Origin: Butyrivibrio sp. NC3005
Lineage (GTDB): Bacteria; Bacillota; Clostridia; Lachnospirales; Lachnospiraceae
DNA: 64,000 nucleotides
Reading direction: 5' to 3'
Assembly (NCBI RefSeq): GCF_000424545.1
Contig: NZ_AUKC01000004.1
Location: 62,001 to 126,000, forward strand
The notes beneath the pieces were generated by a model, which worked only from the letters and a program-made list of their open reading frames with translations, was not told the DNA's origin and ran no database searches. This document shows positions 1 through 64,000 of this stretch, piece by piece (position 1 is the first letter of the stretch; every line of letters begins with the position of its first letter). A program made the translations under genes and the position numbers.

Positions 1-937
1 ACTTTATCTGCTCTTTTAAAATACCTATTTGTCCTTCGAGCTTCTCCTTCATGATACTGGAACTCGCCATCAAATCTCTGGCTTCTTCAATCTCTTTTTC
101 AATCTTTTCGAGTTTTTCTTGAGCTTCGTCATAATCTATACGTGCCTTGTCATATTGATTGCTTGTATTGTTAAGATCATTTTCAGCAATAGAAAGTTTA
201 TCGCAAGCCTCATCCAAAAGCCCTTTTAAACGTTCATTATCAAGCAAAAAGATGTTAACATCTAAAAACTTCAAGCGCTCTTTGTCTTTTAAATATATCT
301 TTGCTTTTTCAGACTGTTCTTCCAAAGGACCAATCTGTTTTTCAAGTTCTGATAAAATATCTTTTAATCTTGTAAGATTAATCTTCTCATCCTCAAGTTT
401 CTTAATAGCTGCTTCTTTTCGCAACTTGAACTTTACAATTCCTGCAGCCTCATCAAAAAGATTTCTTCTATCTTCCGGTTTACTAGACAAAATCCTGTCA
501 ATCTGACCCTGTCCAATGATAGAGTATCCTTCTTTACCAATACCGGTATCATAAAACAGTTCATTTATATCTTTCAAACGACAAGAACTATTGTTTATCA
601 TATATTCAGATTCGCCGCTTCTATACAAACGTCTCGAAACTGTAACTTCTTCAAAATCTATGGGAAGAGCATGATCAGAATTATCAAGTGTTATCGCAAC
701 AAAAGCAAAGCCTAATGGCTTACGAAGCTGTGTTCCTGAGAAGATAACATCCTGCATAGAACCACCACGAAGCTGACGAGCGCTTTGTTCGCCAAGAACC
801 CAGCGCACAGCATCAGCAACGTTGCTTTTTCCAGAACCATTAGGCCCTACAATACAAGTTATTCCATTGTGAAATTCAAATTTAATTCGATTTGCAAAAG
901 ATTTAAATCCATGAATTTCTATACTTTTAAGATACAT
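1..937 (-). CDS. smc: Chromosome segregation protein SMC, N-terminal part (cut by window edge)
   Basis: The reading frame begins at 937 with MYLKSIEIHGFKSFA and runs off the window, so only about 312 N-terminal residues are visible. The Walker A loop GPNGSGKSN sits near residue 33, followed by the QRx-type segment LGEQSARQLRGGSM and then the charged heptad-like start of the first coiled-coil arm. SMC is an ATP-driven DNA clamp that with ScpA/ScpB compacts and separates chromosomes. The start is supported by a GAGGGG ribosome site just upstream. It follows rnc on the same strand, a common firmicute order. The hinge and C-terminal head lie outside the window. Confidence 0.96.
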   Translation of the reverse strand, partial: MYLKSIEIHGFKSFANRIKFEFHNGITCIVGPNGSGKSNVADAVRWVLGEQSARQLRGGSMQDVIFSGTQLRKPLGFAFVAITLDNSDHALPIDFEEVTVSRRLYRSGESEYMINNSSCRLKDINELFYDTGIGKEGYSIIGQGQIDRILSSKPEDRRNLFDEAAGIVKFKLRKEAAIKKLEDEKINLTRLKDILSELEKQIGPLEEQSEKAKIYLKDKERLKFLDVNIFLLDNERLKGLLDEACDKLSIAENDLNNTSNQYDKARIDYDEAQEKLEKIEKEIEEARDLMASSSIMKEKLEGQIGILKEQIK

Positions 938-1019
938 ATAAAAGAAATCCCCTCATTAAATTGGCAGAATGCGAAAAATACAGGCACTAACAAATAACTG
1001 TTCAGCCAAATTATCTGAA

Positions 1020-1724
1020 TCATTTTTCTTTTGTTTTACCCGTCATCTGTAAAACTGCCTGATATGCAGCCTGCTGCTGTGCTGCTTTTTTGGTGTGTCC
1101 CTCACCCTCACCAAGTAATTTTCCGCCTACTATTACTCTTGCCTTAAATATTTTATCATGTTCAGGGCCGCTTTCGCCACAAATTTCATATTCAAGTGTA
1201 TTACCTGCTTTAGACTGAACAAGTTCCTGCAATTTAGATTTTGCATCAACAAAAATCTGCTGATTTTCAAGATCATTAAGAATAAATTTATCTATATGCT
1301 TTTTGGCAGCTTCAATTCCACCATCAAGATAAATAGCTCCTATTACAGCCTCCATAACATCAGATATAATAGAATCTCTGTGACGACCACCTGTAGCTTC
1401 TTCACCTTTTCCAAGTTGGATATATTTTGCAAGCTCAATATCTTTTGCACAAAAAGCCAATGCCTGCTCACAAACCATAGAAGCACGCATTTTAGTCATC
1501 TCGCCTTCCTTTTTGTCAGAATATGTGTTGTAAAGATATGTACTAGATACCATTTCAAGCACAGAATCACCAAGAAACTCCAATCTCTCGTAATCTTTCT
1601 GAATATGCATCTTCTGTTCGTTTGCGAAAGAAGAATGTGTAAGAGCCATGCGAATCAAAGATCTATCCTTGAAATGATACCCGATACGTTCTTCTAATTC
1701 TTCAATTTCTTTATCGGTTGTCAT
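1020..1724 (-). CDS. rnc: Ribonuclease III
   Basis: This 234-residue double-strand-specific endoribonuclease processes rRNA precursors and structured mRNAs. The family signature ERLEFLGDSVL lies near residues 46-56, a second acidic catalytic stretch DVMEAVIGAIYLD follows, and the C-terminal 70 residues form a dsRNA-binding domain ending in the KKAAQQQAA helix. The frame is open for 30 codons further upstream, but the ATG at 1724 has a GGAGG site six bases before it and gives the usual N-terminus, so it is preferred. A long inverted repeat lies in the short acpP-rnc gap and could be a substrate of the enzyme itself. Confidence 0.96.
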   Translation of the reverse strand: MTTDKEIEELEERIGYHFKDRSLIRMALTHSSFANEQKMHIQKDYERLEFLGDSVLEMVSSTYLYNTYSDKKEGEMTKMRASMVCEQALAFCAKDIELAKYIQLGKGEEATGGRHRDSIISDVMEAVIGAIYLDGGIEAAKKHIDKFILNDLENQQIFVDAKSKLQELVQSKAGNTLEYEICGESGPEHDKIFKARVIVGGKLLGEGEGHTKKAAQQQAAYQAVLQMTGKTKEK

Positions 1725-1747
1725 GATGTTCCTCCATTCATATTGAA

Positions 1748-1820
1748 AACTTCTTGCTGAAAAAAGCAACTGCCACTCATAAATACACCCTGGCAATCTC
1801 CTAATCATCAGCAAGAAGTT
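1748..1820 (-). promoter_or_regulatory. Long stem-loop between acpP and rnc
   Basis: AACTTCTTGCTGA at 1748-1760 is an exact 13-base inverted match to 1808-1820. The 47-base interior holds a second inverted pair, TGCCA (1771-1775) and TGGCA (1791-1795). No T-run follows on the minus strand, so it is not a standard terminator. It lies in the leader of rnc within an acpP-rnc transcript. A long helix just before the RNase III gene suggests autoregulation by self-cleavage, as known for E. coli rnc; that role here is inference. Confidence 0.55.
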
Positions 1821-1830
1821 AATATATATA

Positions 1831-2061
1831 TTAATCGTTTACTTCTTTAATAAGTTCTACAGCTTCTCCAACTGTTGTGATCTTCTCAATCTTATCTTCC
1901 GGAAGCTTGATACCAAACTCATCTTCGATTCCCATAATAATCTGATAAACGTCAAGAGAATCAGCTCCAAGATCATCAATAAACTTAGTATCATCCTTAA
2001 TCTCGTTAGGATCAACATTAAGTACATCTACGATTAATTCCTTTAACTTTTCAAGTTCCAT
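1831..2061 (-). CDS. acpP: Acyl carrier protein
   Basis: This 76-residue acidic four-helix carrier shuttles acyl chains during type II fatty acid synthesis. The phosphopantetheine attachment motif DSLD is at residues 34-37 (Ser35), in the conserved context DDLGADSLD. Length and sequence are typical. It lies 57 bases downstream of plsX, which uses acyl-ACP, and upstream of rnc, the classic plsX-acpP-rnc-smc order. A purine-rich AAGGAGA ribosome site precedes the ATG. Confidence 0.97.
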   Translation of the reverse strand: MELEKLKELIVDVLNVDPNEIKDDTKFIDDLGADSLDVYQIIMGIEDEFGIKLPEDKIEKITTVGEAVELIKEVND

Positions 2062-2118
2062 AGAAATATCTCCTTAAAATTAATTTATAAAAATATAAAA
2101 TGCCTTTAGACAAAGACT

Positions 2119-3144
2119 TCAGGCTTTAACATGTGCATCTTGCAGATTTAAAACTTCTCGAATCTTGTCATTGACATTATGCTCTTTAAAAACAACACAC
2201 TGCAAAATTGAATTTTTAATCTCTACAGCTTTAGAACTTCCATGAGTTTTTACAACAAGTCCATTCAATCCAAGCATAGGTGCTCCACCATACTTATCTA
2301 TATTGAAATCTTTAAGTGTTTCTTTTAAAGCTGGCTTTATCAAAAGTGCACCGATTTTGGCTCTTGTCGATGATAGAAGACCTTTTTTCAAAGTACTAAA
2401 CATTGTTTTAGCAACACCTTCGTACATTTTCAATGCAATATTTCCCGCAAAAGCTTCTGTAACAATTACATCAGCTACTCCACTGGAAATATCTCTTGCC
2501 TCAATATTACCGATAAAATTAATATCAGGACAGTTCTTTAAAAGAGGATATGTTTCTTTTACAAGAGCATTACCCTTATCTTCTTCAACACCAATACTAA
2601 GAAGTGCAACTGTAGGATTTCTCTTTTGCATGACACTTTCATAGTAAATAGAACCCATCTTGGCAAACTGAACAAGATGAGAAGATCTTGCATCAACATT
2701 TGCTCCGCAATCGATAAGAAGAGAAACCCCTTTCTCAGTAGGAATAAATGGAGCAAGAGGCGCTCTTTCCACGCCTTTTATTCTACCTACAATAAGCTGT
2801 CCACCAACAAGATTGGCTCCTGTACTTCCTGCAGAAACATAGGCATCTGCCTCGCCATGTTTAACCATGTACATTGCTTTGACAATCGATGAATCCTTTT
2901 TGTTCCTAATTGCAAGAACCGGTGCTTCAGCCATCTCGATTACTTCTGTTGCATTAACTACTTCTATGCGTTCATGATCATATTCATATTTGGCAAGTTC
3001 AACGTTAATCTTATCTTCCTGACCAACTAAAAAAACCTTAACCAAGTCGTTTTCTTTAGCAGCTTCAATAGCTCCCTTGACAACCTCAGTTGGAGCAAGA
3101 TCGCCGCCCATTGCATCAACTGCAACCCTGACCTTTTCTGTCAT
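2119..3144 (-). CDS. plsX: Phosphate acyltransferase PlsX
   Basis: This 341-residue peripheral membrane enzyme converts acyl-ACP and phosphate to acyl-phosphate, the donor for PlsY in phospholipid synthesis. The N-terminal DAMGGD motif is at residues 10-15, followed by SAGSTGA near residue 105 and the late segment GLNGLVVKTHGSS, all typical of the family. Length is normal. A GGGAGG site precedes the ATG. A strong hairpin with a T-run (3239-3270) separates it from rpmF, so it may be read through from rpmF or have its own promoter; no FapR-type operator could be recognised in the gap. Confidence 0.96.
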   Translation of the reverse strand: MTEKVRVAVDAMGGDLAPTEVVKGAIEAAKENDLVKVFLVGQEDKINVELAKYEYDHERIEVVNATEVIEMAEAPVLAIRNKKDSSIVKAMYMVKHGEADAYVSAGSTGANLVGGQLIVGRIKGVERAPLAPFIPTEKGVSLLIDCGANVDARSSHLVQFAKMGSIYYESVMQKRNPTVALLSIGVEEDKGNALVKETYPLLKNCPDINFIGNIEARDISSGVADVIVTEAFAGNIALKMYEGVAKTMFSTLKKGLLSSTRAKIGALLIKPALKETLKDFNIDKYGGAPMLGLNGLVVKTHGSSKAVEIKNSILQCVVFKEHNVNDKIREVLNLQDAHVKA

Positions 3145-3238
3145 CTGTCACCTCCCGTAGTAGTTCTTAGAATTCTCACTCTATTAGTTTATAAAAAACA
3201 AACCACCCTTAACATATTACTAGGGAAATGCGCAAAAA

Positions 3239-3270
3239 TCAAGGCTCTCCGAGCAATCGGAAAGCCTTGA
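3239..3270 (-). terminator. Rho-independent terminator after rpmF
   Basis: A 14-base stem with one mismatch (3239-3252 with 3257-3270) closes a four-base loop. On the minus strand it is followed by ATTTTTG. It lies about 30 bases past the rpmF stop and should limit read-through into plsX. Confidence 0.75.
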
Positions 3271-3300
3271 AATACAAGTCATATAATTCTAAGTCGCAAA

Positions 3301-3483
3301 TTACTGGTTAACAGCAACTACACTCTTGCTCTCGTAGAAACCACAAGCCTTGCATACTCTGTGAGGCTGCATAAGCGCACCACAGTGGCTGCACTTTACA
3401 AGAGCTGGGGCTGTCATCTTCCAGTTTGCTCTTCTCTGATCGCGGTGACCTTTTGAAGATTTATTCTTTGGGCAAATAGACAT
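3301..3483 (-). CDS. rpmF: 50S ribosomal protein L32
   Basis: This 60-residue ribosomal protein begins MSICPKNKSSKGHRDQRRA and carries a zinc ribbon, CSHCGAL...CKACGFY, in its second half (two CxxC pairs). Length is normal for bacterial L32. An AGGAGG site lies just before the ATG. A textbook sigma-A promoter (3585-3613) starts its transcript, whose leader contains a TTACC/GGTAA inverted pair flanking GGCGCC. The DUF177/YceD gene that often lies between ackA and rpmF in relatives is absent here. Confidence 0.97.
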   Translation of the reverse strand: MSICPKNKSSKGHRDQRRANWKMTAPALVKCSHCGALMQPHRVCKACGFYESKSVVAVNQ

Positions 3484-3584
3484 TTATAACACCTCCTTAC
3501 GCTGGTCGTATTAGATTACCTGCGCGAGGCGCCGGTAACAATTTTCCATTCGAATGACAAACATATTGTTTGCACACTTAAATG

Positions 3585-3613
3585 ATTATACGCACAAACT
3601 ACTAATTTGTCAA
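3585..3613 (-). promoter_or_regulatory. Sigma-A promoter for rpmF
   Basis: On the minus strand TTGACA (3608-3613) and TATAAT (3585-3590) are separated by exactly 17 bases, a perfect match to the housekeeping consensus. It lies about 100 bases upstream of the rpmF start and makes rpmF transcription independent of ackA. Confidence 0.85.
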
Positions 3614-3638
3614 TGATATGAAAAAACTTTTTTTATTA

Positions 3639-4832
3639 TCATTTAGCAAGTAAAGAATATGTATCACGAGCAATAGCAAGTTCTTCGTTTGTAGGAACTA
3701 CCCATACATGAACCTTGCTATCTGGTGTGGAAATAAGCTTTTCTTCGCCGCGAACTTTGTTAGCCTCTTCATTAAGAGTAATTCCAAGCATACCAAGCTT
3801 ATCGATAATAAGCTTACGAACAAATCCGCTATTCTCACCAACACCTGCAGTAAATGCGATACAATCAACACCACCCATAACAAGTGCATATGCACCGATA
3901 TACTTAACTACCTGATAGCAGAAGCTGTCAACTGCACGAATAGCATTTTCATCTTTTGCAAGATATCCATCCTCAAGATCTCTGAAATCAGAGCTTAAGT
4001 TTCTAGAAAGGCCATAAACGCCAGATTCCTTATTAAGAACTTTCATAACTTCTGCAGTGTTTTTTCCAGTTTTTTTCTCGATTGTCTCGATGACAGAAGG
4101 ATCAATTGAACCGCAGCGTGTTCCCATAATAAGACCTTCAAGTGGAGTAAGACCCATAGATGTGTCTACGCACTTTCCATTAAGAACTGCTGATACAGAT
4201 GCTCCATTTCCAAGATGGCAAACAATTGTCTTAAGCTGTGAATAATCTTTATTCTCAAGCTCTGCAGTCTTCTTAGAAACAAATGAGTGGCTTGTTCCAT
4301 GAAAACCATATCTACGAATTTTAAACTTCTCATAATAATCATATGGAAGCCCGTATAAATAAGCATCCTGAGGCATTGTCTGATGGAAAGCTGTATCGAA
4401 TACTGCAACCATAGGTGTTCCTGGCATAAGATCCTGACAAGCACGAATACCAATTACATTTGCTGGATTGTGCAAAGGTGCAAGATCACTTACTTCCTCA
4501 ATTGCTTTTATAACATTTTCATCAATAACAACTGACTTTGTAAACTTCTCACCACCATGAACAATTCGATGACCAACAGCATCAATTTCTGAAAGACTCT
4601 TAACGACACCAGTCTCAGTCAGTGCATTAAGGACAAGGCTAACTGCTGTCTTATGCTCTGGCATAGGAGTTTCACGGGTAATCTTCTCCTGACCTGTTAC
4701 AGTGAAGGAAATACAGCTTCCTTCAATACCGATTCTCTCGCAAAGACCCTTGAATAAAAGTTTCTCTGTTTCTGCATCAATCAGCTGAAATTTCAAAGAT
4801 GAACTACCACAGTTAATTACTAATACTTTCAT
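3639..4832 (-). CDS. ackA: Acetate kinase
   Basis: This 397-residue ASKHA-fold kinase makes ATP and acetate from acetyl phosphate, the last step of acetate fermentation. It opens with the signature VLVINCGSSSLKFQL, has the second signature HRIVHGGEKF, the FDTAFHQTMP stretch and the C-terminal FTAGVGENS loop that binds nucleotide and substrate. Length matches the family. AAGGAGAAG precedes the ATG. The usual partner pta is not in the window. It is divergent from tmcAL across a 188-base gap, and a weak AT-rich inverted repeat follows its stop codon. Confidence 0.97.
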   Translation of the reverse strand: MKVLVINCGSSSLKFQLIDAETEKLLFKGLCERIGIEGSCISFTVTGQEKITRETPMPEHKTAVSLVLNALTETGVVKSLSEIDAVGHRIVHGGEKFTKSVVIDENVIKAIEEVSDLAPLHNPANVIGIRACQDLMPGTPMVAVFDTAFHQTMPQDAYLYGLPYDYYEKFKIRRYGFHGTSHSFVSKKTAELENKDYSQLKTIVCHLGNGASVSAVLNGKCVDTSMGLTPLEGLIMGTRCGSIDPSVIETIEKKTGKNTAEVMKVLNKESGVYGLSRNLSSDFRDLEDGYLAKDENAIRAVDSFCYQVVKYIGAYALVMGGVDCIAFTAGVGENSGFVRKLIIDKLGMLGITLNEEANKVRGEEKLISTPDSKVHVWVVPTNEELAIARDTYSLLAK

Positions 4833-4930
4833 GACTTCTCCTTTTATGTTAGTATAGAAAAATATAGAAAAAATAATAATTTTCTAACTTTTTACAGAAA
4901 TAATTGTGCTTTAAATACTGAATGTAAGAG

Positions 4931-4959
4931 TTTACAATATCAAGCACTATTTCTATAAT
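4931..4959 (+). promoter_or_regulatory. Sigma-A-type promoter for tmcAL
   Basis: TTTACA (4931-4936) and TATAAT (4954-4959) are separated by 17 bases on the plus strand, about 60 bases before the tmcAL ATG. No equally good promoter could be found in the same gap for divergent ackA. Confidence 0.7.
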
Positions 4960-5020
4960 AACAGAGAATTTATTAAGTTCAAGAATAGATATTTTTTTAA
5001 CAAAATTCAAAGGAATAACC

Positions 5021-6346
5021 ATGAAGACAATTGCTATTATATGTGAACTCAATCCTCTGCATAATGGACATGCATATCTTATAAACGAAGCTAAAAAAAG
5101 CTTTGGCGCTGACCGCGTCATTCTAATAATGAGTGGAGATTTCACTCAAAGAGGCACTCCAGCTATCGTTCCAAAAGAAGTACGAACAAAAATGGCACTT
5201 ACAGCTGGCGCAGATGTTGTAATCGAGCTTCCTGTATGCTATGCCACAGGAAGTGCTGAATACTTTGCATTTGGCGCAATTTCCATCTGCAACACACTTA
5301 ATTGTGTTGACGCTATATTATTCGGCAGCGAATGCGGAAATATTAAGCTATTACAACAAATTGCTCATATTTTATCCTCAGAAAACATCCTTTTTTCTGA
5401 AGAATTACAAAAAGCCATGAAAGCCGGAAAAAATTTTGCTGCTGCAAGAGATATAGCTCTTAGAAAGGTTTTATCTGTCTCAAATGAATTAGACCTCGTA
5501 AAAGACCTGGAAATTTCACCTTCCGTTCTTATAAGCCCCAACAATATATTAGGCATCGAATATTGCAAAAGCCTTATACAAACTCATAGTAAAATACAGC
5601 CTCTTACCACTAAAAGGCTTGGCGCAGCCTACCATGATTCATTGCCTAATGACCCAAAAACAAGTGACAATAGTATTAATAATAATTCAAGTTTTTTTGC
5701 AAGCGCCACAGGTATAAGAGAATTACTGGAAAATTCACATAGACAAGGTGAAAAAGCTGAAGATTTTTTGTCAAAAGAAACACTTTTACTTCTTCAAAAC
5801 TCTATGCCGCCTGAAGTTTTCAAACAGCTAGTAAGCGAAAAAGAATACAGGACAATGAATGATTTTTCGATGCTCCTTCGTTATAAATTAACCTGCCTTT
5901 CAGATAGAAATCTTCTTACAGGCTTTTTTGATGTACATACAGATTTAGCAGATAAAATAATTAAAAATCTACCCAATTTTACAAATATTGACAGTTTTTC
6001 ACTTTTATTAAAATCTAAGGACTTAACCTATACAAGAATTTCAAGGTGTTTACTGCATATTTTATTAGATATATACGAGAAAGATATGAAAACATTAAAA
6101 GAACATAACTATCCATCGTATATTAGACTACTTGGATTTCGAAAAGAATCCAGTGATGTTCTTTCTGTTATGAAAAAAAGTTCTTTTTCTCCTATAATAA
6201 GCAGAATGTCAGATGCCAACCACATTCTGGACGAAGAACACAAATTCATTCTACATCTAGATATTAAAGCATCTGATATTTATCACTTATTGGACAAAGA
6301 AAAAGAACCCTTAAATGAATATCAGAAAAAAATCATTATTTTCTAA
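5021..6346 (+). CDS. tmcAL: tRNA(Met) cytidine acetate ligase TmcAL
   Basis: This 441-residue protein has the HIGH-type nucleotidyltransferase motif ELNPLHNGH at residues 9-17, followed by the conserved GDFTQRGTPAIV stretch and later ILFGSECG. The family makes acetyl-adenylate and acetylates the wobble cytidine of elongator tRNA-Met using acetate. It stands next to and divergent from ackA, which fits a link to acetate supply (inference). Its last four bases overlap the end of convergent thiD, and no separate terminator is visible between them. Confidence 0.92.
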   Translation: MKTIAIICELNPLHNGHAYLINEAKKSFGADRVILIMSGDFTQRGTPAIVPKEVRTKMALTAGADVVIELPVCYATGSAEYFAFGAISICNTLNCVDAILFGSECGNIKLLQQIAHILSSENILFSEELQKAMKAGKNFAAARDIALRKVLSVSNELDLVKDLEISPSVLISPNNILGIEYCKSLIQTHSKIQPLTTKRLGAAYHDSLPNDPKTSDNSINNNSSFFASATGIRELLENSHRQGEKAEDFLSKETLLLLQNSMPPEVFKQLVSEKEYRTMNDFSMLLRYKLTCLSDRNLLTGFFDVHTDLADKIIKNLPNFTNIDSFSLLLKSKDLTYTRISRCLLHILLDIYEKDMKTLKEHNYPSYIRLLGFRKESSDVLSVMKKSSFSPIISRMSDANHILDEEHKFILHLDIKASDIYHLLDKEKEPLNEYQKKIIIF

Positions 6347-7140
6347 ACAGTGACCACTTCATCAATCGTAACAGCATGATTTAAAGGTCCGCTTCCCTTG
6401 CCAAGGTCAAGCATAGCTTCAAGCGCCTTGGCAACATATTCTTTACCACGAAAAACTGATGTTTGAAGGTCATATCCCTTGGCGAGATTTGAAGCAATTG
6501 CACTACTAAGAGTACACCCTGTTCCATGAGTATTAGGATTATCAATTCTTCTTCCCTCAAACCATTTCATATTTCCATCCACACACAACAAATCATTTGC
6601 ATCATTGATTGAATGTCCGCCTTTGCACAGAACACAACAATTAAACTTTTCAGAAATAATTCTGGCAGCCATTTCCATATCTTTTTCATTTGCAATAGTC
6701 ATTTTCGCAATAACTTCAGCCTCCGGAATATTAGGCGTCAGAATATCTGCAAGTGGAAAAAGTCTTCGTTCAAGAATATCAATTGCATCTTCTTTCAAAA
6801 GTCTTGCACCACTTGTAGCCACCATCACAGGATCTACAACAACATTTTTTGCATTAAAGAAAACAAGTTTTTCTGCGATAACGTTAATGAGTTCTTTTTC
6901 TGAAACCATTCCTATCTTTACTGCATCAGGAAAAATATCCTCAAAAACACTATCTATTTCTTTTCCCAAAAAGTCAGGAGTAACATTCATGATATCTGAT
7001 ACTCCCATCGTATTTTGTGCTGTAAGTGCTGTAATAGCACTCATTGCATATACGCCATTAGCAAGCATTGTCTTAATATCAGCCTGAATGCCTGCTCCGC
7101 CGCTAGAATCACTTCCTGCTATTGTAAGTGCTGTATTCAT
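6343..7140 (-). CDS. thiD: Hydroxymethylpyrimidine / phosphomethylpyrimidine kinase
   Basis: This 265-residue ribokinase-fold enzyme phosphorylates HMP and HMP-P in thiamine synthesis; paralogs of the same family phosphorylate pyridoxal. AGSDSSGGAGIQAD lies at the N-terminus and the anion-hole/catalytic segment THGTGCTLSSAIA near residue 205. Length is typical of ThiD. Its ATG overlaps the hemZ stop codon by four bases, so translation is coupled to the upstream gene. Other thiamine genes are absent from the window, so a vitamin B6 role cannot be ruled out. Confidence 0.9.
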   Translation of the reverse strand: MNTALTIAGSDSSGGAGIQADIKTMLANGVYAMSAITALTAQNTMGVSDIMNVTPDFLGKEIDSVFEDIFPDAVKIGMVSEKELINVIAEKLVFFNAKNVVVDPVMVATSGARLLKEDAIDILERRLFPLADILTPNIPEAEVIAKMTIANEKDMEMAARIISEKFNCCVLCKGGHSINDANDLLCVDGNMKWFEGRRIDNPNTHGTGCTLSSAIASNLAKGYDLQTSVFRGKEYVAKALEAMLDLGKGSGPLNHAVTIDEVVTV

Positions 7141-8639
7141 TTTTCCTCCCCAAAAAATTCTTTTTTCTTTGCAATAGATTCATCTATTAAATCCATATAC
7201 AGTTTTACATCTTTAGCGTTGCCGTTTCGTTCAATTCTGCCATCAGCAAACACTCTCTTGGAAACGGCTCCCGAACCAAGTGCCACAATACTCTGCCACT
7301 CTTCCATTGTTACACAATTATATAAACAATACTTTTTTCCAAAACCAGTATTTTCAAAATTTCCGCTTATATTCTTCTGACGATAAAGATAATATGGAGA
7401 AAGGTCCATTTTTCTTGCAGATTTTGTAGCTATATCCATCATTTTCTCTGTTGCCTGCATGCCGGCCAAACCATTTTTCTCCACATAATCATATAGTCTT
7501 GATGCTCTTTTTATTGCAAGTGAGTGTACTGTAAGCTCATCCGGACAAAGCTTCTCAATTTCACTCATAGTTTTCTCTACATCTTCAACATTTTCACCAG
7601 GAAGCCCTAAAATGATATCCATGTTGATATGATCAAAACCAGCTTCTCTTGCCATCTTAAAAGAAGATATTGTCTGTTCTATAGTATGATGTCTTCCAAT
7701 AAGGTCAAGCGTTCTTTGCTGCATAGTCTGCGGATTTACAGAAATTCTCGTTACCTTTCTGTTTTTCATTGCCATAAGCTTTTCAATAGTAATTGAATCT
7801 GGTCTACCAGATTCAACAGTATATTCGCGAAGACTTGATAAATCAAAATAATCTTCGACCCATCCCAGTAATCTGTCAATCTGTTCCGGCAAAAGTGTGG
7901 TTGGCGTTCCACCGCCAACATATATTGTATCTAATCTTTTATTTGCAAAAAGAGGAGATATCTCTTTTATTTCCTTATGAATGCATTCCAGATAATCATC
8001 AACCTTACCCTTCCATAGTCCAATTGGTGACGACATAAATGAACAATAAGCACATCTGGTTGGACAAAAAGGAATATTTATATACAGACTATATCCGTTT
8101 CCATCGGCGGCGTTCTTTTTTAGTTCTCTTTCTGTGTGTGCAATTTCAAGACTTAGTTTTATTTTCTCATCACTACAATAGTATACATTTTTAAGATACT
8201 TCTCTACTTCTTCATCACTAGCGCCTTCATCCATTAAATGAACCGCGATTTTCACCGGTCTTATTCCCGTAAGAGTTCCCCATGGAAGAACTTTACCAGT
8301 TTCTTTGGACAACATGTCATAAATAAGCTTTTTTAGAGCATTTTTAGGTGTATCTAATTCATTTCCAAGTTCCGAATTACTGCTTCCATTTTCTTCAGAT
8401 GTCATGGTATCACATCTAATCTTACCTCTTTTCTGAGCATTATCTGTTTCAAAAATAGTCATTGAAATCTCACCTTGTTCAAAAGTCATCTCAATGTCTA
8501 TTGATATCTGATTCTCAGAAGATTTTTCATTTCTTGAATTTTTGACAAAAACAAGGACATCCTCCTCAGGATAAAAACTTTTAATCAGAGAATGGATGTC
8601 ATAAAAATATTTTTCTATATCTGTTGTTACTGATATCAT
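7137..8639 (-). CDS. hemZ: Coproporphyrinogen dehydrogenase HemZ-type radical SAM protein
   Basis: This 500-residue protein has an N-terminal family-specific domain, then the radical SAM cluster motif CPTRCAYC (CxxxCxxC), the SAM-binding VGGGTPTTL segment, and a HemN-like C-terminal part including GFGKKYC. HemN-type enzymes oxidatively decarboxylate coproporphyrinogen III; HemZ members lie beside rel and an MBL-fold gene in many Clostridia, as here. Whether this copy makes heme or serves another radical reaction cannot be read from sequence, because no other heme genes are present. It is coupled to thiD by an ATGA overlap. Confidence 0.88.
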   Translation of the reverse strand: MISVTTDIEKYFYDIHSLIKSFYPEEDVLVFVKNSRNEKSSENQISIDIEMTFEQGEISMTIFETDNAQKRGKIRCDTMTSEENGSSNSELGNELDTPKNALKKLIYDMLSKETGKVLPWGTLTGIRPVKIAVHLMDEGASDEEVEKYLKNVYYCSDEKIKLSLEIAHTERELKKNAADGNGYSLYINIPFCPTRCAYCSFMSSPIGLWKGKVDDYLECIHKEIKEISPLFANKRLDTIYVGGGTPTTLLPEQIDRLLGWVEDYFDLSSLREYTVESGRPDSITIEKLMAMKNRKVTRISVNPQTMQQRTLDLIGRHHTIEQTISSFKMAREAGFDHINMDIILGLPGENVEDVEKTMSEIEKLCPDELTVHSLAIKRASRLYDYVEKNGLAGMQATEKMMDIATKSARKMDLSPYYLYRQKNISGNFENTGFGKKYCLYNCVTMEEWQSIVALGSGAVSKRVFADGRIERNGNAKDVKLYMDLIDESIAKKKEFFGEEK

Positions 8640-8655
8640 TTTTTAAATACCTATA

Positions 8656-8689
8656 GAGTACATCAGTTTATCATATACTGATTGTACTC
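8656..8689. promoter_or_regulatory. Hairpin at the MBL-hemZ junction
   Basis: GAGTACATCAGT and ACTGATTGTACTC form a 12-pair stem with a one-base bulge. It covers the last codons of the MBL gene and the hemZ leader. The T-run is on the plus strand, where no gene ends, so on the minus strand it is more likely a translation- or stability-affecting hairpin than a terminator. Confidence 0.45.
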
Positions 8690-9325
8690 TTTTTCATCTT
8701 TAATAATCGTCTCAGATCCATGTCCAGGAAAAACTTTTGTATTACCTGGAAGATTTCCAAGCTTATCATGTACTGAGCGGAACAAAGTTGCTGCACTTCC
8801 TGTAGGAAAGTCTGTTCTTCCAACAGAGCCTTCAAACAATGTATCACCACTAAAAAGAACCTGTTCCCTCTCAAAATAATAGCAACAACTTCCCTTTGTG
8901 TGACCTGGAGTAAATATACAAAAACACTTAAGATTTGCAGCTTCTATAAGCTCATCATCTTTAAGATACTTATCTACTTTTATAGCTATTGGATTTCCAA
9001 AGGCTGCTGACAAATTTGCATCTGTGTCTTCACATAAAAGTTTTTCTTCTTCATGACACCATATTGGTGCACCTGATAACTCTCGAAGTCTTTCGGCACC
9101 ACCTATGTGATCGAAATGAGCATGAGTTAACAAAATAAGTCCTACTTCAAGTCCCTGATTAGTTAAATGCTCGTATATCAAATCTCCTTCATCTGCAGGA
9201 TCAATTACGATACAAGGTCTCTTTCCGTTTACTATTTCTTCTTTCAAAGAATAAATATAATAACAATTAGTCTGAACAGGTCCAAGTACAATCAGACCAA
9301 TTTTAATTAACTCATTCATTTTCAA
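8663..9325 (-). CDS. MBL-fold metallohydrolase (glyoxalase II-like)
   Basis: This 220-residue metallo-beta-lactamase-fold hydrolase shows the dinuclear metal motif THAHFDHIGG, the later ligand PGHTKGS, the SGDTLFEGSVGRTDFP stretch and the final FPGHGSET, matching the YcbL / hydroxyacylglutathione-hydrolase-like branch. Its real substrate is unknown. It lies 9 bases after rel and before hemZ, so it is cotranscribed with them. A possible alternative start is the second Met (MNELIKIG). Confidence 0.88.
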   Translation of the reverse strand: MKMNELIKIGLIVLGPVQTNCYYIYSLKEEIVNGKRPCIVIDPADEGDLIYEHLTNQGLEVGLILLTHAHFDHIGGAERLRELSGAPIWCHEEEKLLCEDTDANLSAAFGNPIAIKVDKYLKDDELIEAANLKCFCIFTPGHTKGSCCYYFEREQVLFSGDTLFEGSVGRTDFPTGSAATLFRSVHDKLGNLPGNTKVFPGHGSETIIKDEKEYNQYMIN

Positions 9326-9334
9326 TACCCTTTT

Positions 9335-11620
9335 TTAGCCAGTTGAACGCTCAATGTCAATTACACTATCAATCTGTCGAAGTTTTTCTGTAACATTTTT
9401 AAGTTCTTCTCTACTGGAAACCTGAAAAGAAGTTTCCATAGTAGCCAGTCCTTGCTTGCTAGTCCTTGTATTCAGAGAAATTATACTGATATTATTCTCA
9501 GTAAGAATTCTCGATACATCGGCAAGAAGTCCTTGTCTGTCATTAGCAAAAATCTTAATATCAGCAGTATACTTTTCCCCACTGACTGCTCCATCCGTTT
9601 CCCATCTGGCTTCAATCAGTCTGGAGCGGTCTTCTGTAATCATTGTTTGAACATTTATGCAGTCCTTACGATGAATTGAGACACCTCTTCCTCTAGTTAC
9701 AAATCCAATAATGTCATCACCAGGAACAGGATTGCAACACCTTGAAAATCTAACTGCAACATCATGAATTCCCTTAACTACAATTGCATTTCCTGTATTA
9801 GATATCTGAACAGGAACATTTGATTCATTTGCAGCTGCAAGCACTTCTTCATCTGTAAGATTCTTCTTATGGTCTTTCTCATATAGTTCAACAAGCTTAT
9901 TAACTACGCCGCCTTCTTTGAGACCACCGTGGCCTATTGCTGCAAGCACAGCATCCCAATCATGAAAACCGTACTTTCGAACAATAATATCTACATACTC
10001 AGCTTTTCCAATTTGAGAAAAATCAATGTTTTTCGCCTTACAGAAATCATTAATAAGTTCTTTCCCGCGAAGAATATTTTCTTCTTTGAGTTGAACTCTG
10101 AACCATTGATTAATTTTATTCTTAGTCGAAGTAGATTTTGCAATAGAAAGCCAATCTCTAGAAGGTCCACGAGAATTCTGACTTGTTAAAATCTCAACTC
10201 TATCACCATTTCTTATTTCATACTCGATAGGAACAAGTTTGCCATTAACCTTAGCACCTATCATCTTATTGCCAATTGCAGAGTGTATAGCATAAGCAAA
10301 ATCTATCGGAGTAGAACCCTTTGGAAGATTTTTGACATCACCTTGAGGAGTGAAACAATACACATCTTCAGAAAACAAATTCAAATCACTTTTCAGAAGA
10401 TTCATAAACTGTTGGTTATCACTCATGTCTCTTTGCCATTCCAGAATCTGACGTAACCAAACAAGTTTTTCTTCTTCCTGATTCTCTACTTTCTTTCCAT
10501 CGGAAGCTTCTTTGTACTTCCAATGAGCAGCAATACCGTATTCTGCAGCACGATGCATTTCATAGGTTCTTATCTGAATCTCAAAAGGTATTCCTTTTGG
10601 TCCAATCAAAGTAGTATGAAGCGATTGATACATATTTGCTTTTGGCATAGCGATGTAATCCTTGAAACGTCCTGGAATTGGCTTATACATTTCATGAATC
10701 ACACCAAGCGCTGCATAACAATCCTTTACGGACTTCACAATTATGCGCACAGCAAATAAATCATATATCTGATCGAGAGTTTTTCCCTGATTACGCATCT
10801 TTTTGTATATACTGAAAAAATGCTTTACTCTGCCATTAACATCACCCTCAATTTCAGCTCTGGCAATCGCGAGGCGGACACTTTCGGCAATCTCTTCAAC
10901 ATATGCTTCTCTTTCGCCTTTTTTCTGCGCAACTTTCTCTTTCAAGTCTTCATAAACATCTGGTTTTAGATATTTCAAAGAAAGATCATCGAGTTCAACC
11001 TTGATTTTACTGATACCAAGACGTCCTGCTATTGGAGAATATATATCTAGCGTTTCCTGTGCAATACGATGCTGCTTTACAGGCGGCATGTGTTCCAAAG
11101 TTCGCATATTATGTAGACGATCGGCAAGCTTTATCAAGATTACTCTGATATCCTTTGCCATAGCCAAAAACATTTTTCTTAAGTTTTCAGCCTGCATTTC
11201 AAGCTGTTCAGCAGTCTTGTCTTTATAGTCAGCAGGCAGCTGCAAATTCTGAAGTTTAGTAACTCCATCAACAAGCAAAGCTACGTCCGCTCCAAAACTT
11301 TCTTCTATTTCTTCTTTAGTTAGAATCGTATCTTCAACAACATCATGTAAAAGTCCCGCTTCTATAGTCTCTTTATCAAGCTCTAAATCAGCTAAAATGA
11401 TTGCAACGCACAATGGATGTATAATATAGGGCTCACCAGAGCGACGAAGCTGATCTTTATGTGCTTCGTGCGCAATATTATACGCCTTTTCAATCATCGA
11501 AATATCGTCCGACGGATGGTAACGGCGGACGCGCTCAATTAAATCTCCATATAGTTTTTCAGGGCTCTGAAATTCCTCTATCGATTCAATTTTTCCATCA
11601 TCAAACGTCCTATCTTCCAT
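9335..11620 (-). CDS. rel: Bifunctional (p)ppGpp synthetase/hydrolase Rel
   Basis: This 761-residue alarmone enzyme has the HD hydrolase domain (GLLHDVVEDT, His92-Asp93), then the synthetase domain with FAVRIIVKSVKDCYAALG and KANMYQSLHTT. A TGS domain (VYCFTPQGDVKNLPKGSTP) near residue 415, a zinc-finger-like RCCNPVPGDDIIGFV region and a C-terminal ACT domain complete the long RSH form. It controls (p)ppGpp in response to amino-acid starvation at the ribosome. Both catalytic halves look intact. It heads the rel-MBL-hemZ-thiD run and lies downstream of apt, the usual clostridial order. Confidence 0.96.
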   Translation of the reverse strand: MEDRTFDDGKIESIEEFQSPEKLYGDLIERVRRYHPSDDISMIEKAYNIAHEAHKDQLRRSGEPYIIHPLCVAIILADLELDKETIEAGLLHDVVEDTILTKEEIEESFGADVALLVDGVTKLQNLQLPADYKDKTAEQLEMQAENLRKMFLAMAKDIRVILIKLADRLHNMRTLEHMPPVKQHRIAQETLDIYSPIAGRLGISKIKVELDDLSLKYLKPDVYEDLKEKVAQKKGEREAYVEEIAESVRLAIARAEIEGDVNGRVKHFFSIYKKMRNQGKTLDQIYDLFAVRIIVKSVKDCYAALGVIHEMYKPIPGRFKDYIAMPKANMYQSLHTTLIGPKGIPFEIQIRTYEMHRAAEYGIAAHWKYKEASDGKKVENQEEEKLVWLRQILEWQRDMSDNQQFMNLLKSDLNLFSEDVYCFTPQGDVKNLPKGSTPIDFAYAIHSAIGNKMIGAKVNGKLVPIEYEIRNGDRVEILTSQNSRGPSRDWLSIAKSTSTKNKINQWFRVQLKEENILRGKELINDFCKAKNIDFSQIGKAEYVDIIVRKYGFHDWDAVLAAIGHGGLKEGGVVNKLVELYEKDHKKNLTDEEVLAAANESNVPVQISNTGNAIVVKGIHDVAVRFSRCCNPVPGDDIIGFVTRGRGVSIHRKDCINVQTMITEDRSRLIEARWETDGAVSGEKYTADIKIFANDRQGLLADVSRILTENNISIISLNTRTSKQGLATMETSFQVSSREELKNVTEKLRQIDSVIDIERSTG

Positions 11621-11657
11621 ACATCCCTCTATCCTAGTGTTTTATGCTTAGTCAGTC

Positions 11658-11700
11658 TCTTATAAAAGACACAGCTTTATAAACTGCGCCTTTTATAAGA
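11658..11700 (-). other. Hairpin in the apt-rel gap
   Basis: An 11-base perfect inverted repeat (CTTATAAAAG and CTTTTATAAG plus an outer T-A pair) encloses a 21-base interior that contains a further CAG/CTG pair. No T-run follows on the minus strand, so it is probably an mRNA processing or stability element between apt and rel rather than a strong terminator. Confidence 0.45.
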
Positions 11701-11733
11701 ACTGTTATTACTGTGTTACTGTCACTGCAACGA

Positions 11734-12258
11734 TTATTTTCCTTCGTAAACGATTGCACTATCAAGACGATAATTTGCAATCTTCTTTCTTCCCTCAAGT
11801 CCTGCAAGTTCCATAAGAACCAGAACACCTGCAACTTCTCCGCCACACTCTTCAACAAGACGAATCATAGCCTCTGTTGTTCCGCCTGTTGCGATAAGAT
11901 CATCAACGATAAGAACCTTCTGACCTTTCTTAAGCGCATCCTTGTGCATTTCAAGAGTAGCCTTACCATATTCAAGATCATAATCAACAGATACTGTCTC
12001 TGAAGGAAGTTTTCCTTTCTTTCTGATAAGTACGAAAGGCTTATGCAGATTATATGCGATTGGAGCTCCAAAAATAAATCCTCTTGATTCAGCTCCTGCA
12101 ACTACGTCGAAATCCAAATCTTTCACAAGATCCTGCATAGTATCAACAGCAAGCTTAAGTCCATCAGCATCACCAATTACAGTAGTAACGTCACGGAACA
12201 TAATGCCTTCCTGAGGAAAATTAGGAATTGTTCTTACATAGTCTTTTAAATCTTTCAT
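11734..12258 (-). CDS. apt: Adenine phosphoribosyltransferase
   Basis: This 174-residue purine salvage enzyme joins adenine to PRPP to give AMP. It begins MKDLKDYVRTIPNFPQEGI, has the adenine-binding region AGAESRGFIFG and the PRPP loop VLIVDDLIATGGT. The frame is open upstream to 12327, but the ATG at 12258 gives the canonical N-terminus and length and has GGAAAGAAG before it. It sits between a PrsW-like gene and rel, the usual clostridial arrangement linking purine salvage and the stringent response. Confidence 0.95.
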   Translation of the reverse strand: MKDLKDYVRTIPNFPQEGIMFRDVTTVIGDADGLKLAVDTMQDLVKDLDFDVVAGAESRGFIFGAPIAYNLHKPFVLIRKKGKLPSETVSVDYDLEYGKATLEMHKDALKKGQKVLIVDDLIATGGTTEAMIRLVEECGGEVAGVLVLMELAGLEGRKKIANYRLDSAIVYEGK

Positions 12259-12313
12259 TTTTTTCTTCTTTCCGGTTTTATAAACCACTTCTTTTATTTC
12301 GGATTTTTCCAGA

Positions 12314-13045
12314 TTAAAGCTTAGCATCCGCCTTGGAAAATCCTTTTATCTGTATAATTGCAACAACATCGAGTGTAATAATAAAAACCAAAAACAAAAC
12401 AAACCAAAGTGAACTTTCATCTCCTGAGCTTTGCACCTGATTGATTACAAAATCATAAAAACCATGAATCATAACTGGTACAAACATACTCAAAAACATA
12501 TTAAACCATTTTCCAACAGTGTCTTTTTGTCTTTTGCACCTTTTGGCTTTTCCAAGAAAATGTCCCATGTAAATGCCAAATATGCAATGTCCTGGAACTG
12601 CGGTAAGCGCTCTCATAAGTGCAAGATTCTGACTCATTCCACTTGTCGCAAAATATAATATATTTTCTAATGCAGCAAAACCAAGAGAAGACGCAACACA
12701 GTACACAACTCCATCAAAAGTATAATCAAAAGATGGATGCTTCCATGTTATCTGTCTTGCTGCAAGATGCTTTACACCTTCTTCCATCAAAGCAACACCA
12801 AGGAAATTACTATAAATATTATATACAGTTGCTGAAATATCATTATGTTCACTCTGGTATTTCAATATCGCATCCGCCATATGTTCAAGTCCCATAGCCG
12901 GCAAACATGAAACGGCTCCTAATAACATAAGATAAACAACCAGTTCCTTGGGTTCTTTCTCAATTCTATCCTGCTTGTACACTAAAAACATAAGTGCAAT
13001 AGCCGGAAGTATTGGAAGTACCAATAAAACTTCAAGCGCATTCAT
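12314..13045 (-). CDS. PrsW-like intramembrane metalloprotease
   Basis: This 243-residue membrane protein has about seven hydrophobic segments. The PrsW/CPBP-type signature LMEEGVKHLAARQ (paired Glu) lies near residue 88, followed by FAALENILYF and a late histidine segment VPGHCIFGIYMGH. PrsW in Bacillus performs site-1 cleavage of the anti-sigma factor RsiW; members elsewhere have varied substrates. No sigma/anti-sigma pair is nearby, so its target is unknown. It precedes apt by 56 bases and is probably cotranscribed. Confidence 0.85.
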   Translation of the reverse strand: MNALEVLLVLPILPAIALMFLVYKQDRIEKEPKELVVYLMLLGAVSCLPAMGLEHMADAILKYQSEHNDISATVYNIYSNFLGVALMEEGVKHLAARQITWKHPSFDYTFDGVVYCVASSLGFAALENILYFATSGMSQNLALMRALTAVPGHCIFGIYMGHFLGKAKRCKRQKDTVGKWFNMFLSMFVPVMIHGFYDFVINQVQSSGDESSLWFVLFLVFIITLDVVAIIQIKGFSKADAKL

Positions 13046-13361
13046 TTATTTTCCCTCTCCCCGAATAATTCTTTTGCCGCTTATAAAAAGCAACATACTT
13101 ATGACTGTTTAATTGCCTGTAGACCGCAGTCAATTGCATTCTCTACCTGTGTAGCTTTATTATACATTCACTCAATTTTTGCACAGATATACAATATATT
13201 ACCAAGAAAAACAAGCAGGTGCAATACTGCATCTGCTTGTTTTTAAGTTCTTATCGATAAAAATACTACTATTACGATAAAAAACACGTATTATTCTGTC
13301 TGCCCGACGTTTTTCAACTTCAGTGACAAACTTTATCGAATAGTTAAAATCTACTTCCAGA
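13046..13361. other. Intergenic stretch between prsW and groEL
   Basis: This 316-base gap holds the groEL terminator (13206-13244) and a weak possible prsW promoter with TATAAT (plus-strand 13159-13164) but no good -35 box. Short self-complementary pieces (GACTGCGGTC) lie in the prsW leader. No open reading frame or RNA gene could be recognised. Confidence 0.5.
13206..13244 (-). terminator. Rho-independent terminator after groEL
   Basis: AACAAGCAG and CTGCTTGTT form the outer stem, continued inward by TGCA pairs with one mismatch. T-runs lie on both sides, so it could work in both directions. It is about 120 bases past the groEL stop. Confidence 0.75.
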
Positions 13362-15005
<1,644 letters not shown>

Positions 15006-15018
15006 TTAATGCTAGAAA

Positions 15019-15303
15019 TCAATCAATAACTGCAAGAATATCATTCTGCTTTACGATAATGAATGTATCATCATCAAGCTTTACTTCTGTTCCTGAATAT
15101 TTGCTATAGATTACCTTCTGGCCAACTTTTACTTCCATCTTAACTTCTTTGCCGTCTACAACTCCGCCAGGTCCTACAGCAATAACTTCTGCCTGCTGTG
15201 GCTTCTCTTTCTCCTTGCCCGGAAGAACGATTCCGGAAGCTGTTGTTTCCTCTGCCTCAAGCTGTTTCAAAACAACTCTGTCTGCAAGTGGTGTTAATTT
15301 CAT
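15019..15303 (-). CDS. groS: Co-chaperonin GroES (10 kDa)
   Basis: This 94-residue protein caps the GroEL ring. It begins MKLTPLADRVVLKQLEAEE, has the mobile-loop region ETTASGIVLPG and the C-terminal DILAVID. The ATG at 15303 is chosen because AAAGGAGG lies a few bases upstream and because it gives the family length; an earlier Met would add 12 unlikely residues. A CIRCE operator and sigma-A promoter lie directly upstream. Confidence 0.98.
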   Translation of the reverse strand: MKLTPLADRVVLKQLEAEETTASGIVLPGKEKEKPQQAEVIAVGPGGVVDGKEVKMEVKVGQKVIYSKYSGTEVKLDDDTFIIVKQNDILAVID

Positions 15304-15357
15304 GATAAAGCCTCCTTTATATGCATATATATTTTTCATGGATTAATTTTTTGATTA

Positions 15358-15384
15358 TTAGCACTCTATTCCCCTGAGTGCTAA
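15358..15384 (-). promoter_or_regulatory. CIRCE operator (HrcA site)
   Basis: TTAGCACTC, nine spacer bases, then GAGTGCTAA: an exact match to the CIRCE inverted repeat. It lies just downstream of the groESL -10 box, where HrcA binding blocks transcription until heat shock. hrcA itself is not in the window. Confidence 0.97.
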
Positions 15385-15395
15385 CCTCTAGAACT

Positions 15396-15424
15396 ATAAT
15401 ACTTTTATAGTTTCCAAGTTGCAA
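15396..15424 (-). promoter_or_regulatory. Sigma-A promoter for groES-groEL
   Basis: On the minus strand TTGCAA (15419-15424) and TATTAT (15396-15401) are 17 bases apart, and the CIRCE element begins about 12 bases further downstream. The layout matches HrcA-repressed groE promoters. Confidence 0.8.
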
Positions 15425-15523
15425 ACCCGTTTACAGCAGTTTAATCACCAGTATTCTCATATATTCTCTTTTATTCTCCGTTTTTCTCGCATTTACTTGA
15501 TGCGCTTTTGAAAAATATATATA

Positions 15524-15569
15524 AAAAAGTCTGCAAAGCTTGATATTTTCTACGCTTTGCAGACTTTTT
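15524..15569. terminator. Bidirectional rho-independent terminator
   Basis: AAAAAGTCTGCAAAGC (15524-15539) is a perfect 16-base inverted match to 15554-15569, with a 14-base loop and T-runs on both strands. It ends the metallophosphoesterase transcript 20 bases past its stop codon, upstream of the groE promoter. Confidence 0.9.
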
Positions 15570-15588
15570 ATCATTTAATAACGTTTGT

Positions 15589-16500
15589 TTATTCTTTTTT
15601 TATTTTTACATTTGGAATATCTTTTCCAGATAAATCAATATTACATTCTTTCAAAGCAAGTGCCCAGTATCTTTCAGGAATATCCGGCCATTTAGCAAAT
15701 CCCATTTCCTGTTCACACAACTGTGTTGCTCTAAGAAGTACCTTTTCATTAAGATCTATTCCTGTACGAATTGTATGCATAGTAACCGCTGACCATGCAG
15801 GTGCAATCTCCATAAGACCTGAAGAGGAAAACTCTTTTAATATCTCTTTCCTGTCGTACTCAAGCTGAAAAAACTCCTCTTCCCATGTCTTATTATTTCC
15901 ATGCAAAATGCAAAACTGTGTTCTACCGCCATACGACCACGGTACACCTATAGAACCAGGATTGATTGCACGTTTATCCCTAAAACTGCAGCAGGATTGT
16001 TCATGGTGATGTCCATGTACAAGCAATGAAGTTTTTAGATGCGTAACAATCCTTCTTGTATTTCTTCCATTTGGAAGCATCACTTCTCTACTTGATGAAG
16101 GCGAGCCATGACAATATTCAAAAGAGGGATATCCATCTTTTCTCCATACAGAATAATTGGGCATTGAATCAAAAAAATTTAAATCTTTTGTCGTAAGATT
16201 TTTGTATGTATAAAGTAAAGAACCACTAGCAGATCCCTTTTTCCAGCTATTGTCACCTTTTTTTCTATAATCCAGAAGGTATTCTTCTCTATTGCCGCGA
16301 ATCATCCACACTGTAAAATATTTACGCAGCATATAAATCATTTCCATTGTCTTTTGCGGATTTGGGCAGTCTGTCACATAGTCTCCGAGCAAAAGGAAAT
16401 TGGTAATGCCTTTTGAAACTGATTTGTCAAAGCATGCCTGAAGTGCAGTATGATTACCATGTATATCACTAAATACAGCTATATCCATTCCCGTACCCAA
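15589..16500 (-). CDS. Metallophosphoesterase (calcineurin-like)
   Basis: This protein of about 300 residues begins with the dimetal motif FSDIHGN, followed by LLGDYVTD and the GNREE motif, then VHGHHHEQS and an INPGSIGVP segment. The order D-x-H, GD, GN(H/R), H, GHxH matches the MJ0936/YfcE-type phosphodiesterase fold. The physiological substrate is unknown. The start is uncertain: a TTG at 16500 with GAAAGG close by, or the in-frame ATG at 16488, which gives MDIAVFSD. It lies 14 bases after fbp and is probably cotranscribed; a strong terminator follows. Confidence 0.85.
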   Translation of the reverse strand: MGTGMDIAVFSDIHGNHTALQACFDKSVSKGITNFLLLGDYVTDCPNPQKTMEMIYMLRKYFTVWMIRGNREEYLLDYRKKGDNSWKKGSASGSLLYTYKNLTTKDLNFFDSMPNYSVWRKDGYPSFEYCHGSPSSSREVMLPNGRNTRRIVTHLKTSLLVHGHHHEQSCCSFRDKRAINPGSIGVPWSYGGRTQFCILHGNNKTWEEEFFQLEYDRKEILKEFSSSGLMEIAPAWSAVTMHTIRTGIDLNEKVLLRATQLCEQEMGFAKWPDIPERYWALALKECNIDLSGKDIPNVKIKKE

Positions 16501-16514
16501 AACCTTTCGCTTTA

Positions 16515-18464
16515 TTATTTGTACAGATTGTTCTCTTTTATAAGCCCCTTCTTATAAGCCTCCAGCAAATCTTTTAAATCTGAAATCTGTGATAAAAGCT
16601 TTTTGCCCACATCTGTATCATGAACCATAATACGTCTCTCGAAAACTTCAGTTACCTGAATATCAGGTGTGACCTCCCTTCCAGGAACAAAAGGTTTATG
16701 AACTGCTAGAGCTAAATGGTGTGAATTTCCTATAAGTGTATAACCGGCTATACCTGTTTTCTTATGATATGCTTTGGACAAACCACCATCTATTACATAC
16801 AGTTTACCATTCGCCCTGACAGGACTTTCGCCATTTTTCACTTCAACCGGAACATGTCCGTTGATAATGTGAGTTCCTTTTTCTGGAAGTCCAAACTCTT
16901 TCAAAATCTGATCAACATATTTTTCATCATTTGAAAAAGAATAATAAGCATTGTATCTTTCAATTTTAGCCTCTTTATCATCAACAAAGCAATGCTCAAA
17001 TGTTGTAATCCTATCCTTTCCAAAAAGCGGAGAATGAGGACCACACCAAAGATACCACATCAAATCCATCGCTTCTTTTTTCTCTTTTTCATGCTCTCGT
17101 GGATCAAGAAAATATGCATCTATGCATTTTTGTTCAACATAGTCCATTAACTTTCTTCCAGAAAAATCTCCATCTTTTGTGTGGACAGTCATAAAACTGC
17201 CATCTTCATTCATAGGTATACATCCATGAAAAAGAAGATTGTTATTGCAAATCTTGTACATTCCTCCATGAGAATACAAAAATTGAACATGCTCCTGTAA
17301 AAGAGTTGAATGCACAAAGCTAACCTTTAATGCATGCATAAGCTCTTTTTCCTGATCAGAAAGCTCATATGGATTCTTCATATCAATTGTAGGAAAATAG
17401 GTATCCTTTAGTTTATAGACTTTTTTACCAATCTTAACAGTACCTTTTTCCAAATCCATCTTATCAAGAAGAAGTCTCTCATTAAGGTTATATTCCTTAT
17501 GGTTTTGTATAAGCTGACCTTCAAGTTTGAACTGAATAATCGTTATAGCTTTACACATCTTCGCAGCAAGATCCGGATTTACACAGTCAACAATATTTTC
17601 ATCCAAAAGATGCGGTCTAAAGCAATCGCAGTTATCATCACCATAGACTTCCGCAGCAAACATACTAAGTGGTCTTAAATTTATACCATAACCATCTTCA
17701 AGAACGTCAAAGCAATTATAGCTTGTCGCAATTCTTAGAACATTTGCAATACACGCGGTATTTCCTGCTGCCGCACCCATCCAGCTTATATCATGATTTC
17801 CCCACTGAATATCAACATCATGGAAATTCATAAGTTCATCCATAATTATATCGGCTCTAGGGCCTCTATCAAATATATCTCCTATAATATGAAGGCTGTC
17901 GATTGTAAGATTTTGTATAAGCTGGCATAACGCCATTATAAAGCAGTCTGCTGCATCTATTTCTATTATGGCATTGACAATTTCCTGGTAATATATTCTC
18001 TTATCTATATCCTTGCCATCAGAATGAAGAAGTTCATCAATCGCATATGCATAATCCTGTGGCATTTTCTTTCTAACTTTAGATCTTGTGTATTTTCTTC
18101 CTACACATCTTGCTATCTGAACCAATCGAAAAATAGTAACTTTTTTCCAATCAGCGCAGTCTTTTCTTTCCTTATGCCATTTTGCCAAAACTCTGTCGGG
18201 ATAATAAATTAGATTAGCAAGTTCAAGCTGTTCATTCTCTGACAACATTTGTCCGAAAGTCTCTTCTATTTTTGCTCTGATAATACCAGATGAACTTCTA
18301 AGCAAATGAACAAAACTTTGATTTTCTCCATGCAAGTCAGAAAAAAAGTATTCTGTTCCCTTAGGAAGTCCGCAGATAGCACGGAGATTTATAATCTCAG
18401 CACCCGCTTTTCGAACATTCGGGTATTCCTTTGAAAGAAGTTTTAAGTAATCCAAATCACGCAT
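16515..18464 (-). CDS. fbp: Fructose-1,6-bisphosphatase class III
   Basis: This 649-residue gluconeogenic phosphatase belongs to the metallophosphoesterase-type class III family (Bacillus YydE/Fbp). FFSDLHGE lies near residue 38, IGDIFDRGPR and WGNHDISWMGAAAGN follow, and later INGHVPV and VIDGGLSKAYH complete the metal and substrate site. Length is typical of the class. It converts fructose 1,6-bisphosphate to fructose 6-phosphate. A GGAGGAG site precedes the ATG. The promoter overlaps palindromic TTACAA/TTGTAA sites that suggest control by a repressor. Confidence 0.95.
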   Translation of the reverse strand: MRDLDYLKLLSKEYPNVRKAGAEIINLRAICGLPKGTEYFFSDLHGENQSFVHLLRSSSGIIRAKIEETFGQMLSENEQLELANLIYYPDRVLAKWHKERKDCADWKKVTIFRLVQIARCVGRKYTRSKVRKKMPQDYAYAIDELLHSDGKDIDKRIYYQEIVNAIIEIDAADCFIMALCQLIQNLTIDSLHIIGDIFDRGPRADIIMDELMNFHDVDIQWGNHDISWMGAAAGNTACIANVLRIATSYNCFDVLEDGYGINLRPLSMFAAEVYGDDNCDCFRPHLLDENIVDCVNPDLAAKMCKAITIIQFKLEGQLIQNHKEYNLNERLLLDKMDLEKGTVKIGKKVYKLKDTYFPTIDMKNPYELSDQEKELMHALKVSFVHSTLLQEHVQFLYSHGGMYKICNNNLLFHGCIPMNEDGSFMTVHTKDGDFSGRKLMDYVEQKCIDAYFLDPREHEKEKKEAMDLMWYLWCGPHSPLFGKDRITTFEHCFVDDKEAKIERYNAYYSFSNDEKYVDQILKEFGLPEKGTHIINGHVPVEVKNGESPVRANGKLYVIDGGLSKAYHKKTGIAGYTLIGNSHHLALAVHKPFVPGREVTPDIQVTEVFERRIMVHDTDVGKKLLSQISDLKDLLEAYKKGLIKENNLYK

Positions 18465-18482
18465 TTTTCATTCTCCTCCAAT

Positions 18483-18529
18483 TGTAAACACTTACAATTA
18501 ATTGTAAAGTCGAACGATAATATTTGCAA
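18483..18529 (-). promoter_or_regulatory. fbp promoter with overlapping palindromes
   Basis: On the minus strand TTGCAA (18524-18529) and TACAAT (18501-18506) are 17 bases apart. The -10 box lies inside a perfect 16-base palindrome, TTACAATTAATTGTAA (18492-18507), and a second palindrome TGTAAGTGTTTACA (18483-18496) overlaps it. Such arrays are typical repressor operators; the regulator is unknown. Confidence 0.65.
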
Positions 18530-18550
18530 GAGCAAAAACAGCTTACGTTT

Positions 18551-19402
18551 CTAATTATTTAGCCTTATTCCAGTTGCAATTATATTCTTTGCTCTATGAA
18601 ACTTGCTCTTTGTATGAGTAGAATCATCTATTGCTTCCTTTAAAGTAAGATATTCATTACTTTCAATGAAGTAATCTATTCCCTCATCATAAATACCATT
18701 TTTATTTACATCATGAAAAAGAGCTGTATTATGAGCCACAAAGCATATTTTGCCTGCCTTATTTTTTCTCTTTTCAACTGTAAATGTATGTATTCCTTTT
18801 AAGATATTTATTTTGTCATTGAACACCGATGCCACTACAACATCACTCCACTCACCTAACTCATCAAGTTTTTTAGAGCTATCGCCTACTATTGTCTTTA
18901 CTTCAAATCCTGACAGTTCATGATTTTTATCATTTTTGCATGCAGAACCAAGCTCATATTCTTTCCAAAAACGTTTTCTGTAAAACGAAGAAGAAAAATA
19001 AATCGTTACACTTTTTAATGTCGTTCCCCATTTTCCCAGTAATACCACACCTTTTTTCTCAAATGCGGAAATAAGATATAACAATTCTTCACCACTAAGA
19101 CTATATCCAAGTGCGGTATATGCATTTGCAACTGCCATGACTCCGCATCCCGACTTACCCATAGTAGAAATTCCATATTTAATATTGTCCCAGACAATCG
19201 AATTCTGGTTTTCAATATATTTTCCCTGTTTGTAAGCTTTTTCAATGACTTTAGTATTTATGCAGCGATTATTAAACCTTTTTGTTTTGGTCACAGGCAT
19301 ATGACTAAGAAGGTGGATGACTCCTATTATGAGCCATCCATCAATATAATCTGGTATAAAAGCCTTCAAAAAATTTCTTTTTTCAAATTCATCTCTGTCC
19401 AT
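18551..19402 (-). CDS. C39-like cysteine peptidase domain protein
   Basis: This 283-residue protein has a papain/C39-like signature, STMGKSGCGVMAVANAYTALG near residue 80, in which the Cys followed by GVMAVANA matches the nucleophile helix. A candidate catalytic His lies in ILKGIHTFTVEKR, followed by an Asp/Asn-rich segment around FHDVNKNGIYDEGIDYF that looks like a calcium-binding or dockerin-type loop. No clear signal peptide; the hydrophobic stretch near residue 25 could be a weak anchor. It overlaps the end of the upstream polytopic membrane gene by 14 bases, so the two are translated together. Substrate unknown. Confidence 0.6.
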   Translation of the reverse strand: MDRDEFEKRNFLKAFIPDYIDGWLIIGVIHLLSHMPVTKTKRFNNRCINTKVIEKAYKQGKYIENQNSIVWDNIKYGISTMGKSGCGVMAVANAYTALGYSLSGEELLYLISAFEKKGVVLLGKWGTTLKSVTIYFSSSFYRKRFWKEYELGSACKNDKNHELSGFEVKTIVGDSSKKLDELGEWSDVVVASVFNDKINILKGIHTFTVEKRKNKAGKICFVAHNTALFHDVNKNGIYDEGIDYFIESNEYLTLKEAIDDSTHTKSKFHRAKNIIATGIRLNN

Positions 19403-21494
19403 TTATTCTTGTATTATCTCCATTTGTTTCTATCTCGTCATTACTGCATTGTTTTTCAACTCTGCTGTAAACAGCGCTTATTATAAAACAGATAATACCA
19501 CATATAAGAGTTGCAAACGCTTTTGCAAGTGTATCTTTTGCTGAATAATCAAACAATCCCAATTTAAAAATAAAAACAATACATAAGAAAAAGCCCAAAA
19601 CTCGCAGCCCCTTTGAACGGAACTTTTGCATAAGTCCTATCACTATGCATGCAAGCGCTATTATAAGCGAGCACATGCTGATAATATATCCTTCTGCATC
19701 ATAACTTATAAGCGCGCTCAAAAGCACAATTTCATATTTAAGTCCTGCCCAAAACAGCTCATCTTTATTATCAAGATGATGCTTAAGGTTTACAGTTACG
19801 AGCATGAAAGTCAAAAAAATGTATAATACATGCAAAATTTCATTCTTAACAAAATGCATACTAACAAGACACACTATTATTCCAACCGAATTAATTATCA
19901 GTTGAACCAAAAAATAAAACGATATATTACTGCTTTTTCTTTTTCTATAGTTAAGCACCATGACAAAAGCATTAATACCTAGAATAAACAAAATCTCAAA
20001 GAAATATATAATTTCTTTTTGTTCCAAATCAAATTTATTATAGTCAATAATCTTGTAAAAAAGGATAAACGCACTAACTAATGACAAAAAATACGAATAT
20101 CCTTTATCTTCATCTTTTCCATCTGTTATATATTCATATACCAAAAATACAACAGAAATTACAAATGCTGTTCCCAGTGCAAAATGCACTTGTGGATTGT
20201 TAGAAAACAATAACAAAAAGACCTTAATAGCCAAAAAATCATATGCTTGATACTTCAAATACTTGTTAGAAGTTACACAGCCAAGTCCCATGACTATTAA
20301 AATATATGCTCCAAGTATAATTGTACTTACAATCATCATATCATGCATATTGTAGATAAACGCCACAAAAAAAGCCAATGACGAACCAACTGTTGAGGCT
20401 TCTAAAAGATTTCTGATTTGTGACTTGGAAAATACCACAATAGACAAATAGACATACACTGCACCTGTACAGGCAAAGAGAATAACACCAACAAAAGAAG
20501 GTACATCATAATATTTAAGCACATTTGCTATTGCATAAGCGACATACGCAAAGCATGCTACACTTACACCGCCACACTTTTTATCCAAAAAGGTCAGTTC
20601 CTTATACGCAATATATATCAAATATGTCAGCGCAATTATAAGATTAAGTATCATAACAAAAGGATAATCACCTTCATTACGCATAAAATCTGTTTTATAA
20701 GTAAATATCAAAAATGCAGTTATATTAAATATGTCTTGCAGATACATCTGATTTCTTTCAGAATAACAAATAAATGCATAAACCCCCGAAAAAACCACCA
20801 TGTATATCATAAGTGGAATAAGTACTTCAGTGTCTTCGTTCCCCATTGCAAGAAGCATAGATAAAATAAATCCAACATTTCCTGCATAACCAAGAGCAAT
20901 TTTTGAACTTTTGTCTACAAGCAGAATCGATATTCCCCATGCAAGTAAAAGTACATACAACACAACATCATTTATAGCATGAAAATATGTCTTAGATACT
21001 ATTAGTGACACATATACTGCACCGGCACCGCATACTTCAATTCCAGTGAACACAGCCATATTATTGTATTTTCTGTGTAAGACAAAACCTGTTGCAAATA
21101 TTATGATGCTCACCATGTACATTATGAACATCTTAATTGCCTCATCCATATGTGGAATAAGCGCTTTTGCAAACATTATAAACGCAGCAATTATAAGAAA
21201 ACTTGCAAGAATCCCCATAAGGTTACTTCCAAGCCAAGCTTCCTTTTTATGAACTTTTTCTGTATCATGATGTTCTGGATTTATAAACGAATTTCCATTA
21301 AAACTATTGTCATAACCAAAATTTGCATTCCCATTAATATTAGGATTTCCTGTAAATCCTTGATTCTGATTTATATTAACATTAGGATTTCCTGCAAATC
21401 CCTGATTCTGATACATATTAACATTGGGATTCATGGTGGTATTAGAATTTTCCACAAATCCCCGACTTAATACATCAGTATTATCTTCTTTCAT
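19389..21494 (-). CDS. DUF2339-like polytopic membrane protein
   Basis: This protein of about 701 residues has a hydrophilic, Asn-rich N-terminal 80 residues made of three 14-residue repeats (NPNVNINQNQGFTG type). At least 18 hydrophobic segments follow and run nearly to the C-terminus. The many-helix layout and GxLA-type loops resemble the DUF2339 family, whose function is unknown. The ATG at 21494 is chosen over a GTG three codons earlier because AAGGGG lies eight bases before it. It precedes and overlaps the C39-like gene; a lipoprotein gene lies upstream, so an envelope role is likely. Confidence 0.6.
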   Translation of the reverse strand: MKEDNTDVLSRGFVENSNTTMNPNVNMYQNQGFAGNPNVNINQNQGFTGNPNINGNANFGYDNSFNGNSFINPEHHDTEKVHKKEAWLGSNLMGILASFLIIAAFIMFAKALIPHMDEAIKMFIMYMVSIIIFATGFVLHRKYNNMAVFTGIEVCGAGAVYVSLIVSKTYFHAINDVVLYVLLLAWGISILLVDKSSKIALGYAGNVGFILSMLLAMGNEDTEVLIPLMIYMVVFSGVYAFICYSERNQMYLQDIFNITAFLIFTYKTDFMRNEGDYPFVMILNLIIALTYLIYIAYKELTFLDKKCGGVSVACFAYVAYAIANVLKYYDVPSFVGVILFACTGAVYVYLSIVVFSKSQIRNLLEASTVGSSLAFFVAFIYNMHDMMIVSTIILGAYILIVMGLGCVTSNKYLKYQAYDFLAIKVFLLLFSNNPQVHFALGTAFVISVVFLVYEYITDGKDEDKGYSYFLSLVSAFILFYKIIDYNKFDLEQKEIIYFFEILFILGINAFVMVLNYRKRKSSNISFYFLVQLIINSVGIIVCLVSMHFVKNEILHVLYIFLTFMLVTVNLKHHLDNKDELFWAGLKYEIVLLSALISYDAEGYIISMCSLIIALACIVIGLMQKFRSKGLRVLGFFLCIVFIFKLGLFDYSAKDTLAKAFATLICGIICFIISAVYSRVEKQCSNDEIETNGDNTRINGQR
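21304..21430 (-). repeat. 42-bp tandem repeats inside a coding region
   Basis: Roughly three direct copies of a 42-base unit encode the 14-residue Asn-rich repeats at the N-terminus of the DUF2339-like protein. Copies 1 and 2 are nearly identical at DNA level, and the last is more diverged. Slipped-strand variation in copy number is likely. Confidence 0.75.
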
Positions 21495-21589
21495 ACTCTT
21501 CACCCCTTTTTCAATCGGATTATCAGATTATTATTTACTTATAAACGGAAAACAAACACAGAAATTTAAAAACTATTATCATTATAGTT

Positions 21590-22126
21590 CTATTCTCCAA
21601 AAAAGAAATCTAATAAATCTGACATTTTATCCATGATTTTTGTCTGTTCCCCCAAAAATGTATTCGCCTTGAACTGAATATTATTCATATGATTTAAATC
21701 AACTACATCAATGCTCATTTCTGAATTTCCGTATTTAACAATCTCAAGTACCTGTTTCTTATCGCCATACTTAGTAAAAGATAACGTCAGTATATTTCCA
21801 TTTTCTTCATCATGAATATCAATCGTAGTAATAAGACTTGTTTCTATTATTTCATATTTTACCTTTTTCTCTGCAAGATATTTTTTAGCTGATGCAACAT
21901 CCATCACATCAATCTGACTTGCCATGTACGGATAGTATTTTACAAACAGTTTAGAAGGTTTAGTTTGCCACTGAGGGTTTACTGATACTTCCAGACTCTG
22001 TTCGTTGACACCATCGTTTTTTATTTTGGCACTTGACTCTTCAAAAGAATAGGTATTGCCACATGCAGTAAAAAGCAAAAACATAAAAAATGATATAGTA
22101 ATCAATCTTTTACACGACTTCATCAT
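21590..22126 (-). CDS. Lipoprotein of unknown function
   Basis: This 178-residue protein has a lipoprotein signal: basic MMKSCKR, a hydrophobic core and the lipobox LFTAC with Cys near residue 22. The mature part has alternating charged beta-like segments and no family I recognise. A start at the second Met is equally possible. It lies between the deaminase-like gene and the DUF2339-like gene on the same strand, with 50 and about 95 bases between. Confidence 0.75.
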   Translation of the reverse strand: MMKSCKRLITISFFMFLLFTACGNTYSFEESSAKIKNDGVNEQSLEVSVNPQWQTKPSKLFVKYYPYMASQIDVMDVASAKKYLAEKKVKYEIIETSLITTIDIHDEENGNILTLSFTKYGDKKQVLEIVKYGNSEMSIDVVDLNHMNNIQFKANTFLGEQTKIMDKMSDLLDFFFGE

Positions 22127-22175
22127 TTATCACACTTTCATCTAAACTACTCCTCCCCGATATTTTGACATATAA

Positions 22176-24623
22176 TCATTTATCGTTTATTTTTGTTTGT
22201 TCAAGCAAGTGATTTTCCTCATCAAAAATCTTCACATATCCATCCAACGTATCAGCCTTTTTCCTTAAAGCATTTGAATGTCCCCATACAAAAATCTCTG
22301 CTCTACCTTTACCATTTTTGGCTTCCTGAATCATATTGGCACCAGAGAGATTACCATCAAAAGCAATTACCACAGACGGTCTTCTCTCAAAGATTTCATA
22401 GTTAAAACTCTTATATATTCCTGAACTTTCGACTTCAGTCGACACACGAATAGAAACATTAGACTTAATTAGATTATTTTTCTCCTGTAAGGTAATAAGC
22501 GCCGGAACAATAGAGAAACACTTAAATCTATCTGCATACTTATCAACAAGATATTTCTCATACCCGGTAAATCTGTTACCTATTACAAAAAATACCTCTT
22601 CAGGATCTAGCGTTTCTACGAAATCATCAAGTTCTTTTATAGCTTCCTGCATTAATCTTGTAGTTCGTTTCTCTGAATTAAAAGAACCACCCATTATAAT
22701 GATTGGAAGCTTATCCCAAGGAAGCTGTTCAATTTTATTACCAAGTTCGACGCATACATCGTATTTGCGAGCACTTTGAATTTTTAAATGGATATCTTTT
22801 CGATATTTTTCCATCATCTCGATAAAAAAAGCTTCCATTCCCTTATTCTTCGTAAGTTCTAAAAAACGTTCCTTTTTCATCGAATATGCTTTTTTACTCT
22901 CTTCGATAATCTCTGTCTCTGTATCCTTCATCTGCTGCAACTCTTCAACAGATAAATCGAGCATTTTCTGCAAAGAAAGCTGTTCATCAATAGAACTTGT
23001 GCCATATAAAGCGGCGCCATCAGTACCTTGAACACACTTTACGCCCATCATCAAATAATCTTTCAAAGGATGATTATCAAGATTGCTGAGATTATTAAGC
23101 CGAACATTTGAACTTATCTGGAATTCAAGTACAATATTATTTTTCACTATCTCATTGAAAATACGCTTACCTTTTTGCGTTTTCAGTCCATATGTATATA
23201 AACCATGACCAAGACGCATCTTAGGCATCTTCTGACCGGGTTCAAGACTATCTTTTACGCACATAATACTGTGATAAATATTATCTTTCTGGCTATCATT
23301 TTCACCTGCATGTACTCTTATAACAAATGAAGGATCTCTTGCTGCTATCTTTACAATCTCTTTAAAAACAGGCTTCAAAGTGATTATATCGTTAATCTCT
23401 TCACCTACAAAATCGCAGCCTGCAACATACGGATCATAAGAAACTGCATTTAATACCTGCAGATTCTGCATAAGATAATCCTCTGGTGTCACTTCATCTT
23501 TGATTATAGTAAGAGGAATTCTTCGAAGTGCAGCCAAAAATCTTATCATAACACCAGTTTCTTCATAAATTTTGGGCATAATCTCATGAATCTGACAAAG
23601 CTGCTTACTTGATTCATATTTTTTCACCAAAGTCGTATCACTTATTTCAGCATAATGTACACCCTGCTTCTTGTAACCCCTGGCAATCCATAATAAATCA
23701 TCCTGAAAAATGGTATTATTACAATAATAGGGATTTTCTCTATCTTTAAGCATTTGATAAAGGGCATTCTTTACATCTTTATCGGGAATCTGCTCAATGT
23801 TGTGAAAATTGATTTTTTCTTCGCTCTCTTTTCCCTTGGTAAAAACATATCTGTACAAATAAACCTTTTCAAGATTTGTAAAAACAGCCTGACCATCCTT
23901 CAAAACACATAGAGATCCCCGGATTTTCACTATATTCTCTTCTGCATGATTAATATTTCCCAGTATCAAATCCGCAAAATTCACAAACGTATTATCGTCA
24001 ATTTTCCTGTCTAGGTACTTTCCTTTCAAATCAGACGAAATAAACTGCCTCTCAACCTTCTCTCTTTTCTTCTGAACTTTTTCCCACTGAGACATTGTCA
24101 TATCGAGATCTAGTTTTTTAACATAATAAAGAGGATATTTAATCTGATGATAAATACCAAGTGCAATCAAAACATCCGGCGAAATATTGCCATTCATATG
24201 TGTATGAAGATCTGCTCTGAATTTTACCTTTCTTGGAACAAAAGTATTAAAAATAGTCTTGGACAGTCCTAGCTTGTAATCTCTTGTCTGACTCATAAGA
24301 GTCTTGGCGATAGACGGAATAGAAGCACATACCTTCACACTTCCGTCTGGATAAATATCTGCCACTTTTACATCTTTTAAGCTAAAAATATACACTTCTT
24401 CATTATTACCATTTATAAAGCATGGTACCTCGCCTCTTATCACGAGCATGTCATCATCATTTAATTCAAGCGGTAAATCACACATCTTAGCCAGATTTCT
24501 AATGAGATTTCCCGAATGATGATTAGGCGTTTCAAGTTCGTAATACATTCTGTCCAAATCTTTGTAAAGACTGACAATTATGTCTTTTTCATTATCTAGA
24601 AAAAAGAAGGTAAAATAGGTCAT
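22176..24623 (-). CDS. Large adenosine-deaminase-like hydrolase with C-terminal SLOG-like domain
   Basis: This 815-residue protein carries the full adenosine-deaminase motif series: LHTHMNG (His140, His142), GCDFVGEE near 402, HAGE at 438-441, LGHG at 471-474, ISSN near 503-506 and GTDGA at 533-537. All zinc ligands and the catalytic Glu are kept; the second Asp of the usual TDDP motif is Gly. About 130 N-terminal residues precede the barrel, and there is a long insertion between the first motif and motif two. Residues 640-800 form a Rossmann-like fold (IIIMGGSFNS, then VVIAFDGNLSGANMI) resembling SLOG nucleotide-binding domains. The ATG overlaps the yolD-like stop by four bases. Substrate unknown; a modified or signalling nucleotide is an inference. 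Confidence 0.75.
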   Translation of the reverse strand: MTYFTFFFLDNEKDIIVSLYKDLDRMYYELETPNHHSGNLIRNLAKMCDLPLELNDDDMLVIRGEVPCFINGNNEEVYIFSLKDVKVADIYPDGSVKVCASIPSIAKTLMSQTRDYKLGLSKTIFNTFVPRKVKFRADLHTHMNGNISPDVLIALGIYHQIKYPLYYVKKLDLDMTMSQWEKVQKKREKVERQFISSDLKGKYLDRKIDDNTFVNFADLILGNINHAEENIVKIRGSLCVLKDGQAVFTNLEKVYLYRYVFTKGKESEEKINFHNIEQIPDKDVKNALYQMLKDRENPYYCNNTIFQDDLLWIARGYKKQGVHYAEISDTTLVKKYESSKQLCQIHEIMPKIYEETGVMIRFLAALRRIPLTIIKDEVTPEDYLMQNLQVLNAVSYDPYVAGCDFVGEEINDIITLKPVFKEIVKIAARDPSFVIRVHAGENDSQKDNIYHSIMCVKDSLEPGQKMPKMRLGHGLYTYGLKTQKGKRIFNEIVKNNIVLEFQISSNVRLNNLSNLDNHPLKDYLMMGVKCVQGTDGAALYGTSSIDEQLSLQKMLDLSVEELQQMKDTETEIIEESKKAYSMKKERFLELTKNKGMEAFFIEMMEKYRKDIHLKIQSARKYDVCVELGNKIEQLPWDKLPIIIMGGSFNSEKRTTRLMQEAIKELDDFVETLDPEEVFFVIGNRFTGYEKYLVDKYADRFKCFSIVPALITLQEKNNLIKSNVSIRVSTEVESSGIYKSFNYEIFERRPSVVIAFDGNLSGANMIQEAKNGKGRAEIFVWGHSNALRKKADTLDGYVKIFDEENHLLEQTKINDK

Positions 24624-25111
24624 CTAACACTCTCCCTGCACATAACATCAACTATGCTGTTAATAGGAATCAAATCACCTGATTCCATATAAATCATTTG
24701 GTTATACACATCAATTTTACTAACAAAACCTTCTTTCGTCACGTATTTTCCGCCTTCTTTTCTTCTATCTTTGACGAAAAAAGTAAACTCTGCAAAAGTC
24801 TTAACGTCTGTATCTTTATTTTGAGTTAAAGCCTTGCACAATTTTTGCAATTCATAGTCTATTTCTTCTTTTCTATTATCAGATAGAATAGGTTCCCTGC
24901 TGGTAAAACGAGCCTTTTCGTATATTTCATCTTCAAATCCTGTAAGAGCTGCAAATGGAGCAAACATCGCTGCGCGAAGTGATATAGGCGCATGAGCATG
25001 CTTTCTTACGCCATTCCACTCGACGTCTAGTATATCTCCATATTTCCTCATAGTTTCAGCATCACTTCTGTACTTTATATCGGATGTTTTATCTCTCTCA
25101 TACATACGCAC
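24620..25111 (-). CDS. YolD-like protein
   Basis: This 163-residue protein matches the YolD-like family: the core FAPFAALTGFED, a LSDNRKEEIDYELQKL helix and a C-terminal beta domain ending LIPINSIVDV. YolD-like proteins accompany UV-inducible Y-family polymerases in Firmicutes. The gene starts three bases after the polymerase stop codon and overlaps the deaminase-like gene by four bases, so the three form one translational unit. Biochemical function is not established. Confidence 0.85.
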   Translation of the reverse strand: MRMYERDKTSDIKYRSDAETMRKYGDILDVEWNGVRKHAHAPISLRAAMFAPFAALTGFEDEIYEKARFTSREPILSDNRKEEIDYELQKLCKALTQNKDTDVKTFAEFTFFVKDRRKEGGKYVTKEGFVSKIDVYNQMIYMESGDLIPINSIVDVMCRESVR

Positions 25112-25114
25112 CTC

Positions 25115-26632
25115 CTATGCCTTATGCCCGCCAATCTGAGCATTTCTAAGTATTGTGGTAGCTCCATCTAATAAATCTGTGCCTTTAAAAATAGCATTTT
25201 TACCATACTTTTTCTTTATTACAAGAACTGCTTTCTGCATATCCTGTTCTTTCTTTAGTGCAAGTTTTTCCTTTTCTCTCTTTTCTTCCTCTTGCGCAAC
25301 ATTTGTAAAAAGAGTAAGCTGTTCAAAATGTTCTTTATTACTTTTAGCCTTTCTTTCATCTTCTAACTCTGATGCCGCAATATTTATTCGTCTTATAAGT
25401 AAAATAGGATTAACTATCCTCTCATAGAGTTCCAGCACCTTATCTGCTATTGTTCTGATAGAGGAAGTTGGCTTTTCTAAATTGACACACCCTGTAGAAT
25501 GCTTTGGAACAAGCCTTCCATAAGGATCCATCTTAATTTCTCCTTTGTATTTTTGCCTTATTTCCGGATTTCCAAGGTTTTCGTGATCGTATCCTATTGT
25601 AAGAACTATATGGCTTGTCACAAGATTTTTGTCAATAAGATCAAGAATAAGCTGTTCTGTCATTTCCCGTATTATAATTCTAGCCTTTATGACATCATAA
25701 GGCATAGATAGAACCTGCCCCGTGCTGATACTCTCTGACCTTGGCCTATAGTTCTTAATGTCTGCAATAGTAGAATTTTCATATCCAAAAGCGTGATCTA
25801 TCAGATACTCAGCATTTACACCAAATAGTTTGAACAAAAAATCCTCATTGATAAGAGCCATTTTTGCTACATCGCCCATAGTGTACATTCCATTTGCTTC
25901 AAGCTTTTTTGCTATTCCTCTTCCAACCCTCCAGAAATCTGTAAGCGGTCTGTGATTCCACATCTTCTCTCTGTAACTTATAACATCAAGTTCTGCAATT
26001 CTTACACCATTTTTATCTGCAGGAATATGCTTGGCCACCACATCCATCGCCACCTTACACAAAAACAGATTAGGCGCAATTCCAGCAGTTGCTGTAATTC
26101 CGGTTTCTTTGAATACCTCTCCTATTAGCTTCTTCGTGAAATCAAATGCATTAAGACCATAAGTATTAAGATATCCCGTTGCATCTATAAAAACCTCATC
26201 TATTGAATAAACATGAATATCCTCCGGTGCAACATACCTTAAATAAATACTGTATATTTTCGCACTAATTTCTTCATATCTCTTCATCCTGGGCGGTGCT
26301 ACTATATAATCAAGTTCTAGCGAATTATCCTGTAAAAGCTCAGCTTCAAAGAAAGATTTGCCAGTAAAAACGTGATTTTTAGCTGCAATTTTCCTTGCCT
26401 TATTAATGTTATTAACCATGGCTTCCACCTCGAAAAGCCTTGCACGACCAGGAATCTTATATTTCTTCAAAGAAGGTGAAACCGCAAGACATATTGTCTT
26501 GTTAGTCCTTTCGCCGTCCGCAACAACCAGATTCACAGAAAGAGGATCATAACCTCTATCCTTACATTCAACTGATGCATAGAAAGATTTCAAATCTATT
26601 GCAATATATGTTCTTTGAGCTTTCTTTTCCAT
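25115..26632 (-). CDS. Y-family DNA polymerase (DinB/UvrX type)
   Basis: This 505-residue translesion polymerase starts AIDLKSFYASVEC (first catalytic Asp) and has the second acidic pair in YSIDEVFIDATGYL near residue 145. Helix-hairpin-helix-type thumb segments follow (VGRGIAKKLEANGMYTMGDVA) and then a little-finger domain. The sequence is nearer the UmuC/UvrX branch with a YolD partner than housekeeping DinB. It copies past DNA damage with low fidelity. Start ATG at 26632 has GATGAGAG upstream. The -10 box of its likely promoter lies between two identical octamers. Confidence 0.9.
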   Translation of the reverse strand: MEKKAQRTYIAIDLKSFYASVECKDRGYDPLSVNLVVADGERTNKTICLAVSPSLKKYKIPGRARLFEVEAMVNNINKARKIAAKNHVFTGKSFFEAELLQDNSLELDYIVAPPRMKRYEEISAKIYSIYLRYVAPEDIHVYSIDEVFIDATGYLNTYGLNAFDFTKKLIGEVFKETGITATAGIAPNLFLCKVAMDVVAKHIPADKNGVRIAELDVISYREKMWNHRPLTDFWRVGRGIAKKLEANGMYTMGDVAKMALINEDFLFKLFGVNAEYLIDHAFGYENSTIADIKNYRPRSESISTGQVLSMPYDVIKARIIIREMTEQLILDLIDKNLVTSHIVLTIGYDHENLGNPEIRQKYKGEIKMDPYGRLVPKHSTGCVNLEKPTSSIRTIADKVLELYERIVNPILLIRRINIAASELEDERKAKSNKEHFEQLTLFTNVAQEEEKREKEKLALKKEQDMQKAVLVIKKKYGKNAIFKGTDLLDGATTILRNAQIGGHKA

Positions 26633-26669
26633 ATTTTTCTCTCATCAATTATTATAGTTTTTACATTCT

Positions 26670-26698
26670 TTCTGCTAAAATTATACTCTATTCTGCTA
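26670..26698 (-). promoter_or_regulatory. Direct repeats flanking a -10 box before the polymerase operon
   Basis: TTCTGCTA (plus-strand reading) occurs at 26670-26677 and again at 26691-26698, 21 bases apart, so both face the same side of the helix. Between them lies a perfect TATAAT on the minus strand (26680-26685). The -35 position is very poor (TACCAT), which suggests a regulated promoter. No standard LexA box is visible. Confidence 0.5.
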
Positions 26699-26816
26699 GA
26701 AAATGGTACTCTTTTTTCTTGTTTTTGGCATATTTCATGCTATTTTTATCAATCAAGTAGTTTCTTTCTGTTTGAATTCCTTCGCATCCGCCATTGTATA
26801 TCCAAAAAATATCAAA

Positions 26817-26899
26817 AAAGGTGCGAAGATTTTGTACCGTCTTCAAAAGTCAGATGTAAAATCTAACGCTTGTAAAATTAGTACAATCTTCGCACCTTT
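26817..26899 (-). terminator. Long-stem terminator or structured element
   Basis: AAAGGTGCGAAGAT and ATCTTCGCACCTTT pair perfectly over 14 bases, and GTAC/GTAC pairs continue inside past a two-base bulge. The 43-base loop contains an AGAT/ATCT hairpin. On the minus strand a T6 run follows, so it terminates the lipoprotein transcript about 100 bases past its stop. The big structured loop is unusual for a plain terminator. Confidence 0.65.
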
Positions 26900-26994
26900 A
26901 GCATTTTAAAAGAAAAAACTCAGCAAATATTTCATTTACTTATTTTTCACTGGTAACAAATTCTTTATTTAGTTATTTCTATCTTAGTTGTTAA

Positions 26995-27813
26995 TCAGTT
27001 GTCTCTATTAACCTCTACGCCTTCCATTGAAATATCAATTGGATTACCTCCAGCACCATATCCTGATCTGTAGTACGTAAGACCCTTGCCCCTTGTCCAT
27101 TCCATTCTGCAGTACCATCCGGTCTCTACAGCTGTATCCCAACATCTATATCTGCAGATATCATTATCATGTTCTATTCTAAGCTCATAAGTATCCTTAG
27201 TTTTTTGTTCATCATCCTTTGAACAAACACTAATTCCATTTTTCAAAAAATCATCTTCAGTCGGAACTTTATCTGTTAAATCCTGCAGGTAATAAATTTC
27301 CTCATCTGTTACATAGAAAAGACCAAGTTTAAATCTGTCAGAACCATCCACATCTTTACTTCCAGGGCATTCATCATGGATAATCGTGATAGAATAGACC
27401 ATTCCTTTAGTATATTCTGCTCTTTTACTAACCTTGACCTTTACTTTAACATTATCAGTATCTTCTAACATAAGTTCTTTAACGTCATAGGAATACTCTC
27501 CTTCGTCACTAAAAAAATAGTCTTTTGCACTGAAAACAGAATTCTGCTCGGATTTTTTTTCGCCATCGTTGTTAACATCTTCCCTAGAACTATCTGCAAT
27601 GCCACTTTCACTAGCGTTTTTCAAGGTGTCATCTTCAGAGGCACTACTTCTGCCAGATTTTACCAAATCATCACTTTCTCCAGAACTTTCCAGCGTAGCA
27701 CTTTCGCTAGACTTTTCAGAAGGAAGAGTTGTATCTCCAATAAAACACCCTGACAACAGAGTACTCATGGAAAACAGCATTGATGTTACAATTACTACTT
27801 TTTTAATCTTCAT
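26995..27813 (-). CDS. Ser/Glu-rich lipoprotein
   Basis: This 272-residue protein begins MKIKKVVIVTSMLFSMST and has the lipobox LLSGC. A low-complexity Ser/Glu/Asp linker of about 70 residues follows, then a folded domain with paired Cys (VCSKDDEQ..., RYRCWDTAVETGWYCRMEW). The start at 27813 is chosen because GGGAG precedes it and because it begins the signal peptide; the frame is open 15 codons further. The function of the folded domain is not recognised. It is probably exposed on the cell surface. Confidence 0.75.
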   Translation of the reverse strand: MKIKKVVIVTSMLFSMSTLLSGCFIGDTTLPSEKSSESATLESSGESDDLVKSGRSSASEDDTLKNASESGIADSSREDVNNDGEKKSEQNSVFSAKDYFFSDEGEYSYDVKELMLEDTDNVKVKVKVSKRAEYTKGMVYSITIIHDECPGSKDVDGSDRFKLGLFYVTDEEIYYLQDLTDKVPTEDDFLKNGISVCSKDDEQKTKDTYELRIEHDNDICRYRCWDTAVETGWYCRMEWTRGKGLTYYRSGYGAGGNPIDISMEGVEVNRDN

Positions 27814-27905
27814 TTCTTTTTCTCCCTGTAACTTTTGTATTATTTCCAAAACAGTCAAATTTCAGGAAATAACACCAATAACACTTTTTTCATACAAAAC
27901 AACAG

Positions 27906-28754
27906 TTACTCTATATCTATTATCACAATTTCAGGTGAACTGAAAAATCGCGGTAATGGCATTCTCTCTCGTGATAATCCCCTGCTTACCACCATCTTGG
28001 TACCATTTGAAAGAAAATACAATCCATCAACATATTCCGGAAAAAGTCCCTGATCTGGAGCAAGCACGCCATATTTGGTAAAAGGAATTCTCCATTGACC
28101 TCCATGTGCATGGCCTGCCACTACCAGATCAAAATCATATTCTTTGTATATATCAACCTTCTCCGGCCTATGTGATAAAAGAATTTTATAATTAGAAGAC
28201 TTAGGATCTGCAGCATCAAGTTGCATTCTCCATTCATCCATTGACATATACATAGGATCATCAACGCCGCATATGTCAATAGTATTGCCTTTTACAAACG
28301 TTGTTGTAAAATCCCCCTCCAGTACAACAATCCCCTTTGACCTAAGGTAATTCTTCGTTTCCCTTGATCTACCACTCCAAAGTTCGTGATTCCCTGCAAC
28401 ATAATAACAAGGATATTTGCATGCAACCTGCTCAATAAAAATCTTGGAATTGTCATCACTAAACTTGTCATCAAAAATATCTCCAGGTAGAAGAATTGCA
28501 TCAACTTTTTCTTTATCAATCAATCTTGTAAGTGTAGACTGATTTTTCCCGTAATAGCAGGAATGAAGATCAGAAACCAGTGCAAAGCGTACCGTTTTTT
28601 TAATCTTGCCTCCACTTTTTAGAACTATGTGTTCTGCTACTACCTTTTCATACCGCGCAGCCAACGCCATAAGTACAAGTGCAATCCCTCCAATAAGAAT
28701 CCTGCGACACCCTTTTTGGGTATTAGTAATCTCTAGCCTTTTTTTATTTCGCAA
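27906..28754 (-). CDS. Membrane-anchored metallophosphoesterase (YkuE-like)
   Basis: This 282-residue protein has one N-terminal membrane segment (ILIGGIALVLMALAA) and then the calcineurin-like motif series LVSDLHSCYYG, LLPGDIFDD, VAGNHELWSG, LLSHRPE and AGHAHGGQWRIP. This order matches YkuE/YaeI-type phosphodiesterases that act at or outside the membrane. The substrate is unknown. A promoter with an overlapping palindrome precedes it. Confidence 0.88.
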   Translation of the reverse strand: MRNKKRLEITNTQKGCRRILIGGIALVLMALAARYEKVVAEHIVLKSGGKIKKTVRFALVSDLHSCYYGKNQSTLTRLIDKEKVDAILLPGDIFDDKFSDDNSKIFIEQVACKYPCYYVAGNHELWSGRSRETKNYLRSKGIVVLEGDFTTTFVKGNTIDICGVDDPMYMSMDEWRMQLDAADPKSSNYKILLSHRPEKVDIYKEYDFDLVVAGHAHGGQWRIPFTKYGVLAPDQGLFPEYVDGLYFLSNGTKMVVSRGLSRERMPLPRFFSSPEIVIIDIE

Positions 28755-28793
28755 ATCAAGACCACCCCTTTTTATTTCATTTTAATTACAAGA

Positions 28794-28832
28794 AATTGTC
28801 ACAATTATCTCACATTTTTAAAAAAAGTGCAA
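28794..28832 (-). promoter_or_regulatory. Promoter and palindrome before the YkuE-like gene
   Basis: On the minus strand TTGCAC (28827-28832) and GATAAT (28804-28809) are 17 bases apart. AATTGTCACAATT (28794-28806), a 6+1+6 palindrome, overlaps the -10 box and start site. The layout suggests an operator; the regulator is unknown. Confidence 0.55.
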
Positions 28833-28888
28833 GAAACGATAGTAAATGCCTAATCTGCGAAGTTTTTGAACTAAAGAAGCAAAAAGCA

Positions 28889-30442
28889 TTACGACATCAT
28901 CTTGACATGATCAAACGCATCTACAATCTCCTTCTCTGGCTCTTTAGTAAGAAGACTTACCACGATGATAACTATAATCGCTACAAGAAATGCTGGCGCA
29001 AGCTCATATAGATTCCATACACCACCAAGTGGTCTTACAAGATATTTCCAAACAAAAACCATGACACCACCAGATACCATTCCAGCCATAGCGCCGTATT
29101 TATTAGCTCTTCTCCAATATAAAGACAAAATCATGATAGGTCCAAATACAGCTCCAAATCCTGCCCAGGCAAAAGAAACTATTCCAAATACAGAGCTATT
29201 AGGATCCCAGGCAATCACAACACCAAATATTGCCACAGCTATAAGAGTTGCTCTTGCAACAAGCATAGCAGCTGTTTCAGATAACTTAATTCCAAATGTC
29301 TCCTGAATAATATTCTCAGAAACAGATGAAGATGCTGCAATAAGCTGAGAATCGGCAGTCGACATTGTAGAAGCAAGGATTCCTGCAAGTACAAGACCAG
29401 CTACAAGAGCAAACAAAAATCCTCTCTCACTTATCTGCTGAGCCAAAATAACAATAAGAGTTTCAGCCTTGGATGCACTTGAAGGATTGTCTGCGTCAAC
29501 AAGGCTATTCAAAACACCCACCTGAGTCATTGCTCTTCCAACAACTCCCAGAAATACTGCAATTCCAAGTGAAACAACAACCCATACCGATGCTATTCTT
29601 CTTGAAAGTTTCAAATCACTTGATTTTCTAACCGCCATAAATCTCAACAAAATGTGAGGCATTCCAAAATATCCAAGCCCCCAACAAAAAGTAGTGACCT
29701 TGCTAAAAAATCCATATGGTGCAGCAGAATTTGCAACATTGTCAAAAGTTGCACTAAGATTTAGAAATCCAGGAAGTGCATCTGTATTGGAAAACACCGC
29801 TTCCATTCCCTTAGCCGATGAAATTCCATATCCAAGTACAAATAATAGTGCAAAAGACATGACTATCGATTGAATAAAGTCAGTCTTAGATGCCGCCAAA
29901 AATCCTCCAGTAGTAGTGTATCCCACAATAATCACAGCAGAAACAATCATAGCAAGCTGATAATTTACTCCGAACAATGATGAAAAAAGCTTTCCACAAG
30001 CTGAAAAACCCGATGCTGTATATGGAACAAAAAATACTAAAATAAAAAGAGCCCCTATACACAAAATAATATTACTGTCATCACGAAATCTTTTTTTGAA
30101 AAAATCCGGAATTGTAATAGCATCAAGTTTCTCAGTATAGTTACGAAGTCTTTTAGCTACAAAAAGCCAGTTTAAATAAGTTCCAACTATAAGTCCCACT
30201 GCAGTCCAGCCAGCATCAGCAATACCCGTAAGATATGCAAGCCCTGGAACACCCATTAATAGATATGAACTCATGTCAGATGCTTCCGCACTCATAGCTG
30301 TGACAAATGGACCAAGTTTTCTTCCTCCAAGATAAAAATCCTTAACATCGTTAGTATCTCTTGAACTAACAAATCCTACCATAAGCATCATGGCAAGATA
30401 TACCAGAATAGAAATGATGATACCTATTTGAGCAGTTGTCAT
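28889..30442 (-). CDS. putP: Sodium/proline symporter PutP
   Basis: This 517-residue sodium:solute symporter has about 13 hydrophobic helices. The N-terminal segment DFYLGGRKLGPFVTAMSAEASDMSS with the following LMGVPG is typical of PutP, as are GGFLAASKTDFIQ and the central LILASTMSTADSQLIAASS-like helix. It imports proline with sodium as carbon/nitrogen source or osmolyte. Length fits the family. An AGGAGAAGG site precedes the ATG and a good promoter lies upstream. Confidence 0.93.
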   Translation of the reverse strand: MTTAQIGIIISILVYLAMMLMVGFVSSRDTNDVKDFYLGGRKLGPFVTAMSAEASDMSSYLLMGVPGLAYLTGIADAGWTAVGLIVGTYLNWLFVAKRLRNYTEKLDAITIPDFFKKRFRDDSNIILCIGALFILVFFVPYTASGFSACGKLFSSLFGVNYQLAMIVSAVIIVGYTTTGGFLAASKTDFIQSIVMSFALLFVLGYGISSAKGMEAVFSNTDALPGFLNLSATFDNVANSAAPYGFFSKVTTFCWGLGYFGMPHILLRFMAVRKSSDLKLSRRIASVWVVVSLGIAVFLGVVGRAMTQVGVLNSLVDADNPSSASKAETLIVILAQQISERGFLFALVAGLVLAGILASTMSTADSQLIAASSSVSENIIQETFGIKLSETAAMLVARATLIAVAIFGVVIAWDPNSSVFGIVSFAWAGFGAVFGPIMILSLYWRRANKYGAMAGMVSGGVMVFVWKYLVRPLGGVWNLYELAPAFLVAIIVIIVVSLLTKEPEKEIVDAFDHVKMMS

Positions 30443-30489
30443 AATTCCTTCTCCTCTCTTTTCACTTTAATAGACTAATTCTTTGCTAG

Positions 30490-30517
30490 TATACCACAAT
30501 AAAGTATTAAATCAAAG
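30490..30517 (-). promoter_or_regulatory. Promoter for putP
   Basis: TTGATT (30512-30517) and TATACT (30490-30495) are 16 bases apart on the minus strand, with an extended TGG just before the -10 box. It lies about 50 bases before the putP ATG. Confidence 0.65.
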
Positions 30518-30520
30518 TAA

Positions 30521-30565
30521 AAAACGGCATCTCCCACAACTACTGTCACAAGAAACACCGCTCTA
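30521..30565 (-). terminator. Likely terminator after the GNAT gene
   Basis: On the minus strand CGGTGTTTC and GAGATGCCG form a nine-pair stem with three wobble pairs, and a T6 run follows. It lies about 40 bases past the GNAT stop and just upstream of the putP promoter. Boundaries are approximate. Confidence 0.5.
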
Positions 30566-30601
30566 TTTGCCAATATTATATTTTTACATAAGTTAACAAA
30601 T

Positions 30602-31279
30602 CTATTTCCACATCCACATGATAAGATTATCAGATTTCGACAACCCCAGTTTTTTCTGAAGGCATATTGAAGCCGTATTATCTTCTACAATCTGAGCAAA
30701 TGGAATAAACCCCTTTGATATAGTGCGTCTAATCATTTCCTTTTCCAGCTCCTGACCATAACCACACCTTCTATAATCAGATAAAACCTGTAGCATTCCC
30801 ATACTACCTTCTTGGTGTTCTCCGATAAACCCCACAGCCTTACCATCTTTGTAACCGATAATAATATTCTTTCTTTCAATAGCCTTTTTTATATCTTCCT
30901 CGCTTATATGATTATACTCGGAAATGATAAAAGAAAAATCATCAAGTGTAGCTTCTCGAAAAGATAATTCACCATCCAGCAAAGGAACACCTTTTTGAAG
31001 ATATGCTACCTGATAACAATTCATTTTCCCTGTAAACTTGTATTTATCATAAATAAGATTGCCTAATTTCAAGTTTGAAGTTAGGACAAGAAAAATATCT
31101 GACATATCTATTTTATCTAATTCTTCCAAACCTTCATGAGCATCATCACAAGCAATCATTAAAGTTTTACTGCGCTCATCAAATACGATAAGTTCTTTTT
31201 CAGTATTAACTATAATCCTGCCTGTTCCGCGATCAATAACATGTTTGAAATTTAAATTCTCAATTAAATTAATATCCAT
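30602..31279 (-). CDS. GNAT-family N-acetyltransferase
   Basis: This 225-residue protein has a GNAT domain in its C-terminal half. LSFREATLDDFSFI opens it, IIGYKDGKAVGFIGEH and MLQVLSDYRRCGYGQELEKEM form the acetyl-CoA loop (RxxGxG-like), and NTASICLQKKLGLSKSDNLIMWMW ends it. The N-terminal 100 residues are a family-specific extension. The acceptor is unknown. The start codon overlaps the upstream lipoprotein stop by one base. Confidence 0.85.
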   Translation of the reverse strand: MDINLIENLNFKHVIDRGTGRIIVNTEKELIVFDERSKTLMIACDDAHEGLEELDKIDMSDIFLVLTSNLKLGNLIYDKYKFTGKMNCYQVAYLQKGVPLLDGELSFREATLDDFSFIISEYNHISEEDIKKAIERKNIIIGYKDGKAVGFIGEHQEGSMGMLQVLSDYRRCGYGQELEKEMIRRTISKGFIPFAQIVEDNTASICLQKKLGLSKSDNLIMWMWK

Positions 31280-31884
31280 TACAAATAATCCCTTACATTA
31301 AGAGTTTCACCGCTACGCGTTTCTTCATCTATTATTCCTGGAACAAGCTCAGTTACATATGCATCACCAGTAACAGGATCTATATAATAACGAATCTGAG
31401 CAGCCGTGTATGACCTGAAATAAACAACTATCTGACCAGATTCATTAGTTGATACATCCCATTCAATAGTGTATTCTCCAGATTTTTCCATATTTTCAAG
31501 TTCTGGATTATTCTTGTAATTATACTTTTTTATAGCAAGAAGAGCTTGCTCATTTGTAAGCTTATTATTAACATCGGAACTTTTCTCAGTATTATTAGTA
31601 TCAGAACTGTTTTCGTTATCCTTAGAAGAAGTATTTTCTTCTTTTTGAGACATTTGATTTGATACTGATGTTTCCCCTGACTGCGCGGTTTTATCTTCTT
31701 TTACCGTTTGTTCTGACGATGATACTTGTTCTGAATCTTTTGCTTTTTTTACTTGGTCTGATTTTTCTGTTTCTACTGACAAAACTGTTTGTCCTGTAAC
31801 TCCTACATCAACCTTTGGAGTACTGCACGCTAATGCATTGATAGAAAACAATGCTACTAATGCTAAAAAAACTCTTTTTTTCAT
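31279..31884 (-). CDS. Ser/Glu-rich lipoprotein
   Basis: This 201-residue protein has the signal MKKRVFLALVALFSINALAC with the lipobox Cys at position 20. About 85 residues of Ser/Thr/Lys/Glu-rich linker follow, then a C-terminal domain of about 80 residues with YYIDPVTGDAYVTELVPG that resembles a PepSY-like or small beta fold. Function unknown. It is coupled to the GNAT gene, which suggests a shared transcript rather than a shared job. Confidence 0.75.
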   Translation of the reverse strand: MKKRVFLALVALFSINALACSTPKVDVGVTGQTVLSVETEKSDQVKKAKDSEQVSSSEQTVKEDKTAQSGETSVSNQMSQKEENTSSKDNENSSDTNNTEKSSDVNNKLTNEQALLAIKKYNYKNNPELENMEKSGEYTIEWDVSTNESGQIVVYFRSYTAAQIRYYIDPVTGDAYVTELVPGIIDEETRSGETLNVRDYL

Positions 31885-32020
31885 CTTATTATCCCGTTTT
31901 TCTAAAAAACATTCTACTGATATTCATAATTTTCATCCACACAGATGTTTTATCAGTGAAAGCCTCACATATAAAATATTACGAATTAACTCCTCCTAAC
32001 AAGTTTATAACATCTTACAC

Positions 32021-32086
32021 AAAAAAACATCCCCCCTTGTTTTGTATTGCTTTATAAATCAATACTTTTTTACAAAGAAGGATGTT
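32021..32086 (-). terminator. Terminator after the ABC exporter pair
   Basis: Three nested pairings (AACATCC/GGATGTT, TTGT/ACAA, GTATTG/CAATAC) form a long interrupted stem, followed on the minus strand by a T7 run. It lies about 50 bases past the second exporter gene and ahead of the lipoprotein gene. Confidence 0.75.
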
Positions 32087-32134
32087 CTTTAATTTGAATT
32101 CTCGCCAGGATTATGGCTAATCATCAGCTTGAAT

Positions 32135-33874
32135 TCAAGCAATCTTCCATTTTTCTGATTGAAGCTGTACAGAGATCATATGCTTATATATTCCATCTGT
32201 CTCTTTTAGTTTTGCCGGTGTGTCAGATTCGGCAACTGTGCCGTCTTTTAGCACTACAATCTTATCAGCACCATCAACTGTACGCATTCTATGTGCGATT
32301 ATCAGAACTGTCTTATCTTTTATCAAATCGCTTATTGCTTCCTGAATCAGTGATTCGTTATCAACATCAAGAGATGCTGTGGCTTCATCCATAAGAATTA
32401 TTGGAGCATTCTTAAGGAAAGCTCTGGCAATTGATATTCTCTGTCTTTCACCACCTGAAAGTTCTGATCCGTTCTCGCCTATAAGTGTATTATATCCTTC
32501 AGGAAGTCTATTAATAAACTCATCACAGTGAGCAAGCTTTGCAGCAGATATTACTTCCTCATCTGTAGCCTCTTTTCTACCTATTCTGATGTTCTCAAGA
32601 ACTGAGTTATTAAACAAAGTTACATCCTGGAAAACAATAGAATACATGGACAGAAGCATCTCAGGATCAATTTTGGATATATCCATTCCACCAACTGTAA
32701 TAAGCCCTTCATCAATATCCCAAAATCTGGCAGCAAGCCTTGAAACCGTGGTCTTACCACCACCAGAAGGTCCAATCAAAGCTGTAACCTCGCCCTGTTT
32801 TGCTACAAAGCTGACGTCTTTAAGAACAGTTTCACCGCTCACATAAGAGAACTTAACATTTTTGAACTCAATATCATATCCATTGTTAGTCAAAGTCTGT
32901 GTTCCTGTCTGCTCACTGTGTGAAAGAATCTCATCCATTCTCTCGCACTGAGTATCAGTAATTATAAGCGCTGAGAAATTCTGAAGTGCAATCTGTAATG
33001 GTTCATACATTCTTGATACTACAAGAAGATACATGAAAAAAGTTATAACATTTATCTCATTTTTCATCAAAAGAGTTGAACCTGTTACTGCAACAGTACC
33101 AATTCCAAATTTAAGAATCATCTGGGCACTGCTTACAAAAACAGCATTTAGAAGTTCAGCAGAAACACTATGATTCTCAACTGCCTTGATTTTCTTATTA
33201 AGTTCCTCCATATAAGTATCCTGCGCATTGTAAGACTTTAAATCTCTCAAAGTTTCTAGCGCTTCCTGGATACCATCACTGCAGGCAATTCTATATTTAT
33301 TGCCTTTTCTGTTAATTGCATGAATAATATTTTTAGATGAAAAAACTATAAAAAAAGCTACCGGGAGCACCCATACTGCTGCAAGAGCCATTCTAACATC
33401 GTAGAAAAAAAGACTAATCACTACAAGTGTTGTAGAAATAAATGCACCTACAAGTTCAGGAAGCCAGTGAGATGAAGCTGTTTCAATAGTCGCACAGTCT
33501 GACATAATGGTACTTGTAAGATCTGCGAGATCTTTTTTTCCAAAAAATGAAAGAGGAATTTTACGAAGCTTTTCTGCGAGGCAGCGTCTTCTTACACCGC
33601 TTTCAATATATGTAGAAAAGAATGTTGCGTTATACTGCAAAAACTCAGTAAACGCAAGAAGTGCAAGACATATGATAGTGCCTGCAATGTATAGTATTGT
33701 ATGCTTATGCGGTATTTTTCCATTTAATAAATCACCTGTCAGCATGAATAACAATCCAACCGGCAGCATTTGAGCCAAATTTGCCAGTGTACAGGCTGCA
33801 AAAGCCTTGAACATATCTTTTGCACCTTGCTCTGAAAGCGCGTATTTATGCTGTAATTTTTCTTTTAATTTCAT
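32135..33874 (-). CDS. ABC exporter, ATPase-permease half (consensus site)
   Basis: This 579-residue half-transporter has six membrane helices, then an ATPase domain with Walker A GPSGGGKTT, signature LSGGERQRISIARA and Walker B IILMDEATASLD. All catalytic residues look intact. It overlaps the upstream half (33871-35649) by four bases, forming a heterodimeric type IV ABC exporter of the drug/peptide/lipid type. The substrate is unknown. Confidence 0.92.
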   Translation of the reverse strand: MKLKEKLQHKYALSEQGAKDMFKAFAACTLANLAQMLPVGLLFMLTGDLLNGKIPHKHTILYIAGTIICLALLAFTEFLQYNATFFSTYIESGVRRRCLAEKLRKIPLSFFGKKDLADLTSTIMSDCATIETASSHWLPELVGAFISTTLVVISLFFYDVRMALAAVWVLPVAFFIVFSSKNIIHAINRKGNKYRIACSDGIQEALETLRDLKSYNAQDTYMEELNKKIKAVENHSVSAELLNAVFVSSAQMILKFGIGTVAVTGSTLLMKNEINVITFFMYLLVVSRMYEPLQIALQNFSALIITDTQCERMDEILSHSEQTGTQTLTNNGYDIEFKNVKFSYVSGETVLKDVSFVAKQGEVTALIGPSGGGKTTVSRLAARFWDIDEGLITVGGMDISKIDPEMLLSMYSIVFQDVTLFNNSVLENIRIGRKEATDEEVISAAKLAHCDEFINRLPEGYNTLIGENGSELSGGERQRISIARAFLKNAPIILMDEATASLDVDNESLIQEAISDLIKDKTVLIIAHRMRTVDGADKIVVLKDGTVAESDTPAKLKETDGIYKHMISVQLQSEKWKIA

Positions 33875-35649
33875 GCACTTTTACCTACTTTCCAATTAAC
33901 AGATTTCTGATATTCATTCCACATATGACTATAAATTCCGTCTTGAGTAAGCAGAGTCTGATGTTTTCCAGACTCAACTATCTTTCCATCACACAAAACA
34001 TATATCTTATCAGTATCAACAACAGTAGATAAACGATGAGCAATCATGATTACCGTCTTATCTTTTGACAGGTTTTCAAAAGCTTTTTGAACCTTTGCTT
34101 CATTATCAGGATCAGCAAACGCAGTCGCTTCGTCCAGAATAAGGATAGGCGCATTTTTGAGGAACGCTCTTGCAATAGAAATTCTCTGTGCTTCACCACT
34201 TGATACGTAAGTCCCTTTGCTTCCTATTATTGTATTGGCACCATTTGGAAGTTTCTGGATAATATCCCAGCACATAGCATCTTTTAAAGCCTTTATAACT
34301 TCTTCATCTGTAGCTTCTGGTCTACCCATTCTGACATTCTCTAGTATTGACATCTTTAATAGCTTACTATCCTGGAATACATAAGATACAGTCTTCATAA
34401 GTTCTGAAGACGATATATCTTTAACATCAACTCCGCCAATTTTGATACTACCCTCTTTTACATCCCAAAATCTCGTAATAAGGGATGTAAGTGTTGTCTT
34501 ACCACCTCCGGAAGGGCCAACGAAAGCTACATGTTCTCCAGGCTTTATTTCAAGTGACACACCATCGAGCGCATTTTTCTTTTTCTCATCATATGAAAAA
34601 GAAGCATTTTCAATAACTATTCCACTATTATTAGGTTTTTTAGGATTTTTTGCCTCTTTAAGTGGCTCAACATTTAGCAAAACATCCATTCTGTTAAGGG
34701 CATCTTTAACCAGCATCTGACTTTCGCCTGCATATGCGATTTTCATTAAAGTGACCGTCAGAATAGGTGTAATAATAATGTAGAAAAGAATATTGTAAAG
34801 AAATTCGTTCTCAACACCGTTTTTTGTAAAAAAGAATCCACAGGCAACAAGAGCTGCAAACACACCATTGGCAGCAGTAGTAAAACCTACCATAGGCATT
34901 CTCATTGTTATTGTATAAGCAATAGTCCATTTTTCATACTTATCTATTGCATTCTTGAACCTTTTAAAAGAAAAAACAGACTGACCAAAAGTCTTTACTA
35001 CCGGAATTCCTCTTACATATTCAACCGCCTCAGAAGACATTTCATCAAGAGCATTCTGGTACTCTTTCATATCAGCCTGCATCTTAGATCCCATCATGCC
35101 GCCCATCATCAAAAATGCAATAACAGCAGGAATAAGGCATATAAGACCTATTCTCCAATCGAAAATAAAAAGCATCGCAAGAAGTCCTACAGGAGTTGCA
35201 AAACTTACTGCTTTGTCAGGAAGACTATGTGCAAGATAAGTTTCTGTTGCAGCACTTGACTCTGTAACTATCTTTCTTATTTTGCCGCTTCCCTCTGTTT
35301 CAATGTATCCCATAGGCAGCTTCATTATATGCTGCATCATAGCTGTTCTCAAATTAGCCTGAACTCTAAATGCTGCCAAATGAGAACACATAAGTGCTGC
35401 AATATAGATAACCATCGCCAAAAGACTCATACCTACAGCGGACCATCCATAGGACACAATATGCGTTGCTTTACTAAAATCCGTTCTTACTTCGACTACT
35501 TCTTTGATAATGCGCCATATAAAATAAAATGGCGCAAGCGCAATAAATGCACTAATCGTAGCAAGAATCCATGAACAATAAGTAAAATACTTATACCTTG
35601 AAGCATATTCCATCAGCCTTGCCACATCACTTTTTTTCTTTTCTCCCAT
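33871..35649 (-). CDS. ABC exporter, ATPase-permease half (degenerate signature)
   Basis: This 592-residue half-transporter has Walker A GPSGGGKTT and Walker B ILILDEATAF, but its signature is VSSGEAQRISIARA in place of LSGGQ. Such asymmetry is usual in heterodimeric exporters, where one ATP site is weak. It forms the complex with the gene downstream (ATGA overlap). Its promoter carries a GTTAG...CTAAC palindrome just after the -10 box, typical of MarR/TetR-type repression, though no regulator gene is adjacent. Confidence 0.92.
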   Translation of the reverse strand: MGEKKKSDVARLMEYASRYKYFTYCSWILATISAFIALAPFYFIWRIIKEVVEVRTDFSKATHIVSYGWSAVGMSLLAMVIYIAALMCSHLAAFRVQANLRTAMMQHIMKLPMGYIETEGSGKIRKIVTESSAATETYLAHSLPDKAVSFATPVGLLAMLFIFDWRIGLICLIPAVIAFLMMGGMMGSKMQADMKEYQNALDEMSSEAVEYVRGIPVVKTFGQSVFSFKRFKNAIDKYEKWTIAYTITMRMPMVGFTTAANGVFAALVACGFFFTKNGVENEFLYNILFYIIITPILTVTLMKIAYAGESQMLVKDALNRMDVLLNVEPLKEAKNPKKPNNSGIVIENASFSYDEKKKNALDGVSLEIKPGEHVAFVGPSGGGKTTLTSLITRFWDVKEGSIKIGGVDVKDISSSELMKTVSYVFQDSKLLKMSILENVRMGRPEATDEEVIKALKDAMCWDIIQKLPNGANTIIGSKGTYVSSGEAQRISIARAFLKNAPILILDEATAFADPDNEAKVQKAFENLSKDKTVIMIAHRLSTVVDTDKIYVLCDGKIVESGKHQTLLTQDGIYSHMWNEYQKSVNWKVGKSA

Positions 35650-35753
35650 GTTATTGTCTCCATCTGTAATTTATGTTTTTGTTTTTTCACAATTTGCCAA
35701 AAACATAGACTTGAATAGAAAATATTATCCCAGCTTAGGATATTCTAATCTTT

Positions 35754-35769
35754 GTTAGCGCGCACTAAC
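35754..35769. promoter_or_regulatory. GTTAG-CTAAC operator of the ABC exporter
   Basis: GTTAGCGCGCACTAAC pairs at seven of eight positions on each side. It lies about 12 bases downstream of the -10 box of the exporter promoter, a placement expected for a repressor site. Sites of this form are often used by MarR-family regulators of ABC exporters; the protein is not in the window. Confidence 0.6.
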
Positions 35770-35780
35770 TCTCATTTAGA

Positions 35781-35809
35781 ATTATATTGCACCTATGAGT
35801 TTTTTTCAA
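35781..35809 (-). promoter_or_regulatory. Sigma-A promoter for the ABC exporter pair
   Basis: TTGAAA (35804-35809) and TATAAT (35781-35786) are exactly 17 bases apart on the minus strand. The leader to the first gene is about 125 bases. Confidence 0.8.
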
Positions 35810-35813
35810 CGAA

Positions 35814-35845
35814 AAAATAAAAGCCGCTTACGCGACTTTTATTTT
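35814..35845 (-). terminator. Terminator overlapping the end of the nuclease-tail gene
   Basis: AAAATAAAAGCCGC and GCGACTTTTATTTT form a 14-base stem with one mismatch and a four-base loop. It includes the last codons of the gene at 35839 and separates that gene from the exporter promoter. Confidence 0.75.
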
Positions 35846-36825
35846 AAAGATACAGTATTACCTTCAATAACAATATTATCTAATAATGCCAAAGCTTCAT
35901 CTAGCTTTGCACTTATAGTTTTACCCATGCGTGAAAAGCCAAGCTGATTTGCAACTGTCTTATATAACCCGTCTCTATCAGCTGAATAATTCTGCTTCAA
36001 AACTGTAATTAAACCTGCTGCCAATTCCTCAGCTGATATGTATTTTATATCTCGCTTATGACCTGGTATACGAAGTTCAAATTCTTTTTGCTCTATTAAA
36101 TACAAAAAGCCATTTTGCCTTCTTATTCCCATTCGTTCACATCCACGCATTTCTGTATTAAACTGACGTTTAAATGCGCTTGAAACCTTTTCTTGACCAT
36201 ACTTAAAACAAATCTGTTTTAACAAATATTCCTCTGATACAGGCGCTTCTTTTTCCATAATAGCTTTTACAAAGCTCTGCGTGGTCGAATGAGTATAATA
36301 AAGTTCATCTACATCAGCATCTTGATATATTGGAAAAGAAAGTTTTTCCTTAAAAATTGTTTGAGTAAATGTAGTTACATTATCCTCTTCCTCTTTACTT
36401 TTTCCATCTTCGCAATATTCATTATTTGCATTTTTCTCAGAATTAATTGCCTGAATACAAGCCTTTAACAAGTTTTCCTTTTCAATTTGATTATTCCTAA
36501 ACCAATCAGTAGACCAGATACGATAGAATTTCCATCCCATGTTTTCTAGAATTTCCTGACGAAGTCTGTCTCTATCACGAGCATTCTTTGAAGAATGATA
36601 AGTTGCACCATCACATTCAATCGCAAGAACATATTCCGAACTATCAGTTTTCTTAAGAGCTAAATCAATCCTAAATCCGCTACAGCCAACCTGAGTATCT
36701 ACTGTAAAGCCATGATCCCGCAAGTAATCGCATACTTCCATCTCAAATTCAGAATCAAATTGATCAAAAGAATTTACAGAAATTGATCTATCAAGAGCAA
36801 TCTCACCATGCTCTGCATAATCCAA
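35839..36825 (-). CDS. C-terminal piece of the helicase-nuclease (Vsr/DUF559-like plus DUF3320-like)
   Basis: This segment carries a restriction-endonuclease-like domain, FEMEVCDYLRDHGFTVDTQVG then FRIDLAL and LAIECDGATYH, matching the D-(E)xK core of Vsr/DUF559-type nucleases. GWKFYRIWSTDWFRN follows, then a DUF3320-like C-terminal domain. Its only start is a TTG without a good ribosome site. It is in the same frame as the helicase upstream, and translating the eight intervening codons past the TAA gives the expected link (GTRLLREY then LDYAEHG). It is therefore almost certainly the tail of one original gene of about 1547 codons. Confidence 0.85.
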   Translation of the reverse strand: MDYAEHGEIALDRSISVNSFDQFDSEFEMEVCDYLRDHGFTVDTQVGCSGFRIDLALKKTDSSEYVLAIECDGATYHSSKNARDRDRLRQEILENMGWKFYRIWSTDWFRNNQIEKENLLKACIQAINSEKNANNEYCEDGKSKEEEDNVTTFTQTIFKEKLSFPIYQDADVDELYYTHSTTQSFVKAIMEKEAPVSEEYLLKQICFKYGQEKVSSAFKRQFNTEMRGCERMGIRRQNGFLYLIEQKEFELRIPGHKRDIKYISAEELAAGLITVLKQNYSADRDGLYKTVANQLGFSRMGKTISAKLDEALALLDNIVIEGNTVSLK

Positions 36826-36849
36826 ATACTCTCTAAGAAGCCTTGTTCC

Positions 36850-39800
36850 TTATGCTCCTGTTCTTTTCAAGTCAATATCATTAGCACTCATAATGGACAC
36901 AAGCTGAACATTTTCTTTTGCTCTTGTTACTGCAACATTTAGTCTACGTTCACCTCCAAGTTTATTCAACGGTCCAAAATTATACAATAACTTTCCTTGA
37001 GAATCTCTTCCATAAACAACACTAAAAATAATAGTATCTCGTTCATCTCCCTGAACAGCATCAAGATTTTTTACAAAAAATGCTTCTTTTTCGGTATCTT
37101 TGAAATACCATTCCTTAGAAAAATCATCTTTTCTTCTCTTGTCAAGTAATCTTTCAATCAGATCCATTTGTTTTTCATTAAATGCAACAACTCCAATGCT
37201 TCTTTCGGGATACTTTTCAATATTCTTATATATAAGATCAACAATAAAATCAGCTTCTGCTCTATTTGTTCTGCTATTTCTATCATAAAAACCATTCACA
37301 TGATAGTAATCTACACCTATACCCTCATGATCAATTTTAGATGAAGGAAATGTTATTAATGCATTATCGTAAAAATACTTATTAGAAAACGATATTAACT
37401 GTTCATATTTACTACGGTAATGCCATTTTAACTGTATTTGAGGAAACAAACTCTTGCACATATCTAAAATAGACTCATAGCTGGAAATATCATTATCATC
37501 TTCTTCATCAGTGTTAGTCTCACCATTGTTTTTGAAAAAATCAGATGGTGGCATCTGCTTGGAATCTCCCACAACAATAATCTGTTTTCCTCTATAAATA
37601 GCGCCTATAGCATCCTGAGGAAATATCTGTGAAGCTTCATCAAATACAACTGTATCGAACTCTATGTCATTATCTCCTAATAATGTACTAACACTAAGAG
37701 GCGACATAAGGAAACAAGGTTTAATGGTCTGTATAATATTTCCTGCTTCGCCAAGAAGCTTTCGGATGTTTTTTTGTCTACTTTTCTTTTGACCTTCTCT
37801 TTTTAGAATTTCAACCTCACTTCCGCCTGCTATCATATCAAAATCCGGACGTTTTGAAGAAAGCTCTGCTTTTATCTGTGCTTTACTGATTTCAAACTGT
37901 AACTTATCTTTGTCTTTAAAACGTTTAACTACTCTGTCTTGCTCAATTCGTGTAAAAGCTCGTATTACAGGCTTTTCACAAATCATATGATTAATCCATT
38001 GATTATAAAAAAGTTTCTTATATGTAGAAACAATTTTCTTTGAATCAACTTCATTTTCAATGGCAACTATAATATATTTAAGCAGGCCTTTTTCATCTAA
38101 CTGCTCAAGTAATTCACTGAAACTATTCCAATTACCTAGCGTACCATAACAATCTCTGTACTGCTGTATTTTACTAAATAAAGTTCTAATAGACATTGAA
38201 TCAAATGCTACATAATCAGTATCAAAGTCATTCTGTAATTTATTTAAATTGTCCTTAGCTAAATTCACAGATTTTGTTAAGGAATTTGCATGTTTGCCAA
38301 AAGTTGTTTTTTCTAAATCAAATTCTTCATCTGACATTGACAAAATATTTCCCGAATTAGTTTTTTTATCTAAGAAGCCTTTTACTATTTTTAATTCTTC
38401 GCAAAACTTTGTATAGTCAGTATCAACATTTAATACTTTTATCTTTAAGACATCTGATATCTTATTTTTCTCTTCATCAAACTGCTCTATAAGATTCTGA
38501 TAATCCATAAGCGATTTCATATATGTCTGCACCTTAGAATATCCTAATTTCATTCCTGTCTTTGATGTCAAACGTATATCTGCAATGATTCTTTTATAAT
38601 CAGCACTAAACAACCGCGAAAAAAATCCAGAATAAAGCCTTATTATTTTATTGTAATAATCTTGACCATCAAGCTTATAGATGCTTTCTTCAAATACCTC
38701 GTTAATACTATCCCTTAACGGAATAATTCTTTCACTTAATTTAGCCATATTATTTAGTGTATTAAGCAACAAATCCAGCTTATCAACTATAATCATACTA
38801 GGTCTAATAAAAACAGCCTCAGAAAAAATGTTAAATATACTCACCACTTCTTCAACATCTGTCCAATGAGTAATATTAAAGCAATACTTTGATTCAATAT
38901 CATCGATTTCATCAATCAAGCCTTTTAAATCTTCAAATGTCTTTTGAAGTTTTTGCTTAAACTTACTTTGTTCTTCATAAGAAAGCATGTGTTTATTATA
39001 TCCATACCATACATTTTTTCGATAATCATACCCAATAGTAGGTATATACTCTTCATACTTACAAAGAAGTTCTGATGCACTCTTTAAATACTCTTCATCT
39101 TTGTCGACAATGTGTTCTAATAGAAAATCTAATTCTGGCGCATCTCTCTGAGCTGAATATGCTTCATAAAGCTGATACATAGATTTATTAATACCAGGAA
39201 TAGGTTTATGTAATTCCTCTGCATATTTATCAAGCCTTTTCTGAAGATTTTCTTTTTCCCATATTTCTTCCTCAGCTTTGGGTGAAACACTACTTTTTTC
39301 TGTAATTAAAGTCTTATATAGATTATCTATAACTTTTTTCTTATTTGATTTATGGCTATGTAATTCCAGACAGAATTCTTCCAAACCAGCTTGTTTCAAC
39401 TTCTCATATACAACATTAAGTGCAACAAGCTTTTCAGATACGAACAGAACCTTCTTTCCATCATACAAGCATTCTGCAATTATATTCGTTATAGTTTGAG
39501 ACTTACCAGTTCCAGGAGGACCTTGTAACACAAAACTCTGTCCCGATTTAGCCATTTCAATTGCTTCTATCTGACTCGAATCAGCATCAACAACTGTATG
39601 TAAATCTATTATTCCGTTTATATCAGATTTTCTTTCAAAATCATATGAAAAACTTAGAAAATCCCTAGCTTCTCCAAGAAGCAAGCGAACATTTTCATTT
39701 CTTAGTATCTTCTTTTCATTATTGATAAAATCAAGATACATATTTATCTTCGTAAAAGCAAAAATACCAATCTGACACTCTGACGTCACCTGCCAGTGAA

Positions 39801-40485
39801 GTTTGGAAACCTTTTCTTGTACCTTTTCAATATATGAAGTAAGCGATTCATCTTCCTCATACTCTGGAAGCGTCAATTCATATTGTGCATTTAAATAATA
39901 ACTAAACGTCGGATTGACAATAACCTCTTCATCAGTAAGCTCGATAAAGTATGGATCAACTACAGATTCATTTTTAAAAGTAATCGGAACAAGTAGTAAT
40001 GGAGCTTTATTCACAACAGTTGAATCTTCTTGCTCTTTCCAATGAATGAAGCCAAATGCCATATGTGCAAAATTGTTACCAGTTTCTTCAAGACTCTCCT
40101 TGGATTTTTTATGGATTCTTTTAATAGTATCAATTGGATTTAGTGATTGAGAATAAACCAAAATCTGATTATCTTGATTAATCTTATGCGAATACAAAGC
40201 AATATATTCATTTTTTCCCAATTTATCATTATTGACTGCATCATTAGTATTATCTTCTACAAGACCTGCTACTATTTCTGTTTCATCGTCTGTATCTAAA
40301 TCTTCCACCAATGGATTATAAATTTCAAACGTAGATTTGCTAATACATTTATTAAAAAAAGTTTCGCCATCTGGATAAACCACTTCGGCTCCTAACGTTT
40401 TGGAAGCTTTAAAATTTATCATATTGTTGCGCTTACTTGTATCAAGAAGTTTCTGAGCCCATTTTTCTAATTTTTCGTTATCCAT
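36850..40485 (-). CDS. DUF4011-type superfamily 1 helicase, cut short by an in-frame stop
   Basis: This 1211-residue protein begins with a DUF4011-type domain (EKWAQKLLDTSKRNNMINF). The ATPase Walker A FVLQGPPGTGKSQTI lies near residue 324, the DEAS box is in FDTVVFDEASQIFPQDAI, VVGDSKQMPPS is motif III, and the second RecA core includes LKWHYRSKYEQLI, LDAVQGDERDTIIFS and LNVAVTRAKENVQLV. This is the Upf1-like SF1 arrangement. It stops abruptly at RTGA, where relatives continue into a nuclease domain. Proteins of this architecture are suspected of anti-phage or nucleic-acid surveillance roles. A terminated small transcription unit lies just upstream. Confidence 0.9.
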   Translation of the reverse strand: MDNEKLEKWAQKLLDTSKRNNMINFKASKTLGAEVVYPDGETFFNKCISKSTFEIYNPLVEDLDTDDETEIVAGLVEDNTNDAVNNDKLGKNEYIALYSHKINQDNQILVYSQSLNPIDTIKRIHKKSKESLEETGNNFAHMAFGFIHWKEQEDSTVVNKAPLLLVPITFKNESVVDPYFIELTDEEVIVNPTFSYYLNAQYELTLPEYEEDESLTSYIEKVQEKVSKLHWQVTSECQIGIFAFTKINMYLDFINNEKKILRNENVRLLLGEARDFLSFSYDFERKSDINGIIDLHTVVDADSSQIEAIEMAKSGQSFVLQGPPGTGKSQTITNIIAECLYDGKKVLFVSEKLVALNVVYEKLKQAGLEEFCLELHSHKSNKKKVIDNLYKTLITEKSSVSPKAEEEIWEKENLQKRLDKYAEELHKPIPGINKSMYQLYEAYSAQRDAPELDFLLEHIVDKDEEYLKSASELLCKYEEYIPTIGYDYRKNVWYGYNKHMLSYEEQSKFKQKLQKTFEDLKGLIDEIDDIESKYCFNITHWTDVEEVVSIFNIFSEAVFIRPSMIIVDKLDLLLNTLNNMAKLSERIIPLRDSINEVFEESIYKLDGQDYYNKIIRLYSGFFSRLFSADYKRIIADIRLTSKTGMKLGYSKVQTYMKSLMDYQNLIEQFDEEKNKISDVLKIKVLNVDTDYTKFCEELKIVKGFLDKKTNSGNILSMSDEEFDLEKTTFGKHANSLTKSVNLAKDNLNKLQNDFDTDYVAFDSMSIRTLFSKIQQYRDCYGTLGNWNSFSELLEQLDEKGLLKYIIVAIENEVDSKKIVSTYKKLFYNQWINHMICEKPVIRAFTRIEQDRVVKRFKDKDKLQFEISKAQIKAELSSKRPDFDMIAGGSEVEILKREGQKKSRQKNIRKLLGEAGNIIQTIKPCFLMSPLSVSTLLGDNDIEFDTVVFDEASQIFPQDAIGAIYRGKQIIVVGDSKQMPPSDFFKNNGETNTDEEDDNDISSYESILDMCKSLFPQIQLKWHYRSKYEQLISFSNKYFYDNALITFPSSKIDHEGIGVDYYHVNGFYDRNSRTNRAEADFIVDLIYKNIEKYPERSIGVVAFNEKQMDLIERLLDKRRKDDFSKEWYFKDTEKEAFFVKNLDAVQGDERDTIIFSVVYGRDSQGKLLYNFGPLNKLGGERRLNVAVTRAKENVQLVSIMSANDIDLKRTGA

Positions 40486-40559
40486 ATTACTACCTTACTA
40501 ATCCTACTAAATCTTTATCACAAAATCATTTATAAAAAACAGTTACAATTTTCCACAAC

Positions 40560-40661
40560 AAAAAAGCATTTGAAAAAGGTTCCCCTTAATTCAAATGCTC
40601 CTCTAACAACCTATATTTTTATCCCCATCCTTGTTGTATGTCCCATATCCGAAAAAATATA
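40560..40661 (-). ncRNA. Putative small structured RNA or attenuated leader upstream of the helicase
   Basis: A strong promoter (40667-40695) and a terminator (40561-40599) on the minus strand bound a transcript of about 100 bases. Near its 5' end TATATTTTT can pair with AAAAATATA (plus-strand 40653-40661 with 40612-40620). ACAAC inside that loop can pair with GTTGT just after the stem, a pseudoknot layout. No coding frame or known riboswitch class was recognised. It lies 75 bases before the helicase start, so it may be an attenuating leader or an independent small RNA. Confidence 0.45.
40561..40599 (-). terminator. Terminator upstream of the helicase gene
   Basis: AGCATTTGAA (40565-40574) and TTCAAATGCT (40590-40599) form a perfect 10-base stem, with GG/CC pairing inside. 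A T6 run follows on the minus strand. Confidence 0.75.
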
Positions 40662-40666
40662 TCCAA

Positions 40667-40695
40667 AGTTTATGCTATTTAGTTACTTTTGTCAA
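40667..40695 (-). promoter_or_regulatory. Sigma-A promoter for the small RNA or helicase leader
   Basis: TTGACA (40690-40695) and TAAACT (40667-40672) are 17 bases apart on the minus strand. It is the best promoter in the 388-base gap between the helicase and the AIM24-family gene. The rest of the gap shows no other clear element; a weak TTGTGG/TTATAA pair could be a second helicase promoter. Confidence 0.75.
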
Positions 40696-40873
40696 TACAT
40701 TTTATCACAAATAAAAAAACAACATATTTTTTCAAATTCTTGGTACAATATAAGTATAGTTAGACACTTCTATCAACGATCTACAATAACGCAATAATAA
40801 TTGTTACTGTCTTGCGCTAAAAAACTAATAGCAATAGTTTTTTACAAAAACAAACAAACAGGAGGGTATACTA

Positions 40874-41557
40874 ATGCAATGTGAATTTAAGGGTGGAAAT
40901 TTTCCAGTAGCTGTTTGCTATCTTGGAGCTGGTCAGGCATTAAACTGTGAGTCAGGTGCAATGGCATGGATGAGTGATGGTATAAAAATGGAGACTAACA
41001 CAGGTGGCGGAATAGGGAAACTGTTCGGAAGAGCCTTCACAGGTGAATCACTTTTCATGAACAGATATGTTGCAGAGCGCGGGGGAATAATTGCAATCGG
41101 AGCACATGCTCCTGGAGAAATAAGAAAGATAACTCTTTCACCGGAACATCCTATCGTAGTTCAAAAAGGATCATTCCTTGCAAAAGATGAAAGCATTGAT
41201 TTATCAATTTTCTTCCAAAAAAAAATTGGAACAGGTTTATTTGGTGGAGAAGGATTTATCATGAACAAGCTTTCTGGTACAGGTGATGTTCTTCTCGAAA
41301 TAGATGGTGGAGTGGTAGAATATACTCTTAATGCTGGCGAAAGACTTACTATCGATACAGGCTACCTTGTAATGATGGATGCAACATGTTCGATTGATGT
41401 TCAAATGATTAAGGGAGTTGGCAACATTCTCTTCGGCGGAGAGGGATTGTTTAATACAGTTGTATCAGGTCCTGGTAAAATAATGATACAAACTCAGCCT
41501 ATGGTTCAGTTTGTATCTAAAATTGCTACTATGATTGCAGCAAGAACTCAGAAATAA
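40874..41557 (+). CDS. AIM24 / TIGR00266 family protein
   Basis: This 227-residue all-beta protein matches the TIGR00266/AIM24 family: LNCESGAMAWMSDGIKMET near the start, the Gly-rich GGGIGKLFGRAFTGESLFMNRY, and later FGGEGFIMNKLSGTGDV and FGGEGLFNTVVSGPGKIMIQT. The family is widespread and folds as a double beta-sandwich; its function in bacteria is unknown. AGGAGG lies nine bases before the ATG. It is one of only two plus-strand genes in the window. A compact palindrome directly after the stop can serve as terminator. Confidence 0.88.
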   Translation: MQCEFKGGNFPVAVCYLGAGQALNCESGAMAWMSDGIKMETNTGGGIGKLFGRAFTGESLFMNRYVAERGGIIAIGAHAPGEIRKITLSPEHPIVVQKGSFLAKDESIDLSIFFQKKIGTGLFGGEGFIMNKLSGTGDVLLEIDGGVVEYTLNAGERLTIDTGYLVMMDATCSIDVQMIKGVGNILFGGEGLFNTVVSGPGKIMIQTQPMVQFVSKIATMIAARTQK

Positions 41558-41560
41558 TGT

Positions 41561-41751
41561 CAAGACTCGCTCGCGAGTCTTGCGCGCCGGATTCGGGTCT
41601 GCTTCAGCAGACAAATTCCTGTCCGAATCCGTGCGCATCCTCGCGGAGCGTTTAACTCAGTCGGAGCTTGTACCCCGACTGAGTATAGTTTGTCATAACC
41701 CCCACCTACGCTAACGCTTAGAGGTGGGGGATTTCTCCGACTGAGTTAAAC
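41561..41751. mobile_element. Hairpin-rich remnant resembling an IS200/IS605-type end
   Basis: Visibly GC-rich and packed with hairpins. There is a palindrome at 41561-41582. A nested stem at 41582-41636 has an inner TCTGCT/AGCAGA pair. A 17-base perfect inverted repeat joins 41650-41666 to 41735-41751, and its core has a second partner at 41675-41684. CCCCCACCT/AGGTGGGGG lies at 41699-41730. The last hairpin, preceded by a GTCATAAC context, looks like right ends seen after tnpB genes in IS200/IS605 elements. No transposase gene is present, so this is a solo end or a MITE-like derivative. Confidence 0.55.
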
Positions 41752-41821
41752 CACGCATTCAAACATAAAAACTGAGTATGTGAAAAAATCTCTGTAAAAA
41801 CGGAATAACACTATTCGAACG

Positions 41822-41860
41822 AGGTCTCCTAAGGTAAAAGAAATCTTAAGGAGGCCTTTT
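41822..41860 (+). terminator. Terminator-like hairpin before the IS256-type stub
   Basis: AGGTCTCCTAAG and CTTAAGGAGGCCT form an imperfect stem of about 11 pairs followed by CCTTTTATT. It lies just before the transposase start and may be the element's own leader hairpin shielding it from outside transcription. Confidence 0.45.
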
Positions 41861-41863
41861 ATT

Positions 41864-41938
41864 ATGGCAAAATAAAAGAAACCCGTACACAAAGTTCAGA
41901 TGACAGACGGTAAGCGTCAGATTATCCAACAACTATTA
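41864..41938 (+). pseudogene. IS256-type transposase N-terminal stub
   Basis: Translation from the ATG at 41864 gives MAK, a stop, then KKPVHKVQMTDGKRQIIQQLL. This matches the usual N-terminus of IS256-family transposases (MAKRKKPVHKVxMTEGKRxII). The match ends after about 25 codons, and unrelated sequence follows. It is a dead 5' fragment left by deletion. Confidence 0.65.
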
Positions 41939-41956
41939 GGTCATAAGAGTTTATCA

Positions 41957-42139
41957 TCAGATATTTCCATTTTTATTTTCCATGCTTTTTACTGAATACA
42001 ATGGCCCGTTGAACATTTTGGGATAACTATTTAGTTGCTCTTTCCAATACTTGGACACCATAGTTTCCAGCTCATCTGGCAAATCGCGTTTATCCTCAAC
42101 TTCATAAAGTATCGTTTCAATCTTAGTAACAGTACACAT
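41957..42139 (-). pseudogene. Short gene remnant (possibly a Nudix N-terminal region)
   Basis: A 60-codon frame encodes MCTVTKIETILYEVEDKRD and then PDELETMVSKYWKEQL and MFNGPLYSV. The acidic PDELE...YWKE and FNG pattern resembles N-terminal extensions of some Nudix hydrolases. The frame ends exactly where the IS256-type scar begins, so the 3' part appears deleted. The family call is tentative. Confidence 0.35.
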
Positions 42140-42157
42140 TTTTTAACAAACCTTTCA

Positions 42158-42280
42158 TCAGAGATGCTGGAATTTAATACATACAAGAAGATATTTTATC
42201 ACCCCATCTTCTACAGTATAAACTATTGCTCCACAAGATTTTTCAGACATATCACCTGCATCAATCTCTTTCGTAAACAT
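42158..42280 (-). pseudogene. Nudix hydrolase N-terminal remnant
   Basis: A 40-codon frame directly after the ABC exporter stop reads MFTKEIDAGDMSEKSCGAIV and continues YTVEDGVIKYLLV. EKSCGAIVY...KYLLV is the typical opening of small bis(5'-nucleosyl)-tetraphosphatase Nudix proteins. The catalytic Nudix box is missing, so the gene is truncated. Confidence 0.5.
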
Positions 42281-42285
42281 TTACT

Positions 42286-44088
42286 TTATGCGCTTTCCTT
42301 TATGTAGTACTTTGCCTGAGCTTCAAACATTTCTGCGTAAATTCCAGAAGGAATGCTTATAAGCTCATCATGTGTTCCATATTCTGCTATGTGACCTTCG
42401 AAGAATACTGCAATCTTGTCACAGAATTTGCAACTTGATAGCCTATGAGAAATATAAACAGCAGTCTTTCCACCTACAAGAGTATGGAACTGTTTATATA
42501 CCTCATACTCAGCCAGCGGATCAAGCGCAGCTGTAGGCTCATCAAGGATAACGATTGGAGATTCCTTGAAAAGTGCTCTTGAAATAGCAATTTTCTGCTG
42601 TTCTCCACCTGAAGGCTCTATGCCTTTTTCATCGAAATATTTAAAAATATTAGTATCAAAGCCCTTATCAAGTTTTCCTAATAGATCTTGCAGGCCAACA
42701 ATATCTGTATATTTAGAAATTTTTGCGTTACCAGCCTTATCAAATGCAATATTCTCGCCCATGCTAAAAGCAAAGAGCTTGAAATCCTGAAAAACAGGCG
42801 CTATCTGCTGCATATATTCTTTGTAATCGTATTCCTTGATGTTTACACCATCCACAAGGATTTCTCCCTCAGTCGGGTCATAGAGTCTGCACAAAAGCTT
42901 TATAAATGTGGTTTTTCCTGCACCGTTAAGACCAACTATTGACAGGTGTTCGCCGGGTCTTATTTTTATGCTGATATCATCAAGTATTTTCCTGTCTGTT
43001 TTTGGATATGCAAAAGAGACATGTCTAAATTCAATCTCATGATCTTTTTTCTCAATATGCTTATCACCCTTAGGAAGCGCAGCAGGATAATCCATGAAAA
43101 CAACGTATTCATAAGCATAATTGCATCTCTTAACAAGCTCTGTAATATTCCATACAAGATTAAACAGTGTATTTTCAAGAGAACCCTCTGCTGCAATAAG
43201 CTGAGTGAATATACCTATTCCGAAAGCTCCACTTATCGCAAGAAGTGCAACATAAAAGTATGTAAACATTGACTCTGCAAATACTGCAATTTCAAGTAAA
43301 AAGCTGTATGGAAGCTCCTTATCAGCTTGCCATTTCCACATATCTATAGTTTTCTTCGTATTTCCTTCCCAGGCTCTCAGCATCAGATTTTTGGCATCAT
43401 ACAGCCTTATATCTTTTCCATATCGGGAATCTACCACTTCCCAGGCAAAGTATCCAAACATGTTATTAAACTTGGAAAGTTTATTAAATGTAGTTACCGC
43501 AAATTTGTTGATCTTGGTTGTAAGTGCAAAATGAAATACAGCATATATAGCCAGCATCAACAGAAGGATAGGCGCGTGCAGGATTATAACAGTGACAAGA
43601 CCTGCCATTTTGATGATGTTCCCGACAAACATAAATACCTGCTCCGCTACACCATAGACTCCCTCTGAGTACCAGCTCATACCGGTCTTGGCTTTCTGCA
43701 GCTGATCAAGTGCTTCCTTATCTTCAGTAAGCTGGAAATCAAGTTCCATAGTTTGTTTGCCCAAAAGAACGTCAAAATAGCATGAAAGTCTTTCCTGATA
43801 TTTGCCAAGAACCGCATTACTTTTTTCAATCAGCATTGCTGCGATAAATTCGCCAATTATAAGAGCTGCTGCGTAGAATATCAGTTTCTTAAGATCTCGC
43901 TCTCCTACAATCTCATCTACTATCATGGGCGAGATCATTATGGCAATAAACGGCTGAGCAATGGAAATAGCAGTCTTAATGCTCTCCCATACAAAGAAAA
44001 GCGGATATTTTCTGGCGGCAGTACCAAATAAAACACGTATAACAGAATTTATTTTCCTTAGTGTGGTTTCTTTTTTCTTATCAGCCAA
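42286..44088 (-). CDS. ABC exporter, ATPase-permease protein
   Basis: This half-transporter of about 600 residues has a six-helix membrane region, Walker A GLNGAGKTTFI, signature PSGGEQQKIAISRA and Walker B IVILDEPTAALD. The start is set at a TTG (44088) because GAGGTGG lies six bases before it; it then overlaps the upstream partner by eight bases. The pair resembles exporters that carry peptides, lipids or siderophores; the substrate is unknown. Nudix and IS remnants follow directly. Confidence 0.9.
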   Translation of the reverse strand: MADKKKETTLRKINSVIRVLFGTAARKYPLFFVWESIKTAISIAQPFIAIMISPMIVDEIVGERDLKKLIFYAAALIIGEFIAAMLIEKSNAVLGKYQERLSCYFDVLLGKQTMELDFQLTEDKEALDQLQKAKTGMSWYSEGVYGVAEQVFMFVGNIIKMAGLVTVIILHAPILLLMLAIYAVFHFALTTKINKFAVTTFNKLSKFNNMFGYFAWEVVDSRYGKDIRLYDAKNLMLRAWEGNTKKTIDMWKWQADKELPYSFLLEIAVFAESMFTYFYVALLAISGAFGIGIFTQLIAAEGSLENTLFNLVWNITELVKRCNYAYEYVVFMDYPAALPKGDKHIEKKDHEIEFRHVSFAYPKTDRKILDDISIKIRPGEHLSIVGLNGAGKTTFIKLLCRLYDPTEGEILVDGVNIKEYDYKEYMQQIAPVFQDFKLFAFSMGENIAFDKAGNAKISKYTDIVGLQDLLGKLDKGFDTNIFKYFDEKGIEPSGGEQQKIAISRALFKESPIVILDEPTAALDPLAEYEVYKQFHTLVGGKTAVYISHRLSSCKFCDKIAVFFEGHIAEYGTHDELISIPSGIYAEMFEAQAKYYIKESA

Positions 44089-45955
44089 CTTTTTCCACCT
44101 CACTTTCTGCAGCCTCACCTTCACGATAATAATGAGCCTGGACATTAAACATTTCTGCATATTTTCCATTTTGCTCCATAAGCTCGTCATGAGTTCCAAG
44201 CTCTACCAGAGAGCCATTTTCAAACATGGCAATCCTATCACAGAACCTGGTCGATGCCAGTCTATGTGATATATATACCGCTGATTTTTTTCCTATCATT
44301 TCATCAAAACGTTCATAAAGCTTCTGCTCTGCTATAGCATCAAGTGCTGAGGTTGGCTCATCTAGAACTACAAATTTGCCGCCCTTATAAAGAGCTCTTG
44401 CCAGCGCAAGCTTTTGCCTTTCACCTCCAGACATATCAATGCCATCATCTTCCATGATATTTGTAAGAGGCGTATCGATACCCTTTACCAGGGATGCAAT
44501 CTTTTCTTCCAGCCCTGCTTCTATTGCGCAATTTAAAGCCTTTTCCTTATCAAGGTCATCGCCGCTTAGCATAGCAATATTTTCCGCTATATTAAAAGCA
44601 AATATTTCAATGTTTTGGAAAACAGGTGCAAACAGTTTGTAATAATCTTCTCTTTTGAATTTTCTAATGTCTATGCCATTAAGAGTAATGCTGCCTTCTG
44701 TCGGTTCATACAATCTTAAAAGGAGCTTTATCATAGTGGTCTTGCCTGCCCCGTTAAGACCGACAACTGCAAGCTTTTCTCCGGCATTTATCTTCAAATT
44801 CAGGTTCTTTAATGAGTAATTGTCTGCTTTATAATACTTGTAGGAGACATTTTTAAATTCAATCTCGTAGTTATCTGCCTCAGGAATAGGAATACACATG
44901 CTTTCATCCATATCAAGATCAAGAGATAAAAATGACCTGAAGTCATCAACCTCGAGAGAAGCTTTTTTATAATCGCCAAATCTCTGCAAGAAATTTAATA
45001 GCGCAGAGGAAAAAGCCATTGCCAGCGATAAGAACATAGTAAAATCAGAAATTGAGAGGTTCTTTTTAAACACAGCCACAAAAAGAGTTGCATAAATAAG
45101 CCCCTTTATAATGACATAAGCTATCTGAACAACAAAGGCATGCTTATACCACAGATCGCGGTGAAGATCCATTTTTTCAATTGTTTCTTTATTTACTTCT
45201 TCCTGTTTACCGGACAAAAAATCGCTAAGTCCAAAGAGTCTTATATCCTTGGCAAAGTCAAAATCCTGAGTAATCCTGGTCATATATTCTGATTTGCGGG
45301 ATGCGGGAGACATCTTATCCCACACCTCTTCTTTATCAACCCTGACTATTTTTCTGTAATAAAGAAACTGTAATAGTCCAAGAATGATAAGCGCAATGAT
45401 CAGTCTGTAATCAAGAATCAGAATAGCAGCAAAAGTGACAACAAGTGTAAAGGCACTTGTTAAAACCTGCCTCATTAGTTGCATCATGCCCTGTACACCG
45501 TTGTTATCAGAATTAGTTGCCCTCATGGCACGATCAGCAATATCAAGTACATCCGGTCTCTCAACTAGTTCAAATCGCAGAGTTAATACCTTCGCAATCC
45601 TCTCTGTGAGCATATTCATACGAATGAGTATGAGGTTGTACCAGACTCTGTTATCAGACAAAGCTCTTCCAAAATTCAAGGCAAGATTTATACTTCCTGC
45701 TATCAGCATTAGCCTTGTAAGCTGCCGTATCCCTTCCTGCCTGCTTAATCCAAGTTGGATAATATCAATGACGTATTTTCCAAAAATTCCCCAGAAATAC
45801 GATAAGACGGAATTACATACAATTCCAAGAATAACCAAAAAGATAACACAGGGCTTATATTGCCACATTTTCTTTAGTATATAAACCGTGTTACTCCATA
45901 TCCCATATTCTTTATGAAGCGGGTTATCTTTGCTTTCTTTATATTCGATTTCCAT
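44081..45955 (-). CDS. ABC exporter, ATPase-permease protein
   Basis: This 624-residue half-transporter is paralogous to the gene downstream. Walker A is GLNGAGKTTMI, the signature MSGGERQKLALARA and Walker B FVVLDEPTSALD; both nucleotide sites of the pair look intact. AGAGGTAGAT precedes the ATG. Upstream, 45956-46142 holds AT-rich DNA with a possible TATAAT but no convincing promoter or gene. Confidence 0.9.
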   Translation of the reverse strand: MEIEYKESKDNPLHKEYGIWSNTVYILKKMWQYKPCVIFLVILGIVCNSVLSYFWGIFGKYVIDIIQLGLSRQEGIRQLTRLMLIAGSINLALNFGRALSDNRVWYNLILIRMNMLTERIAKVLTLRFELVERPDVLDIADRAMRATNSDNNGVQGMMQLMRQVLTSAFTLVVTFAAILILDYRLIIALIILGLLQFLYYRKIVRVDKEEVWDKMSPASRKSEYMTRITQDFDFAKDIRLFGLSDFLSGKQEEVNKETIEKMDLHRDLWYKHAFVVQIAYVIIKGLIYATLFVAVFKKNLSISDFTMFLSLAMAFSSALLNFLQRFGDYKKASLEVDDFRSFLSLDLDMDESMCIPIPEADNYEIEFKNVSYKYYKADNYSLKNLNLKINAGEKLAVVGLNGAGKTTMIKLLLRLYEPTEGSITLNGIDIRKFKREDYYKLFAPVFQNIEIFAFNIAENIAMLSGDDLDKEKALNCAIEAGLEEKIASLVKGIDTPLTNIMEDDGIDMSGGERQKLALARALYKGGKFVVLDEPTSALDAIAEQKLYERFDEMIGKKSAVYISHRLASTRFCDRIAMFENGSLVELGTHDELMEQNGKYAEMFNVQAHYYREGEAAESEVEKVG

Positions 45956-46142
45956 GATATCTACCTCTTTTTGTCCATAATCACAATATAGATTCCCACG
46001 GTTTTTTCCACTTTTTGCCGTTAGAAGACATATATAAATGACGTATGTTAATTATATGTTAAAAAGGAATTAGCACTCTACTCATTTTTTCATATCTTAT
46101 GTTCATATTTTGCTATCTATTTTTCAAGTCGACCGCTTCTAA

Positions 46143-46170
46143 AAGGAGCCTCAGCATCGTGAAGCTCCTT
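46143..46170 (-). terminator. Terminator after the 52-residue gene
   Basis: AAGGAGC...TCA pairs with TGA...GCTCCTT (ten pairs, one mismatch) around a six-base loop. TTTTAG follows on the minus strand, about 55 bases past the small gene's stop. Confidence 0.65.
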
Positions 46171-46224
46171 AAAACTCATTTCATTTCCCCTCACCTTTCC
46201 ATTCTATTCTATATCATCAGTTAA

Positions 46225-46383
46225 TTAAACACGCCCCTTGATCTCATATTCTTCCAAGAGATAATCATGGATAACTTTTGAAAAAATAATCAGGCACTTA
46301 TTAACCAGATGCTTTTGTTCTCCATAAAAATGCTCCAGTTTTACTATTGATTCGGTCTTATCATCATAAAAGTCTTTCAACAT
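46225..46383 (-). CDS. Small protein of 52 residues, unknown function
   Basis: A frame of 53 codons begins MLKDFYDDKTESIVKLEHFY and ends YLLEEYEIKGRV. GGAGGAG lies seven bases before the ATG, an unusually strong site for a chance frame, and a terminator follows. The protein is predicted helical, amphipathic and charged, with no signal peptide. I do not recognise a family. It is monocistronic, between a cNMP-binding gene (own terminator) and an ABC exporter pair. Confidence 0.6.
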   Translation of the reverse strand: MLKDFYDDKTESIVKLEHFYGEQKHLVNKCLIIFSKVIHDYLLEEYEIKGRV

Positions 46384-46516
46384 AGTCCACTCCTCCTCAC
46401 TCAAAGATGTTTACCATAATAATCTCATCGCGATATTTACAGAAAAACTTTCACACGCTCTAAAAACTACACCGATTCTTTGATTTTTATAATGTCACAT
46501 AACCTTTCTACATAAA

Positions 46517-46560
46517 AACACAGGTTCTTGTTTTCACTTGGAAAATCAAGAACCTGTGTT
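46517..46560 (-). terminator. Terminator after the cNMP-binding gene
   Basis: AACACAGGTTCTTG pairs perfectly with CAAGAACCTGTGTT over 14 bases, with further TTTTC/GAAAA pairing inside. A T5 run follows on the minus strand, directly after the stop codon. Confidence 0.85.
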
Positions 46561-46563
46561 GTG

Positions 46564-47163
46564 TCACTCTAAATATCTACCGAAAAAGTCATATCTATAA
46601 CCTCGTGTATATTCTCTCAATACCTTCTTTATCTCATCACGAAGTTTCTCCTGTGATATCATTTCATCTTGCTTTTTAACAGCACGTTTCGTTTCTTCTT
46701 TCTTAATGTCTGGTGATTTCTTTACCGCTTCATTTAACTCTTCCTTATCATTAATCTTCTCCACTTCACTACTAAGCTGGACAACGTTATGAGTCATAGC
46801 CATCATCATATTCGCCATATTACGCATTATATGTATGATGTAATCCTGATTCTCTTGAACAAAATTTCCAAGCGCTCCTTCTGTCACTCGTAAAAGCCTA
46901 ACTTCATCGAATGTAATTATCGTATAAATAGCAGGCTTATGAAGAAGTATCCCAAACTCACCAAAACACATACCAGGCCCTAGTATTCCTATGAGAACTT
47001 CGTATTTTGTTCCATATCCGGTATACATTTCCACATGACCTGAGACCACTTTATACATGTCAAGATTCACTTCGCCCTCGGCCAAAATCTTAACATTTGC
47101 AGGAACAGTTATAATCTTGCTTTGATTTTTTATTGTATATGCGTCAAAAACGTTTTTTTCCAT
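46564..47163 (-). CDS. Cyclic-nucleotide-binding-domain protein without DNA-binding domain
   Basis: This 199-residue protein has a Crp/cNMP-binding beta-barrel in residues 10-110 (AEGEVNLDMYKVVSGHVEMY, then GPGMCFGEFGILLHKPA). The usual C-terminal winged helix is replaced by a charged helical region rich in Lys and Glu. The ATG at 47163 is preferred because GAGGT lies upstream; the frame is open 12 codons further. It may sense a nucleotide and act by protein contact. Ligand unknown. Confidence 0.8.
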   Translation of the reverse strand: MEKNVFDAYTIKNQSKIITVPANVKILAEGEVNLDMYKVVSGHVEMYTGYGTKYEVLIGILGPGMCFGEFGILLHKPAIYTIITFDEVRLLRVTEGALGNFVQENQDYIIHIMRNMANMMMAMTHNVVQLSSEVEKINDKEELNEAVKKSPDIKKEETKRAVKKQDEMISQEKLRDEIKKVLREYTRGYRYDFFGRYLE

Positions 47164-47318
47164 GCTAATATACCTCACAAATCTTAAATTCCGCCTCAAG
47201 TTGTTTATCGGTATATTTGCAGTTTCTATTCACTTGTATACGAATTAATCGGCAATATCTATTCGACTTATTAAATATGACTATTTCTTTGCATCATTTT
47301 TTTACTGCATTAACATCA

Positions 47319-47636
47319 TTAAAAGGAACTTTGATAAGAGCATGACCAGAAATCTTTCACCAACCCTGAAACATTACTAGCATACGTCGGAGACCCCAAA
47401 ACAATACCATCCGCATTAGAGATTTTTTGAATCACCTTATCGACATCATCATCTATGTGGCAAAAACCTGTTTTGTAACAAGAGCAACGCCCTATACAAT
47501 GTTTCATCTGTATCTTACATAAATCTATAAACTCAACATGGGCTCCACTTTCTACAAGCACGTTTTCTATCATATGCAGAGCAGTTGCTGTTATCCCGTT
47601 TGTTCTAGAACTACCGTTAATAATCATTACTTTCAT
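47319..47636 (-). pseudogene. Truncated flavodoxin / NADPH-dependent FMN reductase
   Basis: The frame reads MKVMIINGSSRTNGITATAL and later CIGRCSCYKTGFCHIDDDVD and GIVLGSPTYASNVSGLVKDF. This is the first two thirds of an iron-sulfur flavoprotein / NAD(P)H reductase family member with FMN loop GSSRTNG. After VKDF the family match ends, and eight unrelated residues lead to a stop. Intact relatives are about 180-200 residues. AGGAGA lies nine bases before the ATG. Confidence 0.65.
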
Positions 47637-47659
47637 AGCATTATTTCTCCTACAGATAA

Positions 47660-47673
47660 TACACACTTGTGTA
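47660..47673. promoter_or_regulatory. Palindrome upstream of the flavodoxin remnant
   Basis: TACACACTTGTGTA is a perfect 6+2+6 palindrome about 25 bases before the start codon. It is probably the leftover operator of the reductase gene; no regulator gene is adjacent. Confidence 0.45.
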
Positions 47674-47845
47674 TCTTTTTAGTAATGATATAATCAAAAA
47701 GTATGCTGGTAAATACATAGAGAAAAAGTTACACAATCTTTATTTTATGTGTATTTTTAAAGCGATAGTAAGAACGATGAATACCAATCTCTCTGTACTT
47801 CAGTACCATCATGTAGTTTAAACAATCTGTCGGACAGCTTCTTTT

Positions 47846-48109
47846 TTATATAAACATCTGCTGTATGGTCATACTGCGAAGCCCTGTAGTTATTCGGAAA
47901 GTGTAGGCAATTGTCTGAGTGCCAATATCCGCACGAATTTTGCGTTTAGCTTTATCTCCTGTATTACCATATAGGGATAATAGTTTGCGATACCTCTTTG
48001 TTCGAAAAAGCTGACCATAATTCTTTCTCATAAGACCAACAAGTTCATTGCCTGCCTTGCAGATTTTATCAGAAAGGATCAAAATCTTAAGCACATCAGA
48101 ATAAGGCAT
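47846..48109 (-). pseudogene. Unrecognised 87-residue fragment, possibly a TnpB N-terminus
   Basis: The frame encodes a basic segment ILILSDKICKAGNELVGLMR followed by YGQLFRTKRYRKLLSLYG. This pattern recalls N-termini of some Lachnospiraceae IS200/IS605 TnpB proteins, but I cannot confirm it. The last 25 residues look like out-of-frame or foreign sequence, and no RuvC motifs are present. If the call is right, it is a second trace of IS605-type elements in this region. Confidence 0.35.
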
Positions 48110-48150
48110 ATCAGTCTCAGCGACTAAAATATGCCTATCAGAATTAACAA

Positions 48151-48483
48151 TTACATCACTTCATTTTCCGGTGCATGAGCATTTCTGTTCACGGACATCG
48201 CCTTTTTCAACACATCTGGGAACAGCCCCCTAGCATCCAGCATTCCCTTCCCTATGTCATTGTTCCAGATTACAAAGAGGATGGACATGTACTCGCTCCA
48301 TTTGAAAGGACGCTTCCCGCTCTCAGCCGCCTTGATCTTCGCCGCATCAACACCGGTCTTTTCCGCAAGGGCTTCCTGTGATACTTTCAGCTTCTCACGT
48401 ATAGCCGGCAGCTCTGCCGCCATCCGCTCCATCAGGGCTTCCCTGTCCAGTAATTTCAGTTCGTCCAAAACATCTGCCGCCAT
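48151..48483 (-). CDS. XRE-family helix-turn-helix regulator
   Basis: This 110-residue protein has an N-terminal helical lead (DELKLLDREALMERMAAELP), then an XRE helix-turn-helix LKVSQEALAEKTGVDAAKIKA and the partner segment WSEYMSILFVIWNNDIGKGM with GLFPDVLKKAM. It starts at the ATG immediately after the recombinase stop codon, so the two are coupled. The C-terminal YMSILF...GLFP region is shared with the HTH fused to the recombinase and with the broken copy upstream. Base composition is clearly more GC-rich than the flanks. Confidence 0.8.
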   Translation of the reverse strand: MAADVLDELKLLDREALMERMAAELPAIREKLKVSQEALAEKTGVDAAKIKAAESGKRPFKWSEYMSILFVIWNNDIGKGMLDARGLFPDVLKKAMSVNRNAHAPENEVM

Positions 48484-49794
48484 CTACACCTCGCCTATCC
48501 TGATCTTTTCCTTCAACGAATCCGGGTACAGTCCCAGATTAGACACGATCTCTGTTGTCCGCATATTATAATGATAAAAAAAGAGAATCGACATATACTG
48601 ATCCCATGTAGCTATCCTGCTCCCATTCTCCAGCTGCCGATACATCCCGACGGACACACCGAGGATATCCGCCGCTTCTTCCAGAGACAGACCAATCAAT
48701 AATCTCAGTGATGTCAGATCCCTACTCAATTCTTCCGTCAGCCACTTCACATCAACACGATTGGCATAAGGAGAATCAGGACGTATCCCTAGGAAAAAAT
48801 AATTAAGCACCTGCTCATCAGCCTTACCCTTCATATAGGTTTTACGCAAACGTTCAAAGACAATCTCTTTCATCCGAAATACGCTCATGATACGCTTCAG
48901 CCAGTTCTCTAGAGTCCTTGGATCTGTCTGCTCGTTACTGCTGTTCCTGATAAGCGGCTTTCCTGGCATCCTGAACTCGTCAATATAGTCGTTTAATACC
49001 GAAGGATATGATACCCTTCTGATCTGTTTCTTTCTCGGAATTTCCTCAACGATGATAATTGTTCTGTTTTCTCCATCTTCACCTCTTTTGGGATTTCGCA
49101 CCCTATGTGCCGTTTCGTGAATATATATCTCATTCCTTAATGAATCTACGTCCTCACTCTTCAATGCGCATAGTTCCCCAGTCCTCATACCACAAAACAG
49201 CGAAAGCAGCGCCGCAAGCAGTTCCGGGCAATGGTTATGCTTTGCCTTGAAGCATAGCATCTCTATCTCCTGTGCCGTAAGTTCTTCGTATGATGTCCTG
49301 TCCCAGTTGATTTCAGCTTTTTCAAAGCCCACGGCAGCATTGGCGTAATTAATCACATTGCTCATGACGGCTTTAATCACCATAAGACCGCTCTTAGTCA
49401 GTGAGCGCCCACGCCTGGATGCCGACTCAGTGGCAACTTTAAGGAATCTTTTTATCTCAGCAGACGTTACATCAGACATTGGGGTATCGGCATATTCAGG
49501 GTAAATGTCACGTTCAAGCGCATCAAGATACCTGTCATATGTAGTGCTCGCAATCGTGCTTTTGGCATCCTCTAGATACTCTTCAGCCACCTGCTTAAAA
49601 GTCTTGCCTTTTAGAGGTGATGCTTCGCCATAAATCTCACGCCTAGCATTCTCCACCTTTTCCCTGACTTCAGCCTTGCTGCGGCCATAGACAGACTTAT
49701 AAACAGCCTTTCCGCTATCATCTCTGCAAGTGATATATCTCGCCTCATAACGACCGTCTGATCTTTTGTAAATGTTCTCACCTTTTCTTGCCAT
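48484..49794 (-). CDS. Tyrosine recombinase fused to an XRE helix-turn-helix
   Basis: This 436-residue protein begins like a phage/ICE integrase: an arm-type N-terminus (GENIYKRSDGRYEARYI), a SAM-like core-binding domain (TFKQVAEEYLEDAK...), then the catalytic domain with the box I Arg in LFCGMRTGELCALKSEDVD. Box II is altered (FERLRKTY where HxLR is expected), and a candidate Tyr occurs in DSPYANRVD. From about residue 350 it becomes an XRE domain, LTSLRLLIGLSLEEAADILG then DQYMSILFFYHYN and GLYPDSLKEK. Such a recombinase-regulator fusion is unusual and may be inactive as a recombinase. Confidence 0.8.
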   Translation of the reverse strand: MARKGENIYKRSDGRYEARYITCRDDSGKAVYKSVYGRSKAEVREKVENARREIYGEASPLKGKTFKQVAEEYLEDAKSTIASTTYDRYLDALERDIYPEYADTPMSDVTSAEIKRFLKVATESASRRGRSLTKSGLMVIKAVMSNVINYANAAVGFEKAEINWDRTSYEELTAQEIEMLCFKAKHNHCPELLAALLSLFCGMRTGELCALKSEDVDSLRNEIYIHETAHRVRNPKRGEDGENRTIIIVEEIPRKKQIRRVSYPSVLNDYIDEFRMPGKPLIRNSSNEQTDPRTLENWLKRIMSVFRMKEIVFERLRKTYMKGKADEQVLNYFFLGIRPDSPYANRVDVKWLTEELSRDLTSLRLLIGLSLEEAADILGVSVGMYRQLENGSRIATWDQYMSILFFYHYNMRTTEIVSNLGLYPDSLKEKIRIGEV

Positions 49795-49797
49795 TAA

Positions 49798-49881
49798 TTA
49801 CACTGCCCTATCTTTCGCCATGCGCTCCATCAAAGTATCACGGTCTATTGTATTTAATTCCTGCAATGCCATATCAGCCAT
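49798..49881 (-). pseudogene. 27-codon remnant of an XRE-type gene
   Basis: The frame MADMALQELNTIDRDTLMER followed by MAKDRAV matches the first 22 residues of the intact XRE protein at 48151-48483 (MAADVLDELKLLDREALMER). It stops three bases before the recombinase start. It looks like the first part of a second XRE copy cut by arrival of the recombinase module. Confidence 0.6.
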
Positions 49882-50157
49882 ATATCGAGTTGGTTCCTTT
49901 CTTCATTCTGACCTTCAAAGGCTCCGGAAACAGCCCAAGTGTATCCGTAACGGGAGAAGTTCTATCGTTATAATGAAAACAAAAAGCAACGCCATGTACT
50001 GATTCCTGCTGTTCTCCCTCTTGCCTGATTCCAAATTCTTATAAGTATTCCCGGATACCCCGAGCAGGTTGCTCATCTCATCTATTGTCATTTCAAGAAG
50101 CAGTCGAAGTGACGCCAAATCCCGCGACATTTCATCCATGAGCCATTCCCTATTCAA
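49874..50157 (-). pseudogene. Frameshifted XRE helix-turn-helix copy
   Basis: LASLRLLLEMTIDEMSNLLG and NQYMALLF match the HTH fused to the recombinase. The frame then shifts at a T-rich run (about 49974-49985). The other frame continues HYNDRTSPVTDTLGLFPEPL, the expected C-terminus, to a TGA at 49874. One missing base explains it. The start is a TTG at 50157 or the ATG at 50139. Confidence 0.7.
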
Positions 50158-50174
50158 TCCTTGCGGTTAGCATC

Positions 50175-50576
50175 TCAGATGGAAGTTCTTTTATCTTCAC
50201 AAGTCCTTCCAAATGAATCAGAACCCAAACAGTCCGTATCGAAGGTGAACATATCTGCATTGGGAGAATCATCAAGTTCAAGAAACATGTATTCGATGGC
50301 ATCACTTGAAAAATATCCCTCCGGTTCTGCAAAGATAATATATGGTGCTCTTGCATGTCCCATACTGACTATGCTGTCTGCAAGGTATGTAATCTGATGA
50401 TCCTCTGCTGTAATCTCTGATAAAACATCCTTTGTACCATCGGTGGAATTGACATCTACTACAATCACTTCAATCTCAGAAAATGACCTGCTCCAGATAA
50501 TGTCTATACATTCCCTTATGGTTTCTGAATTGTTGTGTGTGGCTATGATTACTGATACTTTTGGTTTAGTATTCAT
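50175..50576 (-). CDS. Family 2 glycosyltransferase, short or truncated
   Basis: This 133-residue protein opens with the GT-A nucleotide-binding strand VSVIIATHNNSETIRECID and VIVVDVNSTDGT, then a degenerate SMGHARAPYIIFAEPEGY in place of the usual GAARNxG...LDxDD. It ends soon afterwards, where full-length relatives run over 250 residues. It lies at the junction between the polysaccharide cluster and the recombinase/HTH block, so truncation by recombination is likely. Activity is doubtful. Confidence 0.65.
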   Translation of the reverse strand: MNTKPKVSVIIATHNNSETIRECIDIIWSRSFSEIEVIVVDVNSTDGTKDVLSEITAEDHQITYLADSIVSMGHARAPYIIFAEPEGYFSSDAIEYMFLELDDSPNADMFTFDTDCLGSDSFGRTCEDKRTSI

Positions 50577-50706
50577 CTATTTCCCGTTTTGGTACAAAAA
50601 AAGACGTTAAACGCCTTGTAAAAAGTACACTTTTTTATATGCTTTTTGAAATATTTAAAGTATATTCCTTTTTTTGACAAAATCCTCACATAATTACATC
50701 GCTTTA

Positions 50707-51822
50707 TTACACTAACAAGCATGATTTATATAAATCATTGTACTCTTGGGCAGTCTTTTGGTTCGCCATTCTGCTTTCCTCATCAAGCCATCCTCCATTA
50801 AACCAATGAACTGAATATGTATGATCTGTTATGTTTATATTTCCCGACATATAATCATATGGTTGGAAATAATCAGATGCATATATATTCATTCCTTGAA
50901 CATTCTGCGTTGTTCCATCAAGCTTATACCCCATATCTATTGCAACTTTAGTATCATAAAATCCGCATGTATTTCTGTTTTGCTTTCCATCTTTATCGAT
51001 GAAATGCAGATTCTCGCGTGCATACAAGAATCTTCTAATAGCTTTGTTTCCCTTCACAGCACCACTACATCCTCCAAAATTAATAACCTGCCATTTTTCC
51101 ACTCCACAAAAGGCATCCTGAAATAGTAGTGGATCAATATTCCTCTTCAACTCAACATCTGTGTCTAAATATATCCCACCTTCATTAAATAGGATATCAA
51201 GCCTTGCATAATCCGGAACAAATCCATACGCACCGGCAGAGTAAGCCTCTCTCATATATGGATGCTTATTGAAATCATAATTATCTTCATTCCATTCTAT
51301 TATCTCATAATCAGGGCAGTACTTTCTCCAAGATTCAATGCAAAGCTTTAAATTTTCTGGCATCTCCTTCTTTCCCAACCACATATAATGAAGTTTCTTC
51401 GGAATAATCTGATAATTACTCAATACCGGACTGCCACCAGAAGGTGCTAAACAAAAGTTGTGGATGCACATCATCCCTGTAATATAACAATCCATATCTT
51501 TTGTACATTTCATAGACTCAAGTTGTTCTAATACACTTGAGAATCTACTAATGTTAAGAAGAATAACCGTATTACTATCATAATTATTCAGAACCTCTGG
51601 ACTAAGTATAAGTATTTTTCTGTCGAAGATATTGATTCTTGTTCCCCACTTAGAACTATCATTATCTATATAGCAGCTAACCTGGTCTAATAAACCATAT
51701 TCCTTCAAAACCTGTGGCATTGTCACCTGACCGAGAACTCCAGATCCAAAAAGAACAATCTTACTACTTCTTACCTTTATTCGGTCAGCCATTTTCTTAA
51801 ATATTGTACAAATATTATTCAT
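50707..51822 (-). CDS. DXD-type glycosyltransferase (GT32-like) with N-terminal Rossmann-like module
   Basis: This 371-residue protein has two parts. Residues 1-120 form a small Rossmann-like module (IVLFGSGVLGQVTMPQVLKE, then SCYIDNDSSKWG and LSPEVL) shared with three other genes in the cluster. From residue 140 the GT32/capsular transferase region follows: IPKKLHYMWLGKKEMPENL, VPDYARLDILFNEGGIYLDTDVE with the metal-binding DTD, and late SVHWFNGGW. It transfers a sugar in surface polysaccharide assembly; donor and acceptor are unknown. A diverged copy of its last 150 bases occurs at 53472-53618. Confidence 0.85.
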   Translation of the reverse strand: MNNICTIFKKMADRIKVRSSKIVLFGSGVLGQVTMPQVLKEYGLLDQVSCYIDNDSSKWGTRINIFDRKILILSPEVLNNYDSNTVILLNISRFSSVLEQLESMKCTKDMDCYITGMMCIHNFCLAPSGGSPVLSNYQIIPKKLHYMWLGKKEMPENLKLCIESWRKYCPDYEIIEWNEDNYDFNKHPYMREAYSAGAYGFVPDYARLDILFNEGGIYLDTDVELKRNIDPLLFQDAFCGVEKWQVINFGGCSGAVKGNKAIRRFLYARENLHFIDKDGKQNRNTCGFYDTKVAIDMGYKLDGTTQNVQGMNIYASDYFQPYDYMSGNINITDHTYSVHWFNGGWLDEESRMANQKTAQEYNDLYKSCLLV

Positions 51823-51898
51823 CTAAGACTGTGGTTTTTTATCGATTTCATTCTTACTGAAACCAATTCGTCCCCCCTCCTCCTTCCTTTTCATGCGT

Positions 51899-52072
51899 CT
51901 AGAATATAAGAACTCCATTGTCCAACAACCAGCATTTGTACATTCCTTTATCAGCAGCCTTTTGTGCATCTGATAAAGGTTCACCACAATTATCTACTCC
52001 ACAAGGCAGATAACTAGGGCTTGTTTCAAGTATCTCTGCAATTTCATTGATATGTTCCAAATATAATTTCAA
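51899..52072 (-). pseudogene. Unidentified coding remnant
   Basis: A 57-codon frame reads ...YLEHINEIAEILETSPSYLP, then CGVDNCGEPLSDAQKAADKG and ends WLLDNGVLIF. Its composition looks coding, but it has only a TTG start with no ribosome site and no match I recognise. It fills most of the 310-base gap between the GT32-like gene and the dehydrogenase and is probably a deletion leftover. Confidence 0.3.
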
Positions 52073-52132
52073 AAATACAAAACCTGAGCATCACAGTTAT
52101 TCCAATCATGTTGTAAAAAAGACTATTGTCTA

Positions 52133-53452
52133 TCACAGTCTCCACCAAACTAATCCACTATGTTCCAAATCCTGAACACTATAAAGCCCCTTCACATCTA
52201 ATAGCACTCTTTCAGCTGACATGTCATTCCTAAACATTTTCATCACTCCATTTAATCCGATATCCTTAAAATCTTTATGTCCCACAGCAACTATTATACA
52301 GTCAGCATCCTCGATTTCAGATGGCTCCTTAAGCTTTATACCATACTCCCTCATGGCTTCGACTTTGTTCGCCCAAGGGTCAACAACATCAGGAATGATC
52401 TTATAATCAACAAATCTCTTTACAATATCATAAACCTTGCTGTTTCTAATATCGGGGCAATTTTCCTTAAATGTCAGTCCCAAAATAACCACCTTGGATT
52501 TCCTTGGTGCTTGCCCTGCCTCGATCATCTTCTGCACTGCTGCATCAGCAACATAAGCTCCCATAGAATCATTAACGATTCGTCCATTTAATATTATTTG
52601 GCTGTGATATCCCAATTTTTCAGCCTCATATGTAAAATAGTAGGGATCCACTCCAATGCAATGACCACCGACCAAGCCAGGACGGAATCTGAGCGCATTC
52701 CATTTTGTATTCATTCCATCAACTACTTCATTGGTATCAATACCCATGCGATCGAATACCATCGCCAATTCATTCATAAAAGCAATGTTTATATCCCTCT
52801 GGCTGTTTTCCACTACCTTTATTGCCTCTGCTGTTTTTATATTCGAAACGGGATATGTACCAACCTCAATCACCAAATCATAGATGTTCTTAATGATTTC
52901 AGTAGACTCACCATCCATACCAGAAACTATCTTCTTAATATTCTCAAGTCTGTGTTCCTTGTCGCCTGGATTTATTCTCTCAGGTGAGTATCCCACCTTA
53001 AAATCAATGCCACACTTTAAGCCGGATTCTTTTTCTAAAATCGGTACGCACACATCCTCTGTAACACCGGGATATACTGTAGATTCATAAACCACTATCG
53101 ACCCTCTGCTCAGATTACGACCGACAATCTCACTTGCTCCTATAACTGGTGACAGATTTGGAGTATGATCTGCATTAACAGGCGTTGGCACAGCAATTAT
53201 ATGAAACTTAGCTTCCTTAAGCCTCTTTTCATCAAATGTAAAATCAATCCCCGTCTTTTTGATTTCATCATCCCCAACTTCATTTGTCGGATCAATTCCT
53301 GACTTATAAAGATTAATTTTTTCATGATTAAGATCAAACCCAATCACATTCACTTTTTTTGCAAAAGAATGTGCAATAGGCATCCCTACATATCCGAGCC
53401 CCACAACTGCAATCTTCTCTTTTTTTCCAACAATATTCTCATATAAAGACAT
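52133..53452 (-). CDS. Nucleotide-sugar dehydrogenase (UDP-HexNAc 6-dehydrogenase)
   Basis: This 439-residue enzyme oxidises the C6 of a UDP-sugar to a uronic acid with NAD. The dinucleotide loop is VVGLGYVGMPIAHSF, the catalytic Cys lies in LVGGHCIGVDPYYF near residue 262, and the C-terminal domain includes VVILGLTFKENCPDIRNSKV. IDPTNEV and SPERINPGDK place it with WbpO/TviB/VipA-type UDP-N-acetylhexosamine dehydrogenases. With the Gfo/Idh, DegT, WbpD-like and 2-epimerase genes it can supply the first step of a diacetamido-uronic acid pathway (inference). Confidence 0.9.
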   Translation of the reverse strand: MSLYENIVGKKEKIAVVGLGYVGMPIAHSFAKKVNVIGFDLNHEKINLYKSGIDPTNEVGDDEIKKTGIDFTFDEKRLKEAKFHIIAVPTPVNADHTPNLSPVIGASEIVGRNLSRGSIVVYESTVYPGVTEDVCVPILEKESGLKCGIDFKVGYSPERINPGDKEHRLENIKKIVSGMDGESTEIIKNIYDLVIEVGTYPVSNIKTAEAIKVVENSQRDINIAFMNELAMVFDRMGIDTNEVVDGMNTKWNALRFRPGLVGGHCIGVDPYYFTYEAEKLGYHSQIILNGRIVNDSMGAYVADAAVQKMIEAGQAPRKSKVVILGLTFKENCPDIRNSKVYDIVKRFVDYKIIPDVVDPWANKVEAMREYGIKLKEPSEIEDADCIIVAVGHKDFKDIGLNGVMKMFRNDMSAERVLLDVKGLYSVQDLEHSGLVWWRL

Positions 53453-53471
53453 CGCTTTATTCCTCTATCCA

Positions 53472-53618
53472 TCATGATTTATATAAATCATTGTATTCCT
53501 ATACAGTCTTCTGTTTTACTTTACTGCTCACATCATCAAGCCATCCCCATAAAAACAATGAACCCATGAATTAATATGATCCTTAATATTCAGATTGCCC
53601 GACATATAATCATATGGC
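53472..53618 (-). pseudogene. Duplicated 3' end of the GT32-like gene
   Basis: Translation gives YDYMSGNLNIKDHINSWVHC, then after a frameshift GWLDDVSSKVKQKTV, a stop and EYNDLYKS. This parallels the C-terminus of the glycosyltransferase at 50707-51822 (YDYMSGNINITDH...GGWLDEES...EYNDLYKS). DNA identity is obvious by eye (for example CATATAATCATATGG). It is a dead fragment left by duplication and deletion around the dehydrogenase gene. Confidence 0.75.
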
Positions 53619-53629
53619 TCTAATTATAA

Positions 53630-54712
53630 CTACAATTCAAACCTATTAATTTCGTCCACTATTTTCACTGATGCCTTACCATCACCAAAAGGTAGGTATC
53701 CTTTATTGATCTTTTGTTTTTCAAACAGCCTATCAACTATATTCTCAGGACTAGCTAATGAATTTCTCCCATCAACTAGAGTTTCTGGCCACACAGCAAA
53801 ATTCAAAACAGTTACACACTTCTTCTCTGCAAAAAAAGCTTCTCTTTGCAGTCCTCCAGAATCAGTAACTACAGCCTTGCAGCCATTTAACAGAGCAAGA
53901 CTTTCTATATATCCTACGGGTTCAATAAGTATTATTCTTTCCAATCGATTCTCTCTGACAAGCCGTTCGGCTCTTTCTTTATTTCGCGGATGAACAGGAT
54001 AAATCGTATTATAACTCAAACTATTCATTGCTTTTAAAATATTAAGTAGACAATCATCATCTTTCGTATTTTCTTCTCGATGGCATGTGAGATAATAATA
54101 CTCATCTTCATTAACTGATGTATATCCCCCGCTCAATTTTGGAAACTGCAAATCACTTATTCTTTTATAACCTGAATAATGGCAATAAGCATCAAACATC
54201 AAGTCTCCACTTATAATGGAACTCTTCTCTAGTCCTTCATTAATTAGTTCTTTCATGTTAAGATCCGTACAGGCAAATAAAACACTAGAAATATGATCTG
54301 TACATATCCTGTTAATTTCCTCAGGATTTGTTCTACAATGTGTTCTTGTTCCGGCTTCTACATGGTAAACCGGAATATGAAGTTTTGTAGCGGAAAGCGC
54401 ACCTGCAAGCGTTGAATTGGTGTCGCCATAAACAAGAACCCCATCTGGTTTCTCCTTTAACAGTACCTCTTCTATGGCAATCATCATTTCACCCGTCATA
54501 CGCGCGTGAGAACCACCTGAAATGCCAAGGTTATAATCTGGTTCAGGAATTTCCATCTCTTCAAAAAACAACTTTGACATATTATAGTCATAATGCTGTC
54601 CAGTATGCAGCAGAATTTCATTATTATGAATTCTTAAGGTTTTTGATACCATTGCTGCCTTTATAAACTGTGGCCTTGCCCCTACAACGGTAACTATCTT
54701 TTTTTCATGCAT
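53630..54712 (-). CDS. wecB: UDP-N-acetylglucosamine 2-epimerase (non-hydrolysing; WecB/WbpI-like)
   Basis: This 360-residue GT-B-fold epimerase begins VTVVGARPQFIKAAMVS and has HTGQHYDYNMS, VLVYGDTNSTLAGAL, HVEAGTRTHCRTNPEEINR and the UDP-site VVTDSGGLQREA. The segment NLGISGGSHARMTG is closer to WbpI-type 2,3-diacetamido-glucuronate epimerases than to enterobacterial WecB, which fits the neighbouring pathway. It converts a gluco- to a manno-configured UDP-sugar. It overlaps asnB by eight bases. Confidence 0.9.
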   Translation of the reverse strand: MHEKKIVTVVGARPQFIKAAMVSKTLRIHNNEILLHTGQHYDYNMSKLFFEEMEIPEPDYNLGISGGSHARMTGEMMIAIEEVLLKEKPDGVLVYGDTNSTLAGALSATKLHIPVYHVEAGTRTHCRTNPEEINRICTDHISSVLFACTDLNMKELINEGLEKSSIISGDLMFDAYCHYSGYKRISDLQFPKLSGGYTSVNEDEYYYLTCHREENTKDDDCLLNILKAMNSLSYNTIYPVHPRNKERAERLVRENRLERIILIEPVGYIESLALLNGCKAVVTDSGGLQREAFFAEKKCVTVLNFAVWPETLVDGRNSLASPENIVDRLFEKQKINKGYLPFGDGKASVKIVDEINRFEL

Positions 54713-56621
54713 TAGAATAATTCTCCTTCATATCATTCATAACGAGCCAAAGTTGAAGATTAAACATCCTAAACAAAATAGTGGAATAATCGCCTTCCCC
54801 CTTCATGTGAGAATTATAAATACTCAATACCGTGTCTTTTGGAACAATACCTCTCTCAGAAAACTCATAAATGATTTTTTTTATTTCCTCTTTACTTTTT
54901 CCTTGCCGAAGCCATCTAGAAAAAGGAGCCGGGAATCCCATCTTATTTTTCCTTTTGTATACAGAATTAGGCAGATACTCCCTACATGCCTTTCTGACTA
55001 TCCATTTTGTCCATGAATCTCTAATTTTGTACTTCCCATCCAATGCCATTGCAAACTCAACTATACGATAATCTAAAAATGGAACCCTTGACTCTATGGA
55101 AAACGCCATAGAATTTCCATCTTCATTATGTAGCAATGCAGGAATTGACTTATTTATAACATCATTGCATAATCTAGTATTGAGCTTTGAAGATAATTTT
55201 ATATCTTTTCTACTATAATCTTCATGTACTCTTCCCATGAAAGAATCTGTGAACATTTTTGATGTACGTTTAATTCTAAGCTCAGCAATTCTTTGATTAT
55301 TTTGAAAACGAAAGCTGTTTTTTATCCCTACCAACCTCACTATTGAATCAGTACTTATCGCTCCAATAATATCGTGCCAGTATTTGTTTACAACTGTTAA
55401 AAGCCTAATTGCCTTTAACCTTGCACACAATGTCCCTTTATCCAATAGATCATATATGTAATGCGAATAATACGGAATATATCCGGCAAAAAGTTCATCT
55501 GCTCCTTGTCCATCCAACACAACCTTAACATTACCAGATATTGAATTCATGACCATATATTGTGAAAACAAAGATGCTCCTGTAAAGGGTTGATCGTGAT
55601 GATATGTGATTTTCTTAACATATTCAACAAAATCATTCTCGTATTCATCAGGTTTTATAAAATGAGCCTTAGTATTCCACTTTTTATTAACATCCGTAAT
55701 GTATCTTTCTTCATTACAATCCGGATCTTCATATATAGACGAAAAAGTATGCATCTTCCTTCCATACTTCTTAGAAGCGCATCCAACGATTGCACTCGAA
55801 TCAATACCTCCTGATAGACATGCACCAACCTCAACATCTGCTCTTAATCTTAATTCAACAGAGTTCTCAAAAAGCTTTTTGAACGTCTTTATAGGGTTTT
55901 TTCCCTTTATCCATTTATGTCTGAACTTTTTCTCATCAACTTCCCAATAAGGTTTAATACTACTTTCCCCATTCTGCGCGTCTATCGTCATATAATGCGC
56001 AGCCGGAAAAATCTTTATATTCTTATAAAAGCTCTTTTCATCTACATCTTCATTAAGTGTACCAGCCAAATACCTATATATACATGTTTCATTTGGTATT
56101 TTTTCATCAGGCAACAGTCCTAAAATAGCCTTCGCTTCTGATGAAAATGCAAATACATCTTCACGGTCTATATAAAATAAAGGTTTAATGCCAAATCTAT
56201 CTCTACATAAAACCAATTCTTTCTTTTCGACATCATATAAACAAAATGCCCACATACCATTCAATTTGTTGAATGCGTTTCTACCCCAGTAGCGGTAGGA
56301 CTCTATTATGACTTCTGTATCACTTTCAGTATTAAATACTGCCCCATGCTCTTCGAGTTCTACTCGCAACTCTTTATAATTGTAAACTTCCCCATTATAA
56401 GTAATCACAAACCGCCCATCATGACTAAGCATAGGCTGATTACTTTGTTCATTTAAATCAATAATAGAAAGTCTTCTGTGCCCTAATCCAACTAATCCAT
56501 CACACCATTGACCTTCTGCATCTGGTCCACGATGTGCAAGTAAATCAGTCATTATTTTGAGCTTATCCTTATCTGGCTTATTTACATTATTCTTAGAAAA
56601 AAATCCAGCTATACCACACAT
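54705..56621 (-). CDS. asnB: Asparagine-synthase-like amidotransferase
   Basis: This 638-residue protein has an N-terminal class II glutamine amidotransferase domain starting MCGIAGFF (nucleophile Cys2) and a synthetase domain with the PP-loop ACLSGGIDSSAI near residue 266. Length and motifs match AsnB. In polysaccharide clusters, AsnB-like proteins amidate uronic acids on sugars (WbpS-type). With a uronic acid pathway on the same strand, that role is more likely than amino-acid synthesis (inference). Confidence 0.88.
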   Translation of the reverse strand: MCGIAGFFSKNNVNKPDKDKLKIMTDLLAHRGPDAEGQWCDGLVGLGHRRLSIIDLNEQSNQPMLSHDGRFVITYNGEVYNYKELRVELEEHGAVFNTESDTEVIIESYRYWGRNAFNKLNGMWAFCLYDVEKKELVLCRDRFGIKPLFYIDREDVFAFSSEAKAILGLLPDEKIPNETCIYRYLAGTLNEDVDEKSFYKNIKIFPAAHYMTIDAQNGESSIKPYWEVDEKKFRHKWIKGKNPIKTFKKLFENSVELRLRADVEVGACLSGGIDSSAIVGCASKKYGRKMHTFSSIYEDPDCNEERYITDVNKKWNTKAHFIKPDEYENDFVEYVKKITYHHDQPFTGASLFSQYMVMNSISGNVKVVLDGQGADELFAGYIPYYSHYIYDLLDKGTLCARLKAIRLLTVVNKYWHDIIGAISTDSIVRLVGIKNSFRFQNNQRIAELRIKRTSKMFTDSFMGRVHEDYSRKDIKLSSKLNTRLCNDVINKSIPALLHNEDGNSMAFSIESRVPFLDYRIVEFAMALDGKYKIRDSWTKWIVRKACREYLPNSVYKRKNKMGFPAPFSRWLRQGKSKEEIKKIIYEFSERGIVPKDTVLSIYNSHMKGEGDYSTILFRMFNLQLWLVMNDMKENYSNA

Positions 56622-56639
56622 TTATACGTTTTTTCCTCA

Positions 56640-57053
56640 TCAGCATATTTTGTTTAATAAACAGATATAAAATCCACACAAAAAATCAAACAGCAAATTC
56701 TGCTTTGGTATTTCGATTCTATCTCCATTTGAATTGTAAAAAAATGCCTTCTTAAACTTTAATAATTCAAGAATACTTATCACATTTCCGTAATTGTGTC
56801 CTACAACCCCAGAAAGAGTAATATATACTTCATCAAACTTTTGATTTTTCAATTTTTTCATTACACTTATTGGCAAGTCATAGAATCCTTCATTTTTTAT
56901 ATCAATAAGCTTCACATAACTATACTTTGTTTTATATTTTGCATAATGGCTACTAGGTACTAAACATATAATTCTGTGATTCTTATTACACAAATCACCA
57001 ATTAGATTATCAAAGGTTGCATCAACCGATGTTTTTAGAATAAGAATTTTCAT
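56640..57053 (-). CDS. Small Rossmann-like protein of unknown function
   Basis: This 137-residue protein begins MKILILKTSVDATFDNLIGD with a GT-B-like first strand and contains FDEVYITLSGVVGHNYGNVI. It resembles the N-terminal half of short glycosyltransferase-like proteins in polysaccharide clusters, but no donor-binding half is present. It lies five bases after the adjacent glycosyltransferase gene, so it is cotranscribed and might be a partner subunit. I do not recognise a named family. Confidence 0.6.
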   Translation of the reverse strand: MKILILKTSVDATFDNLIGDLCNKNHRIICLVPSSHYAKYKTKYSYVKLIDIKNEGFYDLPISVMKKLKNQKFDEVYITLSGVVGHNYGNVISILELLKFKKAFFYNSNGDRIEIPKQNLLFDFLCGFYICLLNKIC

Positions 57054-57058
57054 TCTAA

Positions 57059-58480
57059 TTATCCTCGTAAAACTTTATAATTCTGTATTACGCTATTATA
57101 AAAATCTATTAATCCCTCAGCCTGGCTATCCATTGTTAATCCTTTTTTCTTTAAAATCATTTCTTCAACTTTAATGCCCTTGATTTCATTAAATTGTGAT
57201 AAAATATCTTTTGAAAAATCAACATAACGACCTGCTGAAAGTTTTGTCAACACACTTATCAGTGATTCTACATTGCTAGCAGCAACCGGTATGCCAGCGG
57301 CTATATATTCTTGTAGCTTATTTACAGATGCATAATCTATAATAAATCTATTATCTTCTGTAACATTATAAATACATAATCCTATGTCGTATTTTGTCAT
57401 CTCCTTTATAAGTTCTCTTGTTGGGAGCTTTCCTTCATAAATTATATTCTTGTGTACATCTGAAAGCTCCCTGCATATACTTTCTGTTGAAGTTGAATAA
57501 AAATGAATTATAATGCCATTTTCGGCCATTTTTTTCCATACCTCATTAAAATATCTCAGGTTACTAGGATCGTTGGAAACGCTTCCCTCGTATACACAAT
57601 GAATGCACCCATCTTGTTCACTTATCTTTGGTAGTCGCTCACACGGAATCATGTTATCTGCAATATAATTCTCAAGAACAAAAGTCCTCTCTTTACTCAC
57701 ATCATATTTTTTTAGAACCTTATCTCTGAATAATTTTGTTGTATAAATTACGCCATCGCTATAACTATTAGCTATAAACTCTAAATCAAGTGACTCTATT
57801 GACATACTAAGATAATCACTACTTAGATCATGACAATCATGTATTATTGGCTTATTGGAGTTTTGAAGAATCACTGTTAAGATATCTGGTTCATTCGAAC
57901 AATGTATTATGTCAAAGTCCGAACCATTTACAAATCTTAAAATCGCATCCATTGTAGAAAAGGAAAATAAGCCATCATAAATTGAAGCATACTCTGGATA
58001 AAGAACTTCAGGTGACATCAATGTATAAAGAAGATATACACTAAATCCTTTATGCTTCATCATTTCAGCTATCTTATTGGTCCTAATACACGGTGTATTT
58101 TGAACAAATAAAATGCTTTTCCTATCATTCGTTTTCTTAAAAAAGCAGATCTCGTTCAATTCCACAGGCATCATCGTCACATTTTCATCTGTGTGATATA
58201 AAAAACCTTCCAACATAACATAATAATTTTTAACACCAACAAAACCAAGCTGCAAACCAATTGCGTGGTATGCCTTTGAAACAATAATAATTGTATAATC
58301 GCTTATATTTATTTCCTTAAATTGTTCAAAAGATAATACTTCTACACCCTCAACATATTTCCCGGCTATACGATCATCATTATCAACAAAGTATGCTATA
58401 TGAAACTTATTACTCAACTGATGAAATGCACATCTTCCATAATAACCAGCACCAAATAGAATTATTCGTTTAAATATCAT
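57059..58480 (-). CDS. Glycosyltransferase with N-terminal Rossmann-like module (copy 1)
   Basis: This protein of about 473 residues has the N-terminal module IILFGAGYYGRCAFHQL then IAYFVDNDDRIAGKYVEG. A GT-B glycosyltransferase follows (ILFVQNTPCIRTNKIAEMM, IHDCHDLSSDYLSM, HCVYEGSVSNDPSN, IGLCIYNVTEDNRF, KLQEYIAAGIPVA). The last segment is the typical family 1/4 donor site. The ATG at 58480 is chosen because GGAG lies seven bases upstream; an upstream TTG has none. It is paralogous along its length to 59227-60657. Confidence 0.83.
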   Translation of the reverse strand: MIFKRIILFGAGYYGRCAFHQLSNKFHIAYFVDNDDRIAGKYVEGVEVLSFEQFKEINISDYTIIIVSKAYHAIGLQLGFVGVKNYYVMLEGFLYHTDENVTMMPVELNEICFFKKTNDRKSILFVQNTPCIRTNKIAEMMKHKGFSVYLLYTLMSPEVLYPEYASIYDGLFSFSTMDAILRFVNGSDFDIIHCSNEPDILTVILQNSNKPIIHDCHDLSSDYLSMSIESLDLEFIANSYSDGVIYTTKLFRDKVLKKYDVSKERTFVLENYIADNMIPCERLPKISEQDGCIHCVYEGSVSNDPSNLRYFNEVWKKMAENGIIIHFYSTSTESICRELSDVHKNIIYEGKLPTRELIKEMTKYDIGLCIYNVTEDNRFIIDYASVNKLQEYIAAGIPVAASNVESLISVLTKLSAGRYVDFSKDILSQFNEIKGIKVEEMILKKKGLTMDSQAEGLIDFYNSVIQNYKVLRG

Positions 58481-58533
58481 TAATAATCTCCAATCCGCTC
58501 GCAAATATTATTATATATCATAGCTTTACCATT

Positions 58534-59206
58534 TTATTCTTGATGCTTATCTTTATACTTTTGAAATAAATCAAATATATTCACTTCTATTTCTTTCGGC
58601 ATTCTTTTATGAACGATAGAATCGCCTGGAAGTATATTTATACATTCTTGTTGTTTGTATCTTTCAATCGCATCAACCAACATTGATATTTCATTCTCAT
58701 ATACACGCTGAGCCACGGAATGAAATGTGTCATATTTCAATATTGGGATTTTTCTTCTCTCAATCACCAATCCAGCATCAACATATTCACCAACTATGTG
58801 GGTTGTAGCACCAATTGGTTGATCTTCGACGATAGCCCACTTAAACGAATCTAATCCTCTACAGTTCGGTATATATCCCGGATGTGAATTTATTATTGTA
58901 TGCTCACGCACAAAATCATTTGGAATAATATTTGCTCCTGCGATCAGACAAATTCTATCAATCTCTACAATCGCACAATTAATATCTGTTTCTTCGTATT
59001 TATATCCCAAATTTTTACAAACATCAGTTATTTCCAGGATATTGTAAGTCATCGCTGGGCGATGACTTACAAGAGGATAGTTCTTTTTTTGATATGTCAT
59101 AGGGATAGCATATACTTTTACATCAGAATAGCCTTTAGCTTTTAATAGGCTCAGGACATCATATGTGTTTTCTATGTTTTATCGGATATGTCAATACACC
59201 AATCTT
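58534..59206 (-). pseudogene. Formyltransferase with N-terminal frameshift
   Basis: The main frame (58534-59100, 188 codons) has the formyltransferase core AGANIIPNDFVREHTIINSH followed by PGYIPNCRGLDSFKWA and VDAGLVIERR (Asn, His, Asp triad). Reading further upstream in the same frame gives TYDVLSLLKAKGYSDVKVYA with no start codon. A different frame gives the expected first strand KIGVLTYPIKHRK at 59206. A frameshift near 59167-59172 joins them. The internal Met at 59100 has no ribosome site. An N-formyl amino sugar would be the likely product of an intact gene. Confidence 0.7.
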
Positions 59207-59226
59207 AACTTCTGTAAGCTTACACC

Positions 59227-60657
59227 TTACCTCGTTTTATTCCGTTTATAATTAATACAATTCTTATAAAAATCAGCAAGTTTCTTCACTTTCACTTCAA
59301 GAACAAGTCCATTCTTCTCTAAGTTGTCATCATCGATACAAATCTTACTAATCCTGCTCAATTGACTATGGATATCATCATTAAAATCTATAAGATCACC
59401 TACACGATATCTTTTAACAAAATCGATTTGGCTTTGTATGTTGTTTCCTACTGCAACCGGCAATCCTGCATTTATATATTCCTGTATCTTATTTGGAAAG
59501 CTCGATTCTAAGTATTTCTTATTTTCAAATGTAACATTCAATATGGATAAACCCACATCATACCTACTCATTTCATTAGCCAAATCTTTAGATGTCATGT
59601 TTCCTTCATAATGAATATAAGGACTTAAGCTTTCTAAATATTTACAATATTCAAAGTCGCAATTAGTATAAAAATGAATATTAACATTACATTTTGCAAT
59701 TTTTTGCCATATTTCTTCGAAAAATCTATGGCTATCTTTGTTTTTTACAACACCACCCTCATATACAGCATGTAATTTTCCATCCTTACTACTAAGTTTT
59801 TCAAACCTGCAACTTGGCTTCAGTTCTTTTGATATTAAATTTTCTAATACAAAAGTCCTTTCATATGCGTTTTTGAACATTTTTAGTGCGATTTCTCTAA
59901 CTTCATTAGAGGAGTATATGACCCCATCCAAGTATTTGTTTGCTATATACTCCATCACCAATTCTTCAGGAGTCATAGATTTATATAGACTGCTTAAGTC
60001 ATGACAATCATGCACAACCGCCACACTAGATTTGTTTAACGCCGCTGACAGATAATCTGGTTCATTCGAACTATGGATTAAATCAAAATTACACGAGTTT
60101 GTTAGAGATATTAAATCATTGCTCGAATGTATCGGAATAATTCTTTTATAAACAGATGCATACTCCTTAAATCGCTCAATAGGCGTATTATATGTATATG
60201 CCAAATATACATTATATCCACAATCACTCATCCCTTTTGCTATTTTATGAGTTCTAATACACGCCTCATTTTGCACATACAGTATATTCATTGTATCCGT
60301 ACTTAAGATATATGGAGAGTAATATCCAACATATGGTTTTAAACCATCCCTTCTATTATACTCATACAAATATCCGCCCTTCCAAACTGATATATCTCTT
60401 ATTCCTTCTCGCTGTAACTGTTCTATAATATCTATACTTTTCCTAATATCATCTATTGCAACAATAATGCACGTATCTTTCATTCTCTGAATATGTACAA
60501 TATCTTTTGGTGGAATAATTGTTATTCCATGAACGGTCTTTCCCCAAAGCTCTTTATTATTATCTGAATAAGCTATAATGTTAAAGGTATCTGTGATTTT
60601 TAAATACAAATTGTCCTTTCCAATATTGCCACATCCAAAAATAATACACCTCTTCAT
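59227..60657 (-). CDS. Glycosyltransferase with N-terminal Rossmann-like module (copy 2)
   Basis: This 476-residue protein has the module CIIFGCGNIGKDNLYLK then IIAYSDNNKELWGKTVHG, followed by a GT-B region: MNILYVQNEACIRTHKIAKG, VHDCHDLSSLYKSM, HAVYEGGVVKNKDS and KIQEYINAGLPVA. It parallels copy 1 throughout, at clearly reduced identity, so the two probably add different sugars. It is three bases upstream-coupled to the radical SAM gene (stop at 60659). Confidence 0.83.
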   Translation of the reverse strand: MKRCIIFGCGNIGKDNLYLKITDTFNIIAYSDNNKELWGKTVHGITIIPPKDIVHIQRMKDTCIIVAIDDIRKSIDIIEQLQREGIRDISVWKGGYLYEYNRRDGLKPYVGYYSPYILSTDTMNILYVQNEACIRTHKIAKGMSDCGYNVYLAYTYNTPIERFKEYASVYKRIIPIHSSNDLISLTNSCNFDLIHSSNEPDYLSAALNKSSVAVVHDCHDLSSLYKSMTPEELVMEYIANKYLDGVIYSSNEVREIALKMFKNAYERTFVLENLISKELKPSCRFEKLSSKDGKLHAVYEGGVVKNKDSHRFFEEIWQKIAKCNVNIHFYTNCDFEYCKYLESLSPYIHYEGNMTSKDLANEMSRYDVGLSILNVTFENKKYLESSFPNKIQEYINAGLPVAVGNNIQSQIDFVKRYRVGDLIDFNDDIHSQLSRISKICIDDDNLEKNGLVLEVKVKKLADFYKNCINYKRNKTR

Positions 60658-60658
60658 T

Positions 60659-61933
60659 TTATCTCCTAATTAGTACTCCATACTTTCCTTTACCTTTTCC
60701 GGGACAACCTGTACAAAAATCATCCTCTAACTTGTAATTTCTAAAATTTTCTCTAGCTTTATTCATCTCTTTATTATTTTTCCACACAGTGAGGATATCA
60801 TCTTTATATATACTTGCTATGCCATGTATTCCAGCTACACCACATGAACATTTAAGTAGAGATCCATTATAGTCGATAGCTATTCTATCAAATAGATTCA
60901 AGCAAAACCTTTTAGATTTAGGCCATTCAACATCTATTATTTCCCATCCTTCTAATTCAATTTTCTTACCATACCAAAAAGTTTTTTGACTAGCTATTTT
61001 GCATCCTTTAAATTCTTTCAATAAATACTCCGGTAACTCATTATATTTTGAATCAATTACGTAATTATTTTCTTCTATGTATGTTTTTTCTGTAGGATAG
61101 CAATTTGTGATAATTAGCTCTATATTTTGTCCTTTAAATGCTTCAATAGCCTTCATTATATTTCTTTTAACAACATCAAATTTGGAACCCACTCTGTATT
61201 TATCATTTTCTTCAGAATTCTTTCCGTCCAATGAGATTTCCACTACAATTTTTGGTACATTCAAATTAGTAATTTTACAAATGTTTTCGTCGTTTAAGAG
61301 CATTCCGTTTGTATATATTATTACTTCATCAATATTTGTCTTTTGCAATATCTTCGAAAGCATTTCTGACCATTCCTTATTTAAGAATATTTCTCCTGGT
61401 CCAGTTGTATCTATAGTCTTTATCGTACCAATTTTACAAATTAACTCGATTATTCTATCTATGGTTTCCCAATTCATAAAACCTTTATGGTCTTTTTTTA
61501 GATTTAATTTTCCATGAAACGGACAATACACGCATTTACAATTGCAATATCCTGATAACTCGAGATTTAATATCCTTGGTATCGGATTCTCCAAGTTAAC
61601 ATTTCTCATATATAATTCGAATTCTATACTTTCCACAATCGAAGAGTCTTGAGAAACTACATGAATCCTACTCTCTGGAAATCCAATCATCTCTAGTTTG
61701 TTCTTTATATCATCTACATAGTTAAATACTGAAATAAGAATAGAAATGCCATCATCGTCAATATATTGTGACAAAATATCTGGGGACACTACTTCGATTT
61801 TATCATTTATTTTGCCCCACCTAGACGGATCTGAATCCACAGCAAATCTTATCCTATGTCCGAAGTTTTCAATTAAATACATTGCTAAACTTCTTTTCTG
61901 TTTCCCCAAACCATATATAATCCAATCCTTCAT
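60659..61933 (-). CDS. Radical SAM/SPASM protein with N-terminal Rossmann-like module
   Basis: This 424-residue protein begins with the cluster's shared module (WIIYGLGKQKRSLAMYL, then FAVDSDPSRWGK and VVSPDIL). From residue 120 it is a radical SAM enzyme with CNCKCVYC (CxxxCxxC), the segment TGPGEIFLNKEW and VVEISLDGKNSEEND. A SPASM-type C-terminus carries extra cysteines (RFCLNLF, LLKCSCGVAG, DFCTGCPGKG) for auxiliary iron-sulfur clusters. SPASM enzymes modify peptides or sugars; in this cluster a sugar or sugar-linked substrate is plausible but unproven. AAAGGAATAAAG precedes the ATG. Confidence 0.85.
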   Translation of the reverse strand: MKDWIIYGLGKQKRSLAMYLIENFGHRIRFAVDSDPSRWGKINDKIEVVSPDILSQYIDDDGISILISVFNYVDDIKNKLEMIGFPESRIHVVSQDSSIVESIEFELYMRNVNLENPIPRILNLELSGYCNCKCVYCPFHGKLNLKKDHKGFMNWETIDRIIELICKIGTIKTIDTTGPGEIFLNKEWSEMLSKILQKTNIDEVIIYTNGMLLNDENICKITNLNVPKIVVEISLDGKNSEENDKYRVGSKFDVVKRNIMKAIEAFKGQNIELIITNCYPTEKTYIEENNYVIDSKYNELPEYLLKEFKGCKIASQKTFWYGKKIELEGWEIIDVEWPKSKRFCLNLFDRIAIDYNGSLLKCSCGVAGIHGIASIYKDDILTVWKNNKEMNKARENFRNYKLEDDFCTGCPGKGKGKYGVLIRR

Positions 61934-62126
61934 CTTTATTCCTTTTCAGCTTTTCACTTTATTTCACAAATATTGTCATTTTCCATGACAGAACTATGGA
62001 TACATACATTCTTAATAATTTCCTCACCCACTAATTCAAAGAAATAAGCACTTTATATTTCAAATGTAACTATACCTAAAGTAGATTTGTGGTTGAATTT
62101 TATATATAGATGAACCATCCATACTA
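61934..62126. other. Gap between the acetyltransferase and radical SAM genes
   Basis: This 193-base AT-rich gap has no recognised promoter or terminator. A 31-codon minus-strand frame (61961-62053 region; AYFFELVGEEIIKNVCIHSS) looks faintly coding and may be a leftover of a deleted gene, but it cannot be identified. Confidence 0.3.
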
Positions 62127-62696
62127 TCACATACAAAAGAATTTTTTTGCTTCTACACATCTATTATATTGTTTACACTTATTACATTTCTCCTCATCTA
62201 TGATCCTATATCCATACTCGCACACTAATCCTATTTCCTTAGCAGGTACTCCTGCAACTAATGTATAATCTGGAACATCTTTTGTTACAACAGCACCTGC
62301 AGCTACCATAGCATATCTCCCAATCGTATGACCACAAACAATGGTAGCATTTGCTCCAATACTCGCTCCTTCTTTAACCAAAGTTTTTTTATAATGATCC
62401 TCTCCTTTTGGATACTTCGCTCTTGGAGTTAAATCATTTGTAAAAACACACGATGGACCACAAAAAACATAATCTTCGAGCTCTACACCGTCATATAAAC
62501 TGACATTATTTTGTATCTTTACCCAATTTCCAACAATTACTCTATTAGATATGTTTACATTTTGGCCTATATTACAGTTGCTTCCAATTTTAGCCCCTTT
62601 CTGTATATGACAGAAATGCCAGATTTTTGTACCTTCTCCAATTTCAACATTTTCATCCAAATAACTACTTTCATGTACAAATATGTTGTTTTCCAT
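62127..62696 (-). CDS. wbpD: UDP-sugar N-acetyltransferase, WbpD-like
   Basis: This 189-residue left-handed beta-helix acetyltransferase has many hexapeptide turns ([67 protein letters not shown]). The pattern and PRAKYP closely match WbpD, which acetylates the 3-amino group of UDP-2-acetamido-3-amino-glucuronate. The C-terminus ends in a cysteine cluster ([10 protein letters not shown]), an extra not essential to the fold. It lies 15 bases after the DegT aminotransferase that would make its substrate. Confidence 0.88.
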
Positions 62697-62711
62697 TCTC
62701 TATCTATGCCT

Positions 62712-63851
62712 CTATACGCTACTCAAATACTTTTTAACATTGCAACATACTATATCAATCTCGTCATCCTGCATATAAGGATGGAACGGAAGGCTTAAAA
62801 CGGTCTCACACAATTGTTTCGTATTTGAGAACATATCATCATTACACTCATATCCATTCTTCTCAAATGCACCTTGCCTGTGCATTGGTTTCTGGTAATA
62901 AACCATGGATGGGATGCCACACTCGCTAAGATATTCCTGTAATCCATCTCTTGTTTCTTGGTTCGTCAGCTGAATAGTATATTGTGCCCAGCTGGATGTA
63001 TAGAGATTAAGCACTACTGGTGTGTTCACTACCTCTTTTAATTCCTCACTATACTTAAAAGCAATACTATTAGCATTCTCCACTTCCTCTGCCATAAACA
63101 CGGGAAGTTTAGCCAATAGCACCGCCGCCTGAATAGAATCCAGCCTTGAATTCATTCCAATTCGAACATTATCGTATTTATTTATTCCTTTTCCGTGAAC
63201 CTTATATGATCGTAACAGCTCTGCCAATTCATCATTATCTGTGAAAATCGCTCCGCCATCTCCATAGCATCCTAAAGGCTTTGCCGGGAAGAAACTGGTA
63301 GTTGATATATCTCCAAACGAACATGTCTTCTTGTCGTTTATTCTCCCACCAAATCCCTGAGCTCCATCTTCAAGTACAAACAATCCCTCTTTATCAGCAA
63401 CCCTTCTGATTTCATCATACTCAGCAGGTTGTCCGAACAAATCGACAGGAATAACGACTCTCGGATTCAGTTTTCCTTGCTCTTTAACATTTAAAATCTG
63501 CTCTTCGAGGGAATTGATATCAATATTAAAAGTATCTGTCCTAACATCTACAAATACCGGTGTTGCTCCAACAGCCGATACAACCTCCCCTGTTGAGAAG
63601 AATGTAAAATCCGGCAAAAAAACAGCATCACCTTCACTAATCCCCCATGCCATCAAAGCAAGCTGCAGTGCATCCGTTCCATTAGCACAAGTGATGCAAT
63701 GCTTTACATTCACATAGGCTGCCAAATCATGCTCAAGATGACTGACCATTTCACCGCCAATAAATGAAGTGCTGTTGATAACACTCTGTATATTTTTATC
63801 AATATCACTTTTTAAATATTCATATTGTCTTTTGAGATCTCTGAACTCCAT
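62712..63851 (-). CDS. wbpE: DegT/DnrJ/EryC1/StrS aminotransferase, WbpE-like
   Basis: This 379-residue PLP-dependent sugar aminotransferase starts MEFRDLKRQYEYLKSDID and has CANGTDALQLALMAW, VLEDGAQGFGG and the PLP-lysine segment SFFPAKPLGCYGDGGAI near residue 190. It would transfer an amino group from glutamate to a 3-keto UDP-sugar produced by the upstream Gfo/Idh protein. Order and spacing (oxidoreductase, aminotransferase, acetyltransferase) match wbpB-wbpE-wbpD. Confidence 0.9.
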   Translation of the reverse strand: MEFRDLKRQYEYLKSDIDKNIQSVINSTSFIGGEMVSHLEHDLAAYVNVKHCITCANGTDALQLALMAWGISEGDAVFLPDFTFFSTGEVVSAVGATPVFVDVRTDTFNIDINSLEEQILNVKEQGKLNPRVVIPVDLFGQPAEYDEIRRVADKEGLFVLEDGAQGFGGRINDKKTCSFGDISTTSFFPAKPLGCYGDGGAIFTDNDELAELLRSYKVHGKGINKYDNVRIGMNSRLDSIQAAVLLAKLPVFMAEEVENANSIAFKYSEELKEVVNTPVVLNLYTSSWAQYTIQLTNQETRDGLQEYLSECGIPSMVYYQKPMHRQGAFEKNGYECNDDMFSNTKQLCETVLSLPFHPYMQDDEIDIVCCNVKKYLSSV

Positions 63852-63853
63852 TC

Positions 63854-64000
63854 TCAGTTACCAAACCTTCCAATGAAATCAGTTGTTGCGCATTCTTCCA
63901 ACGGGAATTTCACTGGCATTCCCGTTGCTGCCGATTTATAGATTCCAAGAACAAGCTCAAGTGCTTTCTTTCCTTCAACAGCATTAACATAAGGCTGTCT
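63854..64000 (-). CDS. Gfo/Idh/MocA oxidoreductase, C-terminal end (cut by window edge)
   Basis: The visible 48 codons read RQPYVNAVEGKKALELVLGI then YKSAATGMPVKFPLEECATT and end FIGRFGN. VNAVEGKKALELVLGIYKSAATG is the characteristic C-terminal helix of Gfo/Idh/MocA sugar oxidoreductases. It stops two bases before the aminotransferase ATG. By position it would be the WbpB-type 3-dehydrogenase of the diacetamido-uronic acid pathway. Confidence 0.8.
   Translation of the reverse strand, partial: RQPYVNAVEGKKALELVLGIYKSAATGMPVKFPLEECATTDFIGRFGN

Follow-up and report, generated by a model that had tools for sequence, protein, structure and literature searches.

A conserved adenosine-deaminase-like protein with a predicted C-terminal SLOG-like domain and its occasional partnership with a Y-family polymerase–YolD operon

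Proteins that combine a sensor domain with an adenosine deaminase (ADA) are known as CRISPR effectors, the example being Cad1, which turns ATP into ITP in response to cyclic oligoadenylate. RADAR combines an ADA with an ATPase that is a protein of its own. Enzymes that carry a SLOG sensor also have a precedent in ThsA of type I Thoeris, a SIR2-SLOG protein (PMC11204291, PMC12948488). UvrX/YqjW and YolD have been proposed as a putative mutasome of Gram-positive bacteria (PMC6511836). The accessible portions of the literature searched, including PMC12948488, PMC7159879 and PMC4012209, describe no deaminase-SLOG protein, and in that literature the family considered here is undescribed.

The window (the whole stretch of DNA analysed, 64,000 nucleotides from Butyrivibrio sp. 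NC3005) carries a trio of minus-strand genes running from position 26632 to 22176. According to the open reading frame list and translations, they encode a polymerase, a YolD-like protein and a deaminase-SLOG protein; all three frames proposed in the sequence-only reading were confirmed, as was the four-base overlap (ATGA, 24620-24623) between the YolD-like and deaminase genes. The three-base gap claimed between the polymerase and YolD-like genes requires a GTG start at 25111. The ATG at 25105, leaving a gap of nine bases, is the likelier start because AGGAGG sits just upstream of it. The three genes are presumably translated as one unit and co-transcribed, and the transcript may run on into a same-strand frame of 178 aa that begins 49 bases downstream of the deaminase gene.

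Upstream of the polymerase gene, a promoter-like site (TTAGCA-16-TATAAT; 26651..26678, minus strand) matches the consensus at 10 of 12 positions; the region holds 22 promoter-like sites compared with 23.1 in shuffles. Further upstream, a strong minus-strand hairpin (26817-26899) is followed by a U run, the whole feature spanning 26811..26899 (−37.1 kcal/mol, z −8.0). It probably terminates transcription of the upstream gene, parting the operon from the gene at 26995-27858, and is present in a single copy in the genome, save for a 19-base match. No known RNA family was detected between 21500 and 29000 at the gathering threshold.

A GAACN4GTTC box with at most one mismatch was absent from the 350 bases upstream of the operon, a consensus that may not be the box used by this genus. 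Before the deaminase genes, exact boxes were found at 0 of 121 loci, and five boxes with at most one mismatch were counted, compared with 10.6 in base shuffles. The LexA-box scan comprised 32 polymerase rows, the window being present twice and two rows having only about 60 upstream bases. SOS control through this box was thus unsupported, both upstream of the window operon and upstream of the deaminase genes.

The first gene (25115..26632, minus strand) encodes a UvrX/YqjW-like Y-family DNA polymerase of 505 aa, matched by PF00817 (6e-26) and PF11799 (IMS_C, 1e-10) and, in PHROG, by a DNA polymerase family (5e-60). Its motifs IDLKSFYASVE and YSIDEVFID are, by inspection, what we take to be the catalytic carboxylate motifs, and its C-terminal tail, of IGGHKA type, is common to its relatives. 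The second gene (24620..25105, minus strand) encodes an accessory protein of 161 aa from the ATG (163 aa from the GTG). It is homologous to proteins located beside other polymerases of the UvrX/YqjW-like type (best E 8e-23), and its match to PF08863 is weak (E 0.006; 17 bits, below the cut-off of 27.5). The polymerase–YolD pair recognized earlier was borne out, weakly so for the YolD-like partner.

The third gene (22176..24623, minus strand) encodes a protein of 815 aa, whose proposed adenosine-deaminase-like identity was borne out by PF00962 (6e-16) and by a fold search of its AlphaFold model (pLDDT 86.7, pTM 0.84) against the PDB, which returned matches to ADA (6n9m, E 3e-9) and to Cad1. In this model, a beta-rich N-terminal domain of approximately residues 1-129 (24237..24623, minus strand) was delimited from secondary structure, with the boundary set by inspection. 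It is followed by an ADA barrel with an insertion, approximately residues 130-597 (22833..24236, minus strand), which carries H140, H142, H438, E441, H473 and D535 as well as N144 and G536, the last two at the substrate-recognition positions. Residues 608-815 (22179..22802, minus strand), modelled alone, yielded a SLOG-like Rossmann fold with a pLDDT of 93.3.

The top PDB fold matches of this C-terminal domain were TRPM channels, DprA and a molybdenum-cofactor (MoCo)-binding protein. SLOG fold matches were modest, with a single one below E 0.001 (best E 7e-4, TM 0.53 over the query). No Pfam model detects the domain, and a sequence search of it against the PDB gave no match at E 10, so that the SLOG-like tail previously called from the sequence is backed by the modelled fold, not by Pfam. 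Across 39 aligned rows the domain holds 29 invariant residues. In a class-wide search all seven of its matches lay within reading frames of 815-869 aa, and fusion is therefore the rule. The AlphaFold model and the fold searches favour an architecture in which a TIM-barrel deaminase precedes a SLOG-like fold at the C terminus.

The metal and catalytic residues listed above are invariant in all 121 homologues compared, and the signatures HTHxN, HAGE, GHG and TDG were also observed in three remotely related proteins of the class, which lie outside the 121-locus set. In contrast, both substrate-recognition positions are replaced. At mouse-ADA position 19 (Asp), the family has Asn in 120 of 121 proteins and Ser in one; N144 was placed opposite Asp19 by a weak local alignment (2.3 bits) anchored on the HxH motif. 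At position 296 (Asp/Asn), Gly was found in 121 of 121. The same genome encodes an ordinary ADA of 321 aa with HLHLDG and TDN, so the housekeeping ADA role is already filled; because this enzyme has Asn at position 296, only the Gly is unusual there. Against the NCBIfam equivalog model for ADA, the 815-aa protein reached 52 bits, compared with a cut-off of 459. The two positions also differ in the CRISPR effector TaqCad1, which has Gly/Asn at 19/296 and converts ATP without ordinary adenosine deamination (PMC12669630).

Of 79 genomes in the genus, 58 carry the deaminase-SLOG family, as do 23 of 397 sampled genomes of the taxonomic family and three more from another family of the class; the protein family is chromosomal. 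Phage records gave no deaminase match, viral contigs gave no confirmed one, and plasmids gave a single match with 23.7% identity over a third of the protein; the deaminase as phage or plasmid cargo was accordingly unsupported. The 815-aa protein comes from a bacterium of the kind that lives in the gut or rumen. The 121 loci are those distinct by their last 600 residues among 249 deaminase frames above 700 aa and 600 bits, shorter fragments having been dropped; they are mostly best matches of earlier searches, with Butyrivibrio and Pseudobutyrivibrio over-represented and some near neighbours included.

A Y-family polymerase adjoins the deaminase gene in 11 of the 121 loci, in three arrangements. 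The window has the order Pol-YolD-ADA, with only the YolD-like gene intervening; Butyrivibrio sp. NC2002 has ADA-Pol-YolD with an eight-base overlap; and nine loci share one arrangement, a convergent DinB-type gene beside the deaminase. In the other 110 loci no polymerase was found in the available flanks, which reach 3 kb or more to either side in 101 of the 121 and 1 kb or more in 114. An obligate polymerase linkage was accordingly rejected.

Within two genes of the deaminase, 76 gene families occur in at least two loci, and 15 of them require at least three changes on the tree, changes that under parsimony may include losses. The polymerase requires three, SpoU methylase six and an ABC protein seven. 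As an immediate neighbour the polymerase requires two, and six of 44 families require more. The recurrent linkage predicted by the sequence-only reading was thus observed without standing out, because 14 other families of the 76 equal or exceed the polymerase in tree changes. Some neighbours are SpoU methylase, pseudouridine synthase, NUDIX and YfbR-like 5'-deoxynucleotidase families, and SbcC lies beside the deaminase gene in two lineages. No signal-making partner was recognized among the few neighbour families named. The polymerase partnership is occasional, and the protein family itself is the interesting part.

The reading preferred here, and held only tentatively, is that the deaminase-SLOG proteins are ligand-gated purine-nucleotide deaminases with a job of their own, with which the polymerase is co-expressed in some lineages only. 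The SLOG-like domain would bind a ligand, either a small nucleotide or one derived from NAD, and would switch the central metal-dependent deaminase, whose substrate may be a phosphorylated purine, either ATP/dATP or a modified AMP, and not free adenosine. The family represents a conserved chromosomal function of the order (Lachnospirales, judging by the names of its members). The overlap with a Pol V-like polymerase–YolD operon, seen in this strain and in the other order in NC2002, probably co-expresses the genes, with some possible benefit, and does not turn them into an obligatory machine. Rather unlikely, by comparison, is a housekeeping role in salvage or pool cleaning, with an unregulated deaminase acting on modified purine monophosphates, such as N6-methyl-AMP from nucleic-acid turnover, and a SLOG-like domain that is a LOG-like hydrolase or merely structural. 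The chromosomal location, the frequency in the genus and the scarcity of matches in phages, viral contigs and plasmids agree with such a role, as do the neighbouring RNA-modification and nucleotide genes and the N6-methyl-AMP deaminases among the PDB fold matches of the 815-aa model. However, LOG enzymes carry a PGGxGTxxE motif, and PGGxGT was found in none of the 39 C-terminal rows and none of the 121 proteins; MAPDA-type enzymes have TDD at the place where this family has TDG; and the RNA-modification and nucleotide families make up a small share of the neighbours and are in part confined to single clades.

Two readings that involve stress also have to be weighed. The module induced by damage or infection that was originally proposed, in which the error-prone polymerase would be at work as the deaminase clears or modifies a nucleotide, draws on the overlapping operons here and in NC2002, on the nine convergent DinB-type neighbours and on the adjacency of SbcC. 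Yet most deaminase genes have no adjacent polymerase, nine of the 11 linked loci represent one arrangement, 14 of the 76 neighbour families match or surpass the polymerase in recurrence, no GAACN4GTTC box was found in the 350 bases before the operon, and Y-family polymerases occur in at least 77 of the 79 genus genomes compared with 58 for the deaminase. A dedicated module is not established, and we consider it quite improbable. About as improbable is a new class of stress effector, in which the SLOG-like domain would read an NAD- or ADP-ribose-type alarm and open the deaminase, the (d)ATP pool would shift towards (d)ITP, and in some lineages a Pol V-like polymerase from the operon would be released along with it, coupling the pool change to mutagenic synthesis. 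Alternatively, a polymerase–YolD pair that also travels on phages might have landed by chance beside an unrelated gene, the overlap being an accident of a dense genome. Other genomes of the genus carry the pair at different sites, nine faecal phage records match the polymerase region with 60-80% identity, and tight same-strand junctions are common (57 of 20 bases or fewer on both sides of the 121 deaminase genes), with other families recurring similarly. Against this, these gene types are joined in two separate tight operons whose orders differ, and the polymerase adjoins the deaminase gene, directly or through its YolD-like partner only, in each of the three arrangements. Chance was judged improbable.

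If the preferred reading of ligand-gated deaminases is correct, this chromosomal family, which is common in one genus and its kin and whose candidate sensor differs from that of Cad1, would extend ligand-gated purine deamination beyond recognized defence systems. The family supplies concrete residues and strains for testing, and the polymerase coupling, should it be regulatory, would tie a change in the nucleotide pool to error-prone repair.

When the known systems are considered together, the operon resembles the putative UvrX/YqjW–YolD mutasome (PMC6511836) in that a small YolD-like protein accompanies a polymerase whose tail is conserved, and differs in its sub-cut-off YolD match and in the deaminase gene joined to the operon. 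Canonical adenosine deaminase (Add) shares the fold and the metal and catalytic residues; it has about 330 aa compared with 815 here, where both substrate-recognition residues are replaced and, by inspection, the barrel's N-terminal half contains a large insertion. RdrB of RADAR is likewise a large ADA-family protein (model of 850 positions), but no RdrB match was obtained at E 1 with NCBIfam, and no RADAR model was matched in PADLOC. ThsA similarly joins an enzyme domain to a SLOG sensor (SLOG-like here); its enzyme is an NADase whereas here it is a deaminase, and no SIR2 domain was found by Pfam in the 815-aa protein.

A PADLOC match to Cad1, covering the ADA part only, was observed in 26 of 39 members; in the 815-aa protein it extends over profile positions 337-565 of 605. 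Cad1 membership on this basis was rejected, as the genome also encodes an ADA-like paralogue with a better score (1.5e-15 compared with 2.7e-9). No N-terminal CARF domain of the Cad1 kind was found, the match being confined to the ADA part and the N-terminal 130 residues being beta-rich. With Cad1/CAAD of type III CRISPR (CARF5 clade), the protein nevertheless shares the union of an ADA barrel with a ligand domain of Rossmann type, the substitution of both substrate-recognition positions and ADA fold matches to 8z3p, 8z3k and 9of1. The two differ in architecture: the CARF domain of Cad1 is N-terminal, whereas the second domain here is SLOG-like and C-terminal.

In the window, the three minus-strand ORFs described in the sequence-only reading were present between 26632 and 22176, within a host genome of 3.87 Mb. 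The first encoded a 505-aa polymerase matching PF00817 and PF11799, the second a weakly YolD-like protein, and the third the 815-aa deaminase-SLOG protein (22176..24623, minus strand), which matched PF00962. The overlap of the last two genes was confirmed: the stop codon of the yolD-like gene and the start codon of the deaminase gene lie together in ATGA. The polymerase and yolD-like genes were indeed close together, but the gap is likelier to be 9 bases than the three claimed; the most likely yolD-like start is the ATG at 25105, preceded by AGGAGG, and the GTG at 25111 is disfavoured. Between the operon and its upstream neighbour, a minus-strand hairpin with a U run was found at 26811-26899 (-37.1 kcal/mol, z -8.0; single copy in the genome), which is probably a terminator; a simple scan limited to loops of 3-8 did not list it. 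A 178-aa ORF on the same strand started 49 bases downstream of the deaminase gene.

An alignment of 39 family members served as input for an AlphaFold model of the large protein (mean pLDDT 86.7, pTM 0.84). Inspection of the model delimited three parts: residues from about 1 to 129 are beta-rich, those from about 130 to 597 form an ADA barrel carrying a large insertion, and the C-terminal domain is Rossmann-like. When the whole model was compared with the PDB by Foldseek, adenosine deaminases ranked top (6n9m, E 3e-9), with further matches to ADAL/MAPDA, ADA2 and AMP deaminase, and Cad1 (8z3p) appeared at rank 26 (E 1e-6).

The C-terminal domain was also modelled separately (pLDDT 93.3). Its PDB fold matches were headed by TRPM channels (9mt8, E 7e-4; the sole match below 0.001), followed by Helicobacter DprA (4ljk, E 0.013, TM 0.53/0.50) and a molybdenum-cofactor-binding protein (6y01, E 0.05, TM 0.55/0.66). 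The TRPM part matched is probably the N-terminal MHR region, going by 8e6v, an entry confined to MHR1/2 and NUDT9H (E 0.085, probability 0.98). We take the MHR region, DprA and the molybdenum-cofactor-binding protein to be members of the SLOG superfamily, and the earlier assignment of the tail to SLOG appears, from these modelled folds, to have been a good one. By sequence, no fitting Pfam model was obtained for the domain, the window's copy giving two sub-cut-off chance matches only, and the PDB sequence search returned no match.

Residues H140, H142, H438, E441, H473 and D535 were invariant in all 121 homologues. Mouse ADA positions were assigned from the HMMER alignment to 6n9m. Asp19 corresponded to N144 (Asn in 120 of 121, Ser in one), a placement of LDGN opposite MNGN in a weakly aligned stretch (2.3 bits) that HxH anchors, and Asp296 to G536 (Gly in 121/121), with TDDPA opposite TDGAA at 27 bits. 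According to PMC12669630, the same positions in TaqCad1 are Gly264 and Asn549, and that enzyme converts ATP, ordinary adenosine deamination being absent; restoring both residues did not regain adenosine activity, and the authors regard the two as neither the sole nor the primary factors. Searching the window's genome for the family gave three matches, including an ordinary ADA (321 aa, with HLHLDG and TDN) and a 312-aa ADA-like protein (398-1336 of locus L311). Since both are encoded in the same genome, a housekeeping adenosine deaminase role is unlikely for the large protein; a phosphorylated substrate would be the natural guess. The 312-aa protein outscored the large protein against the CARF_ADA profile.

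Matches to the family occurred in 58 of 79 genomes of the genus, 38 of 392 sampled genomes of the order, and 23 of 397 sampled at family level (19 of 334 genera); the phylum sample yielded 2 of 299, namely the own genome and one congener. The SLOG-like domain alone as query hit 7 of 291 class genomes, in all cases within reading frames of 815-869 aa. Three of these lay in one genus outside the order and carried the same signatures as the family, and no polymerase or YolD-like match was found in their available flanks. Among named records, 565 stretches were confirmed, the best 80 of them being listed. No deaminase-SLOG match was found in 50,697 phage records, nor a confirmed one in viral contigs; plasmids gave one hit, 23.7% identical across a third of the protein.

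Linkage with the polymerase was evaluated over 121 distinct loci (both flanks at least 1 kb in 114 and at least 3 kb in 101), whose ORFs were searched with profiles of polymerases and YolD-like proteins. A Y-family polymerase adjoined the deaminase gene in 11 loci, including the window, where only the YolD-like gene lies between. The window's order is Pol-YolD-ADA; in Butyrivibrio sp. NC2002 it is ADA-Pol-YolD, with an 8-base overlap of deaminase stop and polymerase start and the YolD-like gene next. The remaining nine each have a DinB-type gene in convergent orientation and have their upstream pseudouridine synthase in common, and thus represent one inherited arrangement. On a FastTree tree of the 121 proteins, the polymerase-neighbour label needed three changes, as the starred branches force, which could equal one gain and two losses; the differences in gene order and in type of polymerase speak for separate events.

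For comparison, tree changes were counted for each family present no more than two genes away from the deaminase in at least two loci. Three or more were needed by 15 of 76 families, polymerase (3) included; an ABC protein needed 7 changes, an SpoU methylase 6 and MgtE 4 (some names by inspection). For immediate neighbours only, polymerase needed 2, and 6 of 44 families needed more. Chance adjacency, reckoned by simple arithmetic for a genome of some 3,500 genes with two to three Y-family members, would be expected less than once in 121 independent loci, which the actual loci are not. Recurrence of the linkage is real, in different orders, but not exceptional in a group with fast-changing gene order.

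Other neighbours were also recorded. A SpoU-type RNA methylase was the immediate neighbour in 9/121 loci, in two orientations and with 5 tree changes (L303, L146, L179, L184, L187, L191, L158, L040, L301). SbcC, with ORFs below 80 aa ignored, adjoined the gene in two lineages and orientations (L157, L160, L164, L205). A YfbR-like 5'-deoxynucleotidase gene, named from one locus, lay immediately upstream in six related loci (L149, L171, L180, L181, L198, L216).

Of 32 polymerase rows, 8 had the box GAACN4GTTC, with at most one mismatch, in their upstream region, 7 of them in the shorter polymerase class (near the starts in L072, L074, L075, L076, L078, L079 and L080); within the 500-residue class, only L054 had a similar box. 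Upstream of the window's polymerase no such box was detected at up to one mismatch, and the exact box was found in 0/121 deaminase upstream regions. SOS control of the window operon, though possible, is unsupported by these scans. The polymerase region of the window (25500-26620) had matches in nine faecal phage records that lack annotation, with identities of 60-80% (64-70% in the five that were listed); polymerases of this type thus occur on phages. Short YolD-like ORFs (66-85 aa) adjoined several polymerases (L053, L054, L068, L069, L070) and may correspond to the variant with only an N-terminal arm that PMC12926913 mentions.

Taken overall, the observation held and the SLOG guess proved a good one; the proposed damage- or infection-induced module was only partly supported. 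The part worth pursuing is the deaminase-SLOG family itself, of which no description was found in the open-access literature searched, many journals lying outside it. As the main rival, a salvage or pool-cleaning enzyme without regulation would also agree with the chromosomal distribution and with some of the neighbours, which are RNA-modification and nucleotide genes. The most economical reading would be a ligand-gated deaminase, in which the SLOG-like domain would sense a ligand and thereby gate the deaminase. The analysis itself shows the architecture, as predicted, together with its conservation and distribution; we infer the sensing and gating, the substrate, and whatever benefit co-expression with the Pol V-like polymerase may bring. 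Such a role would resemble that in ThsA, whose SLOG domain senses cyclic ADP-ribose-type ligands according to PMC11204291 and PMC12948488. In Cad1 the corresponding role belongs to CARF, as described in PMC11645235.
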